The notes beneath the pieces were generated by a model. It did no database searches, was not told the DNA's origin, and was given only the letters and a program-made list of their open reading frames with translations. The translations under genes were made by a program, and so were the position numbers. Positions 1 through 64,000 of a DNA stretch of 64,000 bases are shown one piece after another. Where the stretch lies: NCBI GenBank assembly GCA_002150995.1, contig MDHJ01000001.1:2170001-2234000 (forward strand), written 5' to 3'. The DNA is from Clavibacter michiganensis. GTDB lineage: Bacteria; Actinomycetota; Actinomycetes; Actinomycetales; Microbacteriaceae. Every line of letters starts with the position of its first letter. Position 1 is the first letter of the stretch.

Positions 1-84
1 ACCAGGGCGCAGAGGATCGCCCACAGGCTCGCTCCTGGGAAGGGCGACGGGTCACGACGGGCCCGCGTCTCAACGCCACGGGCC

Positions 85-618
85 TCAGCTCCCCAGCGCC
101 TCCTCCAGCGCGTGCCAGGCGAGCAGCGCGCACGTGCCGCGCAGCGGGTAGCGGCCCGAGTCCGCCAGCGCGAGGGCGTCGCCGAGCCGGTCCTCGACGC
201 CGGGCCGGAGCTCGTGGGCACGGATCAGGGCGCGCAGCTCGACGACGAGCGCCGCCGCCTCCGCGGCCGTGCGCCCCTCGACCAGCTCCGCGAGCATCGA
301 CGCGGACGCCTGGGAGACGGTGCAGCCGCGGCCGTGCCAGAGGACGGCGATGCGGTCGGCGGCGTCGACCACGCCGTCCACGCCGTCGTGCGGGTGCGCC
401 GGATCCGCCGCGAGCACCCGCAGGTCCACCACGTCCCCGCACGTCGCGTTCCGCTGCTCGGACGCGCCGAGCACGACGCCCGTCGACGGGATCCCCGCGC
501 CCGGCTCGGCGACGAGCCGCCCCGGCGCCGACTCCGCCCGCAGCGCCGCGTCGCTCCCGACGCGGCGCCGCGCATGGTCGGCGATGAGCGCCGAGGCGAC
601 CTGCCGGTCGAGCGTCAC
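85..618 (-). CDS. sufU: SufU/IscU-type iron-sulfur cluster scaffold protein
   Basis: Predicted NifU-like N-terminal-domain protein (177 aa) that accepts sulfur from a SufS-type desulfurase during Fe-S cluster assembly in the cytoplasm. All three metal/sulfur ligand cysteines of the family are visible: 'TCGD' near residue 60, 'GRGCTVSQAS' near 95 and 'GTCALLAW' near 160. The GTG start at 618 overlaps the TGA of the upstream gamma-glutamyltransferase gene as GTGA, so the two are probably translationally coupled. No sufS or sufBCD gene is visible next to it, although the window edge is only 84 bp downstream. It is somewhat longer than typical SufU (about 150 aa), with an insertion before the first Cys. 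Confidence 0.85.
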   Translation of the reverse strand: MTLDRQVASALIADHARRRVGSDAALRAESAPGRLVAEPGAGIPSTGVVLGASEQRNATCGDVVDLRVLAADPAHPHDGVDGVVDAADRIAVLWHGRGCTVSQASASMLAELVEGRTAAEAAALVVELRALIRAHELRPGVEDRLGDALALADSGRYPLRGTCALLAWHALEEALGS

Positions 619-2426
619 CGCCCGACCGCGTACCCCTGCGCCCCGCGCGGGTTGGCGGCAGCCCCGAGGAGTCCTGTGGCCGGATCGCGCGTGACGGCGG
701 ACAGCCGGCCGAGCGTCCAGTCCCCGACCACCTCGACCTCGTGCCCGCGGGCGCGGAGCTCGGCGATCACGTCCTCGCCCACCCGGCCCTCGACGACCAG
801 GCCGCCGGGCGTCCACGTGCGCGGCCAGAACGATCCCGGCACGCTCGTCGTGTGGAACGTCGGCGCGTCCACGGCCGCCTGCGGGGAGAAGCCGCCGACG
901 ATCGTCCGCAGCAGGTACGGCAGCTGCCACTGGTCCTGCTGGTCGCCGCCGGGCGAGCCGAGCGCCTCCACCGGCTCGCCGTCGCACGTGAGGAGCGTGG
1001 GCGTGAGCGTCGTCCGGGGGCGGCGTCCCGGCACGAGCGACGAGGGTCCGCCGGGCTCGAGCCACGTCATCTGCAGGCGCGTGCCGAGGCAGAACCCGAG
1101 CGACGGGATGAACGGCGACGACTGCAGCCAGCCGCCGGAGGGCGTGGCGGAGATCATGTTGCCCCAGCGGTCGACGATGTCGAGGTGGCAGGTGTCGCCG
1201 CGGGTCTCGCCGGTGCGCGAGACCGTGGGCTCGCCCGTGCCGCCCGCGGAGACGGGCGCGTCGCCCTCCACCAGGAGCGGCGGCAGGAACGGCTCCACGC
1301 CCGCGACGCGCCCCGGACGCAGCTCGTGCGACGCCGTCTCCGCGATGAGCGCCCTCCGCTCGTCCGCGTACTCGGCCGACAGCAGCACGTCGAGCGGCGC
1401 GCCGCCCGGCACGGCGTCGCCGTAGTAGGCCTCCCGGTCGGCGAGCGCGAGCTTCTGGGCCTCGATGATGCGGTGGATCCCCGCGGCCGTCGCCGGGTCG
1501 ATCTCCTCGTCCGCGAACCCGTCGAGGATCCGCAGCGCCTGCAGCAGCGCGGGACCCTGCCCCCAGGCGTCCGTCTTCCAGACGCGCACCCCGCGGAACT
1601 CCACGGACACGGAGTCCTCCCACGACGCGCGCGAGGAGGCGAGGTCGTCGGCCGTGAGGAGGCCGGCGTGGTCGGTGCCGGTGGAGTGCCGGTGCGGCTC
1701 TCGGATGCTCGCCACCATCTCCTCCGCGACGAAGCCCTCGGCCCAGACGGCGCGGGCGGCGCGGATGCGGTCCGCGCGCCCGCCGTCGGGACCGGCGGCG
1801 GTCGACGACTCGGCGAGGATCCGCTCCATCGCGGCCGCCCACGCGGGGTTCCGCACCAGCGTGCCCGCCACGGGCGCCTCGCCCTCCGGCATCCAGAAGT
1901 CCGCGGACGCCGCCCAGTGGTCGCGGAACAGGTCGGCCACACCCGCGATGGTGCGTCGCACGCTCTCCAGCACCGGGTGCCCGTCGCGGGCGTACCCGAT
2001 GGCGAAGGCCCAGACGTCGGCGAGCTCCCACGTGCCGTGGTCCTCGAGGAGCAGGAGCCACGCGTCGACCGCGGCGGGCACGGCCGCGGCGAGCGCCCCG
2101 GCCCCGGGGACGCGGTCGAGGCCCTCGGCGCGGAAGCGCTCGGGCGTGGCGGCGGCGGGCGCGGACCCCTGGCCCATGAGCAGCCGCGGCGCGTCCTGGC
2201 CGGCGACGTGCACGATGGCGGTCATGTCGCCGCCCGGGCCGTTGAGGTGCGGCTCGACGACGTGGAGCACGAAGGCCGCGGCGACCGCGGCGTCGAAGGC
2301 GTTGCCGCCGCGCTCGAGCACGGCCTGGCCGGTGCCGGACGCCAGCCAGTGGGTCGAGGCGCTCATGCCGAAGGTGCCGCGGAGCGTGGGTCGGGTCGTG
2401 AAGGCGTCGGGAGCGCGGAACGTCAC
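615..2426 (-). CDS. gamma-glutamyltransferase family protein
   Basis: 603-aa member of the Ntn-hydrolase gamma-glutamyltranspeptidase family, which hydrolyses or transfers gamma-glutamyl groups from glutathione-like substrates. Visible motifs are the N-terminal 'GGNAFDAAVAAAF' and 'NGPGGDM' (about residue 63), and the autoprocessing/nucleophile region 'GDTCHLDIVDRWGN', with Thr near residue 411 starting the small subunit, followed by 'SATPSGGW'. No clear signal peptide is seen, so a cytoplasmic member is possible (inference). I chose GTG at 2426 because AAGGA lies a short distance upstream and the conserved sequence begins soon after. Its stop overlaps the start of sufU. The exact substrate cannot be told from sequence. 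Confidence 0.88.
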   Translation of the reverse strand: MTFRAPDAFTTRPTLRGTFGMSASTHWLASGTGQAVLERGGNAFDAAVAAAFVLHVVEPHLNGPGGDMTAIVHVAGQDAPRLLMGQGSAPAAATPERFRAEGLDRVPGAGALAAAVPAAVDAWLLLLEDHGTWELADVWAFAIGYARDGHPVLESVRRTIAGVADLFRDHWAASADFWMPEGEAPVAGTLVRNPAWAAAMERILAESSTAAGPDGGRADRIRAARAVWAEGFVAEEMVASIREPHRHSTGTDHAGLLTADDLASSRASWEDSVSVEFRGVRVWKTDAWGQGPALLQALRILDGFADEEIDPATAAGIHRIIEAQKLALADREAYYGDAVPGGAPLDVLLSAEYADERRALIAETASHELRPGRVAGVEPFLPPLLVEGDAPVSAGGTGEPTVSRTGETRGDTCHLDIVDRWGNMISATPSGGWLQSSPFIPSLGFCLGTRLQMTWLEPGGPSSLVPGRRPRTTLTPTLLTCDGEPVEALGSPGGDQQDQWQLPYLLRTIVGGFSPQAAVDAPTFHTTSVPGSFWPRTWTPGGLVVEGRVGEDVIAELRARGHEVEVVGDWTLGRLSAVTRDPATGLLGAAANPRGAQGYAVGR

Positions 2427-2533
2427 AGGGGGTCCTTCCGGGTGGGATCCCCTCCAGTCGACCACACCGATTCCGCTCCGCGCGGGAATGCACCCGGCCG
2501 CGCGCGGCGTTGACCGGACGACCCGGGAGGCCC

Positions 2534-3973
2534 ATGACTGACACCACTGGCGTCGGATTCCGATCCGAGCGCGGCCCGATCCTCATCGCCCTGATGATGA
2601 CGACGGGCCTCGTGGCCATCGACGCGACCATCCTCGCCACGGCGGTGCCCTCGATCGTGGACGACCTCGGGGGCTTCGCCTCGTTCCCGTGGCTGTTCTC
2701 GATCTACCTGCTCGCGCAGGCCGTCTCGGTGCCCCTCTACGCGAAGCTCAGCGACACGGTGGGCCGGAAGCCGATCATCCTCATCGGCATCGGCCTGTTC
2801 CTGCTCGGCTCCGTCCTGTGCGGCCTCGCCTGGAGCATGCCCGCGCTCATCGCCTTCCGTGCCGTGCAGGGACTCGGCGCGGGCGCGGTGCAGCCGATGG
2901 CCATCACGATCGCGGGCGACATCTACACGGTGGCCGAGCGCGCGAGGACGCAGGGGTACCTGGCGAGCGTGTGGGCGGTCTCGAGCGTCGTCGGGCCGAC
3001 CCTCGGCGGCGTGTTCTCCGAGTTCACGAGCTGGCGCTGGATCTTCCTCGTCAACGTGCCGCTGTGCCTCGTGGCCGGCTGGATGATCGTCCGCCGCTTC
3101 CACGAGTCCATCGAGCGCACGCGGCACCGCGTCGACTACGCCGGGGCGGCGCTGCTCACGGTCGGCCTCAGCCTGCTGATCCTCGCCGTGCTGGAGGGCG
3201 GGCAGGCGTGGGCGTGGGACTCCGCGCCGAGCATCGGCGCGTTCGCGGTCGGCGGGGTGCTCCTCGTCGCGTTCCTCCTGGTGGAGCGGCGGGCCGCCGA
3301 GCCCGTGCTCCCGCTCTGGGTCTTCTCCAGGCGCCTGCTGCTCACCACGACGCTGGTGTCCCTCGGGGTCGGCGCGATCCTCATCGGCCTCACCTCGTAC
3401 GTGCCCACCTACCTGGAGGGCTCGCTCGGGGTGACGCCGCTCGTCTCGGGCCTCACGCTCGCGGCGCTCACCATCGGCTGGCCGATCTCCGCCTCCCTCT
3501 CCGGCCGCCTGTACCTCCGCATCGGGTTCCGCCGCACCGTGCTCATCGGCATGGCGCTCACGATCGCGGGCACCGGGTCCATCGCCCTGCTCGCGGGCAC
3601 GCCGACCCTCGCGGGCATCGCGGCGGGCTGCTTCGTCGTGGGCCTGGGGCTCGGCCTCGTCGCGACGCCGAGCCTCATCGGCGCGCAGTCGAGCGTGGGC
3701 TGGGGCGAGCGCGGCGTCGTCACGGGCGCGAACCTGTTCGCGCGCTCCATCGGCAGCGCGGTCGGCGTCGCCGTGTTCGGAGCCATCGCGAACGCGATCT
3801 TCGCGGCGTCGTCCGGCGGGCAGCGCGACCCGGACACCGTGATCTCCGCGTCGGGCGCGGTCTTCCTCGCGGTCGGCGTCTGCGCGATCGCGACCGTCGT
3901 CGCGGGCCTGCTGATGCCGGAGTCGCGCGTCGAGGACACCGAGATCGCGCGCCCGGCGCCCGTCGTCGACTGA
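2534..3973 (+). CDS. MFS drug:H+ antiporter, DHA2 (EmrB/QacA-like) family
   Basis: 479-aa polytopic membrane protein with about 14 hydrophobic segments, as in the DHA2 family of multidrug exporters. Motif A is seen as 'KLSDTVGRKP' after TM2. A motif-C-like stretch 'VVGPTLGGVFSE' followed by 'SWRWIFLVNVP' is seen near TM5, which is characteristic of exporters. The ATG at 2534 is preceded by GGGAGG with good spacing; the open frame reaches further upstream but has no ribosome site there. It is divergent from the gamma-glutamyltransferase gene, with a 107-bp shared upstream region. The substrate is unknown. No TetR/MarR regulator is adjacent. Confidence 0.9.
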   Translation: MTDTTGVGFRSERGPILIALMMTTGLVAIDATILATAVPSIVDDLGGFASFPWLFSIYLLAQAVSVPLYAKLSDTVGRKPIILIGIGLFLLGSVLCGLAWSMPALIAFRAVQGLGAGAVQPMAITIAGDIYTVAERARTQGYLASVWAVSSVVGPTLGGVFSEFTSWRWIFLVNVPLCLVAGWMIVRRFHESIERTRHRVDYAGAALLTVGLSLLILAVLEGGQAWAWDSAPSIGAFAVGGVLLVAFLLVERRAAEPVLPLWVFSRRLLLTTTLVSLGVGAILIGLTSYVPTYLEGSLGVTPLVSGLTLAALTIGWPISASLSGRLYLRIGFRRTVLIGMALTIAGTGSIALLAGTPTLAGIAAGCFVVGLGLGLVATPSLIGAQSSVGWGERGVVTGANLFARSIGSAVGVAVFGAIANAIFAASSGGQRDPDTVISASGAVFLAVGVCAIATVVAGLLMPESRVEDTEIARPAPVVD

Positions 3974-3980
3974 GGGAGAG

Positions 3981-3995
3981 CCCGCGATTCGCGGG
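3981..3995 (+). terminator. short hairpin after MFS gene
   Basis: Perfect 6-bp inverted repeat CCCGCG/CGCGGG with a 3-nt loop, starting 8 nt after the MFS stop codon. It has no T-tract. It may be a weak terminator or chance in GC-rich DNA. Confidence 0.3.
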
Positions 3996-4012
3996 AATGC
4001 CGACCGCACGCC

Positions 4013-4018
4013 TAGGGT
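4013..4018 (+). promoter_or_regulatory. candidate -10 element (TAGGGT) of LLM gene
   Basis: TAGGGT fits the TANNNT pattern that recurs 35-60 bp upstream of several genes in this window. It is 44 bp ahead of the LLM oxidoreductase start. No convincing -35 is seen for it. A TTGACC with a CATAGA 16 bp downstream (4018-4045) is an alternative reading. Confidence 0.35.
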
Positions 4019-4062
4019 TGACCCAGATGCATACGTTCGCATAGACATGGAAGCAGGGCAGC

Positions 4063-5094
4063 ATGGCGCAGGAGATCGAGCTCGGACTGGACACGTTCGG
4101 GGACGTCACGGTCGGACCCGACGGACGCGAGCTCCCGTACGCGGAGGTGATCCGCAACGTCGTCGCCGAGGGCGTGCTGGCCGACCAGGTCGGCGTGGAC
4201 TTCATCGGCCTCGGCGAGCACCACCGCGACGACTACGCGATCTCCGCCCCCGAGGTGGCCCTCGCCGCCATCGCGGCGAGGACCGAGCGCATCCGGCTCG
4301 GATCCGCCGTGACCGTCCTCAGCTCCGACGACCCGGTGCGGGTCTTCCAGCGCTTCGCGACGCTCGACGCCGTGTCCGACGGGCGCGCCGAGGTCATCCT
4401 GGGGCGCGGCTCCTTCACCGAGTCCTTCCCGCTGTTCGGCTACGAGCTGAGCGACTACGAGCGCCTCTTCGAGGAGAAGCTCGGCCTGTTCGCCGAGCTC
4501 GTGAAGGAGTCGCCCGTCACCTGGAGCGGCAGCACCCGCGCGCCCCTCACCGACCACGGCGTCTACCCCAAGACCGCGAGCGGGCACCTCAAGACCTGGA
4601 TCGGCGTCGGCGGCAGCCCCGAGTCCGTCGTGCGCGCCGCACGCCACGGCATGCCGCTCATGCTCGCCATCATCGGCGGCGAGCCGCACCGGTTCGCCCC
4701 GTACGCCGACCTCTTCGCCCGCGCGCTCGACCAGCTCGAGCAGCCGCGCCTACCCGTCGGGATCCACTCCCCCGGCTACGTCGGCGAGACGGACGCCGAG
4801 GCGCGCGAGGCGTTCTTCCCCGACTACCAGGTCATGCACGCCCGCATCGGCAAGGACCGCGGCTGGCCGCCGCTGGCCCGCGCGTCCTACGAGCAGGAGA
4901 TCGAGCACGGCTCGCTGTACGTCGGATCCGCCGAGACGGTCGCGCGCAAGATCGCCGCGACGCTGACGGCCGTCGGGGCCACGCGCTTCGACCTCAAGTA
5001 CAGCGCCGGCCCGTTCTCGCACGAGCGGATGATGGGCGGGATCGAGCGCTACGGCACCGTCGTGGCGCCCATGGTGCGCGACATCCTGTCCTGA
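4063..5094 (+). CDS. LLM class flavin-dependent oxidoreductase (Atu2307/SP_0267-like)
   Basis: 343-aa luciferase-like monooxygenase fold protein, a cytoplasmic TIM barrel using reduced FMN or F420. Family-typical stretches are 'GLGEHHRDDYAISAPEV' (residues about 56-72), 'TVLSSDDPVRVFQRFATLD' and 'GRGSFTESFPLFGY'. These resemble the Atu2307/SP_0267 subfamily, whose substrate is unknown. The ATG at 4063 gives the conserved N terminus, but the ribosome site is weak. It is monocistronic, bounded by a TANNNT promoter candidate and a strong hairpin terminator. Confidence 0.85.
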   Translation: MAQEIELGLDTFGDVTVGPDGRELPYAEVIRNVVAEGVLADQVGVDFIGLGEHHRDDYAISAPEVALAAIAARTERIRLGSAVTVLSSDDPVRVFQRFATLDAVSDGRAEVILGRGSFTESFPLFGYELSDYERLFEEKLGLFAELVKESPVTWSGSTRAPLTDHGVYPKTASGHLKTWIGVGGSPESVVRAARHGMPLMLAIIGGEPHRFAPYADLFARALDQLEQPRLPVGIHSPGYVGETDAEAREAFFPDYQVMHARIGKDRGWPPLARASYEQEIEHGSLYVGSAETVARKIAATLTAVGATRFDLKYSAGPFSHERMMGGIERYGTVVAPMVRDILS

Positions 5095-5111
5095 TCCGTC
5101 GAGCCGCCCAG

Positions 5112-5144
5112 GGGTCGCCTGCGCGTCCGCGATGCAGGCGACCC
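5112..5144 (+). terminator. hairpin terminator after LLM gene
   Basis: Perfect 11-bp stem (5112-5122 with 5134-5144) and 11-nt loop, 18 nt after the LLM stop. There is no T-run, as is usual in such GC-rich genomes. The next promoter candidate TATCCT is at 5156-5161. Confidence 0.6.
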
Positions 5145-5209
5145 GGTGCGCGGGATATCCTGCGATCGTCCCCGGACCGGGGGCATCGCGAGGGATGGGA
5201 CGGGTGGCG

Positions 5210-6018
5210 ATGACCGGCGCTCCGCCTCCCGCCCGACCCGGCCCCGACGACGCCGGGCGCGACGCCGAGCCGCGGACGCTCGCCGCCGAGTCCCGGGCCC
5301 TCTCCGCCGGGCCGCTCGCCTCGCTCCGGTCGGCCACCGTCGGGCGGCTGCAGTACCGCATCCTGTACCGGGAGATGCGCCGCGCGACCTTCCCCCGCGA
5401 CTCCCCCACCGGCTCGCAGCCCGGACCCGACCCCTACGGCCTGGCCGTGGTCGGGAGGGCACGGCGGTGGGCTACCAGACCGTGTCGCACGACCTCGGCG
5501 TCGCCGGGCAGGTGGCGCACAAGCTCGCGGTGCGCACCGGCCGCGGCGTCTTCTGGTCCGTCCAGGCCTTCCCCGACTTCACCGTGCGCTCGTGGCGGGC
5601 CGGCATCGACGCGTTCCCCGCCTGGGCGAGCACCGACGTCGCGGTCCTCGCGCTCGGCATCGGCGACGCCATCCGGTTCACGCCCACGCCCCTCTGGGAG
5701 TCGCTGCTGGAGGCCTGCATCGTCGAGGTGCGGAGCCGGATGCCCGTGGGGGGCCGGGTGCTGGTCATCGAGGTGCCGCCGCTCGAGATCTCCCCGGTGA
5801 CTCCCCCGCCCATCGCCGGCGCCGTCGGGCGCCACGCGGACGCGCTCAACCGCACCACGCGCCGCGTCGTCGCCCGCCATGAACGGGTCGACAGCGTCCC
5901 GTTCCCCTCCTGGCGCATCCCCGACTTCATGGCGCCGAACCCCGAGGACACCCTCTACGGGCGCGTCTACCGGGCGTGGGCCGAGCTCGTCGTCGACCGC
6001 ATCGCGCCCGCGTCGTGA
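5210..6018 (+). pseudogene. SGNH/GDSL hydrolase-like protein, frameshifted as sequenced
   Basis: Two reading frames together encode one protein. The N-terminal part runs from ATG 5210 through 'LQYRILYREMRRATF' to 'YGLAVVG', and the rest from 'GTAVGYQTVSHDLGVAGQ' to the stop at 6018. Adding one G in the GGGAGGG at 5453-5459 restores 'VVGEGTAVGYQ', the expected first block of this actinobacterial SGNH-like family. The canonical nucleophile serine (GDS) is absent from that block, and the C-terminal D-x-x-H appears as 'EDTLYGR', so it may be catalytically inactive or use other residues. ATG 5195 is an alternative start. It overlaps the next gene by GTGA. The break is probably a consensus error. 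Confidence 0.7.
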
Positions 6019-6734
6019 CCGCCCCCGCGACCGTGCCCGACCCGGCCTCGCCGGACCTCCGGGACGGGTGGACCGCGGACGCCATCCGCGCCGCCGAGGC
6101 CCCGCTCCTCGCGGCCGGCGCGCAGCTCATGCGCGTCGCCGCCGCCGGCCTCGCGCGCCACTGCCGCGGGCTCGCCCCGACCGGATCGGTGCTGGTGCTC
6201 GTCGGGGCGGGGAACAACGGCGGCGACGCGCTCCTGGCCGCCGCGGAGCTCGCCCGCGACGGCCGCGAGGTGCGCGTCATCCGCACGGCGTCGCGCGTCC
6301 ACGAGGCCGGTGCCGCCCGGGCGACCGCCGCCGGGATCGCCCTCACGCCGTCCGAGGAGCTCGACGACGCCGGCGTCCGGGATCTCGGGCGCCGCGTGTC
6401 GCTCGTCGTCGACGGGATCCTCGGGATCGGCACCACCGCGAGCCCCGCCCTCCGCGGCGAGGCCCGGCGCGTCGTCGGCGCGCTCCTCCCCGTCGTCCGG
6501 TCCGCCGAAGGCCCGCGGGTGATCGCGTGCGACATCCCGAGCGGCACGGGCTGCGACGACGGGGCGGTGCCGGATCCGACCGTGCTGCCCGCCGACGTCA
6601 CCGTCACCTTCGGCGCGGGCAAGGCCGGGCTCCTGCGCGAGCCCGCGCGCGGCCTCGCGGGGCGCGTGGTGCTGGTCGACGTGGGGCTCGACGTCGCCCG
6701 CCTCGGTCCGCCGGCGGTCACCGCCGGCGCCTGA
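6015..6734 (+). CDS. NAD(P)H-hydrate epimerase (YjeF N-terminal domain protein)
   Basis: 239-aa cytoplasmic protein with the YjeF-N fold that epimerises damaged NAD(P)HX, a metabolite-repair reaction. The signature 'GAGNNGGDALLAAAEL' (about residues 65-80), the acidic motif 'VDGILGIGTT' (about 131-140) and 'ACDIPSGTGCDDG' fit the family. It lacks the C-terminal ADP-dependent dehydratase domain found in fused Nnr proteins, so the dehydratase would have to be encoded elsewhere. The GTG at 6015 overlaps the stop of the SGNH gene (GTGA), indicating coupling. Confidence 0.82.
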   Translation: MTAPATVPDPASPDLRDGWTADAIRAAEAPLLAAGAQLMRVAAAGLARHCRGLAPTGSVLVLVGAGNNGGDALLAAAELARDGREVRVIRTASRVHEAGAARATAAGIALTPSEELDDAGVRDLGRRVSLVVDGILGIGTTASPALRGEARRVVGALLPVVRSAEGPRVIACDIPSGTGCDDGAVPDPTVLPADVTVTFGAGKAGLLREPARGLAGRVVLVDVGLDVARLGPPAVTAGA

Positions 6735-6765
6735 CGGCATCTACCCAGGTGGGGGAACCGCTCGC

Positions 6766-6771
6766 TACCCT
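6766..6771 (+). promoter_or_regulatory. candidate -10 element (TACCCT), probably leaderless start
   Basis: TACCCT ends 6 nt before the GTG at 6778, so transcription would begin at or next to the start codon. No ribosome binding site is visible before that GTG. Both facts fit a leaderless mRNA, which is common in actinobacteria (established for the phylum, inferred here). Confidence 0.45.
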
Positions 6772-6777
6772 GAGCCC

Positions 6778-8073
6778 GTGTCCACCGTCCTGACCCGCAC
6801 GCTGCGCCTCGTCGCCGCGCGCTGGCCGGCGCTCCTCGCCTGGTACCTCGCGGGCTGGCTCGGGCACTACCTGCTCATCCAGCTCGCCGCGGAGCTCGGC
6901 GCCCGGAGCGCGCTGGCGGGGCTCCTGGTGCTCCCGCTCGCGATCCTCGCGCGGCTCGGCGCCTTCATCGCGATGTTCCTCGTGCTGCGGGACGAGCTGC
7001 CGGCGTTCGCGGGCGCCGCCGCCGCCGGCCGGGACGCCGTGGACCGTGGCCCGCTGCTGCGGCGCGGGCAGCGCGCCGCCGATCTCCTGCTCGTGAGCAT
7101 CCTCCCGTTCTTCGCGTTCTACGCCTCCTGGAAGCTGCTGGCCGACGACACCGTCCAGTACGCCACGACGGCGCTGCGCCGCATCGACTACTTCGAGGAA
7201 CTGCCCGTGGGCGGCCGCGTCCTCGACGTCGCCCTCGACGCGCGCACCGTCGCGGTCGTCGGGCTCGCCTTCGCCGGGCGGTTCCTGCTGAAGCGCTACG
7301 CGGAGCGCCTGCCGCGCTGGACGGCCCTCGTCGCGGTGTACCTCGAGTCGGTGTGGGTCTACCTGACGCTGTTCCTCCTCACGCAGTACCAGGAGCGGGC
7401 GCGGGAGTGGATCGACACGCGCGCCGCGAGCGCGTGGGCCGCCGACGTGCGCGCGGGGCTCACCGGGTACCTGGAGCCGCTCGCCGTGCTGTGGGACGGC
7501 ATCGGGTGGGTGCTGGGCCAGGTGGGCGACGTGGTCCTCCTCCCGATCGCGTGGCTGACGCTCGCGGGCGTCGTCTACGGGCGCGCGCTCGCGCAGGCGG
7601 CGGCGCGGCGGCGCGCGGCGGACCCGAGCCGGGCCCTGGACCGCGGCTACCTGCGCGTGGCCGACCGCGTGCGGGCGCTCCCGGGCGGCGTCCGCCGCCG
7701 GGCGGCCGAGGTGGGCGAGGACCTCCTCAGCCGCTGGCGCCCGCTGGTCGACGCGGTGCGCCTGATCTGGCGCGCGGGCGTCCTGTCCATGGGCGTCTTC
7801 GTGCTCGCGTACGCCGTCGTGGAGGCGGGATCGTCGTGGCTGCTGCTCGGCGCCGTCCGGGCCATCGGGCCGCACGACCTGGTGACGTGGTGGATGAACG
7901 TCGACGACCTGCTGGGGTTCGGCGTCGACGTGGTGCTGGAGCCGCTGCGCATCTGCCTGATCGCGGCGGCGTACGACCTGTGCCTCCGCCGCCTCGAGGA
8001 GCGGCGCACGGCGGCGGGTGAGCCGTCCGCCGCGGCCCGGGAGTCCGAGGACCCCCGACCGGTCACAGCGTGA
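6778..8073 (+). CDS. multi-pass membrane protein of unknown function
   Basis: 431-aa protein with about eight hydrophobic segments. These include a pair near residues 14-75, one near 100-120, segments near 155-205, one near 250-270 and two near the C terminus (about 325-400). The loops are rich in Arg and Ala, and the tail is acidic and charged. I recognise no named domain. The GTG start has no ribosome site and a TANNNT box just upstream. The 3' end overlaps by 11 bp the convergent minus-strand gene at 8063. Its role is unknown. Confidence 0.75.
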   Translation: MSTVLTRTLRLVAARWPALLAWYLAGWLGHYLLIQLAAELGARSALAGLLVLPLAILARLGAFIAMFLVLRDELPAFAGAAAAGRDAVDRGPLLRRGQRAADLLLVSILPFFAFYASWKLLADDTVQYATTALRRIDYFEELPVGGRVLDVALDARTVAVVGLAFAGRFLLKRYAERLPRWTALVAVYLESVWVYLTLFLLTQYQERAREWIDTRAASAWAADVRAGLTGYLEPLAVLWDGIGWVLGQVGDVVLLPIAWLTLAGVVYGRALAQAAARRRAADPSRALDRGYLRVADRVRALPGGVRRRAAEVGEDLLSRWRPLVDAVRLIWRAGVLSMGVFVLAYAVVEAGSSWLLLGAVRAIGPHDLVTWWMNVDDLLGFGVDVVLEPLRICLIAAAYDLCLRRLEERRTAAGEPSAAARESEDPRPVTA

Positions 8074-8617
8074 TGCGGAGGTAGCGCGGCAGCTGGTCGA
8101 CGGTCTGCACCGCGAGCCGGAGGTCGGCGTCCTCGCCCGCGTCGACCGGCACGAGGAACCCCACGGCGGCCTCGTACCGGCCGAGCCGCGTGGAGTCGCA
8201 GCCCGTCGTCGTGGGGTCGTCGAGGTCGAGGTCGAGGTAGCTGGAGGACGCGGGCTCCCAGGTGCGGGCCAAGCGGTCGCCGTCCGCCTCGTCCAGCATC
8301 AGGGTGCACCCCTCCGACGCCCAGTCCACGATGGCGTGCGGGATGACGGTCATGCGGACGACGACGAGGTCGGTGCCCACCGGGAGCTCCCGTTCGACGC
8401 CCGGGTCGCTCGACCAGCGGATCCGGTCGGCGCCGTCCACGCGCCACGTGGTGGTCCCGAAGTCCGTGTCCGCGCCGACCGCCACGTCGACGGGCTCCAC
8501 CGGCCGGCCCTCGCGGAACCCGCCCCACTCGTTCTGGAACACGATGCCGACGGTGAGGGGCGCGAGCACCAGGGTCGCGACGAGGGCGACGCGGTTCCTC
8601 CGCCACCAGCCCGTCAT
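8063..8617 (-). CDS. membrane-anchored protein of unknown function (third gene of operon)
   Basis: 184 aa. A single hydrophobic segment after 'MTGWWRRNR' (about residues 10-30) is followed by an extracytoplasmic domain with two cysteines ('GCTLML', 'GCDSTRL') that could form a disulfide. The beta-rich sequence with 'LVVVRMTVIP' resembles secreted DUF4352-like domains, but I cannot assign it. The ATG at 8617 overlaps the upstream TGA (ATGA). It shares single-anchor architecture with its two upstream neighbours, suggesting a functional unit at the cell surface. Confidence 0.75.
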   Translation of the reverse strand: MTGWWRRNRVALVATLVLAPLTVGIVFQNEWGGFREGRPVEPVDVAVGADTDFGTTTWRVDGADRIRWSSDPGVERELPVGTDLVVVRMTVIPHAIVDWASEGCTLMLDEADGDRLARTWEPASSSYLDLDLDDPTTTGCDSTRLGRYEAAVGFLVPVDAGEDADLRLAVQTVDQLPRYLRITL

Positions 8618-9210
8618 CGCCGGCCCTCGACGGGCTCGTCCGTGGTCACGGCGTCCGCGACGGACAGGCGGGACAGGTCGACGGGGATCACGAGGAGCGA
8701 GTCGGTCCGCGCGTCGTCGGTCGCCGCGAGCCGCACGACCGCTCCCGCGGCGCCCGCTGCCGGCACGGCATCGCGCGGCACCTCGAACATGAGCGGCCCG
8801 TGCACCGGGATGCCGACGGACAGCGGGCGGTCGGCGATCGTCGCGAGGCCCGGCCGGGCGGAGGCGCTGTACACGTCCTCGCCCAGGACGAGCTCCGCGG
8901 TGCGGAGGCCCGCCGCGTACTCCGTCACCACGGCCTCCGCGGTCACGTCGACCACGACCCACGCGCCGGTCGTCTCCCCCACCCAGCCGTTCGACGCGGT
9001 CACGCTGCGGGCCGCGCGGACGTCCTCGACGGTCACGGCGACGTTGCGGCCCCGCACCTCCTCGCCGATGCGGCCGTGCACCTCGATGGGCGCCTGCCAC
9101 TCGGACTCCGTGGGCGCCGTCCGCAGGATGAGGGACGCCGTCGCGATCACCGCGGCGAGCGCGGCCGCCGTGCCGATCCGGCGGAGGGCCTCCCGGCGCA
9201 CGGGCGTCAC
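8614..9210 (-). CDS. membrane-anchored protein of unknown function (second gene of operon)
   Basis: 198 aa. An N-terminal hydrophobic anchor follows 'VRREALRRIG', and then comes a beta-rich outer domain containing 'AWVVVDVTAEAV' and 'VPRDAVPAAG'. The GTG at 9210 overlaps the upstream stop (GTGA), and its own stop overlaps the downstream start (ATGA), so the three genes are tightly coupled. The outer region looks like the DUF4352/telomeric-repeat-like immunoglobulin folds seen in secreted actinobacterial proteins, but that is only an impression. Confidence 0.75.
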   Translation of the reverse strand: MTPVRREALRRIGTAAALAAVIATASLILRTAPTESEWQAPIEVHGRIGEEVRGRNVAVTVEDVRAARSVTASNGWVGETTGAWVVVDVTAEAVVTEYAAGLRTAELVLGEDVYSASARPGLATIADRPLSVGIPVHGPLMFEVPRDAVPAAGAAGAVVRLAATDDARTDSLLVIPVDLSRLSVADAVTTDEPVEGRR

Positions 9211-9935
9211 CCGTCAGCCCCCGCGCCGACGTCCTCGAACGGGACGGTGGCGCGCGCCTGCACGAACGGCTCCTCGAAGCGCTCGCCGTAGGTCACGAAC
9301 CCCTCGGCGCGGTAGCTCTTGTCGTACACGTCGACCGGCAGGTCGGCTCCCGCCTCGGCCTGCACGTCGTCGCCGTCGACCTCCCAGACGAACGCGAGCT
9401 CCATGGGCACGTGCGGCTGCAGCTCGGGGCGGGACGTGCCGTCGGCGAGGAGCAGGACGGCCACCGGATCCGTGTCCTCGTCGACGCCCGCGATGCCGAC
9501 AGGGCGCAGGTTGTCGGCGGCGCCGGTGCCCGCCGTCGTCGGGACGGGGCCGTCCCACACGTCCTCCACCGTCGCGATCACGGCGAGGAGCCGCCGCCCG
9601 TCCTCCGGCTCGAGGCCCGCCTCCGGCAGCGCGTCGATGAGCCGGGCGCGCTCCACGGCGATCCGGAGCTGGGCGCCCGTGACCGCGTCCCCGGCGCCGA
9701 GCGTCGGCAGCGCCTCGACGGGCGCGTCCTCGAGGCCGCCGAACGCGGCGGAGGCCGCCAGCACCACGAGGGTGGAGCCCGTCACGAGCCAGCGGGTCGG
9801 CACCCGGTCGGACAGCCGGGCGGCCCGTGCGCGCCACTCGGCGGGATCGCGCGGGGCTCGGCGACGGCCGGCACGGCGGCCGGCGGCGCGGAGCCGTGCC
9901 GCCGGCTCCGTCGTCGGCGTGTCGCGTTCGGTCAC
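9207..9935 (-). CDS. membrane-anchored protein of unknown function (first gene of operon)
   Basis: 242 aa. An Arg/Ala-rich cytoplasmic N-terminal stretch of about 47 residues is followed by one transmembrane helix near 'WLVTGSTLVVLAASAAF' (about 49-66). The extracellular domain includes 'PMELAFVWEVDGDD'. GTG at 9935 is the first usable start, and no other start precedes the conserved region. It is the first gene of a three-gene overlapping operon (9935 to 8063). I find no recognisable family. The 168-bp region upstream contains a four-copy 15-bp repeat. Confidence 0.75.
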   Translation of the reverse strand: MTERDTPTTEPAARLRAAGRRAGRRRAPRDPAEWRARAARLSDRVPTRWLVTGSTLVVLAASAAFGGLEDAPVEALPTLGAGDAVTGAQLRIAVERARLIDALPEAGLEPEDGRRLLAVIATVEDVWDGPVPTTAGTGAADNLRPVGIAGVDEDTDPVAVLLLADGTSRPELQPHVPMELAFVWEVDGDDVQAEAGADLPVDVYDKSYRAEGFVTYGERFEEPFVQARATVPFEDVGAGADG

Positions 9936-10007
9936 GCCGTCAGGCTAGTGTCCGGCCGCCGGGACGGCCAGGTCCGGGCGGCAGGGCAATGCCGTGCGGA
10001 GCGGCAC

Positions 10008-10067
10008 GTGCAGGTCCATGGCGTGCAGGTCCACGGCGTGCGGGGCGATGGCGTGCAGGGCGGGACC
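10008..10067. repeat. four imperfect 15-bp tandem repeats
   Basis: Units begin at 10008, 10023, 10038 and 10053. The first two are GTGCAGGTCCATGGC and GTGCAGGTCCACGGC; the third and fourth diverge. The repeat is intergenic, upstream of the membrane-anchored operon and downstream of the quinone oxidoreductase gene. Confidence 0.7.
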
Positions 10068-10100
10068 TGCGGGATCCGGGCGACGCCGGGACCCCGCAGG
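10066..10100 (-). terminator. hairpin terminator after quinone oxidoreductase
   Basis: 8-bp perfect arms CCTGCGGG (10066-10073) and CCCGCAGG (10093-10100) lie just beyond the stop codon of the minus-strand gene ending at 10104. The loop is 19 nt and can partly pair internally. Confidence 0.5.
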
Positions 10101-10103
10101 GCG

Positions 10104-11132
10104 TCAGGCCGGCGTCACGTCGATGAGCACCTTGCCGGTCACGCCGTCCTCGACCGCCTGGTGCGCGTCGGCGGTCCGCTCCAACGGGAAGCGGTGCAGC
10201 GGCAGGCCCGCGTCCTCGCCGACGGGCAGGGCGCCGTCGATGAGCGCGAGGTGGATGTCGGCGCGGGCGGCGTCGAGCGCCTCCTGGCCGACCGTGTACA
10301 GCAGCAGGAACTGGTACCGCAGGTTCTTCACGAAGCTGTCGACCACGGGGAGCGTGACCGTGTCGCCGCCGTTGTTCGCGTAGACCGCGATGGAGGCGCG
10401 GTTCCGGGCGACGCGCTGGTTGAGCCCGGCGTTCTGCGCCGGGGCGACCTCCACGACGAGGTCGACGCCGTCGGGCGCGATCTCGAGGATCGCCGTCGCC
10501 GCGTCGGTCGCGCGGTAGTCGACGACGTGCTGGGCGCCGGCGGCCGTGGCGAGGGCGCCCTTCTCCGGGGAGCTGACCGTGGTGATCACGGTGGCGCCGG
10601 CCCAGCGCGCGAGCTGGATGGCGGCGTGGCCGACCGCGCCCGCGCCGCCCGCGACGAGGACGTGCCTGCCGGCGAGGGCGCCCGGGGCGAGGCGCGACGG
10701 GCCGTCCTCGGCGACGGTGAGCGCGCGGTGGGCGGTGACGGCGGGGACGCCGAGGCTGGCGCCGAGGTCGAAGGAGAGGCCGTCGGGCAGGGGCGCGACG
10801 CGGTCCACCGGGAGCACCGTGCTCTCCTGCGCGGTGCCGGTGGGGCGGCCGTGCGCGGCCAGCATGATCCAGACGCGGTCGCCCACGGCGAGGTCGCTCA
10901 CGTCGGGGCCGACGGCGTCGATGACGCCCGCGCCGTCCTGGTTGGGGACGACCTCGGGGAACGGGAGCTCCTGGCCGGGCGACCCGCCGTCGCGGGACTT
11001 CCAGTCGGTGGGGTTCACGCCGGACACGACGACGCGGACGCGCACCTCGCCGGGGCCGGGGGCTGCCGCGTCGCGGTCGACGGGCTGCAGGACGTCGGGG
11101 GCACCGGTGCGGGTGTAGGTGATCGCTCTCAT
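10104..11132 (-). CDS. NADPH:quinone reductase-like medium-chain dehydrogenase
   Basis: 342-aa MDR-superfamily oxidoreductase. The N-terminal GroES-like domain has 'VSGVNPTDWKSRDG' and 'PNQDGAGVIDAVG'. The Rossmann domain has the NADP-binding 'VAGGAGAVGHAAIQLARWAGA' region near residues 150-170, and the C terminus is 'GKVLIDVTPA'. Catalytic zinc ligands are not evident, as in zeta-crystallin-like quinone reductases. ATG 11132 is the natural start of the conserved 'MRAITYTRTGAPDVL'. It is a single gene between a hairpin terminator and the amidohydrolase gene. Confidence 0.88.
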   Translation of the reverse strand: MRAITYTRTGAPDVLQPVDRDAAAPGPGEVRVRVVVSGVNPTDWKSRDGGSPGQELPFPEVVPNQDGAGVIDAVGPDVSDLAVGDRVWIMLAAHGRPTGTAQESTVLPVDRVAPLPDGLSFDLGASLGVPAVTAHRALTVAEDGPSRLAPGALAGRHVLVAGGAGAVGHAAIQLARWAGATVITTVSSPEKGALATAAGAQHVVDYRATDAATAILEIAPDGVDLVVEVAPAQNAGLNQRVARNRASIAVYANNGGDTVTLPVVDSFVKNLRYQFLLLYTVGQEALDAARADIHLALIDGALPVGEDAGLPLHRFPLERTADAHQAVEDGVTGKVLIDVTPA

Positions 11133-11173
11133 GCCACCATCCAACGCCCGGCGCCCGTGAGGTGTTCCTGCCC

Positions 11174-12742
11174 TCAGCCGCCGAGCGTGTCGTGGGTGAG
11201 CCGGCCGCCGAGGAGGGTCGCCGACACGCGCATGGCGCGGAGGTCGTCCGCGGTGGTCGACGGCGCGAGCGGATCCGCCTCCACGACCGCGATGTCGGCC
11301 CGCTCCCCGGGCGCCAGGCGCGTGCGGACGGACGCGTCGAGCGCCGCGGCGCGGTCGATGGCCTGCTCCGGGTGCCACGGCGCCCGGCCGTCGCGCGACC
11401 GGCCGACGGCGGCGGACATGGTGGCCCACGGATCCAGCGGTGCGACGGGGGCGTCGGAGCCGAGGACGAGGCGGGTGCCCGCGGCGCGCAGGTCGGCCAG
11501 GGGAAACGCGCGGCCCGTGCGGCCGGCCCAGTAGACGTCGGCGACGTCGCGGTCGTCCATGGCGTGCTCCGGCTGCACGCTCGCGACCACCCCGAGCGCC
11601 GCGAAGCGCGCCACGTCCTCGCGGGTGAGGAGCTGCGCGTGCTCGATGGAGCCCGCGAGCCCGTCGGCGTCGCGGTGCGCGCCGTGCAGCGCCTCGTCGA
11701 GGTGCGCGAAGGCGTCGAGGGCGAGCCGGTTCGCGTGGTCGCCGATGGCGTGGATGGCCGGCCGCAGCCCCTGGCGCGCGGCCTTCAGCATGATCCCCCG
11801 CAGCTCGTCCGGCGGTACCGACAGGGTGCCGCACGCGCCGCCGTGGGCCGCGCCGCCCTGGCCGTCGAGGTCGGGGTACGGGTCGAAGCAGTACGCGGTG
11901 CGGGTGTTGAGCGACCCGTCGGTGACAACCTTCGCGGGGCCGACGCGCACGAGGCCGCCGGTGCCCGGGAGGAGGTCGCCCGTGCGGAGCCCCTCGTCGC
12001 GGGCGCGGTCGAGGTGCTGCGGCCAGACGCCGTACTCGACGCGGAGCGCGTCGTGGCCGAGGGCGGCGAGGCGGCGCCAGCGGTCCTGGTTCTCGTCGAT
12101 CTCGAGGTCGACCACGCCGACGACGCCGCGGCGGGCGGCGTCGCGCGCGACCTGCACGGCGCGTGCGTCGAGCGACGACGCGTCGCCCTCCTCCACGCGG
12201 TACATGAAGTCGAAGCAGTCGTCCTCCCGCAGGAGGCCCGTGGGGTGGTCGCCGTAGCCGTGGGGCGCGAGCGCCGCGGAGCTCGCCCAGCAGCAGTGCA
12301 GGTCGCCGCTGACGAGGAGCACGGGGGTGTCGCCCGCGACGGCGTCGAGGAGCCCCTTCGTGGGGAGGTCGGGCCAGAGCCCGTCGCGGAAGCCGTAGCC
12401 GACGAGCGCCTCGGGGGCGCCCGCGGTCGTGACCGCGCCGGCCGCGCCGGACGCCGCGTCGCGGGCGGCCAGCGCATCGCGGACGAGCGCGACGGCCTCC
12501 GCGGCGGAGGCGACGCGGGACAGGTCGAGCCGGCGCGACACCTTCGTCCACTGGGTGAAGTGCACGTGGCCGTCCCACAGGCCCGGGATCACGAAGCGGC
12601 CGTCGAGGGCGCGGGTCTCCACGCCCGCGGCGTCGGCGGATCCGGCGGGGACCACCGCGGCGATCGCCCCGTCGCGCACGAGCACGTCGACGGGCGCGTC
12701 GGATCCGGGCAGGCGTCCGCCCGCGAGGAGCAGCGCGGTCAC
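11174..12742 (-). CDS. YtcJ-type metal-dependent amidohydrolase
   Basis: 522-aa amidohydrolase-superfamily enzyme (composite beta sandwich plus TIM barrel). Metal ligand motif 'GHVHFTQW' sits near residue 58, 'HAIGDHANRLALDAF' carries a later ligand histidine, and 'LGSDAPVAPLDPW' carries the catalytic aspartate. The overall order fits the YtcJ/AepA group acting on amides or esters of unknown identity. The GTG at 12742 overlaps the stop of the upstream PaiB-like gene (GTGA), so the pair forms an operon. Substrate unknown. Confidence 0.88.
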   Translation of the reverse strand: MTALLLAGGRLPGSDAPVDVLVRDGAIAAVVPAGSADAAGVETRALDGRFVIPGLWDGHVHFTQWTKVSRRLDLSRVASAAEAVALVRDALAARDAASGAAGAVTTAGAPEALVGYGFRDGLWPDLPTKGLLDAVAGDTPVLLVSGDLHCCWASSAALAPHGYGDHPTGLLREDDCFDFMYRVEEGDASSLDARAVQVARDAARRGVVGVVDLEIDENQDRWRRLAALGHDALRVEYGVWPQHLDRARDEGLRTGDLLPGTGGLVRVGPAKVVTDGSLNTRTAYCFDPYPDLDGQGGAAHGGACGTLSVPPDELRGIMLKAARQGLRPAIHAIGDHANRLALDAFAHLDEALHGAHRDADGLAGSIEHAQLLTREDVARFAALGVVASVQPEHAMDDRDVADVYWAGRTGRAFPLADLRAAGTRLVLGSDAPVAPLDPWATMSAAVGRSRDGRAPWHPEQAIDRAAALDASVRTRLAPGERADIAVVEADPLAPSTTADDLRAMRVSATLLGGRLTHDTLGG

Positions 12743-13422
12743 TCCGCGGCCCCGGGGGCGCCGGTCGCGTGGGTCGCGCCGTCGGCGCGGGCGGCCGCGC
12801 GCCGCATCTCCGCGGCGAGCGCCGGGTTCGGGTACTCCGCGCCGTGCTCCAGCTCGTGGAGGACGCGCTCGACGACGTGGGCGGGCTTGTTCTGGCTGAG
12901 CTTCGCCTTCGCCACGACGCGCGTGGCCACGAGGCGGAGGCCCACGGTGCCGGCGCTGATGCGGGCGGCGTACGCGGCGTCCGGCGCCGTCCCCCCGATC
13001 CGGCGCGGCTCGGGCATGCGGTCCTCGAAGTGGTCGACGAGCGCGCCGAGCACGCGCAGGTTCTCGTCCGCGGAGAGGATCTCGACGCGGCAGGTGAGGT
13101 GCGCGCTGATGTGGTTCCAGGTGGGGACGGCCGGGTCGGCGTCGTACCAGCCGGGCGACACGTAGCCGTGCGGGCCCTGGACGATGACCAGCACCTCGGC
13201 GTCGGCTCCCGAGCGCTCGCCGAGCTCGTGGATCCGCTCGTCGGGTCGGCCCACGTGGGTGAGCAGCGTGAGGTCGTCGCGCGCGGGATCCAGCAGCACC
13301 GGGTAGTGCGACGCGACGAGGCCGGCGCCCGTGCCGCTGACGATCGTGGCCCACGGGTTCTCGGCGACGAGGCGGCGGATCTCGGCCACGTCCTCGAGCG
13401 CGAACGACGGGTTCTCCCTCAC
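12739..13422 (-). CDS. PaiB-like FMN-binding negative transcriptional regulator
   Basis: 227-aa split-barrel (pyridoxamine-phosphate-oxidase-like) protein. Family features are 'NPWATIVSGTGAGLVASHYP' near residues 22-41, 'HVGRPDERI', 'GPHGYVSPGWYD' and 'VPTWNHISAHLTC', followed by the typical 'KLSQNKPAHVVERVL' region. PaiB represses sporulation and protease genes in Bacillus; here the role may be flavin-dependent or protective instead. GTG 13422 gives the usual N terminus of the actinobacterial subfamily. It is translationally coupled to the amidohydrolase. Confidence 0.87.
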   Translation of the reverse strand: MRENPSFALEDVAEIRRLVAENPWATIVSGTGAGLVASHYPVLLDPARDDLTLLTHVGRPDERIHELGERSGADAEVLVIVQGPHGYVSPGWYDADPAVPTWNHISAHLTCRVEILSADENLRVLGALVDHFEDRMPEPRRIGGTAPDAAYAARISAGTVGLRLVATRVVAKAKLSQNKPAHVVERVLHELEHGAEYPNPALAAEMRRAAARADGATHATGAPGAAE

Positions 13423-13510
13423 CGGGCGGCCCGCCGCGGCTCGAGGGCGGACGAGGGAGCGAGGCGCATGACGGGATGCTACCGGCCGCCGGCGCGGCGG
13501 GAGACCGCCC

Positions 13511-15226
13511 TCACCGCGCGCGGAGGCCCTCGAACCCGTCGTCGCGCCACTCGCCCGGGAGACGCTCCCCCGCCTCGGCCGCCCGCACCTCGCGCTGCCG
13601 CAGCTCGACGCGGCGGATCTTCCCCGACGCGGTCTTCGGCAGCTCGCCGAACTCGATGCGGCGCACCCGCATGAACGCGGGGCAGCGCTCGCGCGCGTGC
13701 CGCAGCACGGCGAGCGCCGTCTCCGCGTCCGGCTCCCAGCCCGCCGCGAGGTGCACGTACGCCTTCACGACGTTGAGCCGCACCGGGTCGGGGGCGCCGA
13801 CCACCGCCGCCTCCGCGACCGCGGGGTGCTCGATGAGCACGCTCTCGACCTCGAAGGGCGACACCTTGTAGTCGGACGACTTGAAGACGTCGTCGGTGCG
13901 GCCGATGAAGGTGATCGAGCCGTCCGCGCCCCGCCGGGCGACGTCGCCCGTGTGGAAGTACCCGCCGCGCATGGCCTCGTCCGTGCGGGCGTCGTCGCCC
14001 AGGTACCCGGCCATGAGGTTCACGGGCCGGGTCGCGAGGTCGAGGCAGATCTCGCCCTCGTCGGCGGGCTCGCCCGTGACGGGGTCCACGAGCACGAGGT
14101 CGACGCCCGGGAGCGCGGTGCCCATGGAGCCCGGCACGACGGGGTCGCCGGGCGCGTTCGCGACGATGGCGGTGGTCTCGGTCTGGCCGTAGCCGTCGCG
14201 GATCACGAGCCCCCACCACTCCTCGATGCGCGCGATGACCTCCGGGTTGAGCGGCTCGCCCGCGGACACGATCTCCCGGAGCCTCCCCGGCCGCTCGCGG
14301 ATCCCGGCCTGGATGAGCATGCGCCACACCGTCGGCGGGGCGCAGAACGTGGTGACCTCGGCGCGGTCGAGCTGCTCGACGAGCGCGTGGGCGTCGAACC
14401 GCGCGTAGTCGTGCACGAAGACGGTGGCCTCGGCGATCCACGGCGCGAAGAAGCAGCTCCAGGCGTGCTTGCCCCAGCCCGGCGAGCTGATGGCGAGGTG
14501 CACGTCGCCGGGCTGGAGGCCCAGCCAATAGGCGGTCGTGAGGTGGCCGACCGGGTACGAGACGTGCGTGTGGACGACCATCTTCGGCCTGCTCGTGGTG
14601 CCGGACGTGAAGTAGACGAGCGCGGGATCCGTGGACGCGACCTCGACGCCCACCCGGTCGGCGGGCGCGCCGTCGGCGTCGCGGTAGTCGGCCCAGCCGC
14701 GGGGCGCGGGCGCCCCGTCCGTCGCGCCGATCGCGATGCGCGCGTAGCCGCCGGGCACGTCGTCGAACACGGCCGTGTGCGCGAGGTCGGCGATGACCTG
14801 GCGGACGCCGGCGCGCTCGACCCGGTCGGCGAGGTCCGCGGCACCGAGCACGGTGGAGGTGGGCAGGATCACGGCGCCCGCCTTCATGATCGCGAGCATC
14901 GTCTCCCAGAGCTCCACCCGGTTCCCGAGCATGAGCATGACGTGGTCGTCCCTCCGCACGCCCTGCGCGACGAGCCAGGTCGCGACCCGGTCGGATCTCG
15001 TCGCCATCTCGTCGAAGGTGAGGCTGCGCTCGGATCCGTCGCCCGCGACCACGCGCAGCGCCACCCGGTCGTTCCCGCGGGCGATCCGGTCGAACCAGTC
15101 GACGGCCCAGTTGAAGGCGTCGCCCACGTCCGGCCAGCGGAAGCGCTCGGCCGCGGATGTCCGGTCGGTGCGCATCTCCTGCAGGAGGTCACGGGCGGCG
15201 CGGTAGGAGGAGTCGGCTTCGGGCAT
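13511..15226 (-). CDS. AMP-dependent acyl-CoA synthetase (medium-chain/acetyl-CoA type)
   Basis: 571-aa adenylate-forming enzyme that activates a carboxylic acid to its CoA thioester. Motifs in order: P-loop 'YFTSGTTSRPKMVVHTH' near residue 205, 'GYGQTETT' near 345, 'YFHTGDVARR' near 425 and the acyl-acceptor lysine in 'LPKTASGKIRR' near 535. Best match is the medium-chain acyl-CoA ligase/acetate-CoA ligase group; chain length cannot be predicted. ATG 15226 is chosen because the conserved 'YRAARDLLQEMRTD' begins a few residues later. It is divergent from the alpha/beta hydrolase at 15351. Confidence 0.88.
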   Translation of the reverse strand: MPEADSSYRAARDLLQEMRTDRTSAAERFRWPDVGDAFNWAVDWFDRIARGNDRVALRVVAGDGSERSLTFDEMATRSDRVATWLVAQGVRRDDHVMLMLGNRVELWETMLAIMKAGAVILPTSTVLGAADLADRVERAGVRQVIADLAHTAVFDDVPGGYARIAIGATDGAPAPRGWADYRDADGAPADRVGVEVASTDPALVYFTSGTTSRPKMVVHTHVSYPVGHLTTAYWLGLQPGDVHLAISSPGWGKHAWSCFFAPWIAEATVFVHDYARFDAHALVEQLDRAEVTTFCAPPTVWRMLIQAGIRERPGRLREIVSAGEPLNPEVIARIEEWWGLVIRDGYGQTETTAIVANAPGDPVVPGSMGTALPGVDLVLVDPVTGEPADEGEICLDLATRPVNLMAGYLGDDARTDEAMRGGYFHTGDVARRGADGSITFIGRTDDVFKSSDYKVSPFEVESVLIEHPAVAEAAVVGAPDPVRLNVVKAYVHLAAGWEPDAETALAVLRHARERCPAFMRVRRIEFGELPKTASGKIRRVELRQREVRAAEAGERLPGEWRDDGFEGLRAR

Positions 15227-15350
15227 GGGTACATCCTGCTGCCCGCGCCTCCCGGCCGGGCGCCGGGGATCCGGGGACCGCACCGATCGGCGCCGGGCTC
15301 CGAAGCAAACAGGTAGTGCACGAACTCATCACTGAGGGAAGGACCGCAGC

Positions 15351-16187
15351 ATGACCGAGATCACCGCCCACCACGGGCTCCTGAAGGACACGCACCTGCA
15401 CGTCGACGACACCGGGGGCACGGGCCGCCCCGTCGTGCTCATCCACGGCTGGCCGCTCTCCGGCGAGTCCTGGAAGAAGCAGGTCCCCGCGTTCGAGGCC
15501 GCCGGCTTCCGCGTCATCACCTACGACCGCCGCGGCTTCGGGCGCAGCGACAAGCCGCTCACGGGCTACGACTACGACACGTTCGCCTCCGACCTCGACG
15601 CGCTCCTCGACCAGCTCGACCTGGTCGACGTCACCCTCGTCGGCTTCTCGATGGGCGGCGGCGAGATCGCCCGCTACATCGGGACGCACGGGGAGGCGCG
15701 CCTGCACAGCGTGGTGTTCGCCTCCGCCGTGCCGCCGTACCTGATGCAGGGCGACGACAACCCGGACGGTCCGCTCACGAAGGACGCGGCGGCCGAGATG
15801 ACCGCGGGGCTCACGAAGGACGAGGACTCCTTCTACGACGGGTTCACCACCGCGTTCTTCTCCGCGGACGGCGTGGTGAAGGTCACCGAGGAGGAGCGCC
15901 AGGAGGCCATCGCGCTCGCGCACCAGTCGAGGAAGCACGCGGCGCTCGCGTCGATGGCCGCGTTCGCGACCACGGACTTCCGCGACGACCTGACGAAGGT
16001 CACCGTCCCGACCCTCGTCATCCACGGGGACGGCGACGGCACCGTCCCCTTCGAGGGCTCCGGCGCACGCACGCACGCCGCCATCGCCGGGTCCGAGCTA
16101 CACGTCATCGCGGGCGCCCCCCACGGCGTCACGGTGAGCCACCCCGAGGAGTGGAACCGCGTCGTGCTGGAGTTCCTCGCGAGGTAG
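15351..16187 (+). CDS. alpha/beta hydrolase, chloroperoxidase/esterase type
   Basis: 278-aa cofactor-free alpha/beta hydrolase, family of non-heme chloroperoxidases and aryl esterases. Oxyanion region 'LIHGWPLSGESW' (about 30-41), nucleophile elbow 'GFSMGGGE' with Ser near residue 99, catalytic Asp in 'HGDGDGTVPF' near 227 and His in 'GAPHGVTVSH' near 257 are all visible. GAAGGA lies a good distance before ATG 15351. It ends in a strong bidirectional terminator. In this family haloperoxidase activity is usually a side reaction of a perhydrolase or esterase. Confidence 0.88.
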   Translation: MTEITAHHGLLKDTHLHVDDTGGTGRPVVLIHGWPLSGESWKKQVPAFEAAGFRVITYDRRGFGRSDKPLTGYDYDTFASDLDALLDQLDLVDVTLVGFSMGGGEIARYIGTHGEARLHSVVFASAVPPYLMQGDDNPDGPLTKDAAAEMTAGLTKDEDSFYDGFTTAFFSADGVVKVTEEERQEAIALAHQSRKHAALASMAAFATTDFRDDLTKVTVPTLVIHGDGDGTVPFEGSGARTHAAIAGSELHVIAGAPHGVTVSHPEEWNRVVLEFLAR

Positions 16188-16199
16188 GACGCACCACCC

Positions 16200-16235
16200 G
16201 CAGGGGCGCTGATCCGGTCGGGTCAGCGCCCCTGC
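16200..16235. terminator. bidirectional hairpin terminator with embedded stop codon
   Basis: Perfect 13-bp stem (16200-16212 with 16223-16235) and 10-nt loop between two convergent genes. The right arm includes the TGA stop codon of the minus-strand gene ending at 16223. Confidence 0.7.
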
Positions 16236-16570
16236 GTGCGCTTGTAGGGCTTCGGCTGCCCCTTGACGACCGGTGCGCGACCCTGGCCCTTGGACGCCTT
16301 CGCCTTCCCGCCGGCGGGCGGCTTCGGCGCCTCGGGCGGGGTCGACGGCTTCGCGAGCTCCTCGAGCGCCTCCTCGTAGGCGAGGCGGCCGGTCTTCGTC
16401 AGCCGCGTCTCGGTGGCCTGCGGGTCGAAGACGGCCTTGCCGTAGTGCTCCTCGACGGCCCGGATGGAGGAGGCGAGCTTCGCACGCGAGATGCCGAGCT
16501 GATCCGCGGCCTTCGGCAGGTGCAGCACCTCGGCCGCGACCACGAAGTGGCGCTGGTGGCTGATCTTCAC
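16223..16570 (-). CDS. small protein: LysR-type helix-turn-helix plus basic tail
   Basis: 115 aa. The first about 70 residues ('RHFVVAAEVLHLPKAADQLG', 'SRAKLASSIRAVEEHYGKAV', 'TKTGRLAYEEALEEL') match the N-terminal winged helix of LysR-type regulators. The usual effector domain of about 200 aa is absent. In its place is a low-complexity tail rich in Lys, Pro, Gly and Ala ('KAKASKGQGRAP', 'KPYKRTQGR'). It is therefore probably a DNA-binding protein without a classical inducer domain, perhaps nucleoid-associated (inference). GTG 16570 follows a GAGAGG site. The TGA lies in the terminator stem. Confidence 0.78.
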   Translation of the reverse strand: MKISHQRHFVVAAEVLHLPKAADQLGISRAKLASSIRAVEEHYGKAVFDPQATETRLTKTGRLAYEEALEELAKPSTPPEAPKPPAGGKAKASKGQGRAPVVKGQPKPYKRTQGR

Positions 16571-16743
16571 GCGTGGTGCCTCTCGTCGCGGCGGATGCCG
16601 GAGGTCCCACGGTACAGGCCGGGCGCGGCCGGTCCCGGCGGCGGCCGTCCGAGCCCGGGCGCGCCCGGCGCGCCCATGCGACGCGGGGGCCCGATGCGCC
16701 CGGTAGCGTCGAGGCCGGTACGGATCCGACGAGGGGGCACGGC

Positions 16744-17384
16744 ATGGCGGGACTCGAGGTCGTCGCGGCGGTGATGATCCGCGACGGGCGCGCGCTCGCC
16801 TGCCGCCGGGCGCCGCACAAGCCGGGTGCGGGGACGTGGGAGTTCCCGGGCGGCAAGGTCGAGGCCGGCGAGCGGCCCGAGGCGGCGCTCGCGCGGAGAT
16901 CCGCGAGGAGCTCGGGATCGACGTGGCCGTCGGCACCCTCGTCGACCGCTCCGAGGTGCCCGTGGGCGACCGCGTCGTCGACCTCGCCTGCTACCGGGTG
17001 GAGCCGCTCGGTCCGCCGCCCACCGCGAGCACCGACCACGACGAGCTGCGCTGGGTGCCGCTCGCGGACCTCGGCGACCTCAGCTGGTCGGCACCCGACC
17101 TGCCCGCCGTGCGGAGCCTGGTGCTGGCCGCCCGGCACCCGGACGCCGACCGGCTGATCGACCCGGCCGCCCCGCGACCGGCGCCGGATGCCGAGCACGA
17201 CCGGCACGCCGGGCGCCTGCGGGTGCTGTCCGCGGACGCCGCGGCTGCGCTCGCCGCGCTCCGGGCCGGGGTCCGCGCCGCCGGGGACGCGGGCCTCGAC
17301 GCGCACCGGATCGCGGCCGCCGCCGGCCTCGCGCTGCGGGACGTCGAGGACCTGCTCGGCGGAGGGACCGCCGACCCGGCTTGA
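16744..17384 (+). pseudogene. MutT-like Nudix hydrolase, frameshifted inside the Nudix box
   Basis: ATG 16744 begins 'MAGLEVVAAVMIRDGRALAC' and runs to 'PGGKVEAGERPEAALAR' in one frame. The Nudix box then continues as 'EIREELGIDV' in the next frame to the stop at 17384. Adding one G at 16895-16898 (CGGAG to CGGGAG) restores the full GX5EX7REUXEEXGU motif. A C-terminal extension after the domain ('AGLALRDVEDLLGGG') is of unknown role. Expected function is hydrolysis of oxidised dNTPs such as 8-oxo-dGTP. The break is likely a consensus error. Confidence 0.75.
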
Positions 17385-17417
17385 CCTCACGGGGACTCGA
17401 GGTGCTGGGATCGCCGC

Positions 17418-18076
17418 ATGCGCACCCACCACGTGACCCTGCCCGCCCGCGACACCGCCGCGGTCGCCGACGCCTACTCCGCGCTCGGCTTCCCGACCCG
17501 CACGTCCTCCGAGGGGGTCGAGGTCGAGATCGGCGCGACGCGGCTGTCGTTCACCGCCGGTCCGGCGTACGGCGGCGCCCACCACCTCGCCGTCACGATC
17601 CCGACGGGCACCCTCCGGGCGGCGCGCGAGTGGCTCGGCGAGCGCGCGGACGTGATCGCCGTCGACGGACGGGACGAGTTCGCGGGACCGGGCACCTGGG
17701 ACTCCCGATCCGTGTACTTCCGGAGGCCCGACGAGCAGGTGCTCGAGCTCATCGAGCGGCGCGCGATCCCGGCCGTCGACCGGCCGGACGCGCCGTTCCG
17801 GGCCGCCGAGGTCGTGGGCGTCAGCGAGGTCGGCGTCGTGGTCGACGACGTGGACGCGGCCGTCCGCGCGCTGGGGACGCGGGCCTGCCCCCCTACGGGG
17901 ACTTCGCCGCCCCGGGCTTCGCGGCCGTGGGCGACGTGCACGGCCTCGTGATCCTGGTGGCGACCGGCCGCGCCTGGGTCCCCGAGGGGGTCCAGGTCGC
18001 CGCCGCGACGCCCGTGGTGGTCGACGCCGGCCTCGGACGGGAGGTCGTGCTCGCGCCGGGCGCGCGGATCCGCTGA
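17418..18076 (+). pseudogene. VOC/glyoxalase-like domain protein, frameshifted
   Basis: ATG 17418 encodes 'MRTHHVTLPARDTAAVADAY', a VOC-superfamily start, and 'GGAHHLAVTIPTG'. The frame is lost at 17880-17883, where adding one G gives 'LPPYGDFAAPGFAAVGD', continuous to the stop at 18076 ('VLAPGARIR'). It resembles actinobacterial glyoxalase-like metal-binding proteins of unknown substrate. It lies 33 bp after the Nudix gene and is probably co-transcribed with it. Confidence 0.7.
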
Positions 18077-18234
18077 CGGCGTCGACGCTCGACGGGCAGG
18101 CCCGTGCATGCACAGGCGCCCGCGCACGGCGGACCCGGTGGGCGCCGCAGGATCGCCCGGCGCGCGCTCGCCGGGGACGACCATGCCGCCGGGAGCGCTG
18201 GGGAGGAACGGACGACCGCGGGCGGCAGGCCGCC

Positions 18235-18240
18235 TACCGT
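18235..18240 (+). promoter_or_regulatory. candidate -10 element (TACCGT) of secreted esterase gene
   Basis: TACCGT lies 53 bp before ATG 18294 in the 217-bp gap after the VOC gene. The same hexamer occurs upstream of the protease at 31785 and the SfnB-like gene at 49422. Confidence 0.4.
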
Positions 18241-18293
18241 CTCCGTACCGCGGCCCTCGCCGCAGCACCCCCACATCGAACAGGAGCATCCCC

Positions 18294-19217
18294 ATGCCCG
18301 TCCTCACCTCCGCGCCGCGCCTCCGGCCCGCCGCCCTCACCGCGCTGGCGCTCGTCGCGCTGCTGGCCGTGCCCACCGCGGCCCAGGCCGCCCCAACGCA
18401 CCATCCCGCCCACGCCCGCACGGCATCGGCCCCGGCGCAGCGTCACGTCACGCACCCGATCACCACCACGACGGTCCCCGCCAGCCCGTCGCTGGGCTTC
18501 GGCGGAGGCACCATCTTCGCCCCGGCCGACACCGGCCGCGCCGTCCTCGGTAGCGTCATCGTCACCCCCGGCTTCACCGACACGCAGGCCGGCATGCGCT
18601 GGTACGGCACCGACCTCGCGGCGGAGGGCTTCGTGGTCCTCACCATCGACACGCTCGACCCCGACCGCTACGACACCCCCGAGGCGCGCGCCACGCAGAT
18701 GCTCGCCGCCGCCGACTACCTCACCGGGGAGAGCGCCGTGAGGTCCGTGGTCTCGAAGGACCGCGTCGGCCTGCTCGGCTTCTCCATGGGCGGGGGCGGC
18801 GTGCTCCAGGCCGCGCAATCCCGCCCCTCCATCAAGGCGGCGGTCGCGCTCATGCCGTTCGACTTCTCCTCCGACCCGGACGGCGGCGCTCCCGGCTACC
18901 CGCGCCTGACGACGCCGGCGCTGGTGGTGTCGGCGCAGGCGGACGACCTCGCCGACCCGACGCTCATGGTGAAGCCCATGTACGACTCCATCCCGGCCGG
19001 CACCCCGAAGCAGTACCTGCAGCTGCGGGGCGCCGGTCACCAGGCCGGCCAGACCACGCCGAACGGGACCATCCGCGTCGCGGCGACGGCCTTCCTCAAG
19101 CGCTACCTCGACGGGAACGGCGCCTACGGCAAGTTCATCTGCCCGGCCCCCGCGGTAACGCCGACGGGTCCGATCAGCGAGTCGACCAGCACCTGCGTCG
19201 ATTCGCGCCGGCGCTGA
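18294..19217 (+). CDS. secreted cutinase/PET-hydrolase-like alpha/beta hydrolase
   Basis: 307 aa with a Sec signal peptide (hydrophobic core about 10-28, cleavage near 'AQAAPTHH'). The mature domain follows the pattern of actinobacterial cutinases and polyester hydrolases: 'GFGGGTIFAPADT', oxyanion strand 'VIVTPGFTDTQAGMRWYG', nucleophile elbow 'GFSMGGGG' (Ser near 163), Asp in 'SAQADDLADP' (near 219) and His in 'RGAGHQAG' (near 249). Two C-terminal cysteines ('FICPAP', 'STCVDS') match the conserved terminal disulfide. CAGGAG precedes the ATG. The likely natural role is attack on plant cutin or other esters; activity is inferred only. Confidence 0.82.
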   Translation: MPVLTSAPRLRPAALTALALVALLAVPTAAQAAPTHHPAHARTASAPAQRHVTHPITTTTVPASPSLGFGGGTIFAPADTGRAVLGSVIVTPGFTDTQAGMRWYGTDLAAEGFVVLTIDTLDPDRYDTPEARATQMLAAADYLTGESAVRSVVSKDRVGLLGFSMGGGGVLQAAQSRPSIKAAVALMPFDFSSDPDGGAPGYPRLTTPALVVSAQADDLADPTLMVKPMYDSIPAGTPKQYLQLRGAGHQAGQTTPNGTIRVAATAFLKRYLDGNGAYGKFICPAPAVTPTGPISESTSTCVDSRRR

Positions 19218-19244
19218 CCGCCCCGGCATCCGTCGACCGTCCGC

Positions 19245-19270
19245 GGCGTCCGACCTCCGGGTCGGGCGCC
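19245..19270 (+). terminator. hairpin terminator after esterase gene
   Basis: 11-bp stem (19245-19255 with 19260-19270, one T-G wobble) closed by a TCCG tetraloop, 27 nt after the stop codon. Confidence 0.55.
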
Positions 19271-19466
19271 GCGCGCGTGCGCGGCATGCGGGACCTAGGG
19301 TGGGAGGGATCCACCATCCGCCCCCGCTCGTCCCGGGCCGGCCACCGAACGGAGCGCTGATCGCGCTGAGCACCACCCCGCCCCCGCGGACCCGCGTCGC
19401 CCCCGCAGGGACCCGGGTGCCGCGCGCCCGCCGCGCCAGCGTCGCCGCCGCGTCAACCCGCAGGAG

Positions 19467-20924
19467 ATGCGCGACGTCCGCGCCCGCCTCCGCGGCACCA
19501 TCTACGAGGGCACCGAGCCCGCGCACGGCCGCCTCGGCGACCTCTACTCCCCGAGCCAGATCGTCGACTTCTGCCTCGACCTCGGCGAGGTGATGCTCGC
19601 CTCCGGCGCCGACGTGCGCGCGGTCGAGATCGCGATCGTCGCGGTCAGCACGAAGTGGAACCTCGCGCCGCTCGAGCTCGACATCACGGGCACCGCCATC
19701 ACCATCCAGTACGCGCCCCTCGAGGGGCCGCCGCTCGTGAAGCTGCGCGTGGTCACCGCGGAGGGCAGCGACCTGCACCGCCTGTCGCTCGTGTACCAGA
19801 TCGTCGACGAGCTGCTCCACGACGACCGCGACATGACGAGCGCCGTGGACGGCCTGGTCGAGGTGCTGCGGTCGCCGCCGCGCTGGCCGTCGTGGATCAC
19901 CGACGCGGCCATGGGCCTCTTCGGCGTCTCCGTCTCGCTGCAGGCCGGCGGCACCGTCGCCGGCGCGCTCGGCGCCTTCCTGCTGATGGTCGGCGTGATG
20001 GTCCTCGGCCGGCAGCTGTCGCGCCGCGGCATCCCGCCCTTCTTCGTGGTCGCCCTGCAGTCGGCGGGGGTGGCCGCGCTGGGCACCCTCGCGATCTGGT
20101 GGGGGCTGCTGCCCGCGGGGAGCGCGGCCGCGATGGTCGCCGCCGTGGTCGTGCTGATCCTCCCCCACGTCACCATCGTCACCTGGGCGCAGGACGCCAT
20201 CTCGGGCTTCCGCGCCATGGCGGTGTCGCGGGCGATGATCATCGTGCTCATCGTCGCGGGCATCGCCGTGGGCATCCCGGGCGGGCTCGCGGTCACCGCC
20301 GGCGTCGCCATCGAGGTCGACCCGACGGACATCACGCTGCGCGCGCTCCCCCTGTGGATGCTGCTCATCACCACGTTCTTCGCCGCGGGCGCCACCGGCA
20401 TCACGCAGGGCGCCAACGCGCGCGTGATGCCCGTCGCCATCGCGGTCGCGCTCGTCGGCACGGTCTCGCTGTGGACGCTGAAGCTCCTCGGGGTACCGCT
20501 GCTCGCGGGCACGTTCCTCGTGGCGACCCTGCTCGGGGCGCTCGGGACGGTGGTGGCCGCGCGCCTCCGGGTGTCGGCCACGGCGATCGCGGTCCCCGCC
20601 TTCTGCGGGTCCCTGCTGCCCTCCCTCGCGGTCGCGTCCGCGCTCCTCAACTCGATGGCGGGCACGTCCGGGGCGACGGGCGCCTTCGTCGGCGCCATGG
20701 CGACGACGCTCGCCATCGGCGCGGGCCTCGTGCTCGGCAGCCTGCTGGCCACGCCGCAGGCCCGGCGCCACCTCCGCCGCCGCTCCAAGCGGGTCGTCGT
20801 CCGCTCCGTGCGGCTGGACACGACGCCGATCGGCGTGGTGCGCGACCCGGCGCTCGGGCACCCGGCGCTCGGCGGCCCGACACCGGCGGATCCCGCCGCG
20901 GGACGCTCGCCGGACGGGATCTGA
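19467..20924 (+). CDS. ThrE-type threonine/serine exporter family protein
   Basis: 485-aa membrane protein. The N-terminal soluble ThrE domain has 'YSPSQIVDFCLDLGEVMLAS' and 'VVTAEGSDLHRLSLVY', with about ten hydrophobic segments from residue 150 on. The family exports Thr and Ser in Corynebacterium. The start is uncertain: the ATG at 19467 has AGGAG directly abutting it, too close to work. The frame stays open upstream ('RRRRVNPQE') without another ATG or GTG, so the true N terminus may begin in the 19370 region, possibly behind another indel. It ends in a Pro/Ala-rich tail. Confidence 0.82.
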   Translation: MRDVRARLRGTIYEGTEPAHGRLGDLYSPSQIVDFCLDLGEVMLASGADVRAVEIAIVAVSTKWNLAPLELDITGTAITIQYAPLEGPPLVKLRVVTAEGSDLHRLSLVYQIVDELLHDDRDMTSAVDGLVEVLRSPPRWPSWITDAAMGLFGVSVSLQAGGTVAGALGAFLLMVGVMVLGRQLSRRGIPPFFVVALQSAGVAALGTLAIWWGLLPAGSAAAMVAAVVVLILPHVTIVTWAQDAISGFRAMAVSRAMIIVLIVAGIAVGIPGGLAVTAGVAIEVDPTDITLRALPLWMLLITTFFAAGATGITQGANARVMPVAIAVALVGTVSLWTLKLLGVPLLAGTFLVATLLGALGTVVAARLRVSATAIAVPAFCGSLLPSLAVASALLNSMAGTSGATGAFVGAMATTLAIGAGLVLGSLLATPQARRHLRRRSKRVVVRSVRLDTTPIGVVRDPALGHPALGGPTPADPAAGRSPDGI

Positions 20925-20997
20925 CGACCGGATCGGAGGGACCGGCCGCGGCGCCGGCGTGCACCGGGCTCCCCGGCGCGTCTGCCACGGTGGTCCG

Positions 20998-21675
20998 ATG
21001 AGGATCCTCGTGGTGGACGACGAGCGGCGGCTCGCGGACGGCATCCGGCGCGGACTGCAGGCCGAGGGCTTCGCGGTCGACGTGGCGCACGACGGAGTCG
21101 ACGGCCTGTGGTGGGCCCGCGAGAACGCCTACGACGCGATCCTCCTCGACCTGATGATGCCCGGGATGAGCGGCTGGGCCGTCTGCCGGACGCTGCGCGC
21201 GGAGGGCATCTGGACGCCCGTGCTCATCCTCACGGCGAAGGACGGCGACTGGGACGAGGTGGAGGCGCTGGAGGCCGGCGCGGACGACTTCGTCACGAAG
21301 CCGTTCTCCTTCCCCGTGCTGGTCGCCCGGATCCGCGCGCTCGTGCGGCGCGGCGCCCCGGCCCGCCCGGTCGCCCACCGCATCGGCGACCTCGTCGTCG
21401 ACCCCGGCCCCCGCCGGGCGACGCGCGCCGGCGAGGAGATCGACCTCACCAGCCGCGAGTTCGCGGTCCTCGAGTTCCTCGCCCGCAACGCCGGCCGCGT
21501 GGTCTCCAAGCGCGAGGTGGTGCAGAACGTCTGGGACGACGACTTCGAGGGCGACCCGTCGATCGTCGAGGTGTACGTGGCGCACCTCCGCCGGAAGCTC
21601 GACCGGCCGTACGGCACCACGACCATCGAGACCGTGCGCGGCGCGGGCTACCGGCTGGGCGCGTCCGATGCGTGA
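20998..21675 (+). CDS. OmpR/PhoB-family response regulator
   Basis: 225 aa. The receiver domain has acidic pair 'VVDDERR' near residues 5-10, phospho-acceptor Asp in 'LLDLMMPGMSG' near residue 51, Thr in 'LTAKDGDWD' and Lys in 'VTKPFSF'. The C-terminal winged helix has 'LTSREFAVLEFLARN', 'WDDDFEGD' and 'IETVRGAGYRLG'. It overlaps the histidine kinase start by 8 bp. Candidate targets include the lipoprotein just downstream of the kinase, preceded by an 11-bp-spaced direct repeat typical of this regulator class. Confidence 0.93.
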   Translation: MRILVVDDERRLADGIRRGLQAEGFAVDVAHDGVDGLWWARENAYDAILLDLMMPGMSGWAVCRTLRAEGIWTPVLILTAKDGDWDEVEALEAGADDFVTKPFSFPVLVARIRALVRRGAPARPVAHRIGDLVVDPGPRRATRAGEEIDLTSREFAVLEFLARNAGRVVSKREVVQNVWDDDFEGDPSIVEVYVAHLRRKLDRPYGTTTIETVRGAGYRLGASDA

Positions 21676-23020
21676 CCGGCACCGGCCGTCCCGGCACCGG
21701 CGCTCCCTCCGCGTGCGCGCCACGACCGCGGTCGCCCTCATCGCGCTCGTCCTGGGGGCGCTCGGGGCCGTCGCCTTCGCGCTGGTGCTCCGCGCCTCGC
21801 TCGAGGACGGCGTCCGGCAGGCCACGGAGCGCACGCTCGAGACGATCACCGACACGGTCGCCGCGCGCGGGCCCGACGCCGTGACGGGGCTCGGCGACGA
21901 CGACCTCGTGCAGGTGCTCGACGCCGACGGGCGCGTGCTCGCCCACGGGGAGGACGCCGGCGGGACCGCGCTCACCGCGCCGGGCGGCTCCGGCGTCGTC
22001 GTGCGCGACGGCGAGCGGCGGCTCGCGGTGTCCGACGAGGTGGACGACGTGGACGACGCGGACGGCGTGACCGTGGTCGTCGCCGCGCCGCTCGAGGACG
22101 CCGACGACGCGCTCGCCGCGGTCGTCCGCCTGCTGCTCGTGGCCGTGCCCGTCGTGGTCGCCCTCGTCGCCCTGCTGGCCTGGATCGTCGTCGGCCGGGC
22201 GCTCCGCCCGGTGGAGCGGATCCGCCGGGACGCCGAGGCCATCGGCTCCGCCCGGGGCGACGGGCGCATCGACGAGCCCGGGACGGGCGACGAGGTCGAC
22301 CGGCTCGCGCGCACCCTGAACGGCATGCTCGCCCGCCTCGACGCGTCCCGCCGCGCCCAGCAACGGTTCGTCTCCGACGCCTCCCACGAGCTGCGCTCCC
22401 CGCTCGCGACCGTGCGGCAGCACGCCGAGCTCGCCCGCCTCCACCCCGACCGCACGAGCCTCGGCGAGCTGGCGGACGTGGTGCTCGCCGAGGGCGGACG
22501 GCAGCAGGACCTCGTCGACGCGCTCCTCGTGCTCAGCCGCCTCGACGAGCACGCCGCCCTCGACGCCCGCCCGGTCGACCTCGACGACGTCGCGCTCGAC
22601 GAGGTCGCGCGGCTGCGGGCCCGCGCGGGCGTGCGGGTCGACGCCTCGGGGATCACCGCGTGCCGGGTCGCCGGCGACGCGCGGCTCCTGGCCCTCGCCG
22701 TCCGGAACCTCGCCGACAACGCCGCGCGGCACGCCGCGTCGACCGTCTCCGTCGCCACCGCGGCGGGCAGCGACGGCGCGGTGCTCACGGTCGACGACGA
22801 CGGGCGCGGGATCCCCGCGGCCGAGCGGGAGCGGGTCCTCGACCGGTTCGTGCGCCTCGACGAGGGCCGCGACCGCGAGAGCGGCGGATCCGGGCTGGGA
22901 CTCGCCATCGTCCGGGCGGTCGCGGAGGCGCACGGCGGATCCGTCGCGGTGGAGGAGGCGCCCGGCGGCGGGGCCCGCGTGGTGCTGCGCCTCTCCGCCG
23001 CACGCCCGGACGTCCCGTGA
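21668..23020 (+). CDS. two-component sensor histidine kinase
   Basis: 450 aa. TM1 near residues 20-42, a periplasmic sensor of about 110 residues rich in Asp ('DEVDDVDDADG'), TM2 near 150-175, HAMP linker ('GRALRPVERIRRDAEAI'), dimerisation/phosphoacceptor helix 'SDASHELRSPLATVRQH' (His near 239), then catalytic motifs N-box 'NLADNAARHA', 'DDDGRGIP' and 'GGSGLGLAIV'. It is co-transcribed with the upstream response regulator. The acidic sensor loop suggests detection of a cation or cationic peptide (inference). It is followed by a strong hairpin. Confidence 0.93.
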   Translation: MRDRHRPSRHRRSLRVRATTAVALIALVLGALGAVAFALVLRASLEDGVRQATERTLETITDTVAARGPDAVTGLGDDDLVQVLDADGRVLAHGEDAGGTALTAPGGSGVVVRDGERRLAVSDEVDDVDDADGVTVVVAAPLEDADDALAAVVRLLLVAVPVVVALVALLAWIVVGRALRPVERIRRDAEAIGSARGDGRIDEPGTGDEVDRLARTLNGMLARLDASRRAQQRFVSDASHELRSPLATVRQHAELARLHPDRTSLGELADVVLAEGGRQQDLVDALLVLSRLDEHAALDARPVDLDDVALDEVARLRARAGVRVDASGITACRVAGDARLLALAVRNLADNAARHAASTVSVATAAGSDGAVLTVDDDGRGIPAAERERVLDRFVRLDEGRDRESGGSGLGLAIVRAVAEAHGGSVAVEEAPGGGARVVLRLSAARPDVP

Positions 23021-23044
23021 TCCCGAGGACCTCGGCGCTCGTCC

Positions 23045-23074
23045 GCCGACCCGCAGCCGTTCCTGCGGGTCGGC
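23045..23074 (+). terminator. hairpin terminator after two-component operon
   Basis: Perfect 12-bp stem (23045-23056 with 23063-23074) and 6-nt loop, 25 nt after the kinase stop and just upstream of the lipoprotein promoter region. Confidence 0.6.
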
Positions 23075-23082
23075 TGACAGCG

Positions 23083-23101
23083 GCTTAGGGTCCGCTTAAG
23101 G
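23083..23101 (+). promoter_or_regulatory. direct repeat, candidate response-regulator box
   Basis: GCTTAGG (23083-23089) and GCTTAAGG (23094-23101) are in direct repeat with 11-bp periodicity, one helical turn, as bound by OmpR/PhoB-family dimers. The site is 22 bp before the lipoprotein start and directly after the two-component operon. It contains an embedded TAGGGT that could act as the -10. Confidence 0.5.
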
Positions 23102-23123
23102 TGCCCCCGGGCATCGTGGTCGC

Positions 23124-23764
23124 ATGACCACGCACACCGCATCCCCCGCCCTCCGCCGCGCCGCCCTGGCGCTCGCCCTCCCCTCCTCGGCGGCCTCGCG
23201 CTCGCCGGCTGCGCGGACGCCGGCACCGCACCCGCCTCCGCGCCCGGCGCCGCGCCGTCGTCCGCGTCCGCCGCGCCGACCGCCGGCTCCGACGCATCCG
23301 CCCCGCTCCCCGCCGACGGCGCCCTCGCGGCCGCCGTCGAGACCGCCATCGCCGCCGTCCCCGGCAGCGCGCTCCTCTCCGTCGACCAGGAGGCCGGCGG
23401 CACCTCGTGGGAGGTCGTCGTCGCCGAGCAGGACGGCCGCGAGCACGAGGTGCACACCGGGGCCGACGGATCCGCCGTCACCGCGGGCCCCGTCGCCGAC
23501 TCCGACGACGCCGACGACCTCGCCGAGAACGCCGCCCTCCTGCAGGCCGCCCGCGTCTCCCCCTCCGACGCCGCCTCCGCCATGACGGGCGCCGTCGCCG
23601 GCACGATCACCGAGCTCGGCCTCGACGAGGACCGCGGCACCGTCGTCTGGGAGGGCGACGTCGTCGACGCCCAGGGCGTCACGCACAGCGTCCGCGTCGA
23701 CGCCGGCTCCGGCGACGTCGTCAGCCAGGCCGTGGACGACCGCACCCCCGACACCGACGACTGA
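23124..23764 (+). pseudogene. PepSY-like lipoprotein, frameshifted in signal peptide
   Basis: ATG 23124 encodes 'MTTHTASPALRRAALALALP'. Adding one C at 23180-23183 continues into 'LLGGLALAGCADAG', a lipobox with its acylated cysteine, then an Ala/Ser/Pro linker and a domain with 'TSWEVVVAEQDGREHEVHTG' and 'ITELGLDEDRGTVVWEGDVV', ending at 23764. The repeated strand-helix pattern and 'VVWEGDVVDAQGVTHSVRVD' look like PepSY domains, which often accompany two-component systems. It is probably regulated by the adjacent kinase/regulator pair. The shift is likely a sequencing error. Confidence 0.72.
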
Positions 23765-23842
23765 GGCCGCGCCCGGGAGCGGGCATAGCCTGGATCCACC
23801 TGTCCCCACGAGGGACGCCACCCACCACGAGGAGGATCCCCG

Positions 23843-25078
23843 ATGGACGTGCACCCCGGTGTCACCCTGCTGGACGACGACGTACGGGACGCGCACGAGC
23901 TGTTCCGCTCGCTGCACGCGCACCCCGAGCTGTCGATGCAGGAGCACGCGACCGCCGCCGCGATCGAGGCCTACCTAGAGGCGGTCGGAGCGGAGACGAG
24001 CCGCTGCGGCGGAACCGGAGTGGTCGGGATCCTCCGCAACGGCGACGGCCCGGTCGTCGCGTTCCGCGCGGACACCGACGGGCTCCCCATCCTCGAGGAG
24101 ACGGGCCTCGCCTGGGCGAGCCGCGACACCGGGGTGCAGCGCGACGGCACCGAGGTGCCCACCATGCACGGCTGCGGCCACGACTTCCACGTGGCGGCGG
24201 CGCTCACCACCGCGCAGGCCCTCGCCGGGAACCGGGACGCGTGGGCCGGCACCGTCGTCTTCGTGTTCCAGCCCGGCGAGGAGACCGGCGAGGGCGCCCG
24301 CGCCATGCTGGCCGACGGCCTCTGGGACCGGGCGCCGCGCCCCGAGGTGATCCTCGGCCAGCACGTGTTCCCGCTCCCCGTCGGCATGGTCGCGACCCGC
24401 GAGGGCGCGTTCATGAGCATGTCGGACTCGTGGCGCGTCACCGTGCGCGGCCGGGGCGCGCACGGGTCGCAGCCGCAGAACTCCATCGATCCGATCGTCG
24501 CGGCCAGCGCGATCGTGCTCCGGCTGCAGACGGTCGTCGCCCGCGAGACCGACCCGCAGGCCGCGGCCGTCGTGACGGTGGGCACGTTCCAGGCGGGCAC
24601 GAAGGAGAACATCATCCCCGAGCACGCGGTGCTCGGCCTCAGCATCCGCACCTTCGACGTGTCCGTGCGCGAGCGCGTGCTGGCGTCGGTGCGGCGGATC
24701 ATCCTGGCCGAGGCCGCCGCGAGCGGGGCGCCGGAGCCCGAGATCGAGGAGATCGTCTCCTTCCCGCTCAACCGCAACGACCCGGAGGCGACGCGCGGCG
24801 TCGTCGCGGCCCTCACCGCGCAGCTCGGCGCCGACCGGGTCGTGGAGTCGCCGCCCATCATGGGCAGCGAGGACTTCGGCATCCTCGGCGAGGCCATCGG
24901 CGTGCCGACCGTCTACTGGGCGTTCGGCGGGGTCGAGCCCGCGGCGCTCGGCGGCGCGACCCCGCCGCCCGGGAACCACACGCCGCAGTTCGCGCCCACC
25001 ATGGAGGGCACGATCGAGACGGGCGTGCGGGCCGCGACGGCCGCCATCCTCTCCCGCGTCGGCACCGCCCGGGCCTAG
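23843..25078 (+). CDS. M20-family amidohydrolase (IAA-amino acid/hippurate hydrolase-like)
   Basis: 411-aa zinc aminoacylase-type peptidase. Motifs: 'HAHPELSMQEHAT' near residue 27, 'FRADTDGLPI', metal ligands in 'MHGCGHDFHVAAAL' near 108-120, 'VFQPGEETGEGA' near 145 and the late ligand His in 'PPPGNHTPQFAP' near 382. Substrates of relatives are N-acyl amino acids, including auxin conjugates in plant-associated bacteria. The exact substrate here is unknown. GAGGA upstream and a TAGCCT box at 23786 support ATG 23843. It may be co-transcribed with the small membrane gene that follows. Confidence 0.88.
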   Translation: MDVHPGVTLLDDDVRDAHELFRSLHAHPELSMQEHATAAAIEAYLEAVGAETSRCGGTGVVGILRNGDGPVVAFRADTDGLPILEETGLAWASRDTGVQRDGTEVPTMHGCGHDFHVAAALTTAQALAGNRDAWAGTVVFVFQPGEETGEGARAMLADGLWDRAPRPEVILGQHVFPLPVGMVATREGAFMSMSDSWRVTVRGRGAHGSQPQNSIDPIVAASAIVLRLQTVVARETDPQAAAVVTVGTFQAGTKENIIPEHAVLGLSIRTFDVSVRERVLASVRRIILAEAAASGAPEPEIEEIVSFPLNRNDPEATRGVVAALTAQLGADRVVESPPIMGSEDFGILGEAIGVPTVYWAFGGVEPAALGGATPPPGNHTPQFAPTMEGTIETGVRAATAAILSRVGTARA

Positions 25079-25112
25079 GGTCGTCGGACACGCTCACGGA
25101 GGAGGCACCACC

Positions 25113-25352
25113 ATCTCGGATGCGCTGATCGCCGGGGCCGTCGTGCTCCCGCTGCTCCTCGCCTACGTCGTCCTCGTCGGCGCCGCCCTGCTGCAGGTCG
25201 TCCGCGACCGGGACGTCACGGGCGTCGCGCGGGACGTCTGGATCGTGGTGATCGTGCTGTTCCCGGTGCTCGGCACGATCGCCTGGTACGGGGTCGGCCA
25301 CCGGACGGCCGAGGCGCGGCGGACGCTCGCGCGTCTCCGGCTCGGCGCCTAG
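25113..25352 (+). CDS. small PLDc_N-type membrane protein
   Basis: About 79 aa, with two transmembrane helices ('AGAVVLPLLLAYVVLVGAAL', 'IVVIVLFPVLGTIAWYGVGH') and short charged ends. It resembles the phospholipase-D N-terminal (PLDc_N) two-helix domain. A perfect GGAGG (25101-25105) is followed seven bases later by ATC at 25113 in frame, giving 'ISDALIAGAVV'. No ATG or GTG exists until GTG 25143, which would remove half of helix 1. Either ATC is the rare start codon or a base is wrong. Role unknown. Confidence 0.6.
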   Translation: MSDALIAGAVVLPLLLAYVVLVGAALLQVVRDRDVTGVARDVWIVVIVLFPVLGTIAWYGVGHRTAEARRTLARLRLGA

Positions 25353-25375
25353 CGGGCCCGTCCGCCAGGGGCATC

Positions 25376-25412
25376 CGCGCCCGCCGCTCGACCCCGGTCA
25401 GCGGCGGGCGCG
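25376..25412. terminator. bidirectional hairpin terminator
   Basis: Perfect 13-bp stem (25376-25388 with 25400-25412) and 11-nt loop between the convergent PLDc_N and DoxX-like genes. The right arm begins at the stop codon of the DoxX-like gene. Confidence 0.7.
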
Positions 25413-25883
25413 TCGGTTCCGCCAGGCGGACCAGGCGCCCGTGGACCACAGCGCCCAGATCACGAGCAGCGGTTGGAACACGAGGCGGATGGCGCGTGCG
25501 GCATCGGTCTCCAGGCCGAAGGCCGGTGTGCGCGTGACGAGCTGGGAGATGTTGCCGGGGAAGATCGCGACGAAGAACAGCGCCACCACGAGCCCGACCC
25601 ACACGCGCCAGCGGCCGAGCAGCACGAGCGACAGGCCGAGCACGATCTCCACGACGCCGGAGGCGAGCACCACGAAGTCGGGGTCCATCGGCAGCCAGGT
25701 CGGCACCTGGGCCTGGAACGACTCGCGCGCGACGGTCAGGTGGCCGGTGCCGGCGAGCACCAGCACGAGGCCGAGCAGGATCCGCGCGAGCGTGCGCGGC
25801 AGGGAGCGGCGGCCGCCGTCCGGGGCGACCCGCGGATCGGCGGCGGACTCGGCACGCGGACGGGATGCGGGGCGGGAGCTCAT
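25398..25883 (-). CDS. DoxX-like membrane protein
   Basis: 161 aa with four hydrophobic segments typical of the DoxX/DUF417-like four-helix family ('ILLGLVLVLAGTGHLTVARE' region, 'LASGVVEIVLGLSLVLLG', 'VWVGLVVALFFVAIFPG', and a C-terminal helix 'VFQPLLVIWALWSTGAW'). The motif 'GTGHL' near residue 45 and Pro/Gly-rich 'FPGN' fit quinone-linked DoxX relatives. ATG 25883 is used rather than the longer frame because the N terminus otherwise gains an unlikely Arg/Pro tail. Function unknown, possibly redox-linked. Confidence 0.75.
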   Translation of the reverse strand: MSSRPASRPRAESAADPRVAPDGGRRSLPRTLARILLGLVLVLAGTGHLTVARESFQAQVPTWLPMDPDFVVLASGVVEIVLGLSLVLLGRWRVWVGLVVALFFVAIFPGNISQLVTRTPAFGLETDAARAIRLVFQPLLVIWALWSTGAWSAWRNRRARR

Positions 25884-25982
25884 GCGCCCAGTCTGACCCG
25901 CGGCGGATGCGCGGGCCCTCCACGCGGATCCCCGCGCCCGCAGCCCTTCCCCGGGTGCCGGAACCGGTCCTGGGCTCACGCC

Positions 25983-35541: not shown

Positions 35542-36240
35542 TCAGATCACGACGACGCCGCCGTCCGCGTGCCGGACCCGCAGCTCATAGCCGTCCGCGG
35601 TGCCCGCGCCGAGGGCGGCAAGCGATCCCGGGGGCAGGCCCAGGGCGTCGCGTGCCGCCGTCGTCGCCGCGGCGTCCTCGGCCCACTGTGTGAAGGAGAC
35701 CAGCTCCACGGCGGGGCCGATCGTGGTGCCCGGGTTCGGCGTCGAACCCCAGTCGATGAGGAAGGGCACGTCCGGCCGGTCGCCCCGCGGGTGCGTGAGG
35801 CGCCACTCGAGGAGCGCGCCGTCCGGCGTGCGGCGGGACAGGTCGGCGACGAGTCCCGGGTCCTCGCCGCGGGCGCGGGCGTCGGCGGCGACCCGCTCGA
35901 TGCCGTCCGGGTGGATCGCGTAGGTCACCACGCGCGGGGCGGTCAGCCGGTCGATGCCGAAGCGGGTCGGCTCGACGCCGGCATCGCGCGCCGGATCCGG
36001 GCCGATGAGCTCCAGGTAGCGCGGGCCGCGGGCGCCGTCGACCGTGACGGCGACGAGGGCGTTGGCGGTCCCCGTCGGGTGCACGCCGCCGGGCTCGGCG
36101 GCGACTCCGGTGAGGTCCCGGAACCAGGCGACGAGCGCCGCGAGGTCCGGGCCGGCGATGACGACGTGGTCGAGGAGCGCGGGGATCGCCGTGGGCTCGG
36201 GTGACGGTGCGGGCTCGGGGACGCCGGATGCGTCCCTCAT
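35542..36240 (-). CDS. VOC/glyoxalase-like protein (last gene of ABC/LLM operon)
   Basis: 232 aa. Glyoxalase-like domain: 'LDHVVIAGPDLAALVAWFRD' near residues 23-42, 'GVHPTGTANALVAV', 'RYLELIGPDPA', then 'RRTPDGALLEWRLTHP' and 'FLIDWGSTPNPGTT'. The His and Glu positions fit a metal-binding vicinal-oxygen-chelate site. ATG 36240 overlaps the stop of the AhpD-like gene (ATGA), placing it last in the seven- to eight-gene operon. It is convergent with the protease gene. Its presence adds a possible dioxygenase or lyase step. Confidence 0.82.
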   Translation of the reverse strand: MRDASGVPEPAPSPEPTAIPALLDHVVIAGPDLAALVAWFRDLTGVAAEPGGVHPTGTANALVAVTVDGARGPRYLELIGPDPARDAGVEPTRFGIDRLTAPRVVTYAIHPDGIERVAADARARGEDPGLVADLSRRTPDGALLEWRLTHPRGDRPDVPFLIDWGSTPNPGTTIGPAVELVSFTQWAEDAAATTAARDALGLPPGSLAALGAGTADGYELRVRHADGGVVVI

Positions 36241-36881
36241 GCGCCCGACCCCCGACGCGCCGCGGGCACTTCGGGCTCGCCGAGGGACAGCATCAGCCGG
36301 TTCGCCCAGTTGAAGAACGCGGCGCCGTTGATGACGTCGACCACCGCCGCGTCGTCGAGTCCGGCGGAGCGGAGGCGGGCGACGTCCGCCGAGCCGAATC
36401 CGAGCGGCGTGGCGGCGAGCGCGACGGATGCGGCGACGACGGCGTCCCACCGCTCGTCGCCGAGCGCCGCGTCGGTGCCCCCGTCGAGGAGGCGCTGCAC
36501 GTCGTCCTCCCGACCGGAGAAGCGGGTGGCGGCGGCCGCGTGCACGGACGCGCAGAAGACGCAGCCGTTGGCGCGCGAGGTGGCGGCGGCCGCGAGCTCG
36601 CGCTCGGCTCGGCCGATGCCGCCGTCGGGGTTGTGGAAGATGTCGAGGTCGGTGAGCGTGCGGGCCTCGAGCGCGGCCGGATCCCGCGCGAGCAGCCGGA
36701 AGTACGGCATGCGGGCGCGGGCGGGCTCGATGAGGGCGGCGCGCTGGGCGTCGTCCAGTGCGTCCTCGGCGACGGGCTCCAGCCACGGCACCCAGCCGAG
36801 GCCCTGCTGGGTGAACGCGTCGGGACGGGCGAGGTCGACGGGGTCGGTGACGGGATCGACGGCGGGCTCGACGGCGGTCAT
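36237..36881 (-). CDS. alkylhydroperoxidase-domain protein (Avi_7169-like)
   Basis: 214-aa carboxymuconolactone-decarboxylase/AhpD-fold protein. The redox CxxC with following His is seen in 'GCVFCASVHAAAATRF' near residues 107-122, and 'LGWVPWLEPV' near the N terminus and 'VINGAAFFNWANRLMLSLG' near the C terminus fit the alkylhydroperoxidase-domain family named after Avi_7169 (from memory of the families). It overlaps its neighbours by ATGA on both sides. Such proteins regularly occur with the CMD and LLM genes found here; the pathway is uncharacterised. Confidence 0.82.
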   Translation of the reverse strand: MTAVEPAVDPVTDPVDLARPDAFTQQGLGWVPWLEPVAEDALDDAQRAALIEPARARMPYFRLLARDPAALEARTLTDLDIFHNPDGGIGRAERELAAAATSRANGCVFCASVHAAAATRFSGREDDVQRLLDGGTDAALGDERWDAVVAASVALAATPLGFGSADVARLRSAGLDDAAVVDVINGAAFFNWANRLMLSLGEPEVPAARRGSGA

Positions 36882-37597
36882 CGGGTGGCTCCTTCCGAGG
36901 CAGATGCGGGTGCGGCTGCGGTTGCTGATGCGGGTGCGGCTGCGTCGGCGGAGGGGTCGGCGGGCGTCGCGGCGAGCACCGTGAGACCCCACGCGACGCG
37001 CAGCTGGAACGAGAGGAACGCGACCAGCTGGGAGAGGCTCACGATCTCGTCGGGGGTCCAGCCGGCGGCGCCGAGCGCGCGGAGGGCCGCGGGGCGGGAC
37101 TCGCGGGGACGGATCACGAGCAGGTGCGCGTGGGCGAGCGCGGCCGCGAGTCGGGTGCCCAGGGCGTCGCGCGTGGCGGCGTCGGGCTGCCACGGATGCG
37201 CGGGCACGCTCTCGTCGGCGAGTCCCGGCTCGCGGTAGGCGCCGGTCGGGCCGGCTGCCGCGGAGTCGCGAGCGGCCCGGTCGACGACGGGCGCGAGGCC
37301 CGCGTCCGCGTCGCCGAGCAGGTCGGCGTAGAACGCGGCGGCCCGCTCGGATCCGTGCAGCCCGGCCACGAACGCGGCCACGGCGTACCGCTCGGCGTAG
37401 CCGAACGCGCCGGGGTCCGCGGGCTCCAGCAGCGCCGCGAAGCTCCGCTGTGCGTTGGCGCGGGCGTCGGGGCGGAGGTCGCGCACGCGGCTCAGCGGGT
37501 GGTCGAGCGTGATGCCGGCCAGCAGGTCGATCACGTCGGCGCGGGGCGCGTCGGCGGCGGGCGCGTCGTCGGTGCGCGCGGTGTCGGATCCGGTCAT
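36878..37597 (-). CDS. CMD-domain protein (Avi_7170-like)
   Basis: 239-aa protein of the carboxymuconolactone-decarboxylase-like fold lacking an evident CxxC pair. Recognisable parts are 'DVIDLLAGITLDHPLSRVRD', 'ALLEPADPGAFGYAERYAVA' and 'LGAAGWTPDEIVSLSQLVAF'. These match the conserved CMD protein named after Avi_7170, which accompanies Avi_7169-like and LLM proteins. The C terminus is an Ala/Thr-rich tail. ATGA overlaps on both sides show strict coupling. The biochemical role is not known. Confidence 0.8.
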   Translation of the reverse strand: MTGSDTARTDDAPAADAPRADVIDLLAGITLDHPLSRVRDLRPDARANAQRSFAALLEPADPGAFGYAERYAVAAFVAGLHGSERAAAFYADLLGDADAGLAPVVDRAARDSAAAGPTGAYREPGLADESVPAHPWQPDAATRDALGTRLAAALAHAHLLVIRPRESRPAALRALGAAGWTPDEIVSLSQLVAFLSFQLRVAWGLTVLAATPADPSADAAAPASATAAAPASASEGATR

Positions 37598-38691
37598 GAG
37601 GCTCCTCCTCGTGCAGTGGTCGGGGTGCGGTCGGTCGAGATGCGCTCGGCGCCGCCGAGGTGCGCGTCCCGCAGGCCGTCGGCGGCAACGGACCCGGTGG
37701 CGAGCCCCAGGCGCGGGGCCACCTCCGCGGCGAGCAGCTCGAGGCTCCGCAGGGTGAGCGCGTGCGTGGCGGGGACGGAGTGCACCTGGAACGAGACGTC
37801 GGTCGCGGCGTCGAGGGTGCGGTCGGCGGCGAGGCCGTCGGCGACCTCGTCGGCCGTGCCGAGGTGCGTGTCGGTCACGCGGAGGATGGCCTCGAGGTCG
37901 AGCGCGTCCGCCGCGTCGCCCACGATCGTGCGGGCGAAGCGGCGCAGGGCGGGCTCCGCGAGGGCGCGGGCGGCGGCGAGGTCGCCCGGATCCACGACGA
38001 GCGCCGTCCGTGACGCGAGCACCCGCTCGGGCGCCCCGGCGGGCAGCGCCTCCCGGTACGCGTCGATGATGGGCAGCTGCAGCTCGTGCAGCGGTGCGTC
38101 GGGCGCGGTGCCGGGGCGCGGCTGCGTGCGGGAGAGCATCAGGCCGTCGCCGCGGGATCCGATGCGCGCGCCGCCCGCGACCGAGAACGTGCCCTGCCAG
38201 ATGCGGGCCGAGAGCGTCGGCGCGGGCGGGTAGATGCGGGAGCCCGTGCCGCGCACGCCGCGGCCGTCGAGCGCGTCGAGCAGCACCTGCAGGTGGTCCT
38301 GGAAGAGCGCGTGCCGCTCTCCCGCGTCGCGTCCGAACGCGGGGAACGACGCGGGCGTGCCGCCGCTCGCGAGGCCGAGCTGCACGCGTCCTCCGCTCAG
38401 GAGGTCGAGCACGGCGGCGTCCTCGGCGGCGCGCAGCGGATCCTCGATCGGCAGCGTGAGCACGGCCGTGCCGAGGCCGATGCGCGAGGTGCGCGCGGCC
38501 GCGGCGGCGAGGAACACGAACGGGGACGGCAGCCCGCCGCCCTCCTCGCCGAAGTGGTGCTGCGCGAGCCAGACGGACGCGAAGCCGTGGCGCTCCGCGT
38601 GCTGGATCTGCTCTAGGGCCGCCGCGTAGCGCTCGGCGGGCGTGCCGGCGTCGAGCACGCGGCCGAAGAAGCCGAGCCGGGCGCCGGTCAT
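37594..38691 (-). CDS. LLM-class luciferase-like monooxygenase (KPN_01858-like)
   Basis: 365-aa FMN-dependent luciferase-like enzyme. Features: 'MTGARLGFFGRVLDAGTPAE', 'FASVWLAQHHFGEEGGGLPS' near residues 37-56, 'LGTAVLTLPIEDPLRAAEDA', 'GRVQLGLASGGTPASFPAFG' and 'RIWQGTFSVAGGARIG'. The Gly-rich 'ASGGTPASF' and operon context match the family named after KPN_01858. It lies between the ABC ATPase and CMD genes with ATGA overlaps. It probably oxidises the compound imported by the ABC transporter (inference). Confidence 0.85.
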   Translation of the reverse strand: MTGARLGFFGRVLDAGTPAERYAAALEQIQHAERHGFASVWLAQHHFGEEGGGLPSPFVFLAAAAARTSRIGLGTAVLTLPIEDPLRAAEDAAVLDLLSGGRVQLGLASGGTPASFPAFGRDAGERHALFQDHLQVLLDALDGRGVRGTGSRIYPPAPTLSARIWQGTFSVAGGARIGSRGDGLMLSRTQPRPGTAPDAPLHELQLPIIDAYREALPAGAPERVLASRTALVVDPGDLAAARALAEPALRRFARTIVGDAADALDLEAILRVTDTHLGTADEVADGLAADRTLDAATDVSFQVHSVPATHALTLRSLELLAAEVAPRLGLATGSVAADGLRDAHLGGAERISTDRTPTTARGGAS

Positions 38692-40409
38692 GCGCGGGCC
38701 CCCTCGTCCTCGCGGGCGGCACGGGCGGTGCCGGACAGGCCCGGGAGAGCCGTCCCCGCGGTGCCGGGCGCGGTCGGACCGCCGCCGGGGATCGCCCGGA
38801 TCAGCTCCCGGGTGTACTCGTGCTGCGGGTCGTGGAACACGTCGTCCACCCGTCCTCCCTCGACCTGCCGGCCGCGCCGGAGCACGGAGACCGTGTCGGC
38901 GATCTGCCGCACGACCGCGAGGTCGTGCGAGATGAACACGTACGTGAGCCCCAGCTCGGACTGCAGGCGCGCGAGCAGCCGCAGCACCTGCGCCTGCACG
39001 GTCACGTCGAGCGCCGATACGGCCTCGTCGAGCACCACCAGCTCGGGCCGGAGGATGAGCGCGCGGGCGATCGCGACGCGCTGCCGCTGGCCGCCGGACA
39101 GCTCGCGCGGGTGCCGGTCTGCCGTCTCGGGCGGGAGGTCGACGAGCCGCAGGTGCTCGGCGACGGCCTCCCGGCGGGAGGCCGCGTCGCCGCCGCCCGG
39201 GAAGTTGAGCAGCGGCTCGCGGACGATCTGCGCGACGGTCTGCCGCGGATCCAGCGACCCGAACGGGTTCTGGTGCACGAGCTGCACGGTGCGCCGCGAC
39301 TCCCGCAGCGCCCGACCGCGGAGAGCCGTGACGTCGACGCCGCCGATGCGGACGGTGCCGGCGGTCGGCCGGTCGAAGCCCGCGATGGCGCGCCCGGTGG
39401 TGGTCTTGCCGGAGCCCGACTCCCCCACGATCGCGTGCGTCGTGCCGCGCGGCACCGCGAAGGAGACGCCGTCGACGGCCACGAGCGGCGCGGATCCGCG
39501 GCGGCGGAACTCGCGCCGGAGCCCCACGACCTCCACGAGCGGCGGCGCGTCCCGTTCGACGACCGCGGGCCGCCGCTCCACCACCTGCCGGAACGACGGC
39601 GCATCCGCGAGGAGCGCCCGCGTGTACGGCGAGGTGGGGGCGGCCAGCACGCGGGCGGCGGGTCCCTGCTCCTGCACGCGGCCGCGCTGGAGCACGACCA
39701 CGTCGTCGGCGCGCTCGGCGGCGACCGCGAGGTCGTGCGTGATCATCAGCACGCCCACCCCGGTCTCCGCGCGGAGGCGGTCGAGCAGGTCGAGCACGCG
39801 CCGCTGCACGGTCACGTCGAGGGCGCTGGTGGGCTCGTCGGCGATGATCAGCTCGGGCTCCAACGCGATCGCCGCGGCGATGAGCACGCGCTGGCGCATC
39901 CCGCCGGAGAGCTCGTGCGGGTACTGCCGGGCGCGGGTCTCGGGGTCGTCGATGCCGACGCGCTCGAGCAGGTCGAGCACGCGGGCGCGGTTCCGGCGGC
40001 GGTCGCGGGAGCCGTGGATGCGCAAGCCCTCGGCGACGCTCTGCCCGATGGTGGCGACGGGGTCGAGCGAGCTGCCGGGATCCTGCGGCACGAGCCCGAT
40101 GCGGCGCCCGCGGATGCCGCGCAGCCGCGACTCCCCGATGCCCACCAGCTCGGTGCCGCGGAGCGCGACGGAGCCGCCCGCGATCGTCCCGTTCTGCGCG
40201 AGCAGCCCGACGACTGCCTGCGCGATGGACGACTTGCCGGATCCGGACTCGCCGACGAGCGCGGTCACGCGGCCCGCGGCGACCTCGAAGGAGACGCCGT
40301 CCACGGCCGTGCGCGCGCCGGCCGCCGTGCGGTAGTCGACGCGGAGGTCGCGCACGGCGAGGAGCGGCGATGCGGGTGCCGACGCGGGCGGGGACGTGGG
40401 ATCGCTCAT
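38688..40409 (-). CDS. fused dipeptide-type ABC transporter ATPase (DppD-DppF fusion)
   Basis: 573-aa cytoplasmic protein with two complete ABC domains. Domain 1: Walker A 'GESGSGKSS' near 55, 'LSGGMRQRVLIAAAIALEP' near 164, Walker B 'LIIADEP'. Domain 2: Walker A 'GESGSGKTT' near 328, 'LSGGQRQRVAIARALILRP' near 435, 'LVVLDEAVSALD' and 'HDLAVV'. The 'SPYTRALL' and 'HEYTRELI' ends of each half are typical of oligopeptide/nickel-type (OppD/OppF) ATPases. It energises the two adjacent permeases. The second Walker B has DEA rather than DEP, a common variant. Confidence 0.93.
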   Translation of the reverse strand: MSDPTSPPASAPASPLLAVRDLRVDYRTAAGARTAVDGVSFEVAAGRVTALVGESGSGKSSIAQAVVGLLAQNGTIAGGSVALRGTELVGIGESRLRGIRGRRIGLVPQDPGSSLDPVATIGQSVAEGLRIHGSRDRRRNRARVLDLLERVGIDDPETRARQYPHELSGGMRQRVLIAAAIALEPELIIADEPTSALDVTVQRRVLDLLDRLRAETGVGVLMITHDLAVAAERADDVVVLQRGRVQEQGPAARVLAAPTSPYTRALLADAPSFRQVVERRPAVVERDAPPLVEVVGLRREFRRRGSAPLVAVDGVSFAVPRGTTHAIVGESGSGKTTTGRAIAGFDRPTAGTVRIGGVDVTALRGRALRESRRTVQLVHQNPFGSLDPRQTVAQIVREPLLNFPGGGDAASRREAVAEHLRLVDLPPETADRHPRELSGGQRQRVAIARALILRPELVVLDEAVSALDVTVQAQVLRLLARLQSELGLTYVFISHDLAVVRQIADTVSVLRRGRQVEGGRVDDVFHDPQHEYTRELIRAIPGGGPTAPGTAGTALPGLSGTARAAREDEGARA

Positions 40410-41257
40410 GCGAGCTGCCCTCCTCGGATGGACTGGCTGATGCGGTTGGTGGCGAGCACGACGGCGACGACCACGGCGCCCGGCAGCACGGTGAGCCACC
40501 ACGCGGTGGCCACGTAGTCGCGGCCCTCGGCGACGAGGAGGCCCCACTCGGGCGTGGGCGGCGGCGCGCCGTAGCCGAGGAAGCCGAGGGTGGAGATCTG
40601 CAGGATCGCCGATCCGAACTGCAGCGCCGCGAGCGCGATCACGGGCGTGAGCGAGTTGGGCAGCACGTGCCGGCGGAGCACCTGCACGAGCGTGCCGCCG
40701 GATCCGTACGCCGCCTCCACGTACTCGCTCACGCGCACCCGCACGACCTCCGCGCGGGAGAGCCGCGCGAACACGGCGATGGAGGTGACGCCCACCGCGA
40801 TGGCGGCGTTGGTGGTGCCGAAGCCCAGCAGGATCACGATGCTGAGGGAGAGCAGCAGCCCGGGGATCGCGAGCAGCACGTCGACGAGCCGCATGAGGAC
40901 GTCGTCGACGATGCCGCCGACCGCGCCCGCGACGACGCCGAGCAGCGTCCCGACGACGAGCCCGACGAGCACCGCGACGACCGCGCCGACGACGGACTGC
41001 GACGCCCCGAACACGACGCGCGTGTAGAGGTCGCGGCCGGTGGAGTCGGTGCCGAACCAGTGGGCGGCGCTCGGCGCCTGGAGCGACGGCGCGACGGAGG
41101 CCGTCGGGCTCCCCGACGCGAACAGCTGCGGCGCGACCGCCCACAGCAGCATCACGAGCACGACGAGCACGGGGACGACGAGCCCCCACGCGAGGCGGGC
41201 CCGGCTGGCGGGACGCGCACGCGGCGCGTCGAGGGTGGCGAGCGTGGTGGCGCTCAT
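40406..41257 (-). CDS. ABC transporter permease, DppC-type
   Basis: 283-aa inner-membrane permease with an N-terminal helix, a short periplasmic loop containing 'HWFGTDSTGRDLYTRVVFGA' (the typical OppC/DppC GTDxxGRD motif, residues about 66-85) and five further helices. The EAA loop is 'EYVEAAYGSGGTLVQVLRRH', ending in 'PNSLTPV'. It pairs with the DppB-like permease encoded just upstream (ATGA overlap) and with the fused ATPase downstream. Confidence 0.93.
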   Translation of the reverse strand: MSATTLATLDAPRARPASRARLAWGLVVPVLVVLVMLLWAVAPQLFASGSPTASVAPSLQAPSAAHWFGTDSTGRDLYTRVVFGASQSVVGAVVAVLVGLVVGTLLGVVAGAVGGIVDDVLMRLVDVLLAIPGLLLSLSIVILLGFGTTNAAIAVGVTSIAVFARLSRAEVVRVRVSEYVEAAYGSGGTLVQVLRRHVLPNSLTPVIALAALQFGSAILQISTLGFLGYGAPPPTPEWGLLVAEGRDYVATAWWLTVLPGAVVVAVVLATNRISQSIRGGQLA

Positions 41258-42189
41258 CGCGCACCTCCTCTGCGCAGGCGCGCGTCGAGGACCGGATAGA
41301 GGAGGTCGACCACGAGGTTGATGACGACGTAGGCGACGGTGGAGAGCACGACGACGGCGAGGAGCACCGGGCTGTCGCGGCTGGCGACGGCCTGCACGGT
41401 GAGCTGGCCGACGCCGGCGCGGCCGAACACGGCCTCGGTCACGACGGCCCCGCCGACGAGCTCGCCGAACAGCAGCCCGGCCATGGTCAGCGTGGGGAGC
41501 AGCGCGTTCCGGCCGACCCCGTGGAGGAGCAGCCACGGCGTGCCGGCCCCGCGGGAGCGGACCACCTGCACGAACGGCATCGCGGAGACGTCGTCGATGC
41601 TGCGGATGAGCACCTGCGCGAGCGGCGCCGCGATCGGCACGGCGATGGTGAGCACCGGGAGGATCAGCGCCTCGCCGGGGCTCGCCCCGATCAGCGGCAC
41701 GAGCCCCAGGCGGAACGACAGCACCTGGATGAGGATGATCCCGACCCAGAACACGGGCAGCGAGACGAGCAGCGGCGGCAGGTCGCGGAAGACGCGGCGG
41801 ATCCAGCGGGCGCCGCCGTAGGTCGCGAGGAACGCGATCGGCACGGCCAGCACCACGGCGACGACGAGCCCGAGCACGGCGAGCACGAGCGTCGACGGGA
41901 TCGCGGTGGCGAGCAGCGTGGACACGGCCGCGCCGCTCTGCACCGAGTACCCGAGCTCTCCCTGCAGGAACGCGCCCGCGGACTCGCCGAGCCGCACGAT
42001 CAGCGGCCGGTCGGCCCCGTACGACTCGCGGATCGCGGCGAGCTGATCCGGCGACAGGCCGAGCTCGGGGCTGCCGTAGCGGGCGAGCACGGCGTCGCCG
42101 GGGAGCGCCGCGAGCAGCACGTAGGCGACGACGTAGGCGAGCACCAGCACGACGACGGCCTGGCCGGCGCGGCGGAGGACGTAGCTCAT
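41254..42189 (-). CDS. ABC transporter permease, DppB-type
   Basis: 311-aa permease: N-terminal helix 'RRAGQAVVVLVLAYVVAYVL', 'LLAALPGDAVLARYG' with the family's PGD motif, periplasmic segment containing 'GESAGAFLQGELGYSVQSG', five further helices and the EAA-type loop 'MPFVQVVRSRGAGTPWLLLH'. GAGGGGGA precedes ATG 42189. It is the first permease of the operon, 55 bp after the substrate-binding protein gene, and its stop overlaps the DppC-type start. Confidence 0.93.
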   Translation of the reverse strand: MSYVLRRAGQAVVVLVLAYVVAYVLLAALPGDAVLARYGSPELGLSPDQLAAIRESYGADRPLIVRLGESAGAFLQGELGYSVQSGAAVSTLLATAIPSTLVLAVLGLVVAVVLAVPIAFLATYGGARWIRRVFRDLPPLLVSLPVFWVGIILIQVLSFRLGLVPLIGASPGEALILPVLTIAVPIAAPLAQVLIRSIDDVSAMPFVQVVRSRGAGTPWLLLHGVGRNALLPTLTMAGLLFGELVGGAVVTEAVFGRAGVGQLTVQAVASRDSPVLLAVVVLSTVAYVVINLVVDLLYPVLDARLRRGGAR

Positions 42190-42244
42190 CGCGGTCCCCC
42201 TCGCCGTGCCGGCCGCCGCGCCGGCGTGCGCGACGGCCGACGCA

Positions 42245-43903
42245 TCAGCGGTCCAGCCAGACGCCCGCGAAGGTCGGGCGGCCGACGGACTCGGTGGCGA
42301 AGCCCTGCACGTCGCCGCGGAGGCCGTAGACCTGCGGCTCCTCGAAGAGCGGCAGCACGTAGGCCTGGTCGGCGATGTGCTGCTGCGCCGCGGCGGACGC
42401 GGCCTGGCGCCCCTCGGTCGTGGGCTCCGACGCGATGGCCGTGAGGAGCGCGTCGAGCTCCGGGTCGGCGATGCTGCCGTCGGACGGATCCCGGTTGAGG
42501 AGCACGTTCCGGTTGGCGCTGAAGTACTGCGACTTGAGCACGTCGTAGTCGGCGCGGCCGACCATCGAGTGGTACACCTCGAGCGCGTCCGGGTCCTGCG
42601 AGGCCTTCGTCTGCGCGGCCTGGTCGCCCGAGAACAGGTCCACCTTCACGCCGAGCTCCGCGAGCTGCGACTGGATGAGCGTCACGACCTCCTTGGAGCG
42701 CGGCTGCGGGAGCGCCTCGTTGAACACCAGCTCCAGGTCCTGCCCGTCCTTCTGGCGCACGCCGTCGGATCCGAGGGTCCAACCGGCCTCGTCGAGCAGG
42801 GCGGCCGCCTTGTCGGCGTCGTGCGCGTAGGAGGCGGAGGTGTCGACGTAGCCGAGCGCGCTCTCCGCGAGCACGCCGGTCGCGAGCGGGTAGCTGTCGC
42901 TGAAGAGGGTGTCGAGGATCGCCTGCCGGTCGACGCCCGCGATGATCGCCTGCCGCACCCGCACGTCCTCGAGCTGCGGCGTGCGGAAGCGGAGGTTCAA
43001 GCCGTTGTCGACGCCGTTGGTCGCCGCGGCGACGAGCTGCAGGTCGCCGGTGCGGAACTGCGCCTCGTCGGGCGCCTCGATCTGCCGGGCGACGTCGGCC
43101 TGCCCGGCGACGACCGTGCCGGTGCGCACGCTGTCCTCGGCCGCGACGATGAGGTCGACCCCGTCGACGAGCGCGCGGCCCTGGTGCTCGGCCTCGGGCG
43201 GCGCCCAGTCGTAGTCCTCGCGGGCCGTGAGGGAGATCTGCGTGCCGACGGCCTCGTCGCCGACCACGAAGGGGCCGCTGCCGATGACCGTCTTGGCCTG
43301 CCCGGGCCCGAAGCCGTCGTCCGCCTTCGCGAGCGTGGAGTCCGAGACGAGCCCCGAGTTGATGGTCGAGGTCGCCTGCGCGAAGCCGGGCGCGGGCGCC
43401 GTGAAGTGGAACCTCACCGTGTCGGCGTCGACGACCTCGCCGCGGTCGTAGTTGTTGATCGCCTCGCTGACGGTGAGGGCGCGCGCGGTGTCGCCCTTGC
43501 CGTACAGGTCGAAGTTGGCGACGACGTTCTCGGCGGTCAGCGGGGTGCCGTCGGAGTAGGTGACGTCGTCGCGGATGTCGAAGGTGTACTCGGTCGCGTC
43601 GGCGTTGACCTCGGGAAGCGCGGTGGCGATCCACGGCTGCAGCTCGAGCGTCTCCGGGTCCTGCCAGAGCAGACGGTCGGTGATGTTGTTGACCACCGCG
43701 CCGTTCGGGTAGAAGCCCGCAGCAGGCGGGTACAGCGTCGTCCACGTCTGCGGCTCGAGGTAGGTGAGGGTGCCGCCGGACTTCGGCTCGCCGCTCGCGG
43801 CTCCACCTGCCCCTCCCCCGCCACCGGCCGAGCAGCCGGCCATCAGACCGGTCGCCACGACGAGGGCGGTGAGGGCGAGGGCGGTGCGCGGTGGACGAGG
43901 CAT
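42245..43903 (-). CDS. ABC transporter substrate-binding lipoprotein (family 5, KPN_01854-like)
   Basis: 552-aa extracellular solute-binding protein of the peptide/nickel family. The lipoprotein signal 'LALTALVVATGLMAGCSAGG' places the acylated Cys near residue 24, followed by a Gly-rich linker. The SBP_bac_5 domain has 'TWTTLYPPAAGFYPNGAVVN', 'FDIRDDVTYSDGTPLTAENV' and 'VRQAIIAGVDRQAILDTLF'. As the first gene of the operon with an AGGAG site before ATG 43903, it defines transporter specificity. Context with LLM and CMD proteins suggests the ligand is not an ordinary peptide (inference). Confidence 0.9.
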   Translation of the reverse strand: MPRPPRTALALTALVVATGLMAGCSAGGGGGAGGAASGEPKSGGTLTYLEPQTWTTLYPPAAGFYPNGAVVNNITDRLLWQDPETLELQPWIATALPEVNADATEYTFDIRDDVTYSDGTPLTAENVVANFDLYGKGDTARALTVSEAINNYDRGEVVDADTVRFHFTAPAPGFAQATSTINSGLVSDSTLAKADDGFGPGQAKTVIGSGPFVVGDEAVGTQISLTAREDYDWAPPEAEHQGRALVDGVDLIVAAEDSVRTGTVVAGQADVARQIEAPDEAQFRTGDLQLVAAATNGVDNGLNLRFRTPQLEDVRVRQAIIAGVDRQAILDTLFSDSYPLATGVLAESALGYVDTSASYAHDADKAAALLDEAGWTLGSDGVRQKDGQDLELVFNEALPQPRSKEVVTLIQSQLAELGVKVDLFSGDQAAQTKASQDPDALEVYHSMVGRADYDVLKSQYFSANRNVLLNRDPSDGSIADPELDALLTAIASEPTTEGRQAASAAAQQHIADQAYVLPLFEEPQVYGLRGDVQGFATESVGRPTFAGVWLDR

Positions 43904-43917
43904 GGTTCTGCTCCTGC

Positions 43918-43944
43918 GTGTCAGGTGTGCGGGTGGGATGACAC
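43918..43944. promoter_or_regulatory. inverted repeat upstream of ABC/LLM operon
   Basis: GTGTCA (43918-43923) and TGACAC (43939-43944) are exact inverted repeats separated by 15 bp, lying 15 bp upstream of the substrate-binding protein start on the minus strand. They may be an operator for an unlinked regulator. The spacing between half-site centres is 21 bp, two helical turns. Confidence 0.35.
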
Positions 43945-44111
43945 GACTCCAGCACGCATGGAGGGGTTTCGCAGGTCCGCGGAACACGCGGCGTAACGGG
44001 GTGAAACGGGGCGTCATGGGGGAATGGATGCGGTGGGGACGCGGTTCGTGGGCTTGCGCGACACCTGCCCGCGTCCTCGCTTCCGCCGCGTTCGCCGGAT
44101 GCGGACCCGCC

Positions 44112-44117
44112 TAGGAT
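44112..44117 (+). promoter_or_regulatory. candidate -10 element (TAGGAT), probably leaderless start
   Basis: TAGGAT ends 6 nt before ATG 44124 of the GNAT gene, and no ribosome site precedes that ATG. This arrangement fits a leaderless transcript. Confidence 0.5.
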
Positions 44118-44123
44118 CTCGGG

Positions 44124-44618
44124 ATGACCGCGCCGCCGACCGTCCGCCCCGCCGTCCCCGATGACGCCGACGGGATCGCCGAGGTCCACATCCGGACCTG
44201 GCGCGAGACCTACGCGCACCTGCTCCCGGCGTCGTACCTCGACGGACTCGACGTCGCGACGCGGGCCGATCAGTGGCGCCGGTCCCTCACCGAGGATCCC
44301 GTCGACGTGCCGCCCTTCGTCGCCCTCGAGGGCGACCGCATCGTCGGCTTCGCGCTCGCGGGGCCGGCGCGCGACGAGGATCCGCCGCGCCCGTTCCAGC
44401 TCTACGCGATCAACGTGGTCGCCTCCGCCCACGGCTCCGGCGCCGGCCAGGCCCTGCTGCACGCTGCCGTGGGCGACTCCCCCGCCTACCTCTGGGCGGC
44501 TGACGACAACCCCCGCGCGGAGGCGTTCTACCGCCGCAACGGCTTCGACCGCGACGGCGGCGTGGAGCAGCAGACGTTCCAGGGCGCGGAGATGGTCACG
44601 GTGCGGATGGTGCGGTGA
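44124..44618 (+). CDS. GNAT-family N-acetyltransferase
   Basis: 164-aa cytoplasmic acetyltransferase. N-terminal 'TVRPAVPDDADGIAEVHIRT', the central strand 'LYAINVVASAHGSGAGQALL' containing the acetyl-CoA-binding Q/RxxGxG/A-like loop ('HGSGAGQ', about residues 104-110), and the late motif 'NPRAEAFYRRNGFDRDG' are all typical. The substrate is unknown. It is convergent with the endonuclease gene and marks the last native-looking gene before the lower-GC segment. Confidence 0.9.
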   Translation: MTAPPTVRPAVPDDADGIAEVHIRTWRETYAHLLPASYLDGLDVATRADQWRRSLTEDPVDVPPFVALEGDRIVGFALAGPARDEDPPRPFQLYAINVVASAHGSGAGQALLHAAVGDSPAYLWAADDNPRAEAFYRRNGFDRDGGVEQQTFQGAEMVTVRMVR

Positions 44619-44648
44619 GGGCGCCCGCGGCGGCCGCCGTCCGCGTGC

Positions 44649-45713
44649 TCATCCGTTGGTTGCAACTGCGCCGGACTCGTCGCCGGAGCTCCTCGTAGAA
44701 ATCAATTCCTTTGCGCCATAGCTCGCGAACACACCGTCCTCCTCGAAGGCAAGGTCGAATCCGACGAGACCGATGAGCTGGCAGAGGTCTTCAGCCGGTC
44801 GCTTCGGTAGCAGGATGACGCAGACCAAGCCTGGTACAGCGATGTATCGGCGGTAGTCCAGAAGCTGTCCGATGGCCATGCGGACGTCCCCGCGGCCTGC
44901 CGACGCTTTTGCTTCATAGAGCCGTCGGGCCTCGGGATCGTAGATGTCCGTAAGGAGATTTCGTGCACTACCGGCCCCAAGCGGGATCGCCCAGCGCATG
45001 TAGTGGACGCCGGTACTCGCACGGAAAGACGCGACGAGATCGGATTCGACACGTCGAGCCTGAGATGGCTCCGAGCCGGAGACTTCAAAGAAGCGCGTCG
45101 TGTGCAGTTCCTCGGGCACGAGGACAGCGCGTCCCAACTCGCTTGCATGTGGAGCAACGAGAGGGAGCGAATTCACCGCTTCAGGGCTCTCATCTCCGAC
45201 AGGAAGTAGACGGAAGACGAGGACCATGCGCGTCTTCTTGTCTCGTCCAGGAGCCGCTTTCTCCTCCCAAGGAGCGTCTGCGTCGAGGCGATACTCCCCT
45301 ACGTACCGCTGGAGGGCTGTCTGGGTTCCGGCAACCCTGCCGTCCGCTACGAACAAGCGGAGTGATCGACCGTGCTCGGCGTGCTGCGCGATCGCGGCGT
45401 TCACGGTGAGAGTCTGGTCACCCGATCCACCTTTTCCGGTGTAGTAAAAGGCCGCGCTTGTCGCGTCTCGTCCGTCGTAGACGTACCCCGACTTCTCCCC
45501 TTGCTTAGGGTCGGAGAAGATCAGCACGTTAGGCGTCGTCCTCGACGGCACTACGCCCCCCGAGTAGACGCTGCCGCCGTACAGCGTGCTCAGCTGAGTC
45601 CTGGTGAGCCGTTCTCCCGGTTGCGTGACCCACTCATGCTCAGCCACGGCCGCCTCGCGGTCGAGTCTTCTGAGCTCGGTCGAACGGCGCAGTGGTGATG
45701 GACACGCCTTCAC
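44649..45713 (-). CDS. predicted modification-dependent endonuclease: SRA-like (ScoMcrA type) plus PD-(D/E)XK domain
   Basis: 354 aa from GTG 45713, or 332 aa from GTG 45647, which has GAGG just upstream. The N-terminal half ('LYGGSVYSGGVVPS', 'VLIFSDPKQGEKSGYVYDG', 'FYYTGKGGSGDQTL', 'HAEHGRSLRLFV') matches the SRA-like domain of ScoMcrA-type restriction enzymes, which read modified DNA. The C-terminal half has a nuclease-like core 'IYDPEARRLYEAKAS' (E-x-K) then 'IGQLLDYRRYI', as in PD-(D/E)XK enzymes. It would be a type IV restriction or anti-phage factor. Base composition is visibly lower in GC than neighbours, a sign of transfer. Function is inferred from motifs only. Confidence 0.72.
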   Translation of the reverse strand: MKACPSPLRRSTELRRLDREAAVAEHEWVTQPGERLTRTQLSTLYGGSVYSGGVVPSRTTPNVLIFSDPKQGEKSGYVYDGRDATSAAFYYTGKGGSGDQTLTVNAAIAQHAEHGRSLRLFVADGRVAGTQTALQRYVGEYRLDADAPWEEKAAPGRDKKTRMVLVFRLLPVGDESPEAVNSLPLVAPHASELGRAVLVPEELHTTRFFEVSGSEPSQARRVESDLVASFRASTGVHYMRWAIPLGAGSARNLLTDIYDPEARRLYEAKASAGRGDVRMAIGQLLDYRRYIAVPGLVCVILLPKRPAEDLCQLIGLVGFDLAFEEDGVFASYGAKELISTRSSGDESGAVATNG

Positions 45714-45737
45714 AATACCTAGCGCATGTTAGGTATT
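45714..45737. promoter_or_regulatory. perfect palindrome, candidate operator
   Basis: AATACCTA (45714-45721) and TAGGTATT (45730-45737) are exact 8-bp inverted repeats with an 8-bp spacer. One arm coincides with the -10 hexamer of the endonuclease promoter, and the other lies in the -35/-10 spacer, so a bound protein would block RNA polymerase. This resembles control sites of restriction systems. Confidence 0.6.
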
Positions 45738-45744
45738 CGGCCAA
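45716..45744 (-). promoter_or_regulatory. promoter of the endonuclease gene
   Basis: On the minus strand, -35 TTGGCC (complement of 45739-45744) and -10 TAGGTA (complement of 45716-45721) are separated by exactly 17 bp. Transcription would start at or just inside the GTG at 45713, giving either a leaderless mRNA or a leader of about 60 nt to GTG 45647. The rest of the gap up to 45980 shows no gene I can support. Confidence 0.55.
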
Positions 45745-45980
45745 TCCTGACGAGTTGCTCTCGTCACGACCAACTGCCCTGCCGAAGACCCGCACGTACT
45801 ACTTGGCACGTCGAGGCACCCATCACGCCGCGAAGGGAAGCTGGTTCTGGTCGAGAGGGGGCTCGTCGCGAAATCGGACGGCGTGTCGCCGGCATTGCCG
45901 GAAAGCCCTCCGACCGCGCCGCGCCGCGCTCACGTCCTGCGACCGCCGATCGGTTTCTCGATGGGCGCGCTGTCAGCACG

Positions 45981-47312
45981 TCACATCGGGTACCAGCGGT
46001 TGCGCTCTCCGTCGGCGTCAGGGCCGCATCGGTAACTCGCACCGGAGGAGGACTTCTCCACGCTCCCGACCTCGGTCTTCTTGCAGAACGCACCAGGCGT
46101 GATGACGCGACCAGGTGCTGGTGCGGGAGCAGGTGCCGGCGCCGGCGGCGCGGGTGCCGGCGCGGGGGCGACCGGGGCGGGCGCGGGCGCAGCCGGCTTC
46201 GGCGCGGGTGCCGGAGCAGCGGGTGCCGGCGCAGGAGCAGGCGCCACAGTCGGCTCCACGGTCGGCGCGGGGGCGGGCGCGAGCAGCGTGAGCGTCACGG
46301 TGGATCCAGCGTCGAGGCGCGATCCCGGCGTCGGGCTCTGCGACGTGACGGTCATGCCGTCGGTCGGGCTGGTCCTCTCCCCCGACTCGAGCACGTACTG
46401 GACGAGGTAGCCCGCCTCACGGAGCAGCGTGCGCGCATCTGCGGCGGACTTGGTGCTGACGTCCTCCACGACGTGCACCGCGGGTGTCGGCGTCGCGGAC
46501 GGCGTCGGCGTGGGGCTGGGCGTCGGCGACGAACTCGCGCTGATCGCGGCCGCCGGGCGCGGGCCGGGTGCCGAGGCGGCGACCGGGACGGCGGCGCCGA
46601 TGATCAGGAGCAGGATCGCTCCGGCCGCGGTCGCGCTGTTGCGGGGCGGTGAGGCGAGCGCTGGTACCCAGCTGCGCCGTCCGGTGAAGAGCGGGTACAG
46701 CGCGGTCACGAGGGCGACCAGCCCGACGGAGACGAACATGCCCCCGAAGCCGCCGATCGCCGTGGTGATCAGCACCGCCAGCGCGACCGCCGCCCCGATC
46801 ACCCACGACGTGGCCGGGTGCCGGCTCGGACGCGTGTCAGTGAGGACCGCCATGGGAGTCACGGGGGCGGAGGCCGCTGCCGGCACGACGGGAGCCTGGA
46901 TCCTGCGCGGGGCCGGAGGAGCGGGCACCGCGACCGCCGTGGCAGCCGCACGCTCCGCCTTCAGTCGCGCCGCCTCGACGCGCTCCGCGGCCTTGACCTG
47001 CCTGGCCGCCTCCCGCTGAGCGGCCTTCTCGACCCTCTGCTGCTCGGCCGCCGCGGAGCGAGCGGCCTGCGCACGCGACACCTCGGCGGCGTGCTCGGCC
47101 TGGGCCCGCGCGGTGTCGGCGGCACGAGCGGCGCCAGCCTGTGCGGCCTCCGCGGCGGCCAGTGCCGCGACGTGCGCGGCGGGAGCCTGCGGGGCGGCGG
47201 GCTGCACCATCGGCGCGACGTGCTGCGTCCACGCGGCGCCGTCCCAGTACCGGAGCTGGCCGGATCCGTCGGGGAACCAGCCGGCGGGTGGGGAGGACGG
47301 GACGTCGGGCAT
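45981..47312 (-). CDS. DUF2510/PASTA-domain membrane protein with Ala/Pro-rich stalk
   Basis: 443 aa. The N-terminal DUF2510 motif 'PAGWFPDGSGQLRYWDGAAW' (residues 9-28) is followed by an Ala-rich coiled coil (about 45-125), two or three transmembrane helices (about 165-240), a Pro/Thr/Ser segment, a PASTA-like domain ('STKSAADARTLLREAGYLVQ', 'SQSPTPGSRLDAGSTVTLTL'), a long AP-repeat stalk and a small two-Cys C-terminal module ('GAFCKKTEVG', 'YRCGPDADG'). PASTA domains bind muropeptide or wall fragments, so it may span to the cell wall. GAGGAG precedes ATG 47312. Confidence 0.8.
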   Translation of the reverse strand: MPDVPSSPPAGWFPDGSGQLRYWDGAAWTQHVAPMVQPAAPQAPAAHVAALAAAEAAQAGAARAADTARAQAEHAAEVSRAQAARSAAAEQQRVEKAAQREAARQVKAAERVEAARLKAERAAATAVAVPAPPAPRRIQAPVVPAAASAPVTPMAVLTDTRPSRHPATSWVIGAAVALAVLITTAIGGFGGMFVSVGLVALVTALYPLFTGRRSWVPALASPPRNSATAAGAILLLIIGAAVPVAASAPGPRPAAAISASSSPTPSPTPTPSATPTPAVHVVEDVSTKSAADARTLLREAGYLVQYVLESGERTSPTDGMTVTSQSPTPGSRLDAGSTVTLTLLAPAPAPTVEPTVAPAPAPAPAAPAPAPKPAAPAPAPVAPAPAPAPPAPAPAPAPAPGRVITPGAFCKKTEVGSVEKSSSGASYRCGPDADGERNRWYPM

Positions 47313-47508
47313 GGTGCTCCTCGGTGCGTGCCGCGACGAAGGGGGTAAGCGGCGGTGGATCCGTCGAATGTCGACGCCTGAGGCTATGAGCGCTCTCTCC
47401 TGGCGGGAAGCCCTCACACGGGGGTGAAAGGGAACCGCGGCCGAGGGAACCGCGCCCCGGGCTGACGCGACGCTCGCGAGAGCGGCCCGCGGGCGTGGAG
47501 GGGTCCCC

Positions 47509-47784
47509 TCAGCCCTCCCGCTGACGCACAGCGCGAAGGGCGTCCGAGATGGACCCGCCGTGCCGCTTCCGGTGCTCCTTCACATCCGCGGCGGTGACAC
47601 GGTCCGGCAACCGACCGGCCCCGGCGGGATCACCGAGGATGGCCGGCCCCGCCAGGAACGCCCCGCCGAGGGCCGCGAGGAGGAAGAGCATGCCAGGCCC
47701 CACCTGCCCCGAGGCCCAGAAGGCGATGCCCGCCACCCCCGCGGCGATGACGCCGATGCTGCGGAGCACGTTCGACGCGGTCAT
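47509..47784 (-). CDS. small membrane protein of unknown function
   Basis: 91 aa. Two hydrophobic helices ('IGVIAAGVAGIAFWASG', 'GMLFLLAALGGAFLAGPAIL') are followed by a charged tail 'VTAADVKEHRKRHGGSISDA'. ATG 47784 lies after a GAGGAGGAG run, with a GAGGAGCGCTCCTC palindrome around the ribosome site that could sequester it. I recognise no family. The 3' gap to the DUF2510 gene (47313-47508) shows nothing else. Confidence 0.6.
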   Translation of the reverse strand: MTASNVLRSIGVIAAGVAGIAFWASGQVGPGMLFLLAALGGAFLAGPAILGDPAGAGRLPDRVTAADVKEHRKRHGGSISDALRAVRQREG

Positions 47785-47858
47785 GAGGAGCGCTCCTCCT
47801 CGTTCGAGGTGCTCGAGACGGTGCCCGTGCTCATGGGCGTCTGCATGTGCGCCTCCAT
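47781..47858 (-). CDS. possible 25-aa upstream peptide
   Basis: ATG 47858 opens a 25-codon frame ('MEAHMQTPMSTGTVSSTSNE') whose TGA overlaps the next start as ATGA, the coupling pattern used throughout this window. It has no clear ribosome site. It may be a real small protein, a leader peptide, or chance. Confidence 0.25.
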   Translation of the reverse strand: MEAHMQTPMSTGTVSSTSNEEERSS

Positions 47859-47926
47859 CAGCTGATCGTGAGGTGAGGGGCTGGGCTACCCGACCCGTTC
47901 CAGGATGCCGAAGACGGGTTCGGTAC

Positions 47927-48424
47927 TCAACCCCCGCGATGGAGTTCCACGGCCGCGATGATCTCGGTCGCCGCGTCCTCCGCGGGCACGTGCTCCCAGA
48001 AGCGGAGGACCGTCCAACCGAGGCTCCGGAGCAGGACGGTGACCTCCGCGTCGCGCTCGACGTTCCGCGCGAGCTTCGCCACCCAGTAGTCCGCGTTCGC
48101 CTTCGGGAGGTGCAGGTGATCCGGACAGCTGTGCCAGAAGCACCCGTCGATGAACACGGCGATGCGCTGACGGGTGAATGCGATGTCGGCACGGGTCCTC
48201 GACTCCTGCACCACGCGGAGGTCGACCCGATATCTCAGGCCTCGAGCGTGCAGGAGGCGCCGGACGAGGAGCTCCGGCCGGGTGTCCCGACGCTTGTTCG
48301 CCCGCATGATGCTGCGCGCGGCGTCGGAGGAGGCCCAGGACATGCGGTGAGGGGACCATGGACGACCGACATCACCCGGAGACGACGAATGCCCCGGCCG
48401 GACCGTGAGGTCCTTCCGAGGCAT
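47927..48424 (-). CDS. vsr: very short patch repair-type endonuclease (Vsr)
   Basis: 165 aa from ATG 48424; ATG 48343 (138 aa) is an alternative closer to the usual family length of about 135-150. Vsr nicks DNA at T:G mismatches arising from 5-methylcytosine deamination. Family sequence is clear: 'RANKRRDTRPELLVRRLLHA', 'RTRADIAFTRQRIAVFIDG', zinc/active-site 'CFWHSCPDHLHLPKANADYW' and 'VLLRSLGWTVLRFWEH'. No cytosine methyltransferase is encoded nearby. The gene starts just downstream of tRNA-Pro. Some members of this fold act instead as restriction-type nickases. Confidence 0.88.
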   Translation of the reverse strand: MPRKDLTVRPGHSSSPGDVGRPWSPHRMSWASSDAARSIMRANKRRDTRPELLVRRLLHARGLRYRVDLRVVQESRTRADIAFTRQRIAVFIDGCFWHSCPDHLHLPKANADYWVAKLARNVERDAEVTVLLRSLGWTVLRFWEHVPAEDAATEIIAAVELHRGG

Positions 48425-48429
48425 GTCCG

Positions 48430-48503
<74 letters not shown>

Positions 48504-48587
48504 CTGTCCCATCGCTGGGCAACTCGTAGAGCCTAGCGCATCGGCGGGGATGCTCCGGCACGCGTGGCGCTCGGCCAGGGACCCGGA

Positions 48588-49124
48588 TCAGGCGGCTGGA
48601 CCGCCAGACGACCGGGCCGCCGGACGGCGACCCGCACCGCGAGGGGTGCGCGGCGGCCTCGGGAACGCGTCGCGCATGTGGTCGCTCCGCAGGATGTCGG
48701 CCACCCCGATGAGCAGCAGCGAGAAAACGATCTGCTCCACGACCATCCAGAGCGGGTAGAGGCCCGGGATCGCGGCGATCACCAGGGTCACGATGGGGAA
48801 GATCTGGCTGAAGAGCCGCAGGCGCGAGTACGCCCACCAGTAGCCGGCCGAGGCGCGCCAGGCGAAGTAGTAGAGCGTCACGGTCATCGCGAGCACCACG
48901 AAGGAGCGGAACCAGACGGCCGGCGCGACATCCACACCGTCCGCCGCGAGGGTCAGCGCGATCGCCACGGCCGCCGCGCCCACGAAGGTCTCGGCGACGA
49001 GGATCCACCGGATCCAGCGGAACGCCCGTGCCGTGAACGGATGGTCGCGCATGTCCTCGGCGATGACGTGGCCCGCCTGGCGACCCGCGGCGATGCGGTC
49101 GAGACGGCTGAGCAGCTGGTCCAC
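48588..49124 (-). CDS. membrane protein of unknown function
   Basis: 178 aa. Soluble N terminus 'MDQLLSRLDRIAAGRQAGHV', then four hydrophobic segments ('WILVAETFVGAAAVAIALTL', 'FVVLAMTVTLYYFAWRA', 'IFPIVTLVIAAIPGLYPLW', 'IVFSLLLIGVADIL') and a basic Pro/Arg tail. The GTG at 49124 is the only start before the conserved-looking N terminus. No recognised domain. It is divergent from the SfnB-like gene across a 297-bp gap. Confidence 0.72.
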   Translation of the reverse strand: MDQLLSRLDRIAAGRQAGHVIAEDMRDHPFTARAFRWIRWILVAETFVGAAAVAIALTLAADGVDVAPAVWFRSFVVLAMTVTLYYFAWRASAGYWWAYSRLRLFSQIFPIVTLVIAAIPGLYPLWMVVEQIVFSLLLIGVADILRSDHMRDAFPRPPRTPRGAGRRPAARSSGGPAA

Positions 49125-49299
49125 CGGTGCGATCCTCCACGGTCTCGGGCGCAGGCGTCGGATGCGCCCGGATCAGGGTACGACCCGACGCCGCGCGCGA
49201 GCCGCGAACGCACGGGCGTGCGGGATCGGGACACGTCGGTGCCCCTCCCCCGACCCGGTCGCGGGAGACCGCGGATCCCCCGCATGACCCCCCATGACG

Positions 49300-49319
49300 C
49301 CCCGCGTCGTCACGCGGGG
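49300..49319. promoter_or_regulatory. inverted repeat upstream of SfnB-like gene
   Basis: Perfect 8-bp arms CCCCGCGT/ACGCGGGG with a 4-bp centre, in the 297-bp divergent gap (49125-49421). It is about 44 bp upstream of the TACCGT box at 49363-49368 that probably drives the SfnB-like gene. A regulator site is possible. Confidence 0.35.
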
Positions 49320-49362
49320 ACACCCGCCGTCATACCCCTCGCGACCCCGCACGGACCGCCCC

Positions 49363-49368
49363 TACCGT
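49363..49368 (+). promoter_or_regulatory. candidate -10 element (TACCGT) of SfnB-like gene
   Basis: TACCGT, 53 bp before ATG 49422 and followed by GAGAGGACAG at the ribosome site. Same hexamer and spacing as upstream of the esterase gene at 18294. Confidence 0.4.
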
Positions 49369-49421
49369 GGCCCCACCGCGAGGCGCGGCACCGGTCGCGC
49401 CCCTTCACGAGAGGACAGGAC

Positions 49422-50746
49422 ATGACCCTGATCGACCGCGAGCCACGACCCGCATCCGGCTCCCCCACGCCCGCCCCGGCACCGCCGACGCGCGGACGGA
49501 CCGCCCCCGCCCCGCACCCCTCGGCGACGCTCCCGTCGACCGCTGGAAGGGCACCCCGCGCCCCACCACCCCGGCCGCATGGATCGCCCGTGCCCGCGAG
49601 GTGGCCGACATCCTCGCCGTCGACCAGGTCGAGCGTGACCGCGCCGGCGCGAGCCCGCACCAGGAGGTCGCGCTCCTCAAGCACGCCGGCCTCGTCACGC
49701 TCCTCGGCCCCGCCGAGCACGGCGGCGGCGGGCAGACGTGGGACACGGCCTACCGGGTGATCCGCGCGGTCGCCCGCGGCGACGGATCCATCGGCCAGCT
49801 CCTCGGCTACCACTACCTCTGGGCGTGGGCCGCGCGACTGGTCGCCACCGACGCGCAGATCGAGGCCGTCGAGAAGCTGGCGACCTCCGGGAACCTCCTC
49901 TTCGGCGGCGCCGTGAACCCGCGCGACTCCGACCTCGTCATCCGCGAGGACGGCGACGAGCTCGTCTACTCCGGCCGGAAGTCGTTCTCCACGGGCGGCG
50001 TCGTCTCCGACCTCACCGTGCTCGAGGGCGTCATCGAGGGCACGGACACCCACGTGTTCGCGATCGTCCCGACGGACCAGCCGGGCATCGTCTTCGGACA
50101 CGACTGGCACAGCCTCGGGCAGCGCCTCACGGAGTCGGGCTCGGTCGAGATCCGCGACGTGCGCGTGCCATGGTTCGACGCGGCCGGCTTCGTCGACCGG
50201 GTGTTCCAGCCGCTCACCTACGGCACGCTCAACGTGCCCACGATCCAGCTGGTGTTCGCGAACTTCTACCAGGGGATCGCGGAGGGCGCGCTCGAGACGG
50301 CCGCCGCCTACACCCGCAGCACCACCCGCGCCTGGCCCTTCGGCGGCGACGACAAGGAGCGCGCGACCGACGAGTGGTACGTCCTCGAGGGCTACGGGCA
50401 GCTGCAGTCGAAGCTGTGGGCGTCCGAGGCGTTGCTGGATGCGGTGGGCGCCGAGATCAGCGCGGTGCTGCACGCGCCGCGCGAGAAGCTCACGGAGCGG
50501 AAGCGCGGCGAGATCGCCGTGCGGATCGCCGCGGCCAAGGCGCGCATCGTCGAGGACGGGCTCGAGGTCGGCACGCGCGTCTTCGAGCTCACGGGTGCGC
50601 GCGCGTCGGCGTCGAGCGTCGGGCTCGACGTCTTCTGGCGGAACCTCCGCACCCACAGCCTCCACGACCCCATCGCGTACAAGCGGCGCGAGGTCGGTCG
50701 GCACGTGCTCCTCGGCGAGATCCCGGAGCCGACCTGGTACACGTGA
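49422..50746 (+). pseudogene. SfnB-type acyl-CoA dehydrogenase-fold monooxygenase, frameshifted near N terminus
   Basis: ATG 49422 (good ribosome site) begins 'MTLIDREPRPASGSPTPAPA'. One missing C at 49517-49520 separates it from 'PLGDAPVDRWKGTPRPTTPA' and the conserved body 'WIARAREVADILAVDQ', 'LLGPAEHGGGGQTWDTAYRV', 'YSGRKSFSTGGVVSDLTVLE', 'HDWHSLGQRLTESGSVEI' and 'DVFWRNLRTHSLHDPIAYKR', stop 50746. SfnB-like proteins use reduced flavin and act in sulfone/sulfonate use. It is the second such gene in the window (compare 28885-30116). Confidence 0.8.
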
Positions 50747-50765
50747 TCCGCACCGGCCCCACGAC

Positions 50766-50807
50766 GACGGACGGCGCCGACCCCCTGAGGGATCGACGCC
50801 GTCCGTC
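50766..50807. terminator. bidirectional hairpin terminator
   Basis: Perfect 11-bp arms (50766-50776 with 50797-50807) and a 20-nt loop between the convergent SfnB-like gene and der. Confidence 0.65.
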
Positions 50808-50836
50808 ATGCTGCGAGCGGGGAGCCCGCGGGCGCG

Positions 50837-52345
50837 CTAGCGCTTCCGCTTCTCCCGCACGCGCATGTTGACGATGATCGGGCTGCCCTCGAAGCCGTAG
50901 ATCTCGCGCAGGCGGCGCTGGATGTAGCGGCGGTACTGCGGGTCGAGGTACCCGGTCGTGAAGAGCACGAATGTCGGCGGGCGGCTGGAGGCCTGCGTGC
51001 CGAACAGGATGCGCGGCTGCTTGCCGCCGCGCACGGGGTGCGGGTGCGCCGCGGTGAGCTCGGCGAGGAAGGCGTTGAACTTGCCCGTCGCGATGCGGGT
51101 GTCCCACGACTCCAGCGCCGTCTCGAGCGCCGGCACGAGCTTCTCCATGTGGCGGCCGGTGCGTGCCGAGATGTTGACGCGCGGCGCCCACGACACGTGC
51201 GCGAGGTCGGTCTCGATCTCGCGCTCGAGGTAGCGGCGGCGCTCGTCGTCGAGGAGGTCCCACTTGTTGAACGCCAGCACGAGCGCGCGGCCCGACTCGA
51301 GCACCAGCTCGATGATGCGGATGTCCTGCTCGCTGATGACCTCGGAGACGTCGATCATGACGACCGCGACCTCCGCCTTCTCCAGCGCCGCGCTCGTGCG
51401 GAGCGACGCGTAGAAGTCGGCGCCCTGGGCGAGGTGCATGCGGCGGCGGATGCCGGCGGTGTCGACGAAGCGCCACACCTTGCCGGCGATCTCGACCTGC
51501 TCGTCGACCGGGTCGCGCGTGGTGCCGGCGAGCTCGTTGACGACCACGCGCTCCTCGCCCGCGGCCTTGTTGAGCAGGCTCGACTTGCCGACGTTCGGGC
51601 GGCCGAGGATCGCGACGCGGCGGGGTCCGCCGACCTCCTCCTTGGCGACCTTGGAGACGAGGGGCAGGGTCTTCAGCACCAGGTCGAGGAGGTCCGCGAC
51701 GCCGCGCCCGTGCAGCGCGGAGACGGGGTGCGGCTCGCCGAGGCCGAGCGACCACAGCGAGGCGGCGTTCGGCTCCTGGCGCGCGTCGTCGACCTTGTTG
51801 GCCGCGAGGATCACCGTCTTCTTGGTCTTGCGGAGCAGGCGGACGACGTGCTCGTCCGTGCTCGTGGCGCCCACGTTCGCGTCGACGACGAAGAGCACGG
51901 CGTCGGCGAGGTCCATCGCGATCTCGGCCTGCATGGCCACGGACGCGTTGATGCCCTTCGCGTCGGGCTCCCAGCCGCCGGTGTCGACCAGCGTGAACCA
52001 GCGGCCGGCGTACTCGGCCTTGTAGGAGACCCGGTCGCGCGTGACGCCGGGGGTGTCCTCCACGACGGCCTCGCGGCGGCCGAGGATGCGGTTGATGAGC
52101 GCCGACTTGCCCACGTTCGGGCGGCCGACGACCGCGAGCACGGGCAGCGCCGGCAGGTACGTGACCTGGTCGGGGTCATCCGTCGCGGTCTCGAGGACCT
52201 CGAGGTCCTCGTCGTCGAGCTCGTAGTCGGCGAGCCCGGCCCGGAGCGCCTGCGCGCGCTGGGCCGCCAGCTCCTCGTCGATGCTCGACAGCCGCTCGGA
52301 GAGCCCGCTGTCGAGCTCGGGGAAGTCGTCGTCGTGATCAGCCAT
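50837..52345 (-). CDS. der: ribosome biogenesis GTPase Der (EngA)
   Basis: 502-aa double-Era GTPase needed for 50S subunit maturation. An acidic N-terminal extension of about 60 residues, common in actinobacteria, precedes GTPase domain 1 ('[16 protein letters not shown]' near 70, 'DTGGWE', 'NKVDD') and domain 2 ('[16 protein letters not shown]' near 245, 'DTAGIRR', 'NKWDLL'). A C-terminal KH-like domain ends '[16 protein letters not shown]'. It is the last gene of the minus-strand block that begins at tlyA. ATG 52345. Confidence 0.97.
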
Positions 52346-52387
52346 GCGTGTGTCCTCTGGCGTGTCGGCCCGTCACCGGGCCGCGCC

Positions 52388-53131
52388 TCAATCTGTTCGT
52401 GCGTGAACGAGTTCGACCACCGCCTGGACGGTCTGGTCGAAGTCGATGTCCGTGGAGTCGATGGTGGTCACACCATCTGCGGCGTTCATGAAATCGACGA
52501 CCTGCGAGTCGGCCCGATCCCGGGAGGCGAGTGATTCGCCGACCGCGGCGGCCGACTGATTCGTCGTCTCCGCGGAACGCCTCCTCATCCTAGCTTCCGG
52601 GGAGGCCGTGAGGAGAATGCGCACCTGGGCGTCGGGCGCGACGACCGTGGTGATGTCGCGGCCCTCCACGACGATGCCGGGCTTGTCGCTGGAGGCCATG
52701 AGCGAGCGGAACAGCTCCACCATGTAGTGGCGCACCTCCGGCACGCGGGCCACGCGGCTCACCACGGCGGACACGCGGGGCTCGCGGATCGCCTCGGTGA
52801 CGTCCGTCCCGCGGACGCTCACGCGCGTCTCGGACGGGTCGATGCCGATGTCGTAGTCGAAGCCCTCGATGAGGCTCGTGACGGTGGCGGGGTCCTCCGT
52901 GTCGACGCCGCTCTCCAGCGCGAACCAGCTGAGCGCGCGGTACGCGGCGCCCGTGTCCTGGTAGTCGAAGCCGAGGGCGCGCGCGGCGGCGCGGCTCACG
53001 CTCGACTTGCCGCTGCCCGCGGGCCCGTCGACGGCGACGACCGTGCGGTTGAGCGTGGCGTCCACGAGCAGCGTCTCCGCCAGCGGGTCGGCCTCGAGCG
53101 GGTCGGGTGCGGTCGATGCGTCTCCGGTCAT
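52388..53131 (-). CDS. cmk: (d)CMP kinase
   Basis: 247 aa. P-loop '[20 protein letters not shown]' near residues 29-48, '[15 protein letters not shown]', '[20 protein letters not shown]' and the lid region '[18 protein letters not shown]' identify a cytidylate kinase phosphorylating CMP and dCMP. ATG 53131 overlaps the tyrA stop (ATGA). The tyrA-cmk-der order is conserved in actinobacteria. Substrate specificity follows the family. Confidence 0.96.
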
Positions 53132-54246
53132 CCGGCGATCCTCCAGTTCCGTTCTTCCAGCCGCGCGACCAGGCGGTCGCGGGCCTCGGGCAGCACGGCG
53201 ATCTCGACGAGACCCACCTGCGCGCCCTGCGAGTGCTCGAGGCGCAGGTCCTCGATGCTGACGTCGGCGGCGCCGACGTCGGAGATCAGCGCGGCCAGCT
53301 GGCCGGGGCGGTCGTCGATCATGACGGTGAGCGCGGCGAAGCGGCGGTCCTGCCCGTGCTTGCCCGGGATGCGGGCGACGCCGGCGTTGCCCGCGTGGAT
53401 CCGCTCGGCCACCCGGAGCCGCGCCCCCTGCGCGTCCACGTCGTCGAGCGCCGCGATGACCTCGTCGAGGTCGGTGCGGAGCGCCTTCAGGATGGGCACG
53501 ATGCGGCCCGCGTTGGCCCCGAGGATCTGCACCCACAGCGACGCGTCGCTCGACGCGATGCGCGTGGTGTCGCGGAGCCCCTGGCCGGAGAGCCCGAGCG
53601 CGGTGGCGGATCCGTCGCCGAGCCGCGACGCCAGGAGGCTCGCGACCACCTGCGGCACGTGGGAGACGAGCGCCACCGAGGAGTCGTGCTCCTCCGCGGT
53701 CATCTCGAGGGGCACGGCGCCGAGGTCGAGGATCAGCTGCTCGACGGGCGCGCCCGCCGTGTAGGTGATGCCGCCGTGCCCGGCGATGACCCAGGGGCGC
53801 CCGAGGAACAGGTCGCCCGTGGCCGACACCGGGCCGCCGCGCTCGCGTCCCGCGAGCGGGTGGGAGCCGAGGTACCGCGACAGGTCGGCGCCCATGGCGC
53901 GCAGCTCCTCGAGCGGCGCGACCTTCACGCTGGCGACGTCGGTGACGAGGGCGTCCGGGTGCGCGTCGAGCTCCGCCGCGACCACGCGCGCGGTCACGTC
54001 GGGCGGCACGCAGACCACGATGAGCGACGGCCGGTCGGGCACGACGGCGATGTCGGCGATGCGCCCCGCGCCCATGTCGGCCGCGAGCCGCAGCGTCGTG
54101 GGCGACGCGTCGGCGAGCACCACGTCGACGCCGCGGGCGGAGAGGCCCAGCCCGATGCTGGTGCCGAGGAGGCCGGTGCCGACGATGCGGACGGTTCCCT
54201 GCACGCGGGTGTCCGCCGCGGCGACGACGTCCGCGGCCTCGGTCAC
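53128..54246 (-). CDS. tyrA: prephenate dehydrogenase with C-terminal ACT domain
   Basis: 372 aa. It converts prephenate to 4-hydroxyphenylpyruvate in tyrosine synthesis. Rossmann motif '[20 protein letters not shown]' near residues 18-37, '[11 protein letters not shown]' near 145, '[10 protein letters not shown]' and '[10 protein letters not shown]'-like '[12 protein letters not shown]' near 235 are typical. The C-terminal 80 residues ('[20 protein letters not shown]') form an ACT domain for feedback control by an aromatic amino acid. GTG 54246 overlaps the rluB stop (GTGA). Confidence 0.95.
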
Positions 54247-55117
54247 TCGCCGTCCTCGCGGTCGACGTCCCCCTGCGCCTCGGCGGCGGCGCCGGGCCCC
54301 TGCGGATTCGCGGGACCGGCCTGGGCGCGGGCCTCGCGCGAGATGGTGAGGAGCTGGCCGAGCTCGTCGGAGGTCAGATCGCGCACCCGGCCGACGCCGA
54401 GCGAGCCGAGGTGCAGCGGGCCGAACTGGCGGCGCACGAGCTCCTCCACCGGGTGGCCGACCTCGTCGAGCATGCGGCGCACGATGCGGTTGCGTCCCGA
54501 GTGCAGCGTGATCTCCACCAGCGTCTGGTCGCCGCCGCCCGACAGGATGCGCGCGCGATCGGCCTGGATGGGCCCGTCCTCGAGGTCCACGCCCTGCGTG
54601 AGGCGCTGGATCGTCTGCGGCGTCACGCGGCCGGTGACCTTCGCGATGTACGTCTTCAGCACGCCGAAGGACGGGTGCGCGAGGACGTGCGCGAGGTCGC
54701 CGTCGTTGGTGAGGATCAGCAGGCCGCTCGTCTCCGCGTCGAGGCGCCCGACGTTGAACAGGCGCTCCTCGAACTCCTCCGTGAACTCGCGGAGGTCGGG
54801 GCGGCCGCGCTCGTCGCGGAGCGAGGAGTAGATGCCGACCGGCTTGTTGAGCATCAGGTAGCGCTTCGAGGTGTCGAGCTGCACGGCCCGGTCGTCGACC
54901 GCGACCTCGTCCACCTCGGGATCGATGCGGCGGCCGGGCTCGGTGACCGTCTCGCCGTTCACGGTGACGCGGCCGGCAGCGATCATGTCCTCGCAGACGC
55001 GGCGGCTGGCGACGCCCGCGGCGGCCATCACCTTCTGCAGGCGGACGCCCGTGACGGGCTCGTCCGGGTCCCACGCGTGCGCGGCGTGCGGTCGTCGGGC
55101 TCAGTGGAGGGGGTCAT
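54243..55117 (-). pseudogene. rluB: 23S rRNA pseudouridine synthase (RluB/RsuA family), frameshifted near N terminus
   Basis: S4 domain 'VRLQKVMAAAGVASRRVCED' followed by the synthase core 'YLMLNKPVGIYSS', catalytic Asp in 'VGRLDAETSGLLILTNDG' and 'TLHSGRNRIVRRMLDEVGHP'. The annotated-looking start GTG 55031 cuts the S4 domain. ATG 55117, overlapping the end of scpB, gives 'MTPSTEPDDR', which joins 'HAAHAWDPDEPVTGVRLQ' if one base is added at 55086-55088. I infer a consensus indel. As sequenced, translation could begin only inside S4. The tail is Ala/Pro-rich. Confidence 0.85.
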
Positions 55118-55763
55118 GGAAGCCTTCCGCCCCGTCGGGGAGCAACGGGGAGATCGGGGGGAGCTCGTCGAGCGAGTTGATGCCGAGCTGCGTGAGCAGG
55201 TGGTCTGTCGTACCGTAATGGATCGCCCCGGTCTCGCCGTCCGTGAAGGCCTCGGTCACGAGGCCCCGGGCGAGCAGCGTCCGCACCACGGAGTCGACGT
55301 TCACCGCGCGGATCGCCGCCACCTGGCTGCGGCTGATGGGCTGCTTGTAGGCGATCACCGCGAGCGTCTCGAGCGCCGCCTGCGACAGGCGCGTGGGGTT
55401 CTGGGTGAGCACGTGGTCGCGCACCACGGTGTCGTACTCGGGCCGCACGTAGACGCGCCAGCCGCCGCCGACCTCGCGCAGCTCGAAGCCGCGCCGCACT
55501 CCCCCGGTGCGCCCGTCGAAGTCGTCGACGAGCCGCTGGATCGCGCGGCGCACCTCCTTCACGGGCGTGGAGGTCGCCGTCGCGAGGGTCGTCGCCGTCT
55601 GCGGCTCGTCGGCCACCATCAGCAGCGCCTCGATCGCGCGGTCGAGCTCGAGCGGCGCGCCGGCGGCGGCGTCCGGGTGCGCGCCAGCGGCGGAGTCCGC
55701 CGGCTCGCGGCCGTCCACGACCCCGGCGTCCGCGGCGACGGGATCCACCGGCTCAGCTGTCAT
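55101..55763 (-). CDS. scpB: SMC-Scp complex subunit ScpB
   Basis: 220 aa. Two winged-helix domains: 'LDRAIEALLMVADEPQTATT' near 42-61, 'EVRRAIQRLVDDFDGR', 'GFELREVGGGWRVYVRPEYD' and 'LSQAALETLAVIAYKQPISR' with 'GLVTEAFTDGETGAIHYGTT'. It works with ScpA and SMC in chromosome compaction and segregation. ATG 55763 overlaps scpA by 11 bp, and its end overlaps the inferred rluB start. The N-terminal about 30 residues are acidic and Ala-rich. Confidence 0.95.
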   Translation of the reverse strand: MTAEPVDPVAADAGVVDGREPADSAAGAHPDAAAGAPLELDRAIEALLMVADEPQTATTLATATSTPVKEVRRAIQRLVDDFDGRTGGVRRGFELREVGGGWRVYVRPEYDTVVRDHVLTQNPTRLSQAALETLAVIAYKQPISRSQVAAIRAVNVDSVVRTLLARGLVTEAFTDGETGAIHYGTTDHLLTQLGINSLDELPPISPLLPDGAEGFHDPLH

Positions 55764-56610
55764 AGCCGGCCCCCAGGCTGGCGAGGGCGTCGTCGGTCCA
55801 GCTCTCGGCGGTCCAGGTGAGCGTGAGCTCGCCGAGCGCCTCCGGCTGGTCGAACTCGATCGCCGCGACGCGGTACAGCTCGAGCACCGCGAGGAACCGC
55901 GCGATGACGACGCCCGTGACCCCGGCGTCCGCGACGAGCTCCCGGAACGTGACCGGCGCTCCCCCGCGGAGCCGGGCGACGACGACCGCCGCCTGCTCCC
56001 GGATGCTCACGAGCGGCGCGTGCAGGTGGTCGAGGCCCACGGTGGGGATCTCGCGCGGGGCGAAGGCGAGGAGCGCGATGGCCGCGAGGTCGTCGGGCGA
56101 CGTCGTCCAGACGAGCTCCGGCACCTGCGCGCGGAACCGCTCCTCGAGCGGCACGTCGCGGAACGCGCGCCCGGACTCAGCCGCGAGCTTCTCCTGGAAC
56201 CACGACGCCGCCTGCTTGAACGCCCGGTACTGCAGCAGCCGGGCGAACAGCAGGTCCCTCGCCTCGAGCAGCGCCACGTCCTCGGCGTCCACCAGCTCGC
56301 CCTGCGGCAGGAGCCCGACGAGCTTCAGGTCGAGCAGGGTCGCCGCGACGACGAGGAACGAGCTGGCCTCGTCGAGGTCCTCCGGCCCGTCGAGGCCGCG
56401 GATGTGCGCGATGAACTCGTTCGTCACGAGGCTGAGGCTCACCTCGGTGATGTCCATCTCGTGGCTGCCGATGAGCGACAGCAGGAGGTCGAACGGCCCC
56501 TCGAAGTTGCCGATGCTGACGCGGAACGCCCGCTCGGGATCCGTGCGGGGAGCGTCCTCCACCGCGAGGCCGGGCGCGACCGGGGACGGGCCCCTACGCG
56601 ACGGCGCCAC
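55753..56610 (-). CDS. scpA: SMC-Scp complex kleisin subunit ScpA
   Basis: 285 aa. Kleisin N-terminal motif 'FRVSIGNFEGPFDLLLSLIG' (residues about 29-48), 'MDITEVSLSLVTNEFIAHIR', 'FLVVAATLLDLKLVGLLPQG' and the C-terminal winged helix 'RFLAVLELYRVAAIEFDQPE'. It bridges SMC heads together with ScpB. GTG 56610 overlaps the parA stop region by 17 bp. The parA-scpA-scpB cluster is a conserved chromosome-maintenance operon. Confidence 0.95.
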   Translation of the reverse strand: MAPSRRGPSPVAPGLAVEDAPRTDPERAFRVSIGNFEGPFDLLLSLIGSHEMDITEVSLSLVTNEFIAHIRGLDGPEDLDEASSFLVVAATLLDLKLVGLLPQGELVDAEDVALLEARDLLFARLLQYRAFKQAASWFQEKLAAESGRAFRDVPLEERFRAQVPELVWTTSPDDLAAIALLAFAPREIPTVGLDHLHAPLVSIREQAAVVVARLRGGAPVTFRELVADAGVTGVVIARFLAVLELYRVAAIEFDQPEALGELTLTWTAESWTDDALASLGAGYDS

Positions 56611-57478
56611 GCGCGATGAGCTCCCGCGCCACCTTGCGGTACGCGAGCGCGGCCGGGTGCTCGGGCGCGAACTGGATGATGGGCTTGCCCGCCACCGACG
56701 CGTCCGGGAACTTGACCGTCCGCCCGATGACGGTCTCGAGCACGCTGTCGTCGAACGCCTCGACGACCCGCTGCAGCACCTCGCGGGAGTGCAGCGTGCG
56801 GGAGTCGTACATGGTCGCGAGGATCCCGTCGAGCGCGAGCCCCGGGTTCAGCCGGTCCTTGACCTTCTCGATCGTCTCCACGAGGAGCGCGACGCCGCGG
56901 AGCGCGAAGTACTCGCACTCCAGCGGGATAAGCACGCCGTGGCTCGCCGTGAGGGCGTTCACCGTGAGGAGGCCGAGCGACGGCTGGCAGTCGATGAGGA
57001 TGACGTCGTAATCGCCGCTCACCTTCCGCAGCACGCTCGCGAGGATCTGCTCGCGCGCCACCTCGTTGACGAGGTGCACCTCGGCGGCCGAGAGGTCGAT
57101 GTTCGCGGGGATGACGTCGAGGCCCTCGAAGCCCGTGCTCCTGATGGCCTCGCGCGGGTCCTTCACGGTGCCGAGCAGGAGGTCGTAGATCGTGACGGCA
57201 TCGTGCGTCTGCACGCCGAGGCCCGCGGACAGCGCGCCCTGCGGGTCGAAGTCGACGGCGAGCACGCGACGCCCGTAGCTCGCGAGCGAGGCGCCCAGGT
57301 TGATGGCGGTGGTCGTCTTGCCCACGCCGCCCTTCTGGTTGCAGAGGGAGATGATCTTGGCGGGCCCGTGGCCCTGCAGCGGCTCGGGCTCGGCGAACTC
57401 GCGCAGCTCCCGACCGGTGGGTCCGAGCACGGGGACGTCCATTCCCGGGAGCTCGGTCACATCTGGCTTGCGCGTCAC
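56594..57478 (-). CDS. parA: ParA/Soj-family ATPase
   Basis: 294-aa deviant-Walker P-loop ATPase: 'ISLCNQKGGVGKTTTAINLG' near residues 43-62, 'VDFDPQGALSAGLG', 'DYDVILIDCQPSLGLLTVNA' and 'GKPIIQFAPEHPAALAYRKV'. It resembles the second, scpAB-linked ParA of actinobacteria rather than the oriC-linked parAB pair, and there is no parB next to it. GTG 57478 is used. It probably works in chromosome organisation with ScpAB (inference from linkage). Confidence 0.93.
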   Translation of the reverse strand: MTRKPDVTELPGMDVPVLGPTGRELREFAEPEPLQGHGPAKIISLCNQKGGVGKTTTAINLGASLASYGRRVLAVDFDPQGALSAGLGVQTHDAVTIYDLLLGTVKDPREAIRSTGFEGLDVIPANIDLSAAEVHLVNEVAREQILASVLRKVSGDYDVILIDCQPSLGLLTVNALTASHGVLIPLECEYFALRGVALLVETIEKVKDRLNPGLALDGILATMYDSRTLHSREVLQRVVEAFDDSVLETVIGRTVKFPDASVAGKPIIQFAPEHPAALAYRKVARELIARGAVA

Positions 57479-57547
57479 GTGGATCTCTCTCTGCCGCTCC
57501 TCCGGCGCGGTCCCGCCGGATCCTGGAAGTCTACCGGGGAGGGTCGT

Positions 57548-58506
57548 TCACGCCCGGCGGGCACGCGGGTGCGCGGTCGTGTAGACGTCGCGCAGGGTGT
57601 CGACGGTCACCCGCGTGTAGATCTGCGTGGTCGCCACCGAGGAGTGGCCGAGCAGCTCCTGGACCACGCGCACGTCGGCGCCGCCCGCGATGAGGTGCGT
57701 CGCGAACGAGTGCCGGAACGTGTGCGGCGAGATCTCCTCCGTCACGCCAGCGCGCTCGGCGGCGGCCTTGATGACGAGCCACGCGTTCTGCCGGCTGAGG
57801 GCGTGGCCGCGGAGCCCGAGGAACAGGGCCGGCGTCGCCGAGCCGCGCGCGGCGAGGACCGGACGGACCCGCACGAGGTACGCGTCGACGGCACGGCGGG
57901 CGAAGGAGCCCACCGGCACGATCCGCTGCTTCCCGCCCTTCCCGAGCACGCGCACCAGCTCGTCGGCGGCGCCGTCGGGCCCGAGCACGTCGTCGACGGT
58001 GAGGGCGGTGATCTCGCTCACGCGCGCGCCCGTGGCGTACAGGAGCTCGAGCAGCGCCTTGTCGCGCACGCGGAGCGGGTCGTCACCGTCGGTCGCGTCG
58101 AGGATCCGCGTCATCGTCTCGATGGAGACCGCCTTCGGCAGACGGCTCGGCAGCTTCGGCGGCCGCGCGTCGGCGGACACGTCGACCTCGACGATCCCCT
58201 CCTCCAGCAGGAAGCGGTGGAAGCCGCGGACGCTCGACAGCATGCGCGCGAGCGAGGACGCCGTGAGGCCACCGTGCTCGGGCGAGCGGATGCGCCGCGC
58301 GAAGCCGGCGACGTGCGCGGGGTGGCGTCGGCCGGATCCTGGACGCCCTCCTCCACGAGGTGCGCCGTGTACCGCGCCAGGTCGCGCCGGTACGCCTGCA
58401 CGGTGTTCCGGGACAGCCCGCGCTCGACCTCGACGTGCCGGAGCCACCGGTCGACGGCGCGGCGGAGAGCCGCGGGCACCTCCGGAGCCGCGTCGTCGAC
58501 GGTCAC
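57548..58506 (-). pseudogene. xerD: tyrosine recombinase XerD, frameshifted in N-terminal domain
   Basis: GTG 58506 (GTGA overlap with the Nudix gene) starts '[20 protein letters not shown]' and '[20 protein letters not shown]'. One missing base in GGGG 58319-58322 breaks the frame; correction joins '[20 protein letters not shown]' and the catalytic domain with Arg in '[16 protein letters not shown]', '[20 protein letters not shown]' and Tyr in '[20 protein letters not shown]', stop 57548. It resolves chromosome dimers at dif with XerC/FtsK. A real loss would be surprising, so an assembly error is likely. Confidence 0.87.
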
Positions 58507-59173
58507 GAGGCGGGCGCAGTGCCGTCCTGGCGGGCCTTCGGGTGGCGGGGCCACGGCGCGTCGGCCGGGCCGAGGTCCGCCCAGCCGCGCGAGCGGGCGA
58601 CGTGCGCCTGCAGCACCGCGATCACGGTCGACGGGTTCTGGATCCGCCGCTCGAGCACCGCGGACACGACCTCGTCGAGGTCGACCCACCGCTTCTCGAT
58701 GTCGGCCTCCTCGTCGGTGCGCGCGAACGCCTCCGCTGTGGGGGTGAGCCCGCGGGCGAGGTACACGCGGATGGCCTCGTCGCTGCCGCCGGGCGTCGTG
58801 AGGTACTCGGCGAGCACGCTCCACTCCGCAGCCTCGAGGTCGGCCTCCTCCGCGAGCTCGCGCTGCACGGCCGTGAGCGGCGGCTCGTCGGTCACGTCGA
58901 GGAGACCCGCCGGGATCTCCCACTCGCGCATCCGGACCGGGTGACGGTACTGCTTGATGAGGAGCACGCGGTCCTCGTCGTCGATCGCCAGCACCGCGAC
59001 GGCGCCCGTGTGGTCGACGAACTCCCGCGTGATCTCGCCGTCGCCGTACGCGAACGTCTCGCGGCGGACGTCCCAGATCCTCCCTCGAACACCCGCTCGC
59101 TCGACGTGATCTCGTAGGAGACCGGGTCGTCGTGGAGGCCGTCGGCGGGCGAGCCCGTGGCCGCGTCCGTCAC
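58503..59173 (-). pseudogene. ADP-ribose pyrophosphatase-type Nudix hydrolase, frameshifted near N terminus
   Basis: GTG 59173 overlaps the pyrG stop (GTGA) and starts '[20 protein letters not shown]' and 'ITSSERVFEG'. One missing base in CCC 59082-59084 must be added to read 'RIWDVRRETFAYGDGEITRE' and then 'VLAIDDEDRVLLIKQYRHPV'. The Nudix box is 'GLLDVTDEPPLTAVQRELAE' with 'EEADLEAAEW'. The 'QYRHP..' motif is typical of ADP-ribose/NDP-sugar pyrophosphatases. The nudix-xerD pair after pyrG is conserved in Microbacteriaceae-like genomes. Confidence 0.85.
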
Positions 59174-60912
59174 GCGACGGCCTCGGCGTCGTCCTCGGCG
59201 AACAGGGTGCTCGCCTCCTGGCGGTCGAGGGCCGCGCGGATCAGTCCCGCGAAGAGCGGGTGCGCGCGGTTGGGGCGCGACCGGAGCTCCGGGTGCGCCT
59301 GCGTGCCGATGTAGAACGGGTGCACGTCGCGCGGCAGCTCCACGTACTCGACGAGCGTGCCGTCCGGCGAGGTGCCGGAGAAGACGAGGCCGGCGTCCTG
59401 GATGCGCTCGCGGTACTGGTTGTTGACCTCGTAGCGGTGGCGGTGGCGCTCGTGCGAGACGGGCGCGCCGTAGAGCTCCGCCGCGAGGGAGCCCTCGAGG
59501 AGGGCGGCCTCGTACATGCCGAGGCGCATGGTGCCGCCCAGGTCGCCGCCCGCGATGATGTCGACCTGCTCCGCCATCGTCGCGATGACCGGGTACTCGC
59601 TGTCCGGGTCGAACTCGCTGGAGGACGCGCCCGTGAGGCCCGCCTCGTTGCGCGCGTACTCGATGACCATGCACTGCAGGCCGAGGCACAGGCCGAGCAC
59701 CGGGATCGCGTTGTCACGCGCGAACTTGAGCGCGCCGAGCTTGCCCTCGATGCCGCGGATGCCGAAGCCGCCGGGCACGCACAGCGCGTCCAGGTCGCCG
59801 AGCCTCTTGGCGGCGCCCTCGGGCGTCTCGCACTCGTCCGACGCGACCCAGCGGAGCTTCACGCGCGTCGAGTGGGCGAACCCGCCGGCCCGCAGCGCCT
59901 CGGTGACCGACAGGTACGCGTCGGGCAGGTCGATGTACTTCCCGACGAGGCCCACCGTGACCTCGTGCTTCGGGTCGTGCACGGCGTCGAGCAGGTCGCT
60001 CCAGCCGGACCAGTCCACGGCGTCCGTCGCCGGGAGGCCGAGGTGGTCGATGATGTAGCTGTCCAGGCCCTGCCCGTGCAGCATCTCGGGGATGTCGTAG
60101 ATGCTCGCCACGTCCACCGCGTTCACGACCGCGCGCTCGTCGACGTCGCACATCAGCGCGATCTTCTTCTTGTTCGAGTCGGACACGGGCCGGTCGCTGC
60201 GGAGCACCAGCGCGTCGGGCTGGATGCCGATGGAGCGCAGCGCCGCCACGGAGTGCTGCGTGGGCTTGGTCTTCTGCTCGCCGGAGGCGCCCATGTACGG
60301 CACGAGGGAGACGTGCACGAAGAAGACGTTGTTCCGGCCCAGCTCGTGCCGCACCTGGCGCGCCGCCTCGATGAAGGGCTGGCTCTCGATGTCGCCGACC
60401 GTGCCGCCGACCTCGGTGATGATCACGTCCGGCTGCGGGTCGTCCGACGCCTGCAGGCGCATGCGCCGCTTGATCTCGTCCGTGATGTGCGGGATGACCT
60501 GCACGGTGTCGCCCAGGTACTCGCCGCGGCGCTCCTTGGCGATGACCTCCGAGTAGATCTGACCGGTGGTCACGTTGGCCGCCTGGTCGAGCTCGATGTC
60601 GAGGAAGCGCTCGTAGTGCCCGATGTCGAGGTCGGTCTCCGCACCGTCGTCGGTCACGAAGACCTCGCCGTGCTGGAACGGGTTCATGGTGCCCGGATCC
60701 ACGTTGAGGTAGGGATCGAGCTTCTGCATGACCACGCGCACGCCGCGCGAGGTGAGGAGGTTGCCGAGGCTGGCCGCCGTGAGGCCCTTGCCGAGGGAGG
60801 AGACCACACCGCCGGTCACGAAGATGTGCCGGGTGGTCTTCCCGCCTGCCGTGCTGGTCGTGCTGGTCGTCGTGTTCGAGTCCGTGTCCGCTGCTGAGTG
60901 AATGTCCGCCAC
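59170..60912 (-). CDS. pyrG: CTP synthase
   Basis: 580 aa. It makes CTP from UTP, ATP and glutamine. The N-terminal synthetase domain has '[20 protein letters not shown]' (about 31-50), '[20 protein letters not shown]' and '[20 protein letters not shown]'. The C-terminal glutaminase domain has the Cys nucleophile in '[20 protein letters not shown]' and the His/Glu pair in '[20 protein letters not shown]'. GTG 60912 gives a Ser/Thr-rich N-terminal extension of about 25 residues. It is followed by Nudix and xerD with GTGA overlaps. Confidence 0.97.
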
Positions 60913-61007
60913 GGGCTTCCATCCTACGTGTGTTCCGCGGCCCTGCGACAGCCACGACGCGCGCGGGCCCTCTCCGGATGCCGCCCGCGGCCCGCCGAGG
61001 CCGGCCC

Positions 61008-62723
61008 TCAGCGCAGGGAGGCGGCGGTCTCGACCAGCTCGCGGGCGTGCGCGAGCCCGCTCTCGCTGTCCGGGAGGCCGGAGAGCAGCCGCGCCATCTC
61101 CTGGATGCGGGCATCGCCCTCCAGCTGGGTGACGCTCGACGCGGTGACCTGCCCGTCGCCGCCCTTGACGACACGCAGGTGGTTGGTCGAGAAGGCGGCG
61201 ACCTGCGCGAGGTGGGTGACCACGATGACCTGCGCCCGCTCGGCGAGACGGGCCAGCCGCCGGCCGATCTCGATGGCCGCGGCCCCGCCGACACCCGCGT
61301 CGACCTCGTCGAACACGAACGTGGGCACGGGGTCGTCGCCCGCGACGACGACCTCGATGGCCAGCATCACCCGCGACAGCTCGCCGCCGGACGCACCGCG
61401 CCCCAGGGGGCGCGCCTCCGCCCCGGCATGCGGCCGGAGCAGGATCTCGACGCGGTCGGCGCCGGACAGGGCCGGCTCCTCGCGAGGGCTCACGCGCACC
61501 TCGAGCGACGCGTCCGCCATGGCGAGGGCGCCGAGCTCCGTGGTGACGGCCTCAGCGAGACGCGCACCGGCCTCCTCGCGGACGGCCGTGACCCGAGCGC
61601 CGAGCTCCCCGACGAGCGACTCGTCGCGCTCCACCTCGACGCGCAGGAGGTCGATCCTGTCGGTGTCGCCGTCGAGCTCCAGCAGGCGCGCGCTTCCCGT
61701 GTCCAGGAACGCGATGGCGTCCTCCACGGTCGGTCCGTGCAGGCGGGTCAGCGCGACGAGCTCGGCCCGGCGGTCCTGCAGGGTCTCGAGCTCGCGGGCG
61801 CCGTCCGCGTCGAGGCCCGCGAGGTACCCCGACAGCTGCACCGCGATCTCCGACACGAGGATGCGCGCGCTGTCGAGCGACTCGATGACCTCCGCCAGTG
61901 CGGGGTCGTGGGCGGCGACCCGGTCGAGGCGGCGGTGCGCGGTGTCGAGCACGGAGGCGGCGTCCGCCATCTCGCCGGAGGCGTCCTCCGCCGACATGAG
62001 CTCGTGGGCGGCGGAGGCCGCGGCGCGCAGGTCCTCCAGGTTGGTGAGCCGGTCGATGCGCTCGCGCAGCTCCTCGTCCTCGCCGGGCTGCGGCGCGACC
62101 GCCTCGATGGCGTCGATGGCGGCGCGCAGGTCCTCCGCCTCGCGCGTGCGGGCGTCCTGCTCGGCGACGAGGCGGTCGAGCTCCGCGCTCGCGGCCTGCC
62201 AACGGCGGAACACGTCCTGGTACTCGCCGAGCACGGGCGCGAGGGCGGATCCGGCGAACCGGTCGAGGGCCTGGCGCTGCGCGGTGGAGGACCGCAGGCG
62301 CATCTGGTCGGACTGCCCGTGCACCACGACGAGCTGCTCGCCGATCTCGGTCAGGAGCGCCGCGGGCGCTCCCCGCCCGCCGACCGACGCGCGGCTGCGG
62401 CCCTCGGACGAGAGCTGGCGCGTGACGATGAGCTCGCCCCGCGTGCCGTCGCCGAACGGGTCGACGTCTCCCCCGGCGTCGCGCACGCGGTCGGGCACCG
62501 GGCCCTCGGCCGCGATGATCCAGCGGCCCTCGACGACGGCGCGCTCGCTCCCCTGGCGCACCGCTCCGGAGTCGGCGCGCGCTCCGAGCAGGAGCCCGAG
62601 CGCCGTGACGACCATGGTCTTGCCCGCGCCGGTCTCGCCGGTGACGGCCGTGAAGCCCGGGCCGAGCGGCAGGGTCGCGTGGCCGATCACCCCGAGGTCG
62701 CGGATGGTGATCTCCTCAATCAC
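61008..62723 (-). CDS. recN: DNA repair protein RecN
   Basis: 571-aa SMC-like ATPase for double-strand-break repair. Walker A '[20 protein letters not shown]' near residues 24-43, a long coiled-coil middle, the ABC-type signature region '[20 protein letters not shown]' near 435-455 and Walker B '[20 protein letters not shown]', then '[15 protein letters not shown]'. GTG 62723 overlaps nadK by 8 bp. In many bacteria recN is SOS-induced; no LexA box is visible here since it sits inside an operon. Confidence 0.96.
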
Positions 62724-63642
62724 GGTCGACGGGACCTCTCCAGCCGGTGACCGGCAGCTCGAACTTGTTCACGAGGCGGTCGGTGAAGGGCGACTGCTTG
62801 AGGCGCGCGAGGCGCACCGGGATGGTGGAGCGGCGGGCCTCCACGCGGGCGCCGGGCGGCATGTCGCGCGTGCGGCGACCGTCGCACCAGAGCACGCCGG
62901 ACCCGGACGTGCGGCGGAGCACCTCCACGGCGACCGTGGACTCCGGACCGACGACGAGCGAGCGCGCGAAGAGCGTGTGCGGGCTGAGGGGCACGACGAG
63001 CATCGCCTCCAGGCTCGGCCACACGATGGGGCCGCCGGCGGAGAACGCGTACGCGGTGGAGCCGGTGGGCGTGGACACGACCATGCCGTCGCAGCCGTAC
63101 GACGCGAGCGGGCGCCCGTCGATCTCGACCACCACCTCCAGCATGCGCTCACGGCTGGCCTTCTCGACCGTCGCCTCGTTGAGCGCCCACGTGCGGTACA
63201 CGACGTCGGCTCCGACCTTGAGCGTGACGTCGAGGGTCATCCGCTCCTCGACCGTGTAGTCGCGGTCGAGGACGCGTCGGACGGTGGCGGCCAGGTCCTC
63301 CCGCTCGCTCTCCGCGAGGAAGCCGACGTGCCCGAGGTTCACGCCGAGCAGCGGGACGGAGGTGCCGCGAACGAGCTCTGCCGAGCGGAGGATGGTGCCG
63401 TCGCCGCCGAGCACGATGACGATCTCGAGATCGGCCGTCTGCACGTCCTCCCCGAGCACGGCGACGCCCTCCATCCCGGGAGCGAACGGCAGGATGTCGG
63501 CCTTCTCCTCGGTCGTGAGCACGATGCGGACGTCGGCGTCCGCCAGCTGCCCGCACACGCTGAGCGCGGCGTCGATGGAGTCGCGGCGCCCCGTGTGCGA
63601 GACGACCAGGATGTGCCTCGCGGGTCCAGCCACTTCGCTCAC
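62716..63642 (-). CDS. nadK: NAD kinase
   Basis: 308 aa from GTG 63642, which overlaps the tlyA stop as GTGA; ATG 63675 is possible but has no ribosome site and adds a charged leader. The GGDGT motif 'IVLGGDGTILRSAELVRG', 'GVNLGHVGFLAESE', 'ALNEATVEKASRERMLEVVV' and 'DGMVVSTPTGSTAYAFSAGG' identify ATP-NAD kinase, which makes NADP+. The tlyA-nadK-recN order is conserved in actinobacteria. Confidence 0.96.
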   Translation of the reverse strand: MSEVAGPARHILVVSHTGRRDSIDAALSVCGQLADADVRIVLTTEEKADILPFAPGMEGVAVLGEDVQTADLEIVIVLGGDGTILRSAELVRGTSVPLLGVNLGHVGFLAESEREDLAATVRRVLDRDYTVEERMTLDVTLKVGADVVYRTWALNEATVEKASRERMLEVVVEIDGRPLASYGCDGMVVSTPTGSTAYAFSAGGPIVWPSLEAMLVVPLSPHTLFARSLVVGPESTVAVEVLRRTSGSGVLWCDGRRTRDMPPGARVEARRSTIPVRLARLKQSPFTDRLVNKFELPVTGWRGPVDRD

Positions 63643-64000
63643 GCTCCTGTGATCTCGTTCGACGTCGATCTCCATTGTGTCGGATTGCTCCCCGCACGAC
63701 CGCTGAACCAGGCGAGGTACTCGTGGTTGCCCGCTCCGCCGACGATCGGGGAGGGGATGAGGCCGGCCGTCCCGAGCCCGAGATCCCACGCCGCCCACAG
63801 CACGCGCATGACGGCGTCGTCGCGCAGCCCCGGGTCGTGCACGATGCCCTCGCGGATCCCCGTGCGCCCGACCTCGAACTGCGGCTTCACGAGCAGCACG
63901 ATGTCCGCGTCGGGCGCGGCGGTGCGGGCGATCGCGGGCAGCACGAGCCCCAGGGAGATGAAGGAGAGGTCGCCCACGACGAGCGCGGGCGCCTCGCCGG
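63639..64000 (-). CDS. tlyA: TlyA-family rRNA 2'-O-methyltransferase (partial, C-terminal part)
   Basis: The gene runs off the window edge; only the last about 120 codons are present. 'GDLSFISLGLVLPAI' and 'DIVLLVKPQFEVGRTGIREG' are the FtsJ-like methyltransferase motifs of TlyA, and 'GLIPSPIVGGAGNHEYLAWF' is its usual C terminus. TlyA methylates 16S and 23S rRNA in mycobacteria and affects capreomycin sensitivity. It overlaps nadK by GTGA. The N-terminal S4 domain is expected outside the window. Confidence 0.9.
   Translation of the reverse strand, partial: GEAPALVVGDLSFISLGLVLPAIARTAAPDADIVLLVKPQFEVGRTGIREGIVHDPGLRDDAVMRVLWAAWDLGLGTAGLIPSPIVGGAGNHEYLAWFSGRAGSNPTQWRSTSNEITGA

What the first reader, a model, noticed from the sequence alone, without database searches (positions are those of the whole stretch)
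44649..45713. Candidate undescribed type IV restriction/defence enzyme: SRA-like reader fused to a PD-(D/E)XK nuclease
The N-terminal half matches the SRA-like module of ScoMcrA (YGG..GG, FSDP..G, YTG.G..GDQ). ScoMcrA itself carries an HNH nuclease, whereas here an E-x-K type core is found instead. The gene is short, single, lower in GC than its surroundings and under its own tight promoter. It may cut cytosine-modified or phosphorothioated DNA of phages.
Basis: partly seen in the sequence, partly recalled or inferred. Interest (0 to 1): 0.75.

Follow-up and report, generated by a model that had tools for sequence, protein, structure and literature searches.

The report
Modified-DNA reader fused to nuclease
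A single low-GC gene in a plant-associated actinobacterium encodes a protein with one half that looks built to recognise chemically modified DNA bases and one half that looks built to cut DNA, so it is probably an unnamed one-gene defence against viruses or foreign DNA that carry modified cytosine.

Summary
Window 44649-45713 (-) is one intact ORF, 62% GC in a 74.5% GC window. AlphaFold2 gives two confident domains. The N-terminal one (about 30-175) is an SRA-like reader: all 13 Foldseek hits at E<=0.001 are SRA proteins, ScoMcrA first. The C-terminal one (about 218-340) has PD-(D/E)XK topology with D256, E267-x-K269 and Q283xxxY287. D/E/K/Q is complete in 69 of 90 two-domain sequences; another 11 keep a shifted ExK. 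No Pfam or NCBIfam model passes its cut-off. Best reading: a one-gene type IV (modification-dependent) restriction enzyme for modified cytosine, MspJI-like in layout, built from a ScoMcrA-type reader and a different nuclease. Genomes with the Asp-pocket reader tend to lack C5-methyltransferases (0 of 10 against 172 of 361; class-sample replicate 6 of 17 against 197 of 361, not significant). The phosphorothioate part and the 'tight promoter' are not supported. The gene fills an insertion site that is empty, or holds other cargo, in sister genomes. New variant of a known kind; activity untested.

The parts
44649..45713 (-). Whole gene: SRA-like reader + PD-(D/E)XK nuclease, 354 aa from GTG 45713; possible true start GTG 45647 (332 aa)
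   Evidence: homologues
45189..45626 (-). Reader domain, residues 30-175: SRA-like fold; predicted flipped-base pocket Y77, D80, Y91
   Evidence: searches (pLDDT 85-96 in blocks up to residue 170; 13 of 13 Foldseek hits at E<=0.001 are SRA proteins; profile hits ScoMcrA 1.7e-8, SUVH5 0.013), conservation
44694..45062 (-). Nuclease domain, residues 218-340: alpha-beta-beta-beta-alpha-beta, D256, E267-A-K269, Q283xxxY287, R221/E223 in first helix
   Evidence: pLDDT 91.3, pTM 0.85; D-E-K-Q in 69 of 90; Foldseek not significant
45714..45737 (.). Perfect inverted repeat (8-bp arms, 8-nt spacer) directly upstream of the annotated start; possible operator
44619..45980 (.). Occupied insertion site between the GNAT gene (44124-44618) and the PASTA/DUF2510 gene (45981-47417)
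   Evidence: the same interval is 45-51 bp in 5 of 10 comparable Clavibacter genomes, about 0.5 kb in 2, about 3.35 kb in 3 (helicase-like gene; Pfam-scanned in one of them)

Best explanation
A stand-alone, single-chain modification-dependent (type IV) restriction endonuclease. [quoted passage not shown] The C-terminal PD-(D/E)XK domain (D256, E267, K269, Q283) then cuts the DNA nearby, so incoming phage or plasmid DNA carrying such bases is destroyed while the host, which has no detected C5-methyltransferase, is spared. Shown here: the ORF, both predicted folds, conservation of the pocket and catalytic residues, swapping of both halves with other restriction modules, and the insertion hotspot. 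Inferred: base flipping, the modified-cytosine substrate, cutting, and defence.
For: Fold: AlphaFold2 from 35 aligned sequences, pLDDT 84; Foldseek, 13 of 13 hits with E<=0.001 are SRA proteins (ScoMcrA 7, KRYPTONITE 2, MspJI 2, AspBHI 1, SUVH9 1). Nuclease domain alone: pLDDT 91, pTM 0.85, right strand order. Conservation in 90 distinct two-domain sequences, the window's included: D80 73 D / 16 E / 1 A, Y77 81 Y (9 gaps), Y91 82 Y / 8 F, D-E-K-Q complete in 69. Module swapping: same reader with HNH (L110, L152), Shedu with a weak EVE hit (L068), KAP NTPase (L099), AAA_5 ATPase in an archaeon (L151); same nuclease with an EVE-like domain (L102, E 2.7e-4) and with reader + sulfur-binding-like insert (L063). 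C5-methyltransferase (PF00145) avoidance: own genome none, 7 of 18 in the genus; family sample, Asp-pocket readers 0 of 10 against 172 of 361 genomes without a reader match, Fisher p 0.002. Mobility: hotspot, low GC, phage and plasmid copies.
Against: No activity is known to me for any member. The nuclease domain has no Foldseek hit at E<=0.001 (0 of 656) and its profile finds no nuclease in PDB sequences. The methyltransferase avoidance is not absolute: in the class sample 6 of 17 Asp-pocket readers have PF00145 against 197 of 361 (p 0.14), 8 of 20 (p 0.25) if two split copies and the three-domain L063 are counted, and 15 of 33 for all reader matches (p 0.36). The Asp/Glu split was chosen after seeing the data and the Glu type is one clade, so the Asp-Glu contrast is not replicated on the tree. 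The genome is rated 92% complete, so an absent gene may be missed. The phage Sidious copy sits beside N6/N4-, not C5-, methyltransferases. Eight plasmid copies have lost ExK.
Confidence: 0.75

Rival explanations
1. A type IV enzyme, but for something other than 5mC/5hmC: a bulkier or different phage base (glucosylated cytosine, another modified pyrimidine, N4- or N6-methyl bases).
For: The pocket Asp is Glu in a whole clade of relatives whose genomes carry C5-methyltransferases at background rate (7 of 15 against 172 of 361). Phage Sidious gp63, of the Glu type, lies beside two N6/N4 methyltransferases. Asp-type genomes of the class sample are not clearly poor in C5-methyltransferases. An SRA-containing viral enzyme dependent on m6A is published (PMC10101028, title and start of abstract seen).
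Against: The window protein has the canonical Tyr-Asp-Tyr pocket set, aligned with SUVH5 and ScoMcrA, and Asp-pocket genomes of the family sample lack C5-methyltransferases.
Confidence: 0.2
2. A phosphorothioate-dependent enzyme like ScoMcrA.
For: Closest reader relative by sequence is ScoMcrA; one distant homologue (L063) has a sulfur-binding-like insert (NCBIfam 6.4e-6 for the insert, PDB SBD 0.0099).
Against: The window protein has no match to such a domain and little room for it: the two domains are about 40 residues apart. In ScoMcrA the sulfur is read by the separate SBD (PMC7461809, passages; PMC6224610, start of abstract in a listing).
Confidence: 0.03
3. A housekeeping or repair nuclease (mismatch- or methyl-linked repair) rather than defence.
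For: A Vsr gene lies 2.2 kb away (47927-48487) and the domain's weak Foldseek hits include EndoMS and Mus81.
Against: Patchy presence (37 of 398 in family, 33 of 394 in class), 37-40% identity within one genus, low GC, hotspot, phage/plasmid copies.
Confidence: 0.05
4. A catalytically dead or decaying remnant: a reader that only binds.
For: Some relatives are dead or broken: 8 of 8 plasmid copies lack ExK, one Clavibacter genome (G016) shows only a C-terminal fragment.
Against: The window copy has a full ORF with all catalytic and pocket residues.
Confidence: 0.05

Closest known systems
ScoMcrA (SBD-SRA-HNH, Streptomyces coelicolor; PDB 5zmm/5zmn)
   Same: Reader domain: best sequence-profile (1.7e-8) and structure match (4e-8)
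   Different: No sulfur-binding domain; PD-(D/E)XK instead of HNH; 354 aa instead of 561 (chain length of 5zmm_A)
MspJI / AspBHI family (N-terminal SRA-like, C-terminal Mrr-like PD-QxK)
   Same: Same layout: SRA-like reader first, PD-(D/E)XK nuclease second; Foldseek 4.6e-5 to 1e-4
   Different: ExK instead of QxK, no Mrr_cat match at E<=1, extra QxxxY motif, weaker reader similarity than to ScoMcrA
PvuRts1I / AbaSI family (5hmC/5ghmC)
   Same: SRA-like reader plus PD-(D/E)XK nuclease on one chain
   Different: Domain order reversed (nuclease first); Foldseek only 0.05-0.23
TagI-type SRA-HNH enzymes
   Same: One-gene modified-cytosine endonuclease with N-terminal SRA (PMC12707154, section 33)
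   Different: HNH nuclease; not among the rows listed
Shedu nucleases with N-terminal sensor domains
   Different: The window's protein shows no SduA/DUF4263 match

Membership tests
Type IV / modification-dependent restriction enzyme | Modified-base reader and nuclease in one system | tested here: met
   Predicted folds and conserved residues, (prediction, not activity)
Type IV / modification-dependent restriction enzyme | Cuts modified and spares unmodified DNA | not testable with these tools
   Needs biochemistry
Type IV / modification-dependent restriction enzyme | No cognate methyltransferase beside it | tested here: met
   Neighbours are a GNAT-like gene (named by eye, recalled) and a PASTA/DUF2510 gene; no PF00145 match in the genome. 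N6/N4 methyltransferase families were not searched in the genome
SRA domain superfamily | Structural match to SRA domains | tested here: met
   13 of 13 hits at E<=0.001
SRA domain superfamily | Tyr/Asp/Tyr base pocket | tested here: met
   Y77, D80, Y91; alignment to SUVH5; conservation; the residues' roles in SUVH5 are recalled, the Asp role in MspJI-like enzymes is in PMC4259335 (passages)
Pfam SAD_SRA (PF02182) | Score over the gathering cut-off | tested here: not met
   14.7 against 30.7 bits
PD-(D/E)XK superfamily | D...(D/E)xK on adjacent strands with flanking helices | tested here: met
PD-(D/E)XK superfamily | Significant structural match to a solved member | tested here: inconclusive
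   none at E<=0.001; 15 of the first 30 rows are PD-(D/E)XK enzymes by my recall of their folds, TM (query) up to 0.54
MspJI family | C-terminal Mrr-like domain with PD-QxK site (PMC12707154, section 33) | tested here: not met
   ExK here; no Mrr_cat hit at E<=1
PvuRts1I family | N-terminal nuclease, C-terminal SRA | tested here: not met
   Order reversed
ScoMcrA family | SBD + SRA + HNH | tested here: not met
   Only the SRA part found

The most novel reading that the evidence does not exclude
This is one member of a widespread, unnamed family of modification-dependent enzymes (profile matches in 8-9% of sampled genomes of its family and class, across both domains in 25 of 398 of the family sample) in which a ScoMcrA-type SRA reader and a QxxxY-type PD-(D/E)XK nuclease are freely traded with EVE, SBD, HNH, Shedu, AAA and KAP partners, and in which a single Asp-to-Glu change in the base pocket marks a clade with a different substrate.
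Probability: 0.15. Interest if true: 0.7.

Novelty: new variant of a known kind. Interest (0 to 1): 0.45.

Why it matters
If active, it adds a third arrangement of SRA reader plus PD-(D/E)XK nuclease beside MspJI and PvuRts1I, in a family that the Pfam, NCBIfam and PADLOC libraries do not label clearly, so surveys built on them would miss it. It could help explain why methylated DNA enters some actinomycetes poorly (that observation is recalled, not searched), and its Asp and Glu clades are a ready-made set for finding new readers of modified bases. The plasmid copies without ExK raise a testable question about anti-restriction.

Tried and rejected
Single-sequence searches were too weak to decide: phmmer 0.25, SAD_SRA 0.027, PADLOC mREase_IV 0.0059. 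The search for related loci with the lone protein found no relative; an alignment was needed. The nuclease profile against PDB sequences gave only chance-like hits such as apolipoprotein E. A second phage search, with the viral-contig homologue L072, found only phage Sidious again. The idea that the window gene is at the same place as the other Clavibacter copies was rejected: they sit on the other side of the PASTA-Vsr block, beside a different gene, and fall in another part of a quick tree whose deep forks are weakly supported (87 of the 90 sequences used, L059, L060 and L090 left out as partial). The methyltransferase avoidance was kept only as suggestive: strong in the family sample, not significant in the class sample. 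Within the two genera searched as such it is 0 of 3 readers where 7 of 18 genomes are positive, and 0 of 2 readers where 32 of 60 are positive, product of exact chances 0.043; the Clavibacter remnant G016 was counted there as reader-less. The second reader of the latter genus, L153, is also Asp type. PMC6765204, an architecture-guided screen that may list such fusions, is not held, so I could not check it.

Full report
What is there. The ORF at 44649-45713 on the minus strand is open for 354 codons from a GTG. Its GC content is 62.2% in a window of 74.5%. Most homologues begin close to W28, and a GTG at codon 23 (45647) has GAGG a few bases upstream, so the protein may really be 332 residues. 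The window lies in a 3.27-Mb, one-contig genome. The genus is Clavibacter by inference: a same-genus genome (G004, contig C52 of 14,066 bp) corresponds to the named record NZ_QWGT01000052.1, C. lycopersici, of the same length.

Two domains. Sequence searches with the lone protein are weak (SAD_SRA 0.027, ScoMcrA 0.25, PADLOC mREase_IV 0.0059, NCBIfam nothing). A profile of 35 sequences finds ScoMcrA's SRA region at 1.7e-8 and SUVH5's at 0.013. An AlphaFold2 model (pLDDT 84.2, pTM 0.57) shows two confident domains with a loose link at about 176-217. Foldseek's 13 hits with E<=0.001 are all SRA proteins: ScoMcrA 7, KRYPTONITE 2, MspJI 2, AspBHI 1, SUVH9 1. The second domain folded alone (pLDDT 91.3, pTM 0.85) has the order helix, three strands, helix, strand, with D256, E267-A-K269 and Q283-x-x-x-Y287 where PD-(D/E)XK enzymes of the RecB/QxxxY kind have them (the motif name and placement are recalled). 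Foldseek with it gives no hit at E<=0.001, but 15 of the first 30 rows are PD-(D/E)XK enzymes by my recall of their folds (SdaI, EndoMS, PaqCI, Mus81, PvuRts1I and others), among unrelated GTPases.

Conservation. From the loci held, 94 ORFs cover both domains, 90 of them distinct, the window's included. The pocket residues are Y77 in 81 of 90 (gaps in the rest), D80 as D in 73, E in 16 and A in 1, and Y91 as Y in 82 and F in 8. D256-E267-K269-Q283 are all present in 69 of 90. [quoted passage not shown] The residue-to-residue comparison with SUVH5 rests on the alignment and on recalled pocket residues.

Module swapping. The strongest argument for function is that both halves recur with other restriction or defence modules. 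L151's downstream gene, cut in my stretch, matched no Pfam family, so McrC is not shown. The nuclease is joined to EVE in Kineococcus (L102, 2.7e-4, just under Pfam's cut-off), and to reader plus a sulfur-binding-like insert in L063 (NF045808 6.4e-6 for the insert alone, far below that model's curated cut-off; PDB SBD 0.0099). I scanned 10 homologues, 8 and 6 proteins; most other homologues were not scanned.

Distribution and mobility. Matches at E<=1e-5 occur in 37 of 398 genomes of the family (25 across both domains) and 33 of 394 of the class; in 4 of 18 genomes of the genus at E<=0.001, one a fragment. Among 72,556 plasmid records 9 match, one over a short stretch only, and among 50,697 phage records 2, both the same phage, Gordonia phage Sidious, where gp63 sits directly before two N6/N4 methyltransferases. 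Two viral contigs match. I fetched one stretch from each of 15 sister genomes; in the 10 where both genes were found, the interval is 45-51 bp in 5, about 0.5 kb in 2, and about 3.35 kb in 3. The 3.35-kb inserts are 85-89% alike in DNA; a helicase-like gene was Pfam-scanned in one (L145) and is split into two frames in another (L140). In three sister genomes another reader-nuclease, or its remnant, lies on the far side of the PASTA-Vsr block, 37-40% identical to the window's and in a different part of a quick tree. This is the pattern of cargo at an insertion hotspot.

Methyltransferase avoidance. If the substrate is 5mC, a host with its own C5-methyltransferase should be at risk. PF00145 is absent from the window's genome and from the three other Clavibacter genomes with a reader or remnant, and present in 7 of 18 overall. 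In the family sample, of 25 genomes with a two-domain reader, the 10 with Asp in the pocket have none, the 15 with Glu have 7; genomes without any reader match have 172 of 361 (Fisher p 0.002 for Asp, 1.0 for Glu, 0.02 for Asp against Glu). The 12 genomes with partial matches were left out of these rows; 3 of them have PF00145; all 37 readers together give 10 of 37 (p 0.023), and all 25 two-domain readers 7 of 25 (p 0.064). In the class sample, of 17 further Asp-type two-domain genomes, 6 have PF00145 against 197 of 361 (p 0.14). Rows dropped there: G524 and G692 (split copies, both with PF00145), G709 (pocket Ala, with PF00145) and G652 (three-domain L063, without); G693 was kept although its nuclease looks degenerate. 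With G524, G692 and G652 counted it is 8 of 20 (p 0.25); all 33 class readers give 15 of 33 (p 0.36). Pooled Asp type: 6 of 27 (p 0.003) or 8 of 30 (p 0.009). In the genus of the nearest relative the 2 readers have none while 32 of 60 genomes do. The split by pocket residue was made after seeing the family data, the Glu type is one clade, and no correction for relatedness was made, so I take this as suggestive.

Novelty. A 2025 review lists the two-domain SRA-nuclease enzymes: MspJI (N-terminal SRA-like, C-terminal Mrr-like with PD-QxK), PvuRts1I (N-terminal PD-(D/E)XK, C-terminal SRA), TagI (SRA-HNH), and the variation SauUSI (PMC12707154, section 33 read). The window's protein has MspJI's layout but a ScoMcrA-type reader and an ExK/QxxxY nuclease, so it is a member of none of them on the tests made, though it should work like them. 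I found no description of this combination in 8 paper searches, of which I saw listings and abstract starts, nor in the passages I saw of PMC10853773 and PMC12839542, which discuss SAD(SRA)-HNH and sensor-REase fusions. Most subscription papers and REBASE were not available. Hence a new variant of a known kind, interest 0.45.

Noticed in passing
   Followed up: partly
Within 8 kb, DUF4007 and N-6 methylase genes are annotated in 4 of 8 and a DNA cytosine methyltransferase in 2 of 8 (L012, L013).
   Followed up: partly
L063 562-2004 (-): Reader + sulfur-binding-like insert + PD-(D/E)XK on one chain: a possible dual reader of modified cytosine and phosphorothioate without HNH.
   Followed up: partly
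L039, L040, L041, also L042, L043: Stand-alone reader domains of about 160-190 aa without a nuclease in small (0.7-2.0 Mb, some incomplete) genomes of the same family; in three genomes of one genus the neighbouring ORFs look the same by eye.
   Followed up: no
L145 5010-8216 (+), L140, L144: The same insertion site holds a 1068-aa SF1-helicase-like gene in L145; L140 and L144 hold 85-89% similar DNA there, split into two frames in L140.
   Followed up: no
   Followed up: no
45714-45737: Perfect inverted repeat (8-bp arms) directly upstream of the annotated start, found nowhere else in the 18 genomes of the genus searched, even with one mismatch allowed.
   Followed up: partly
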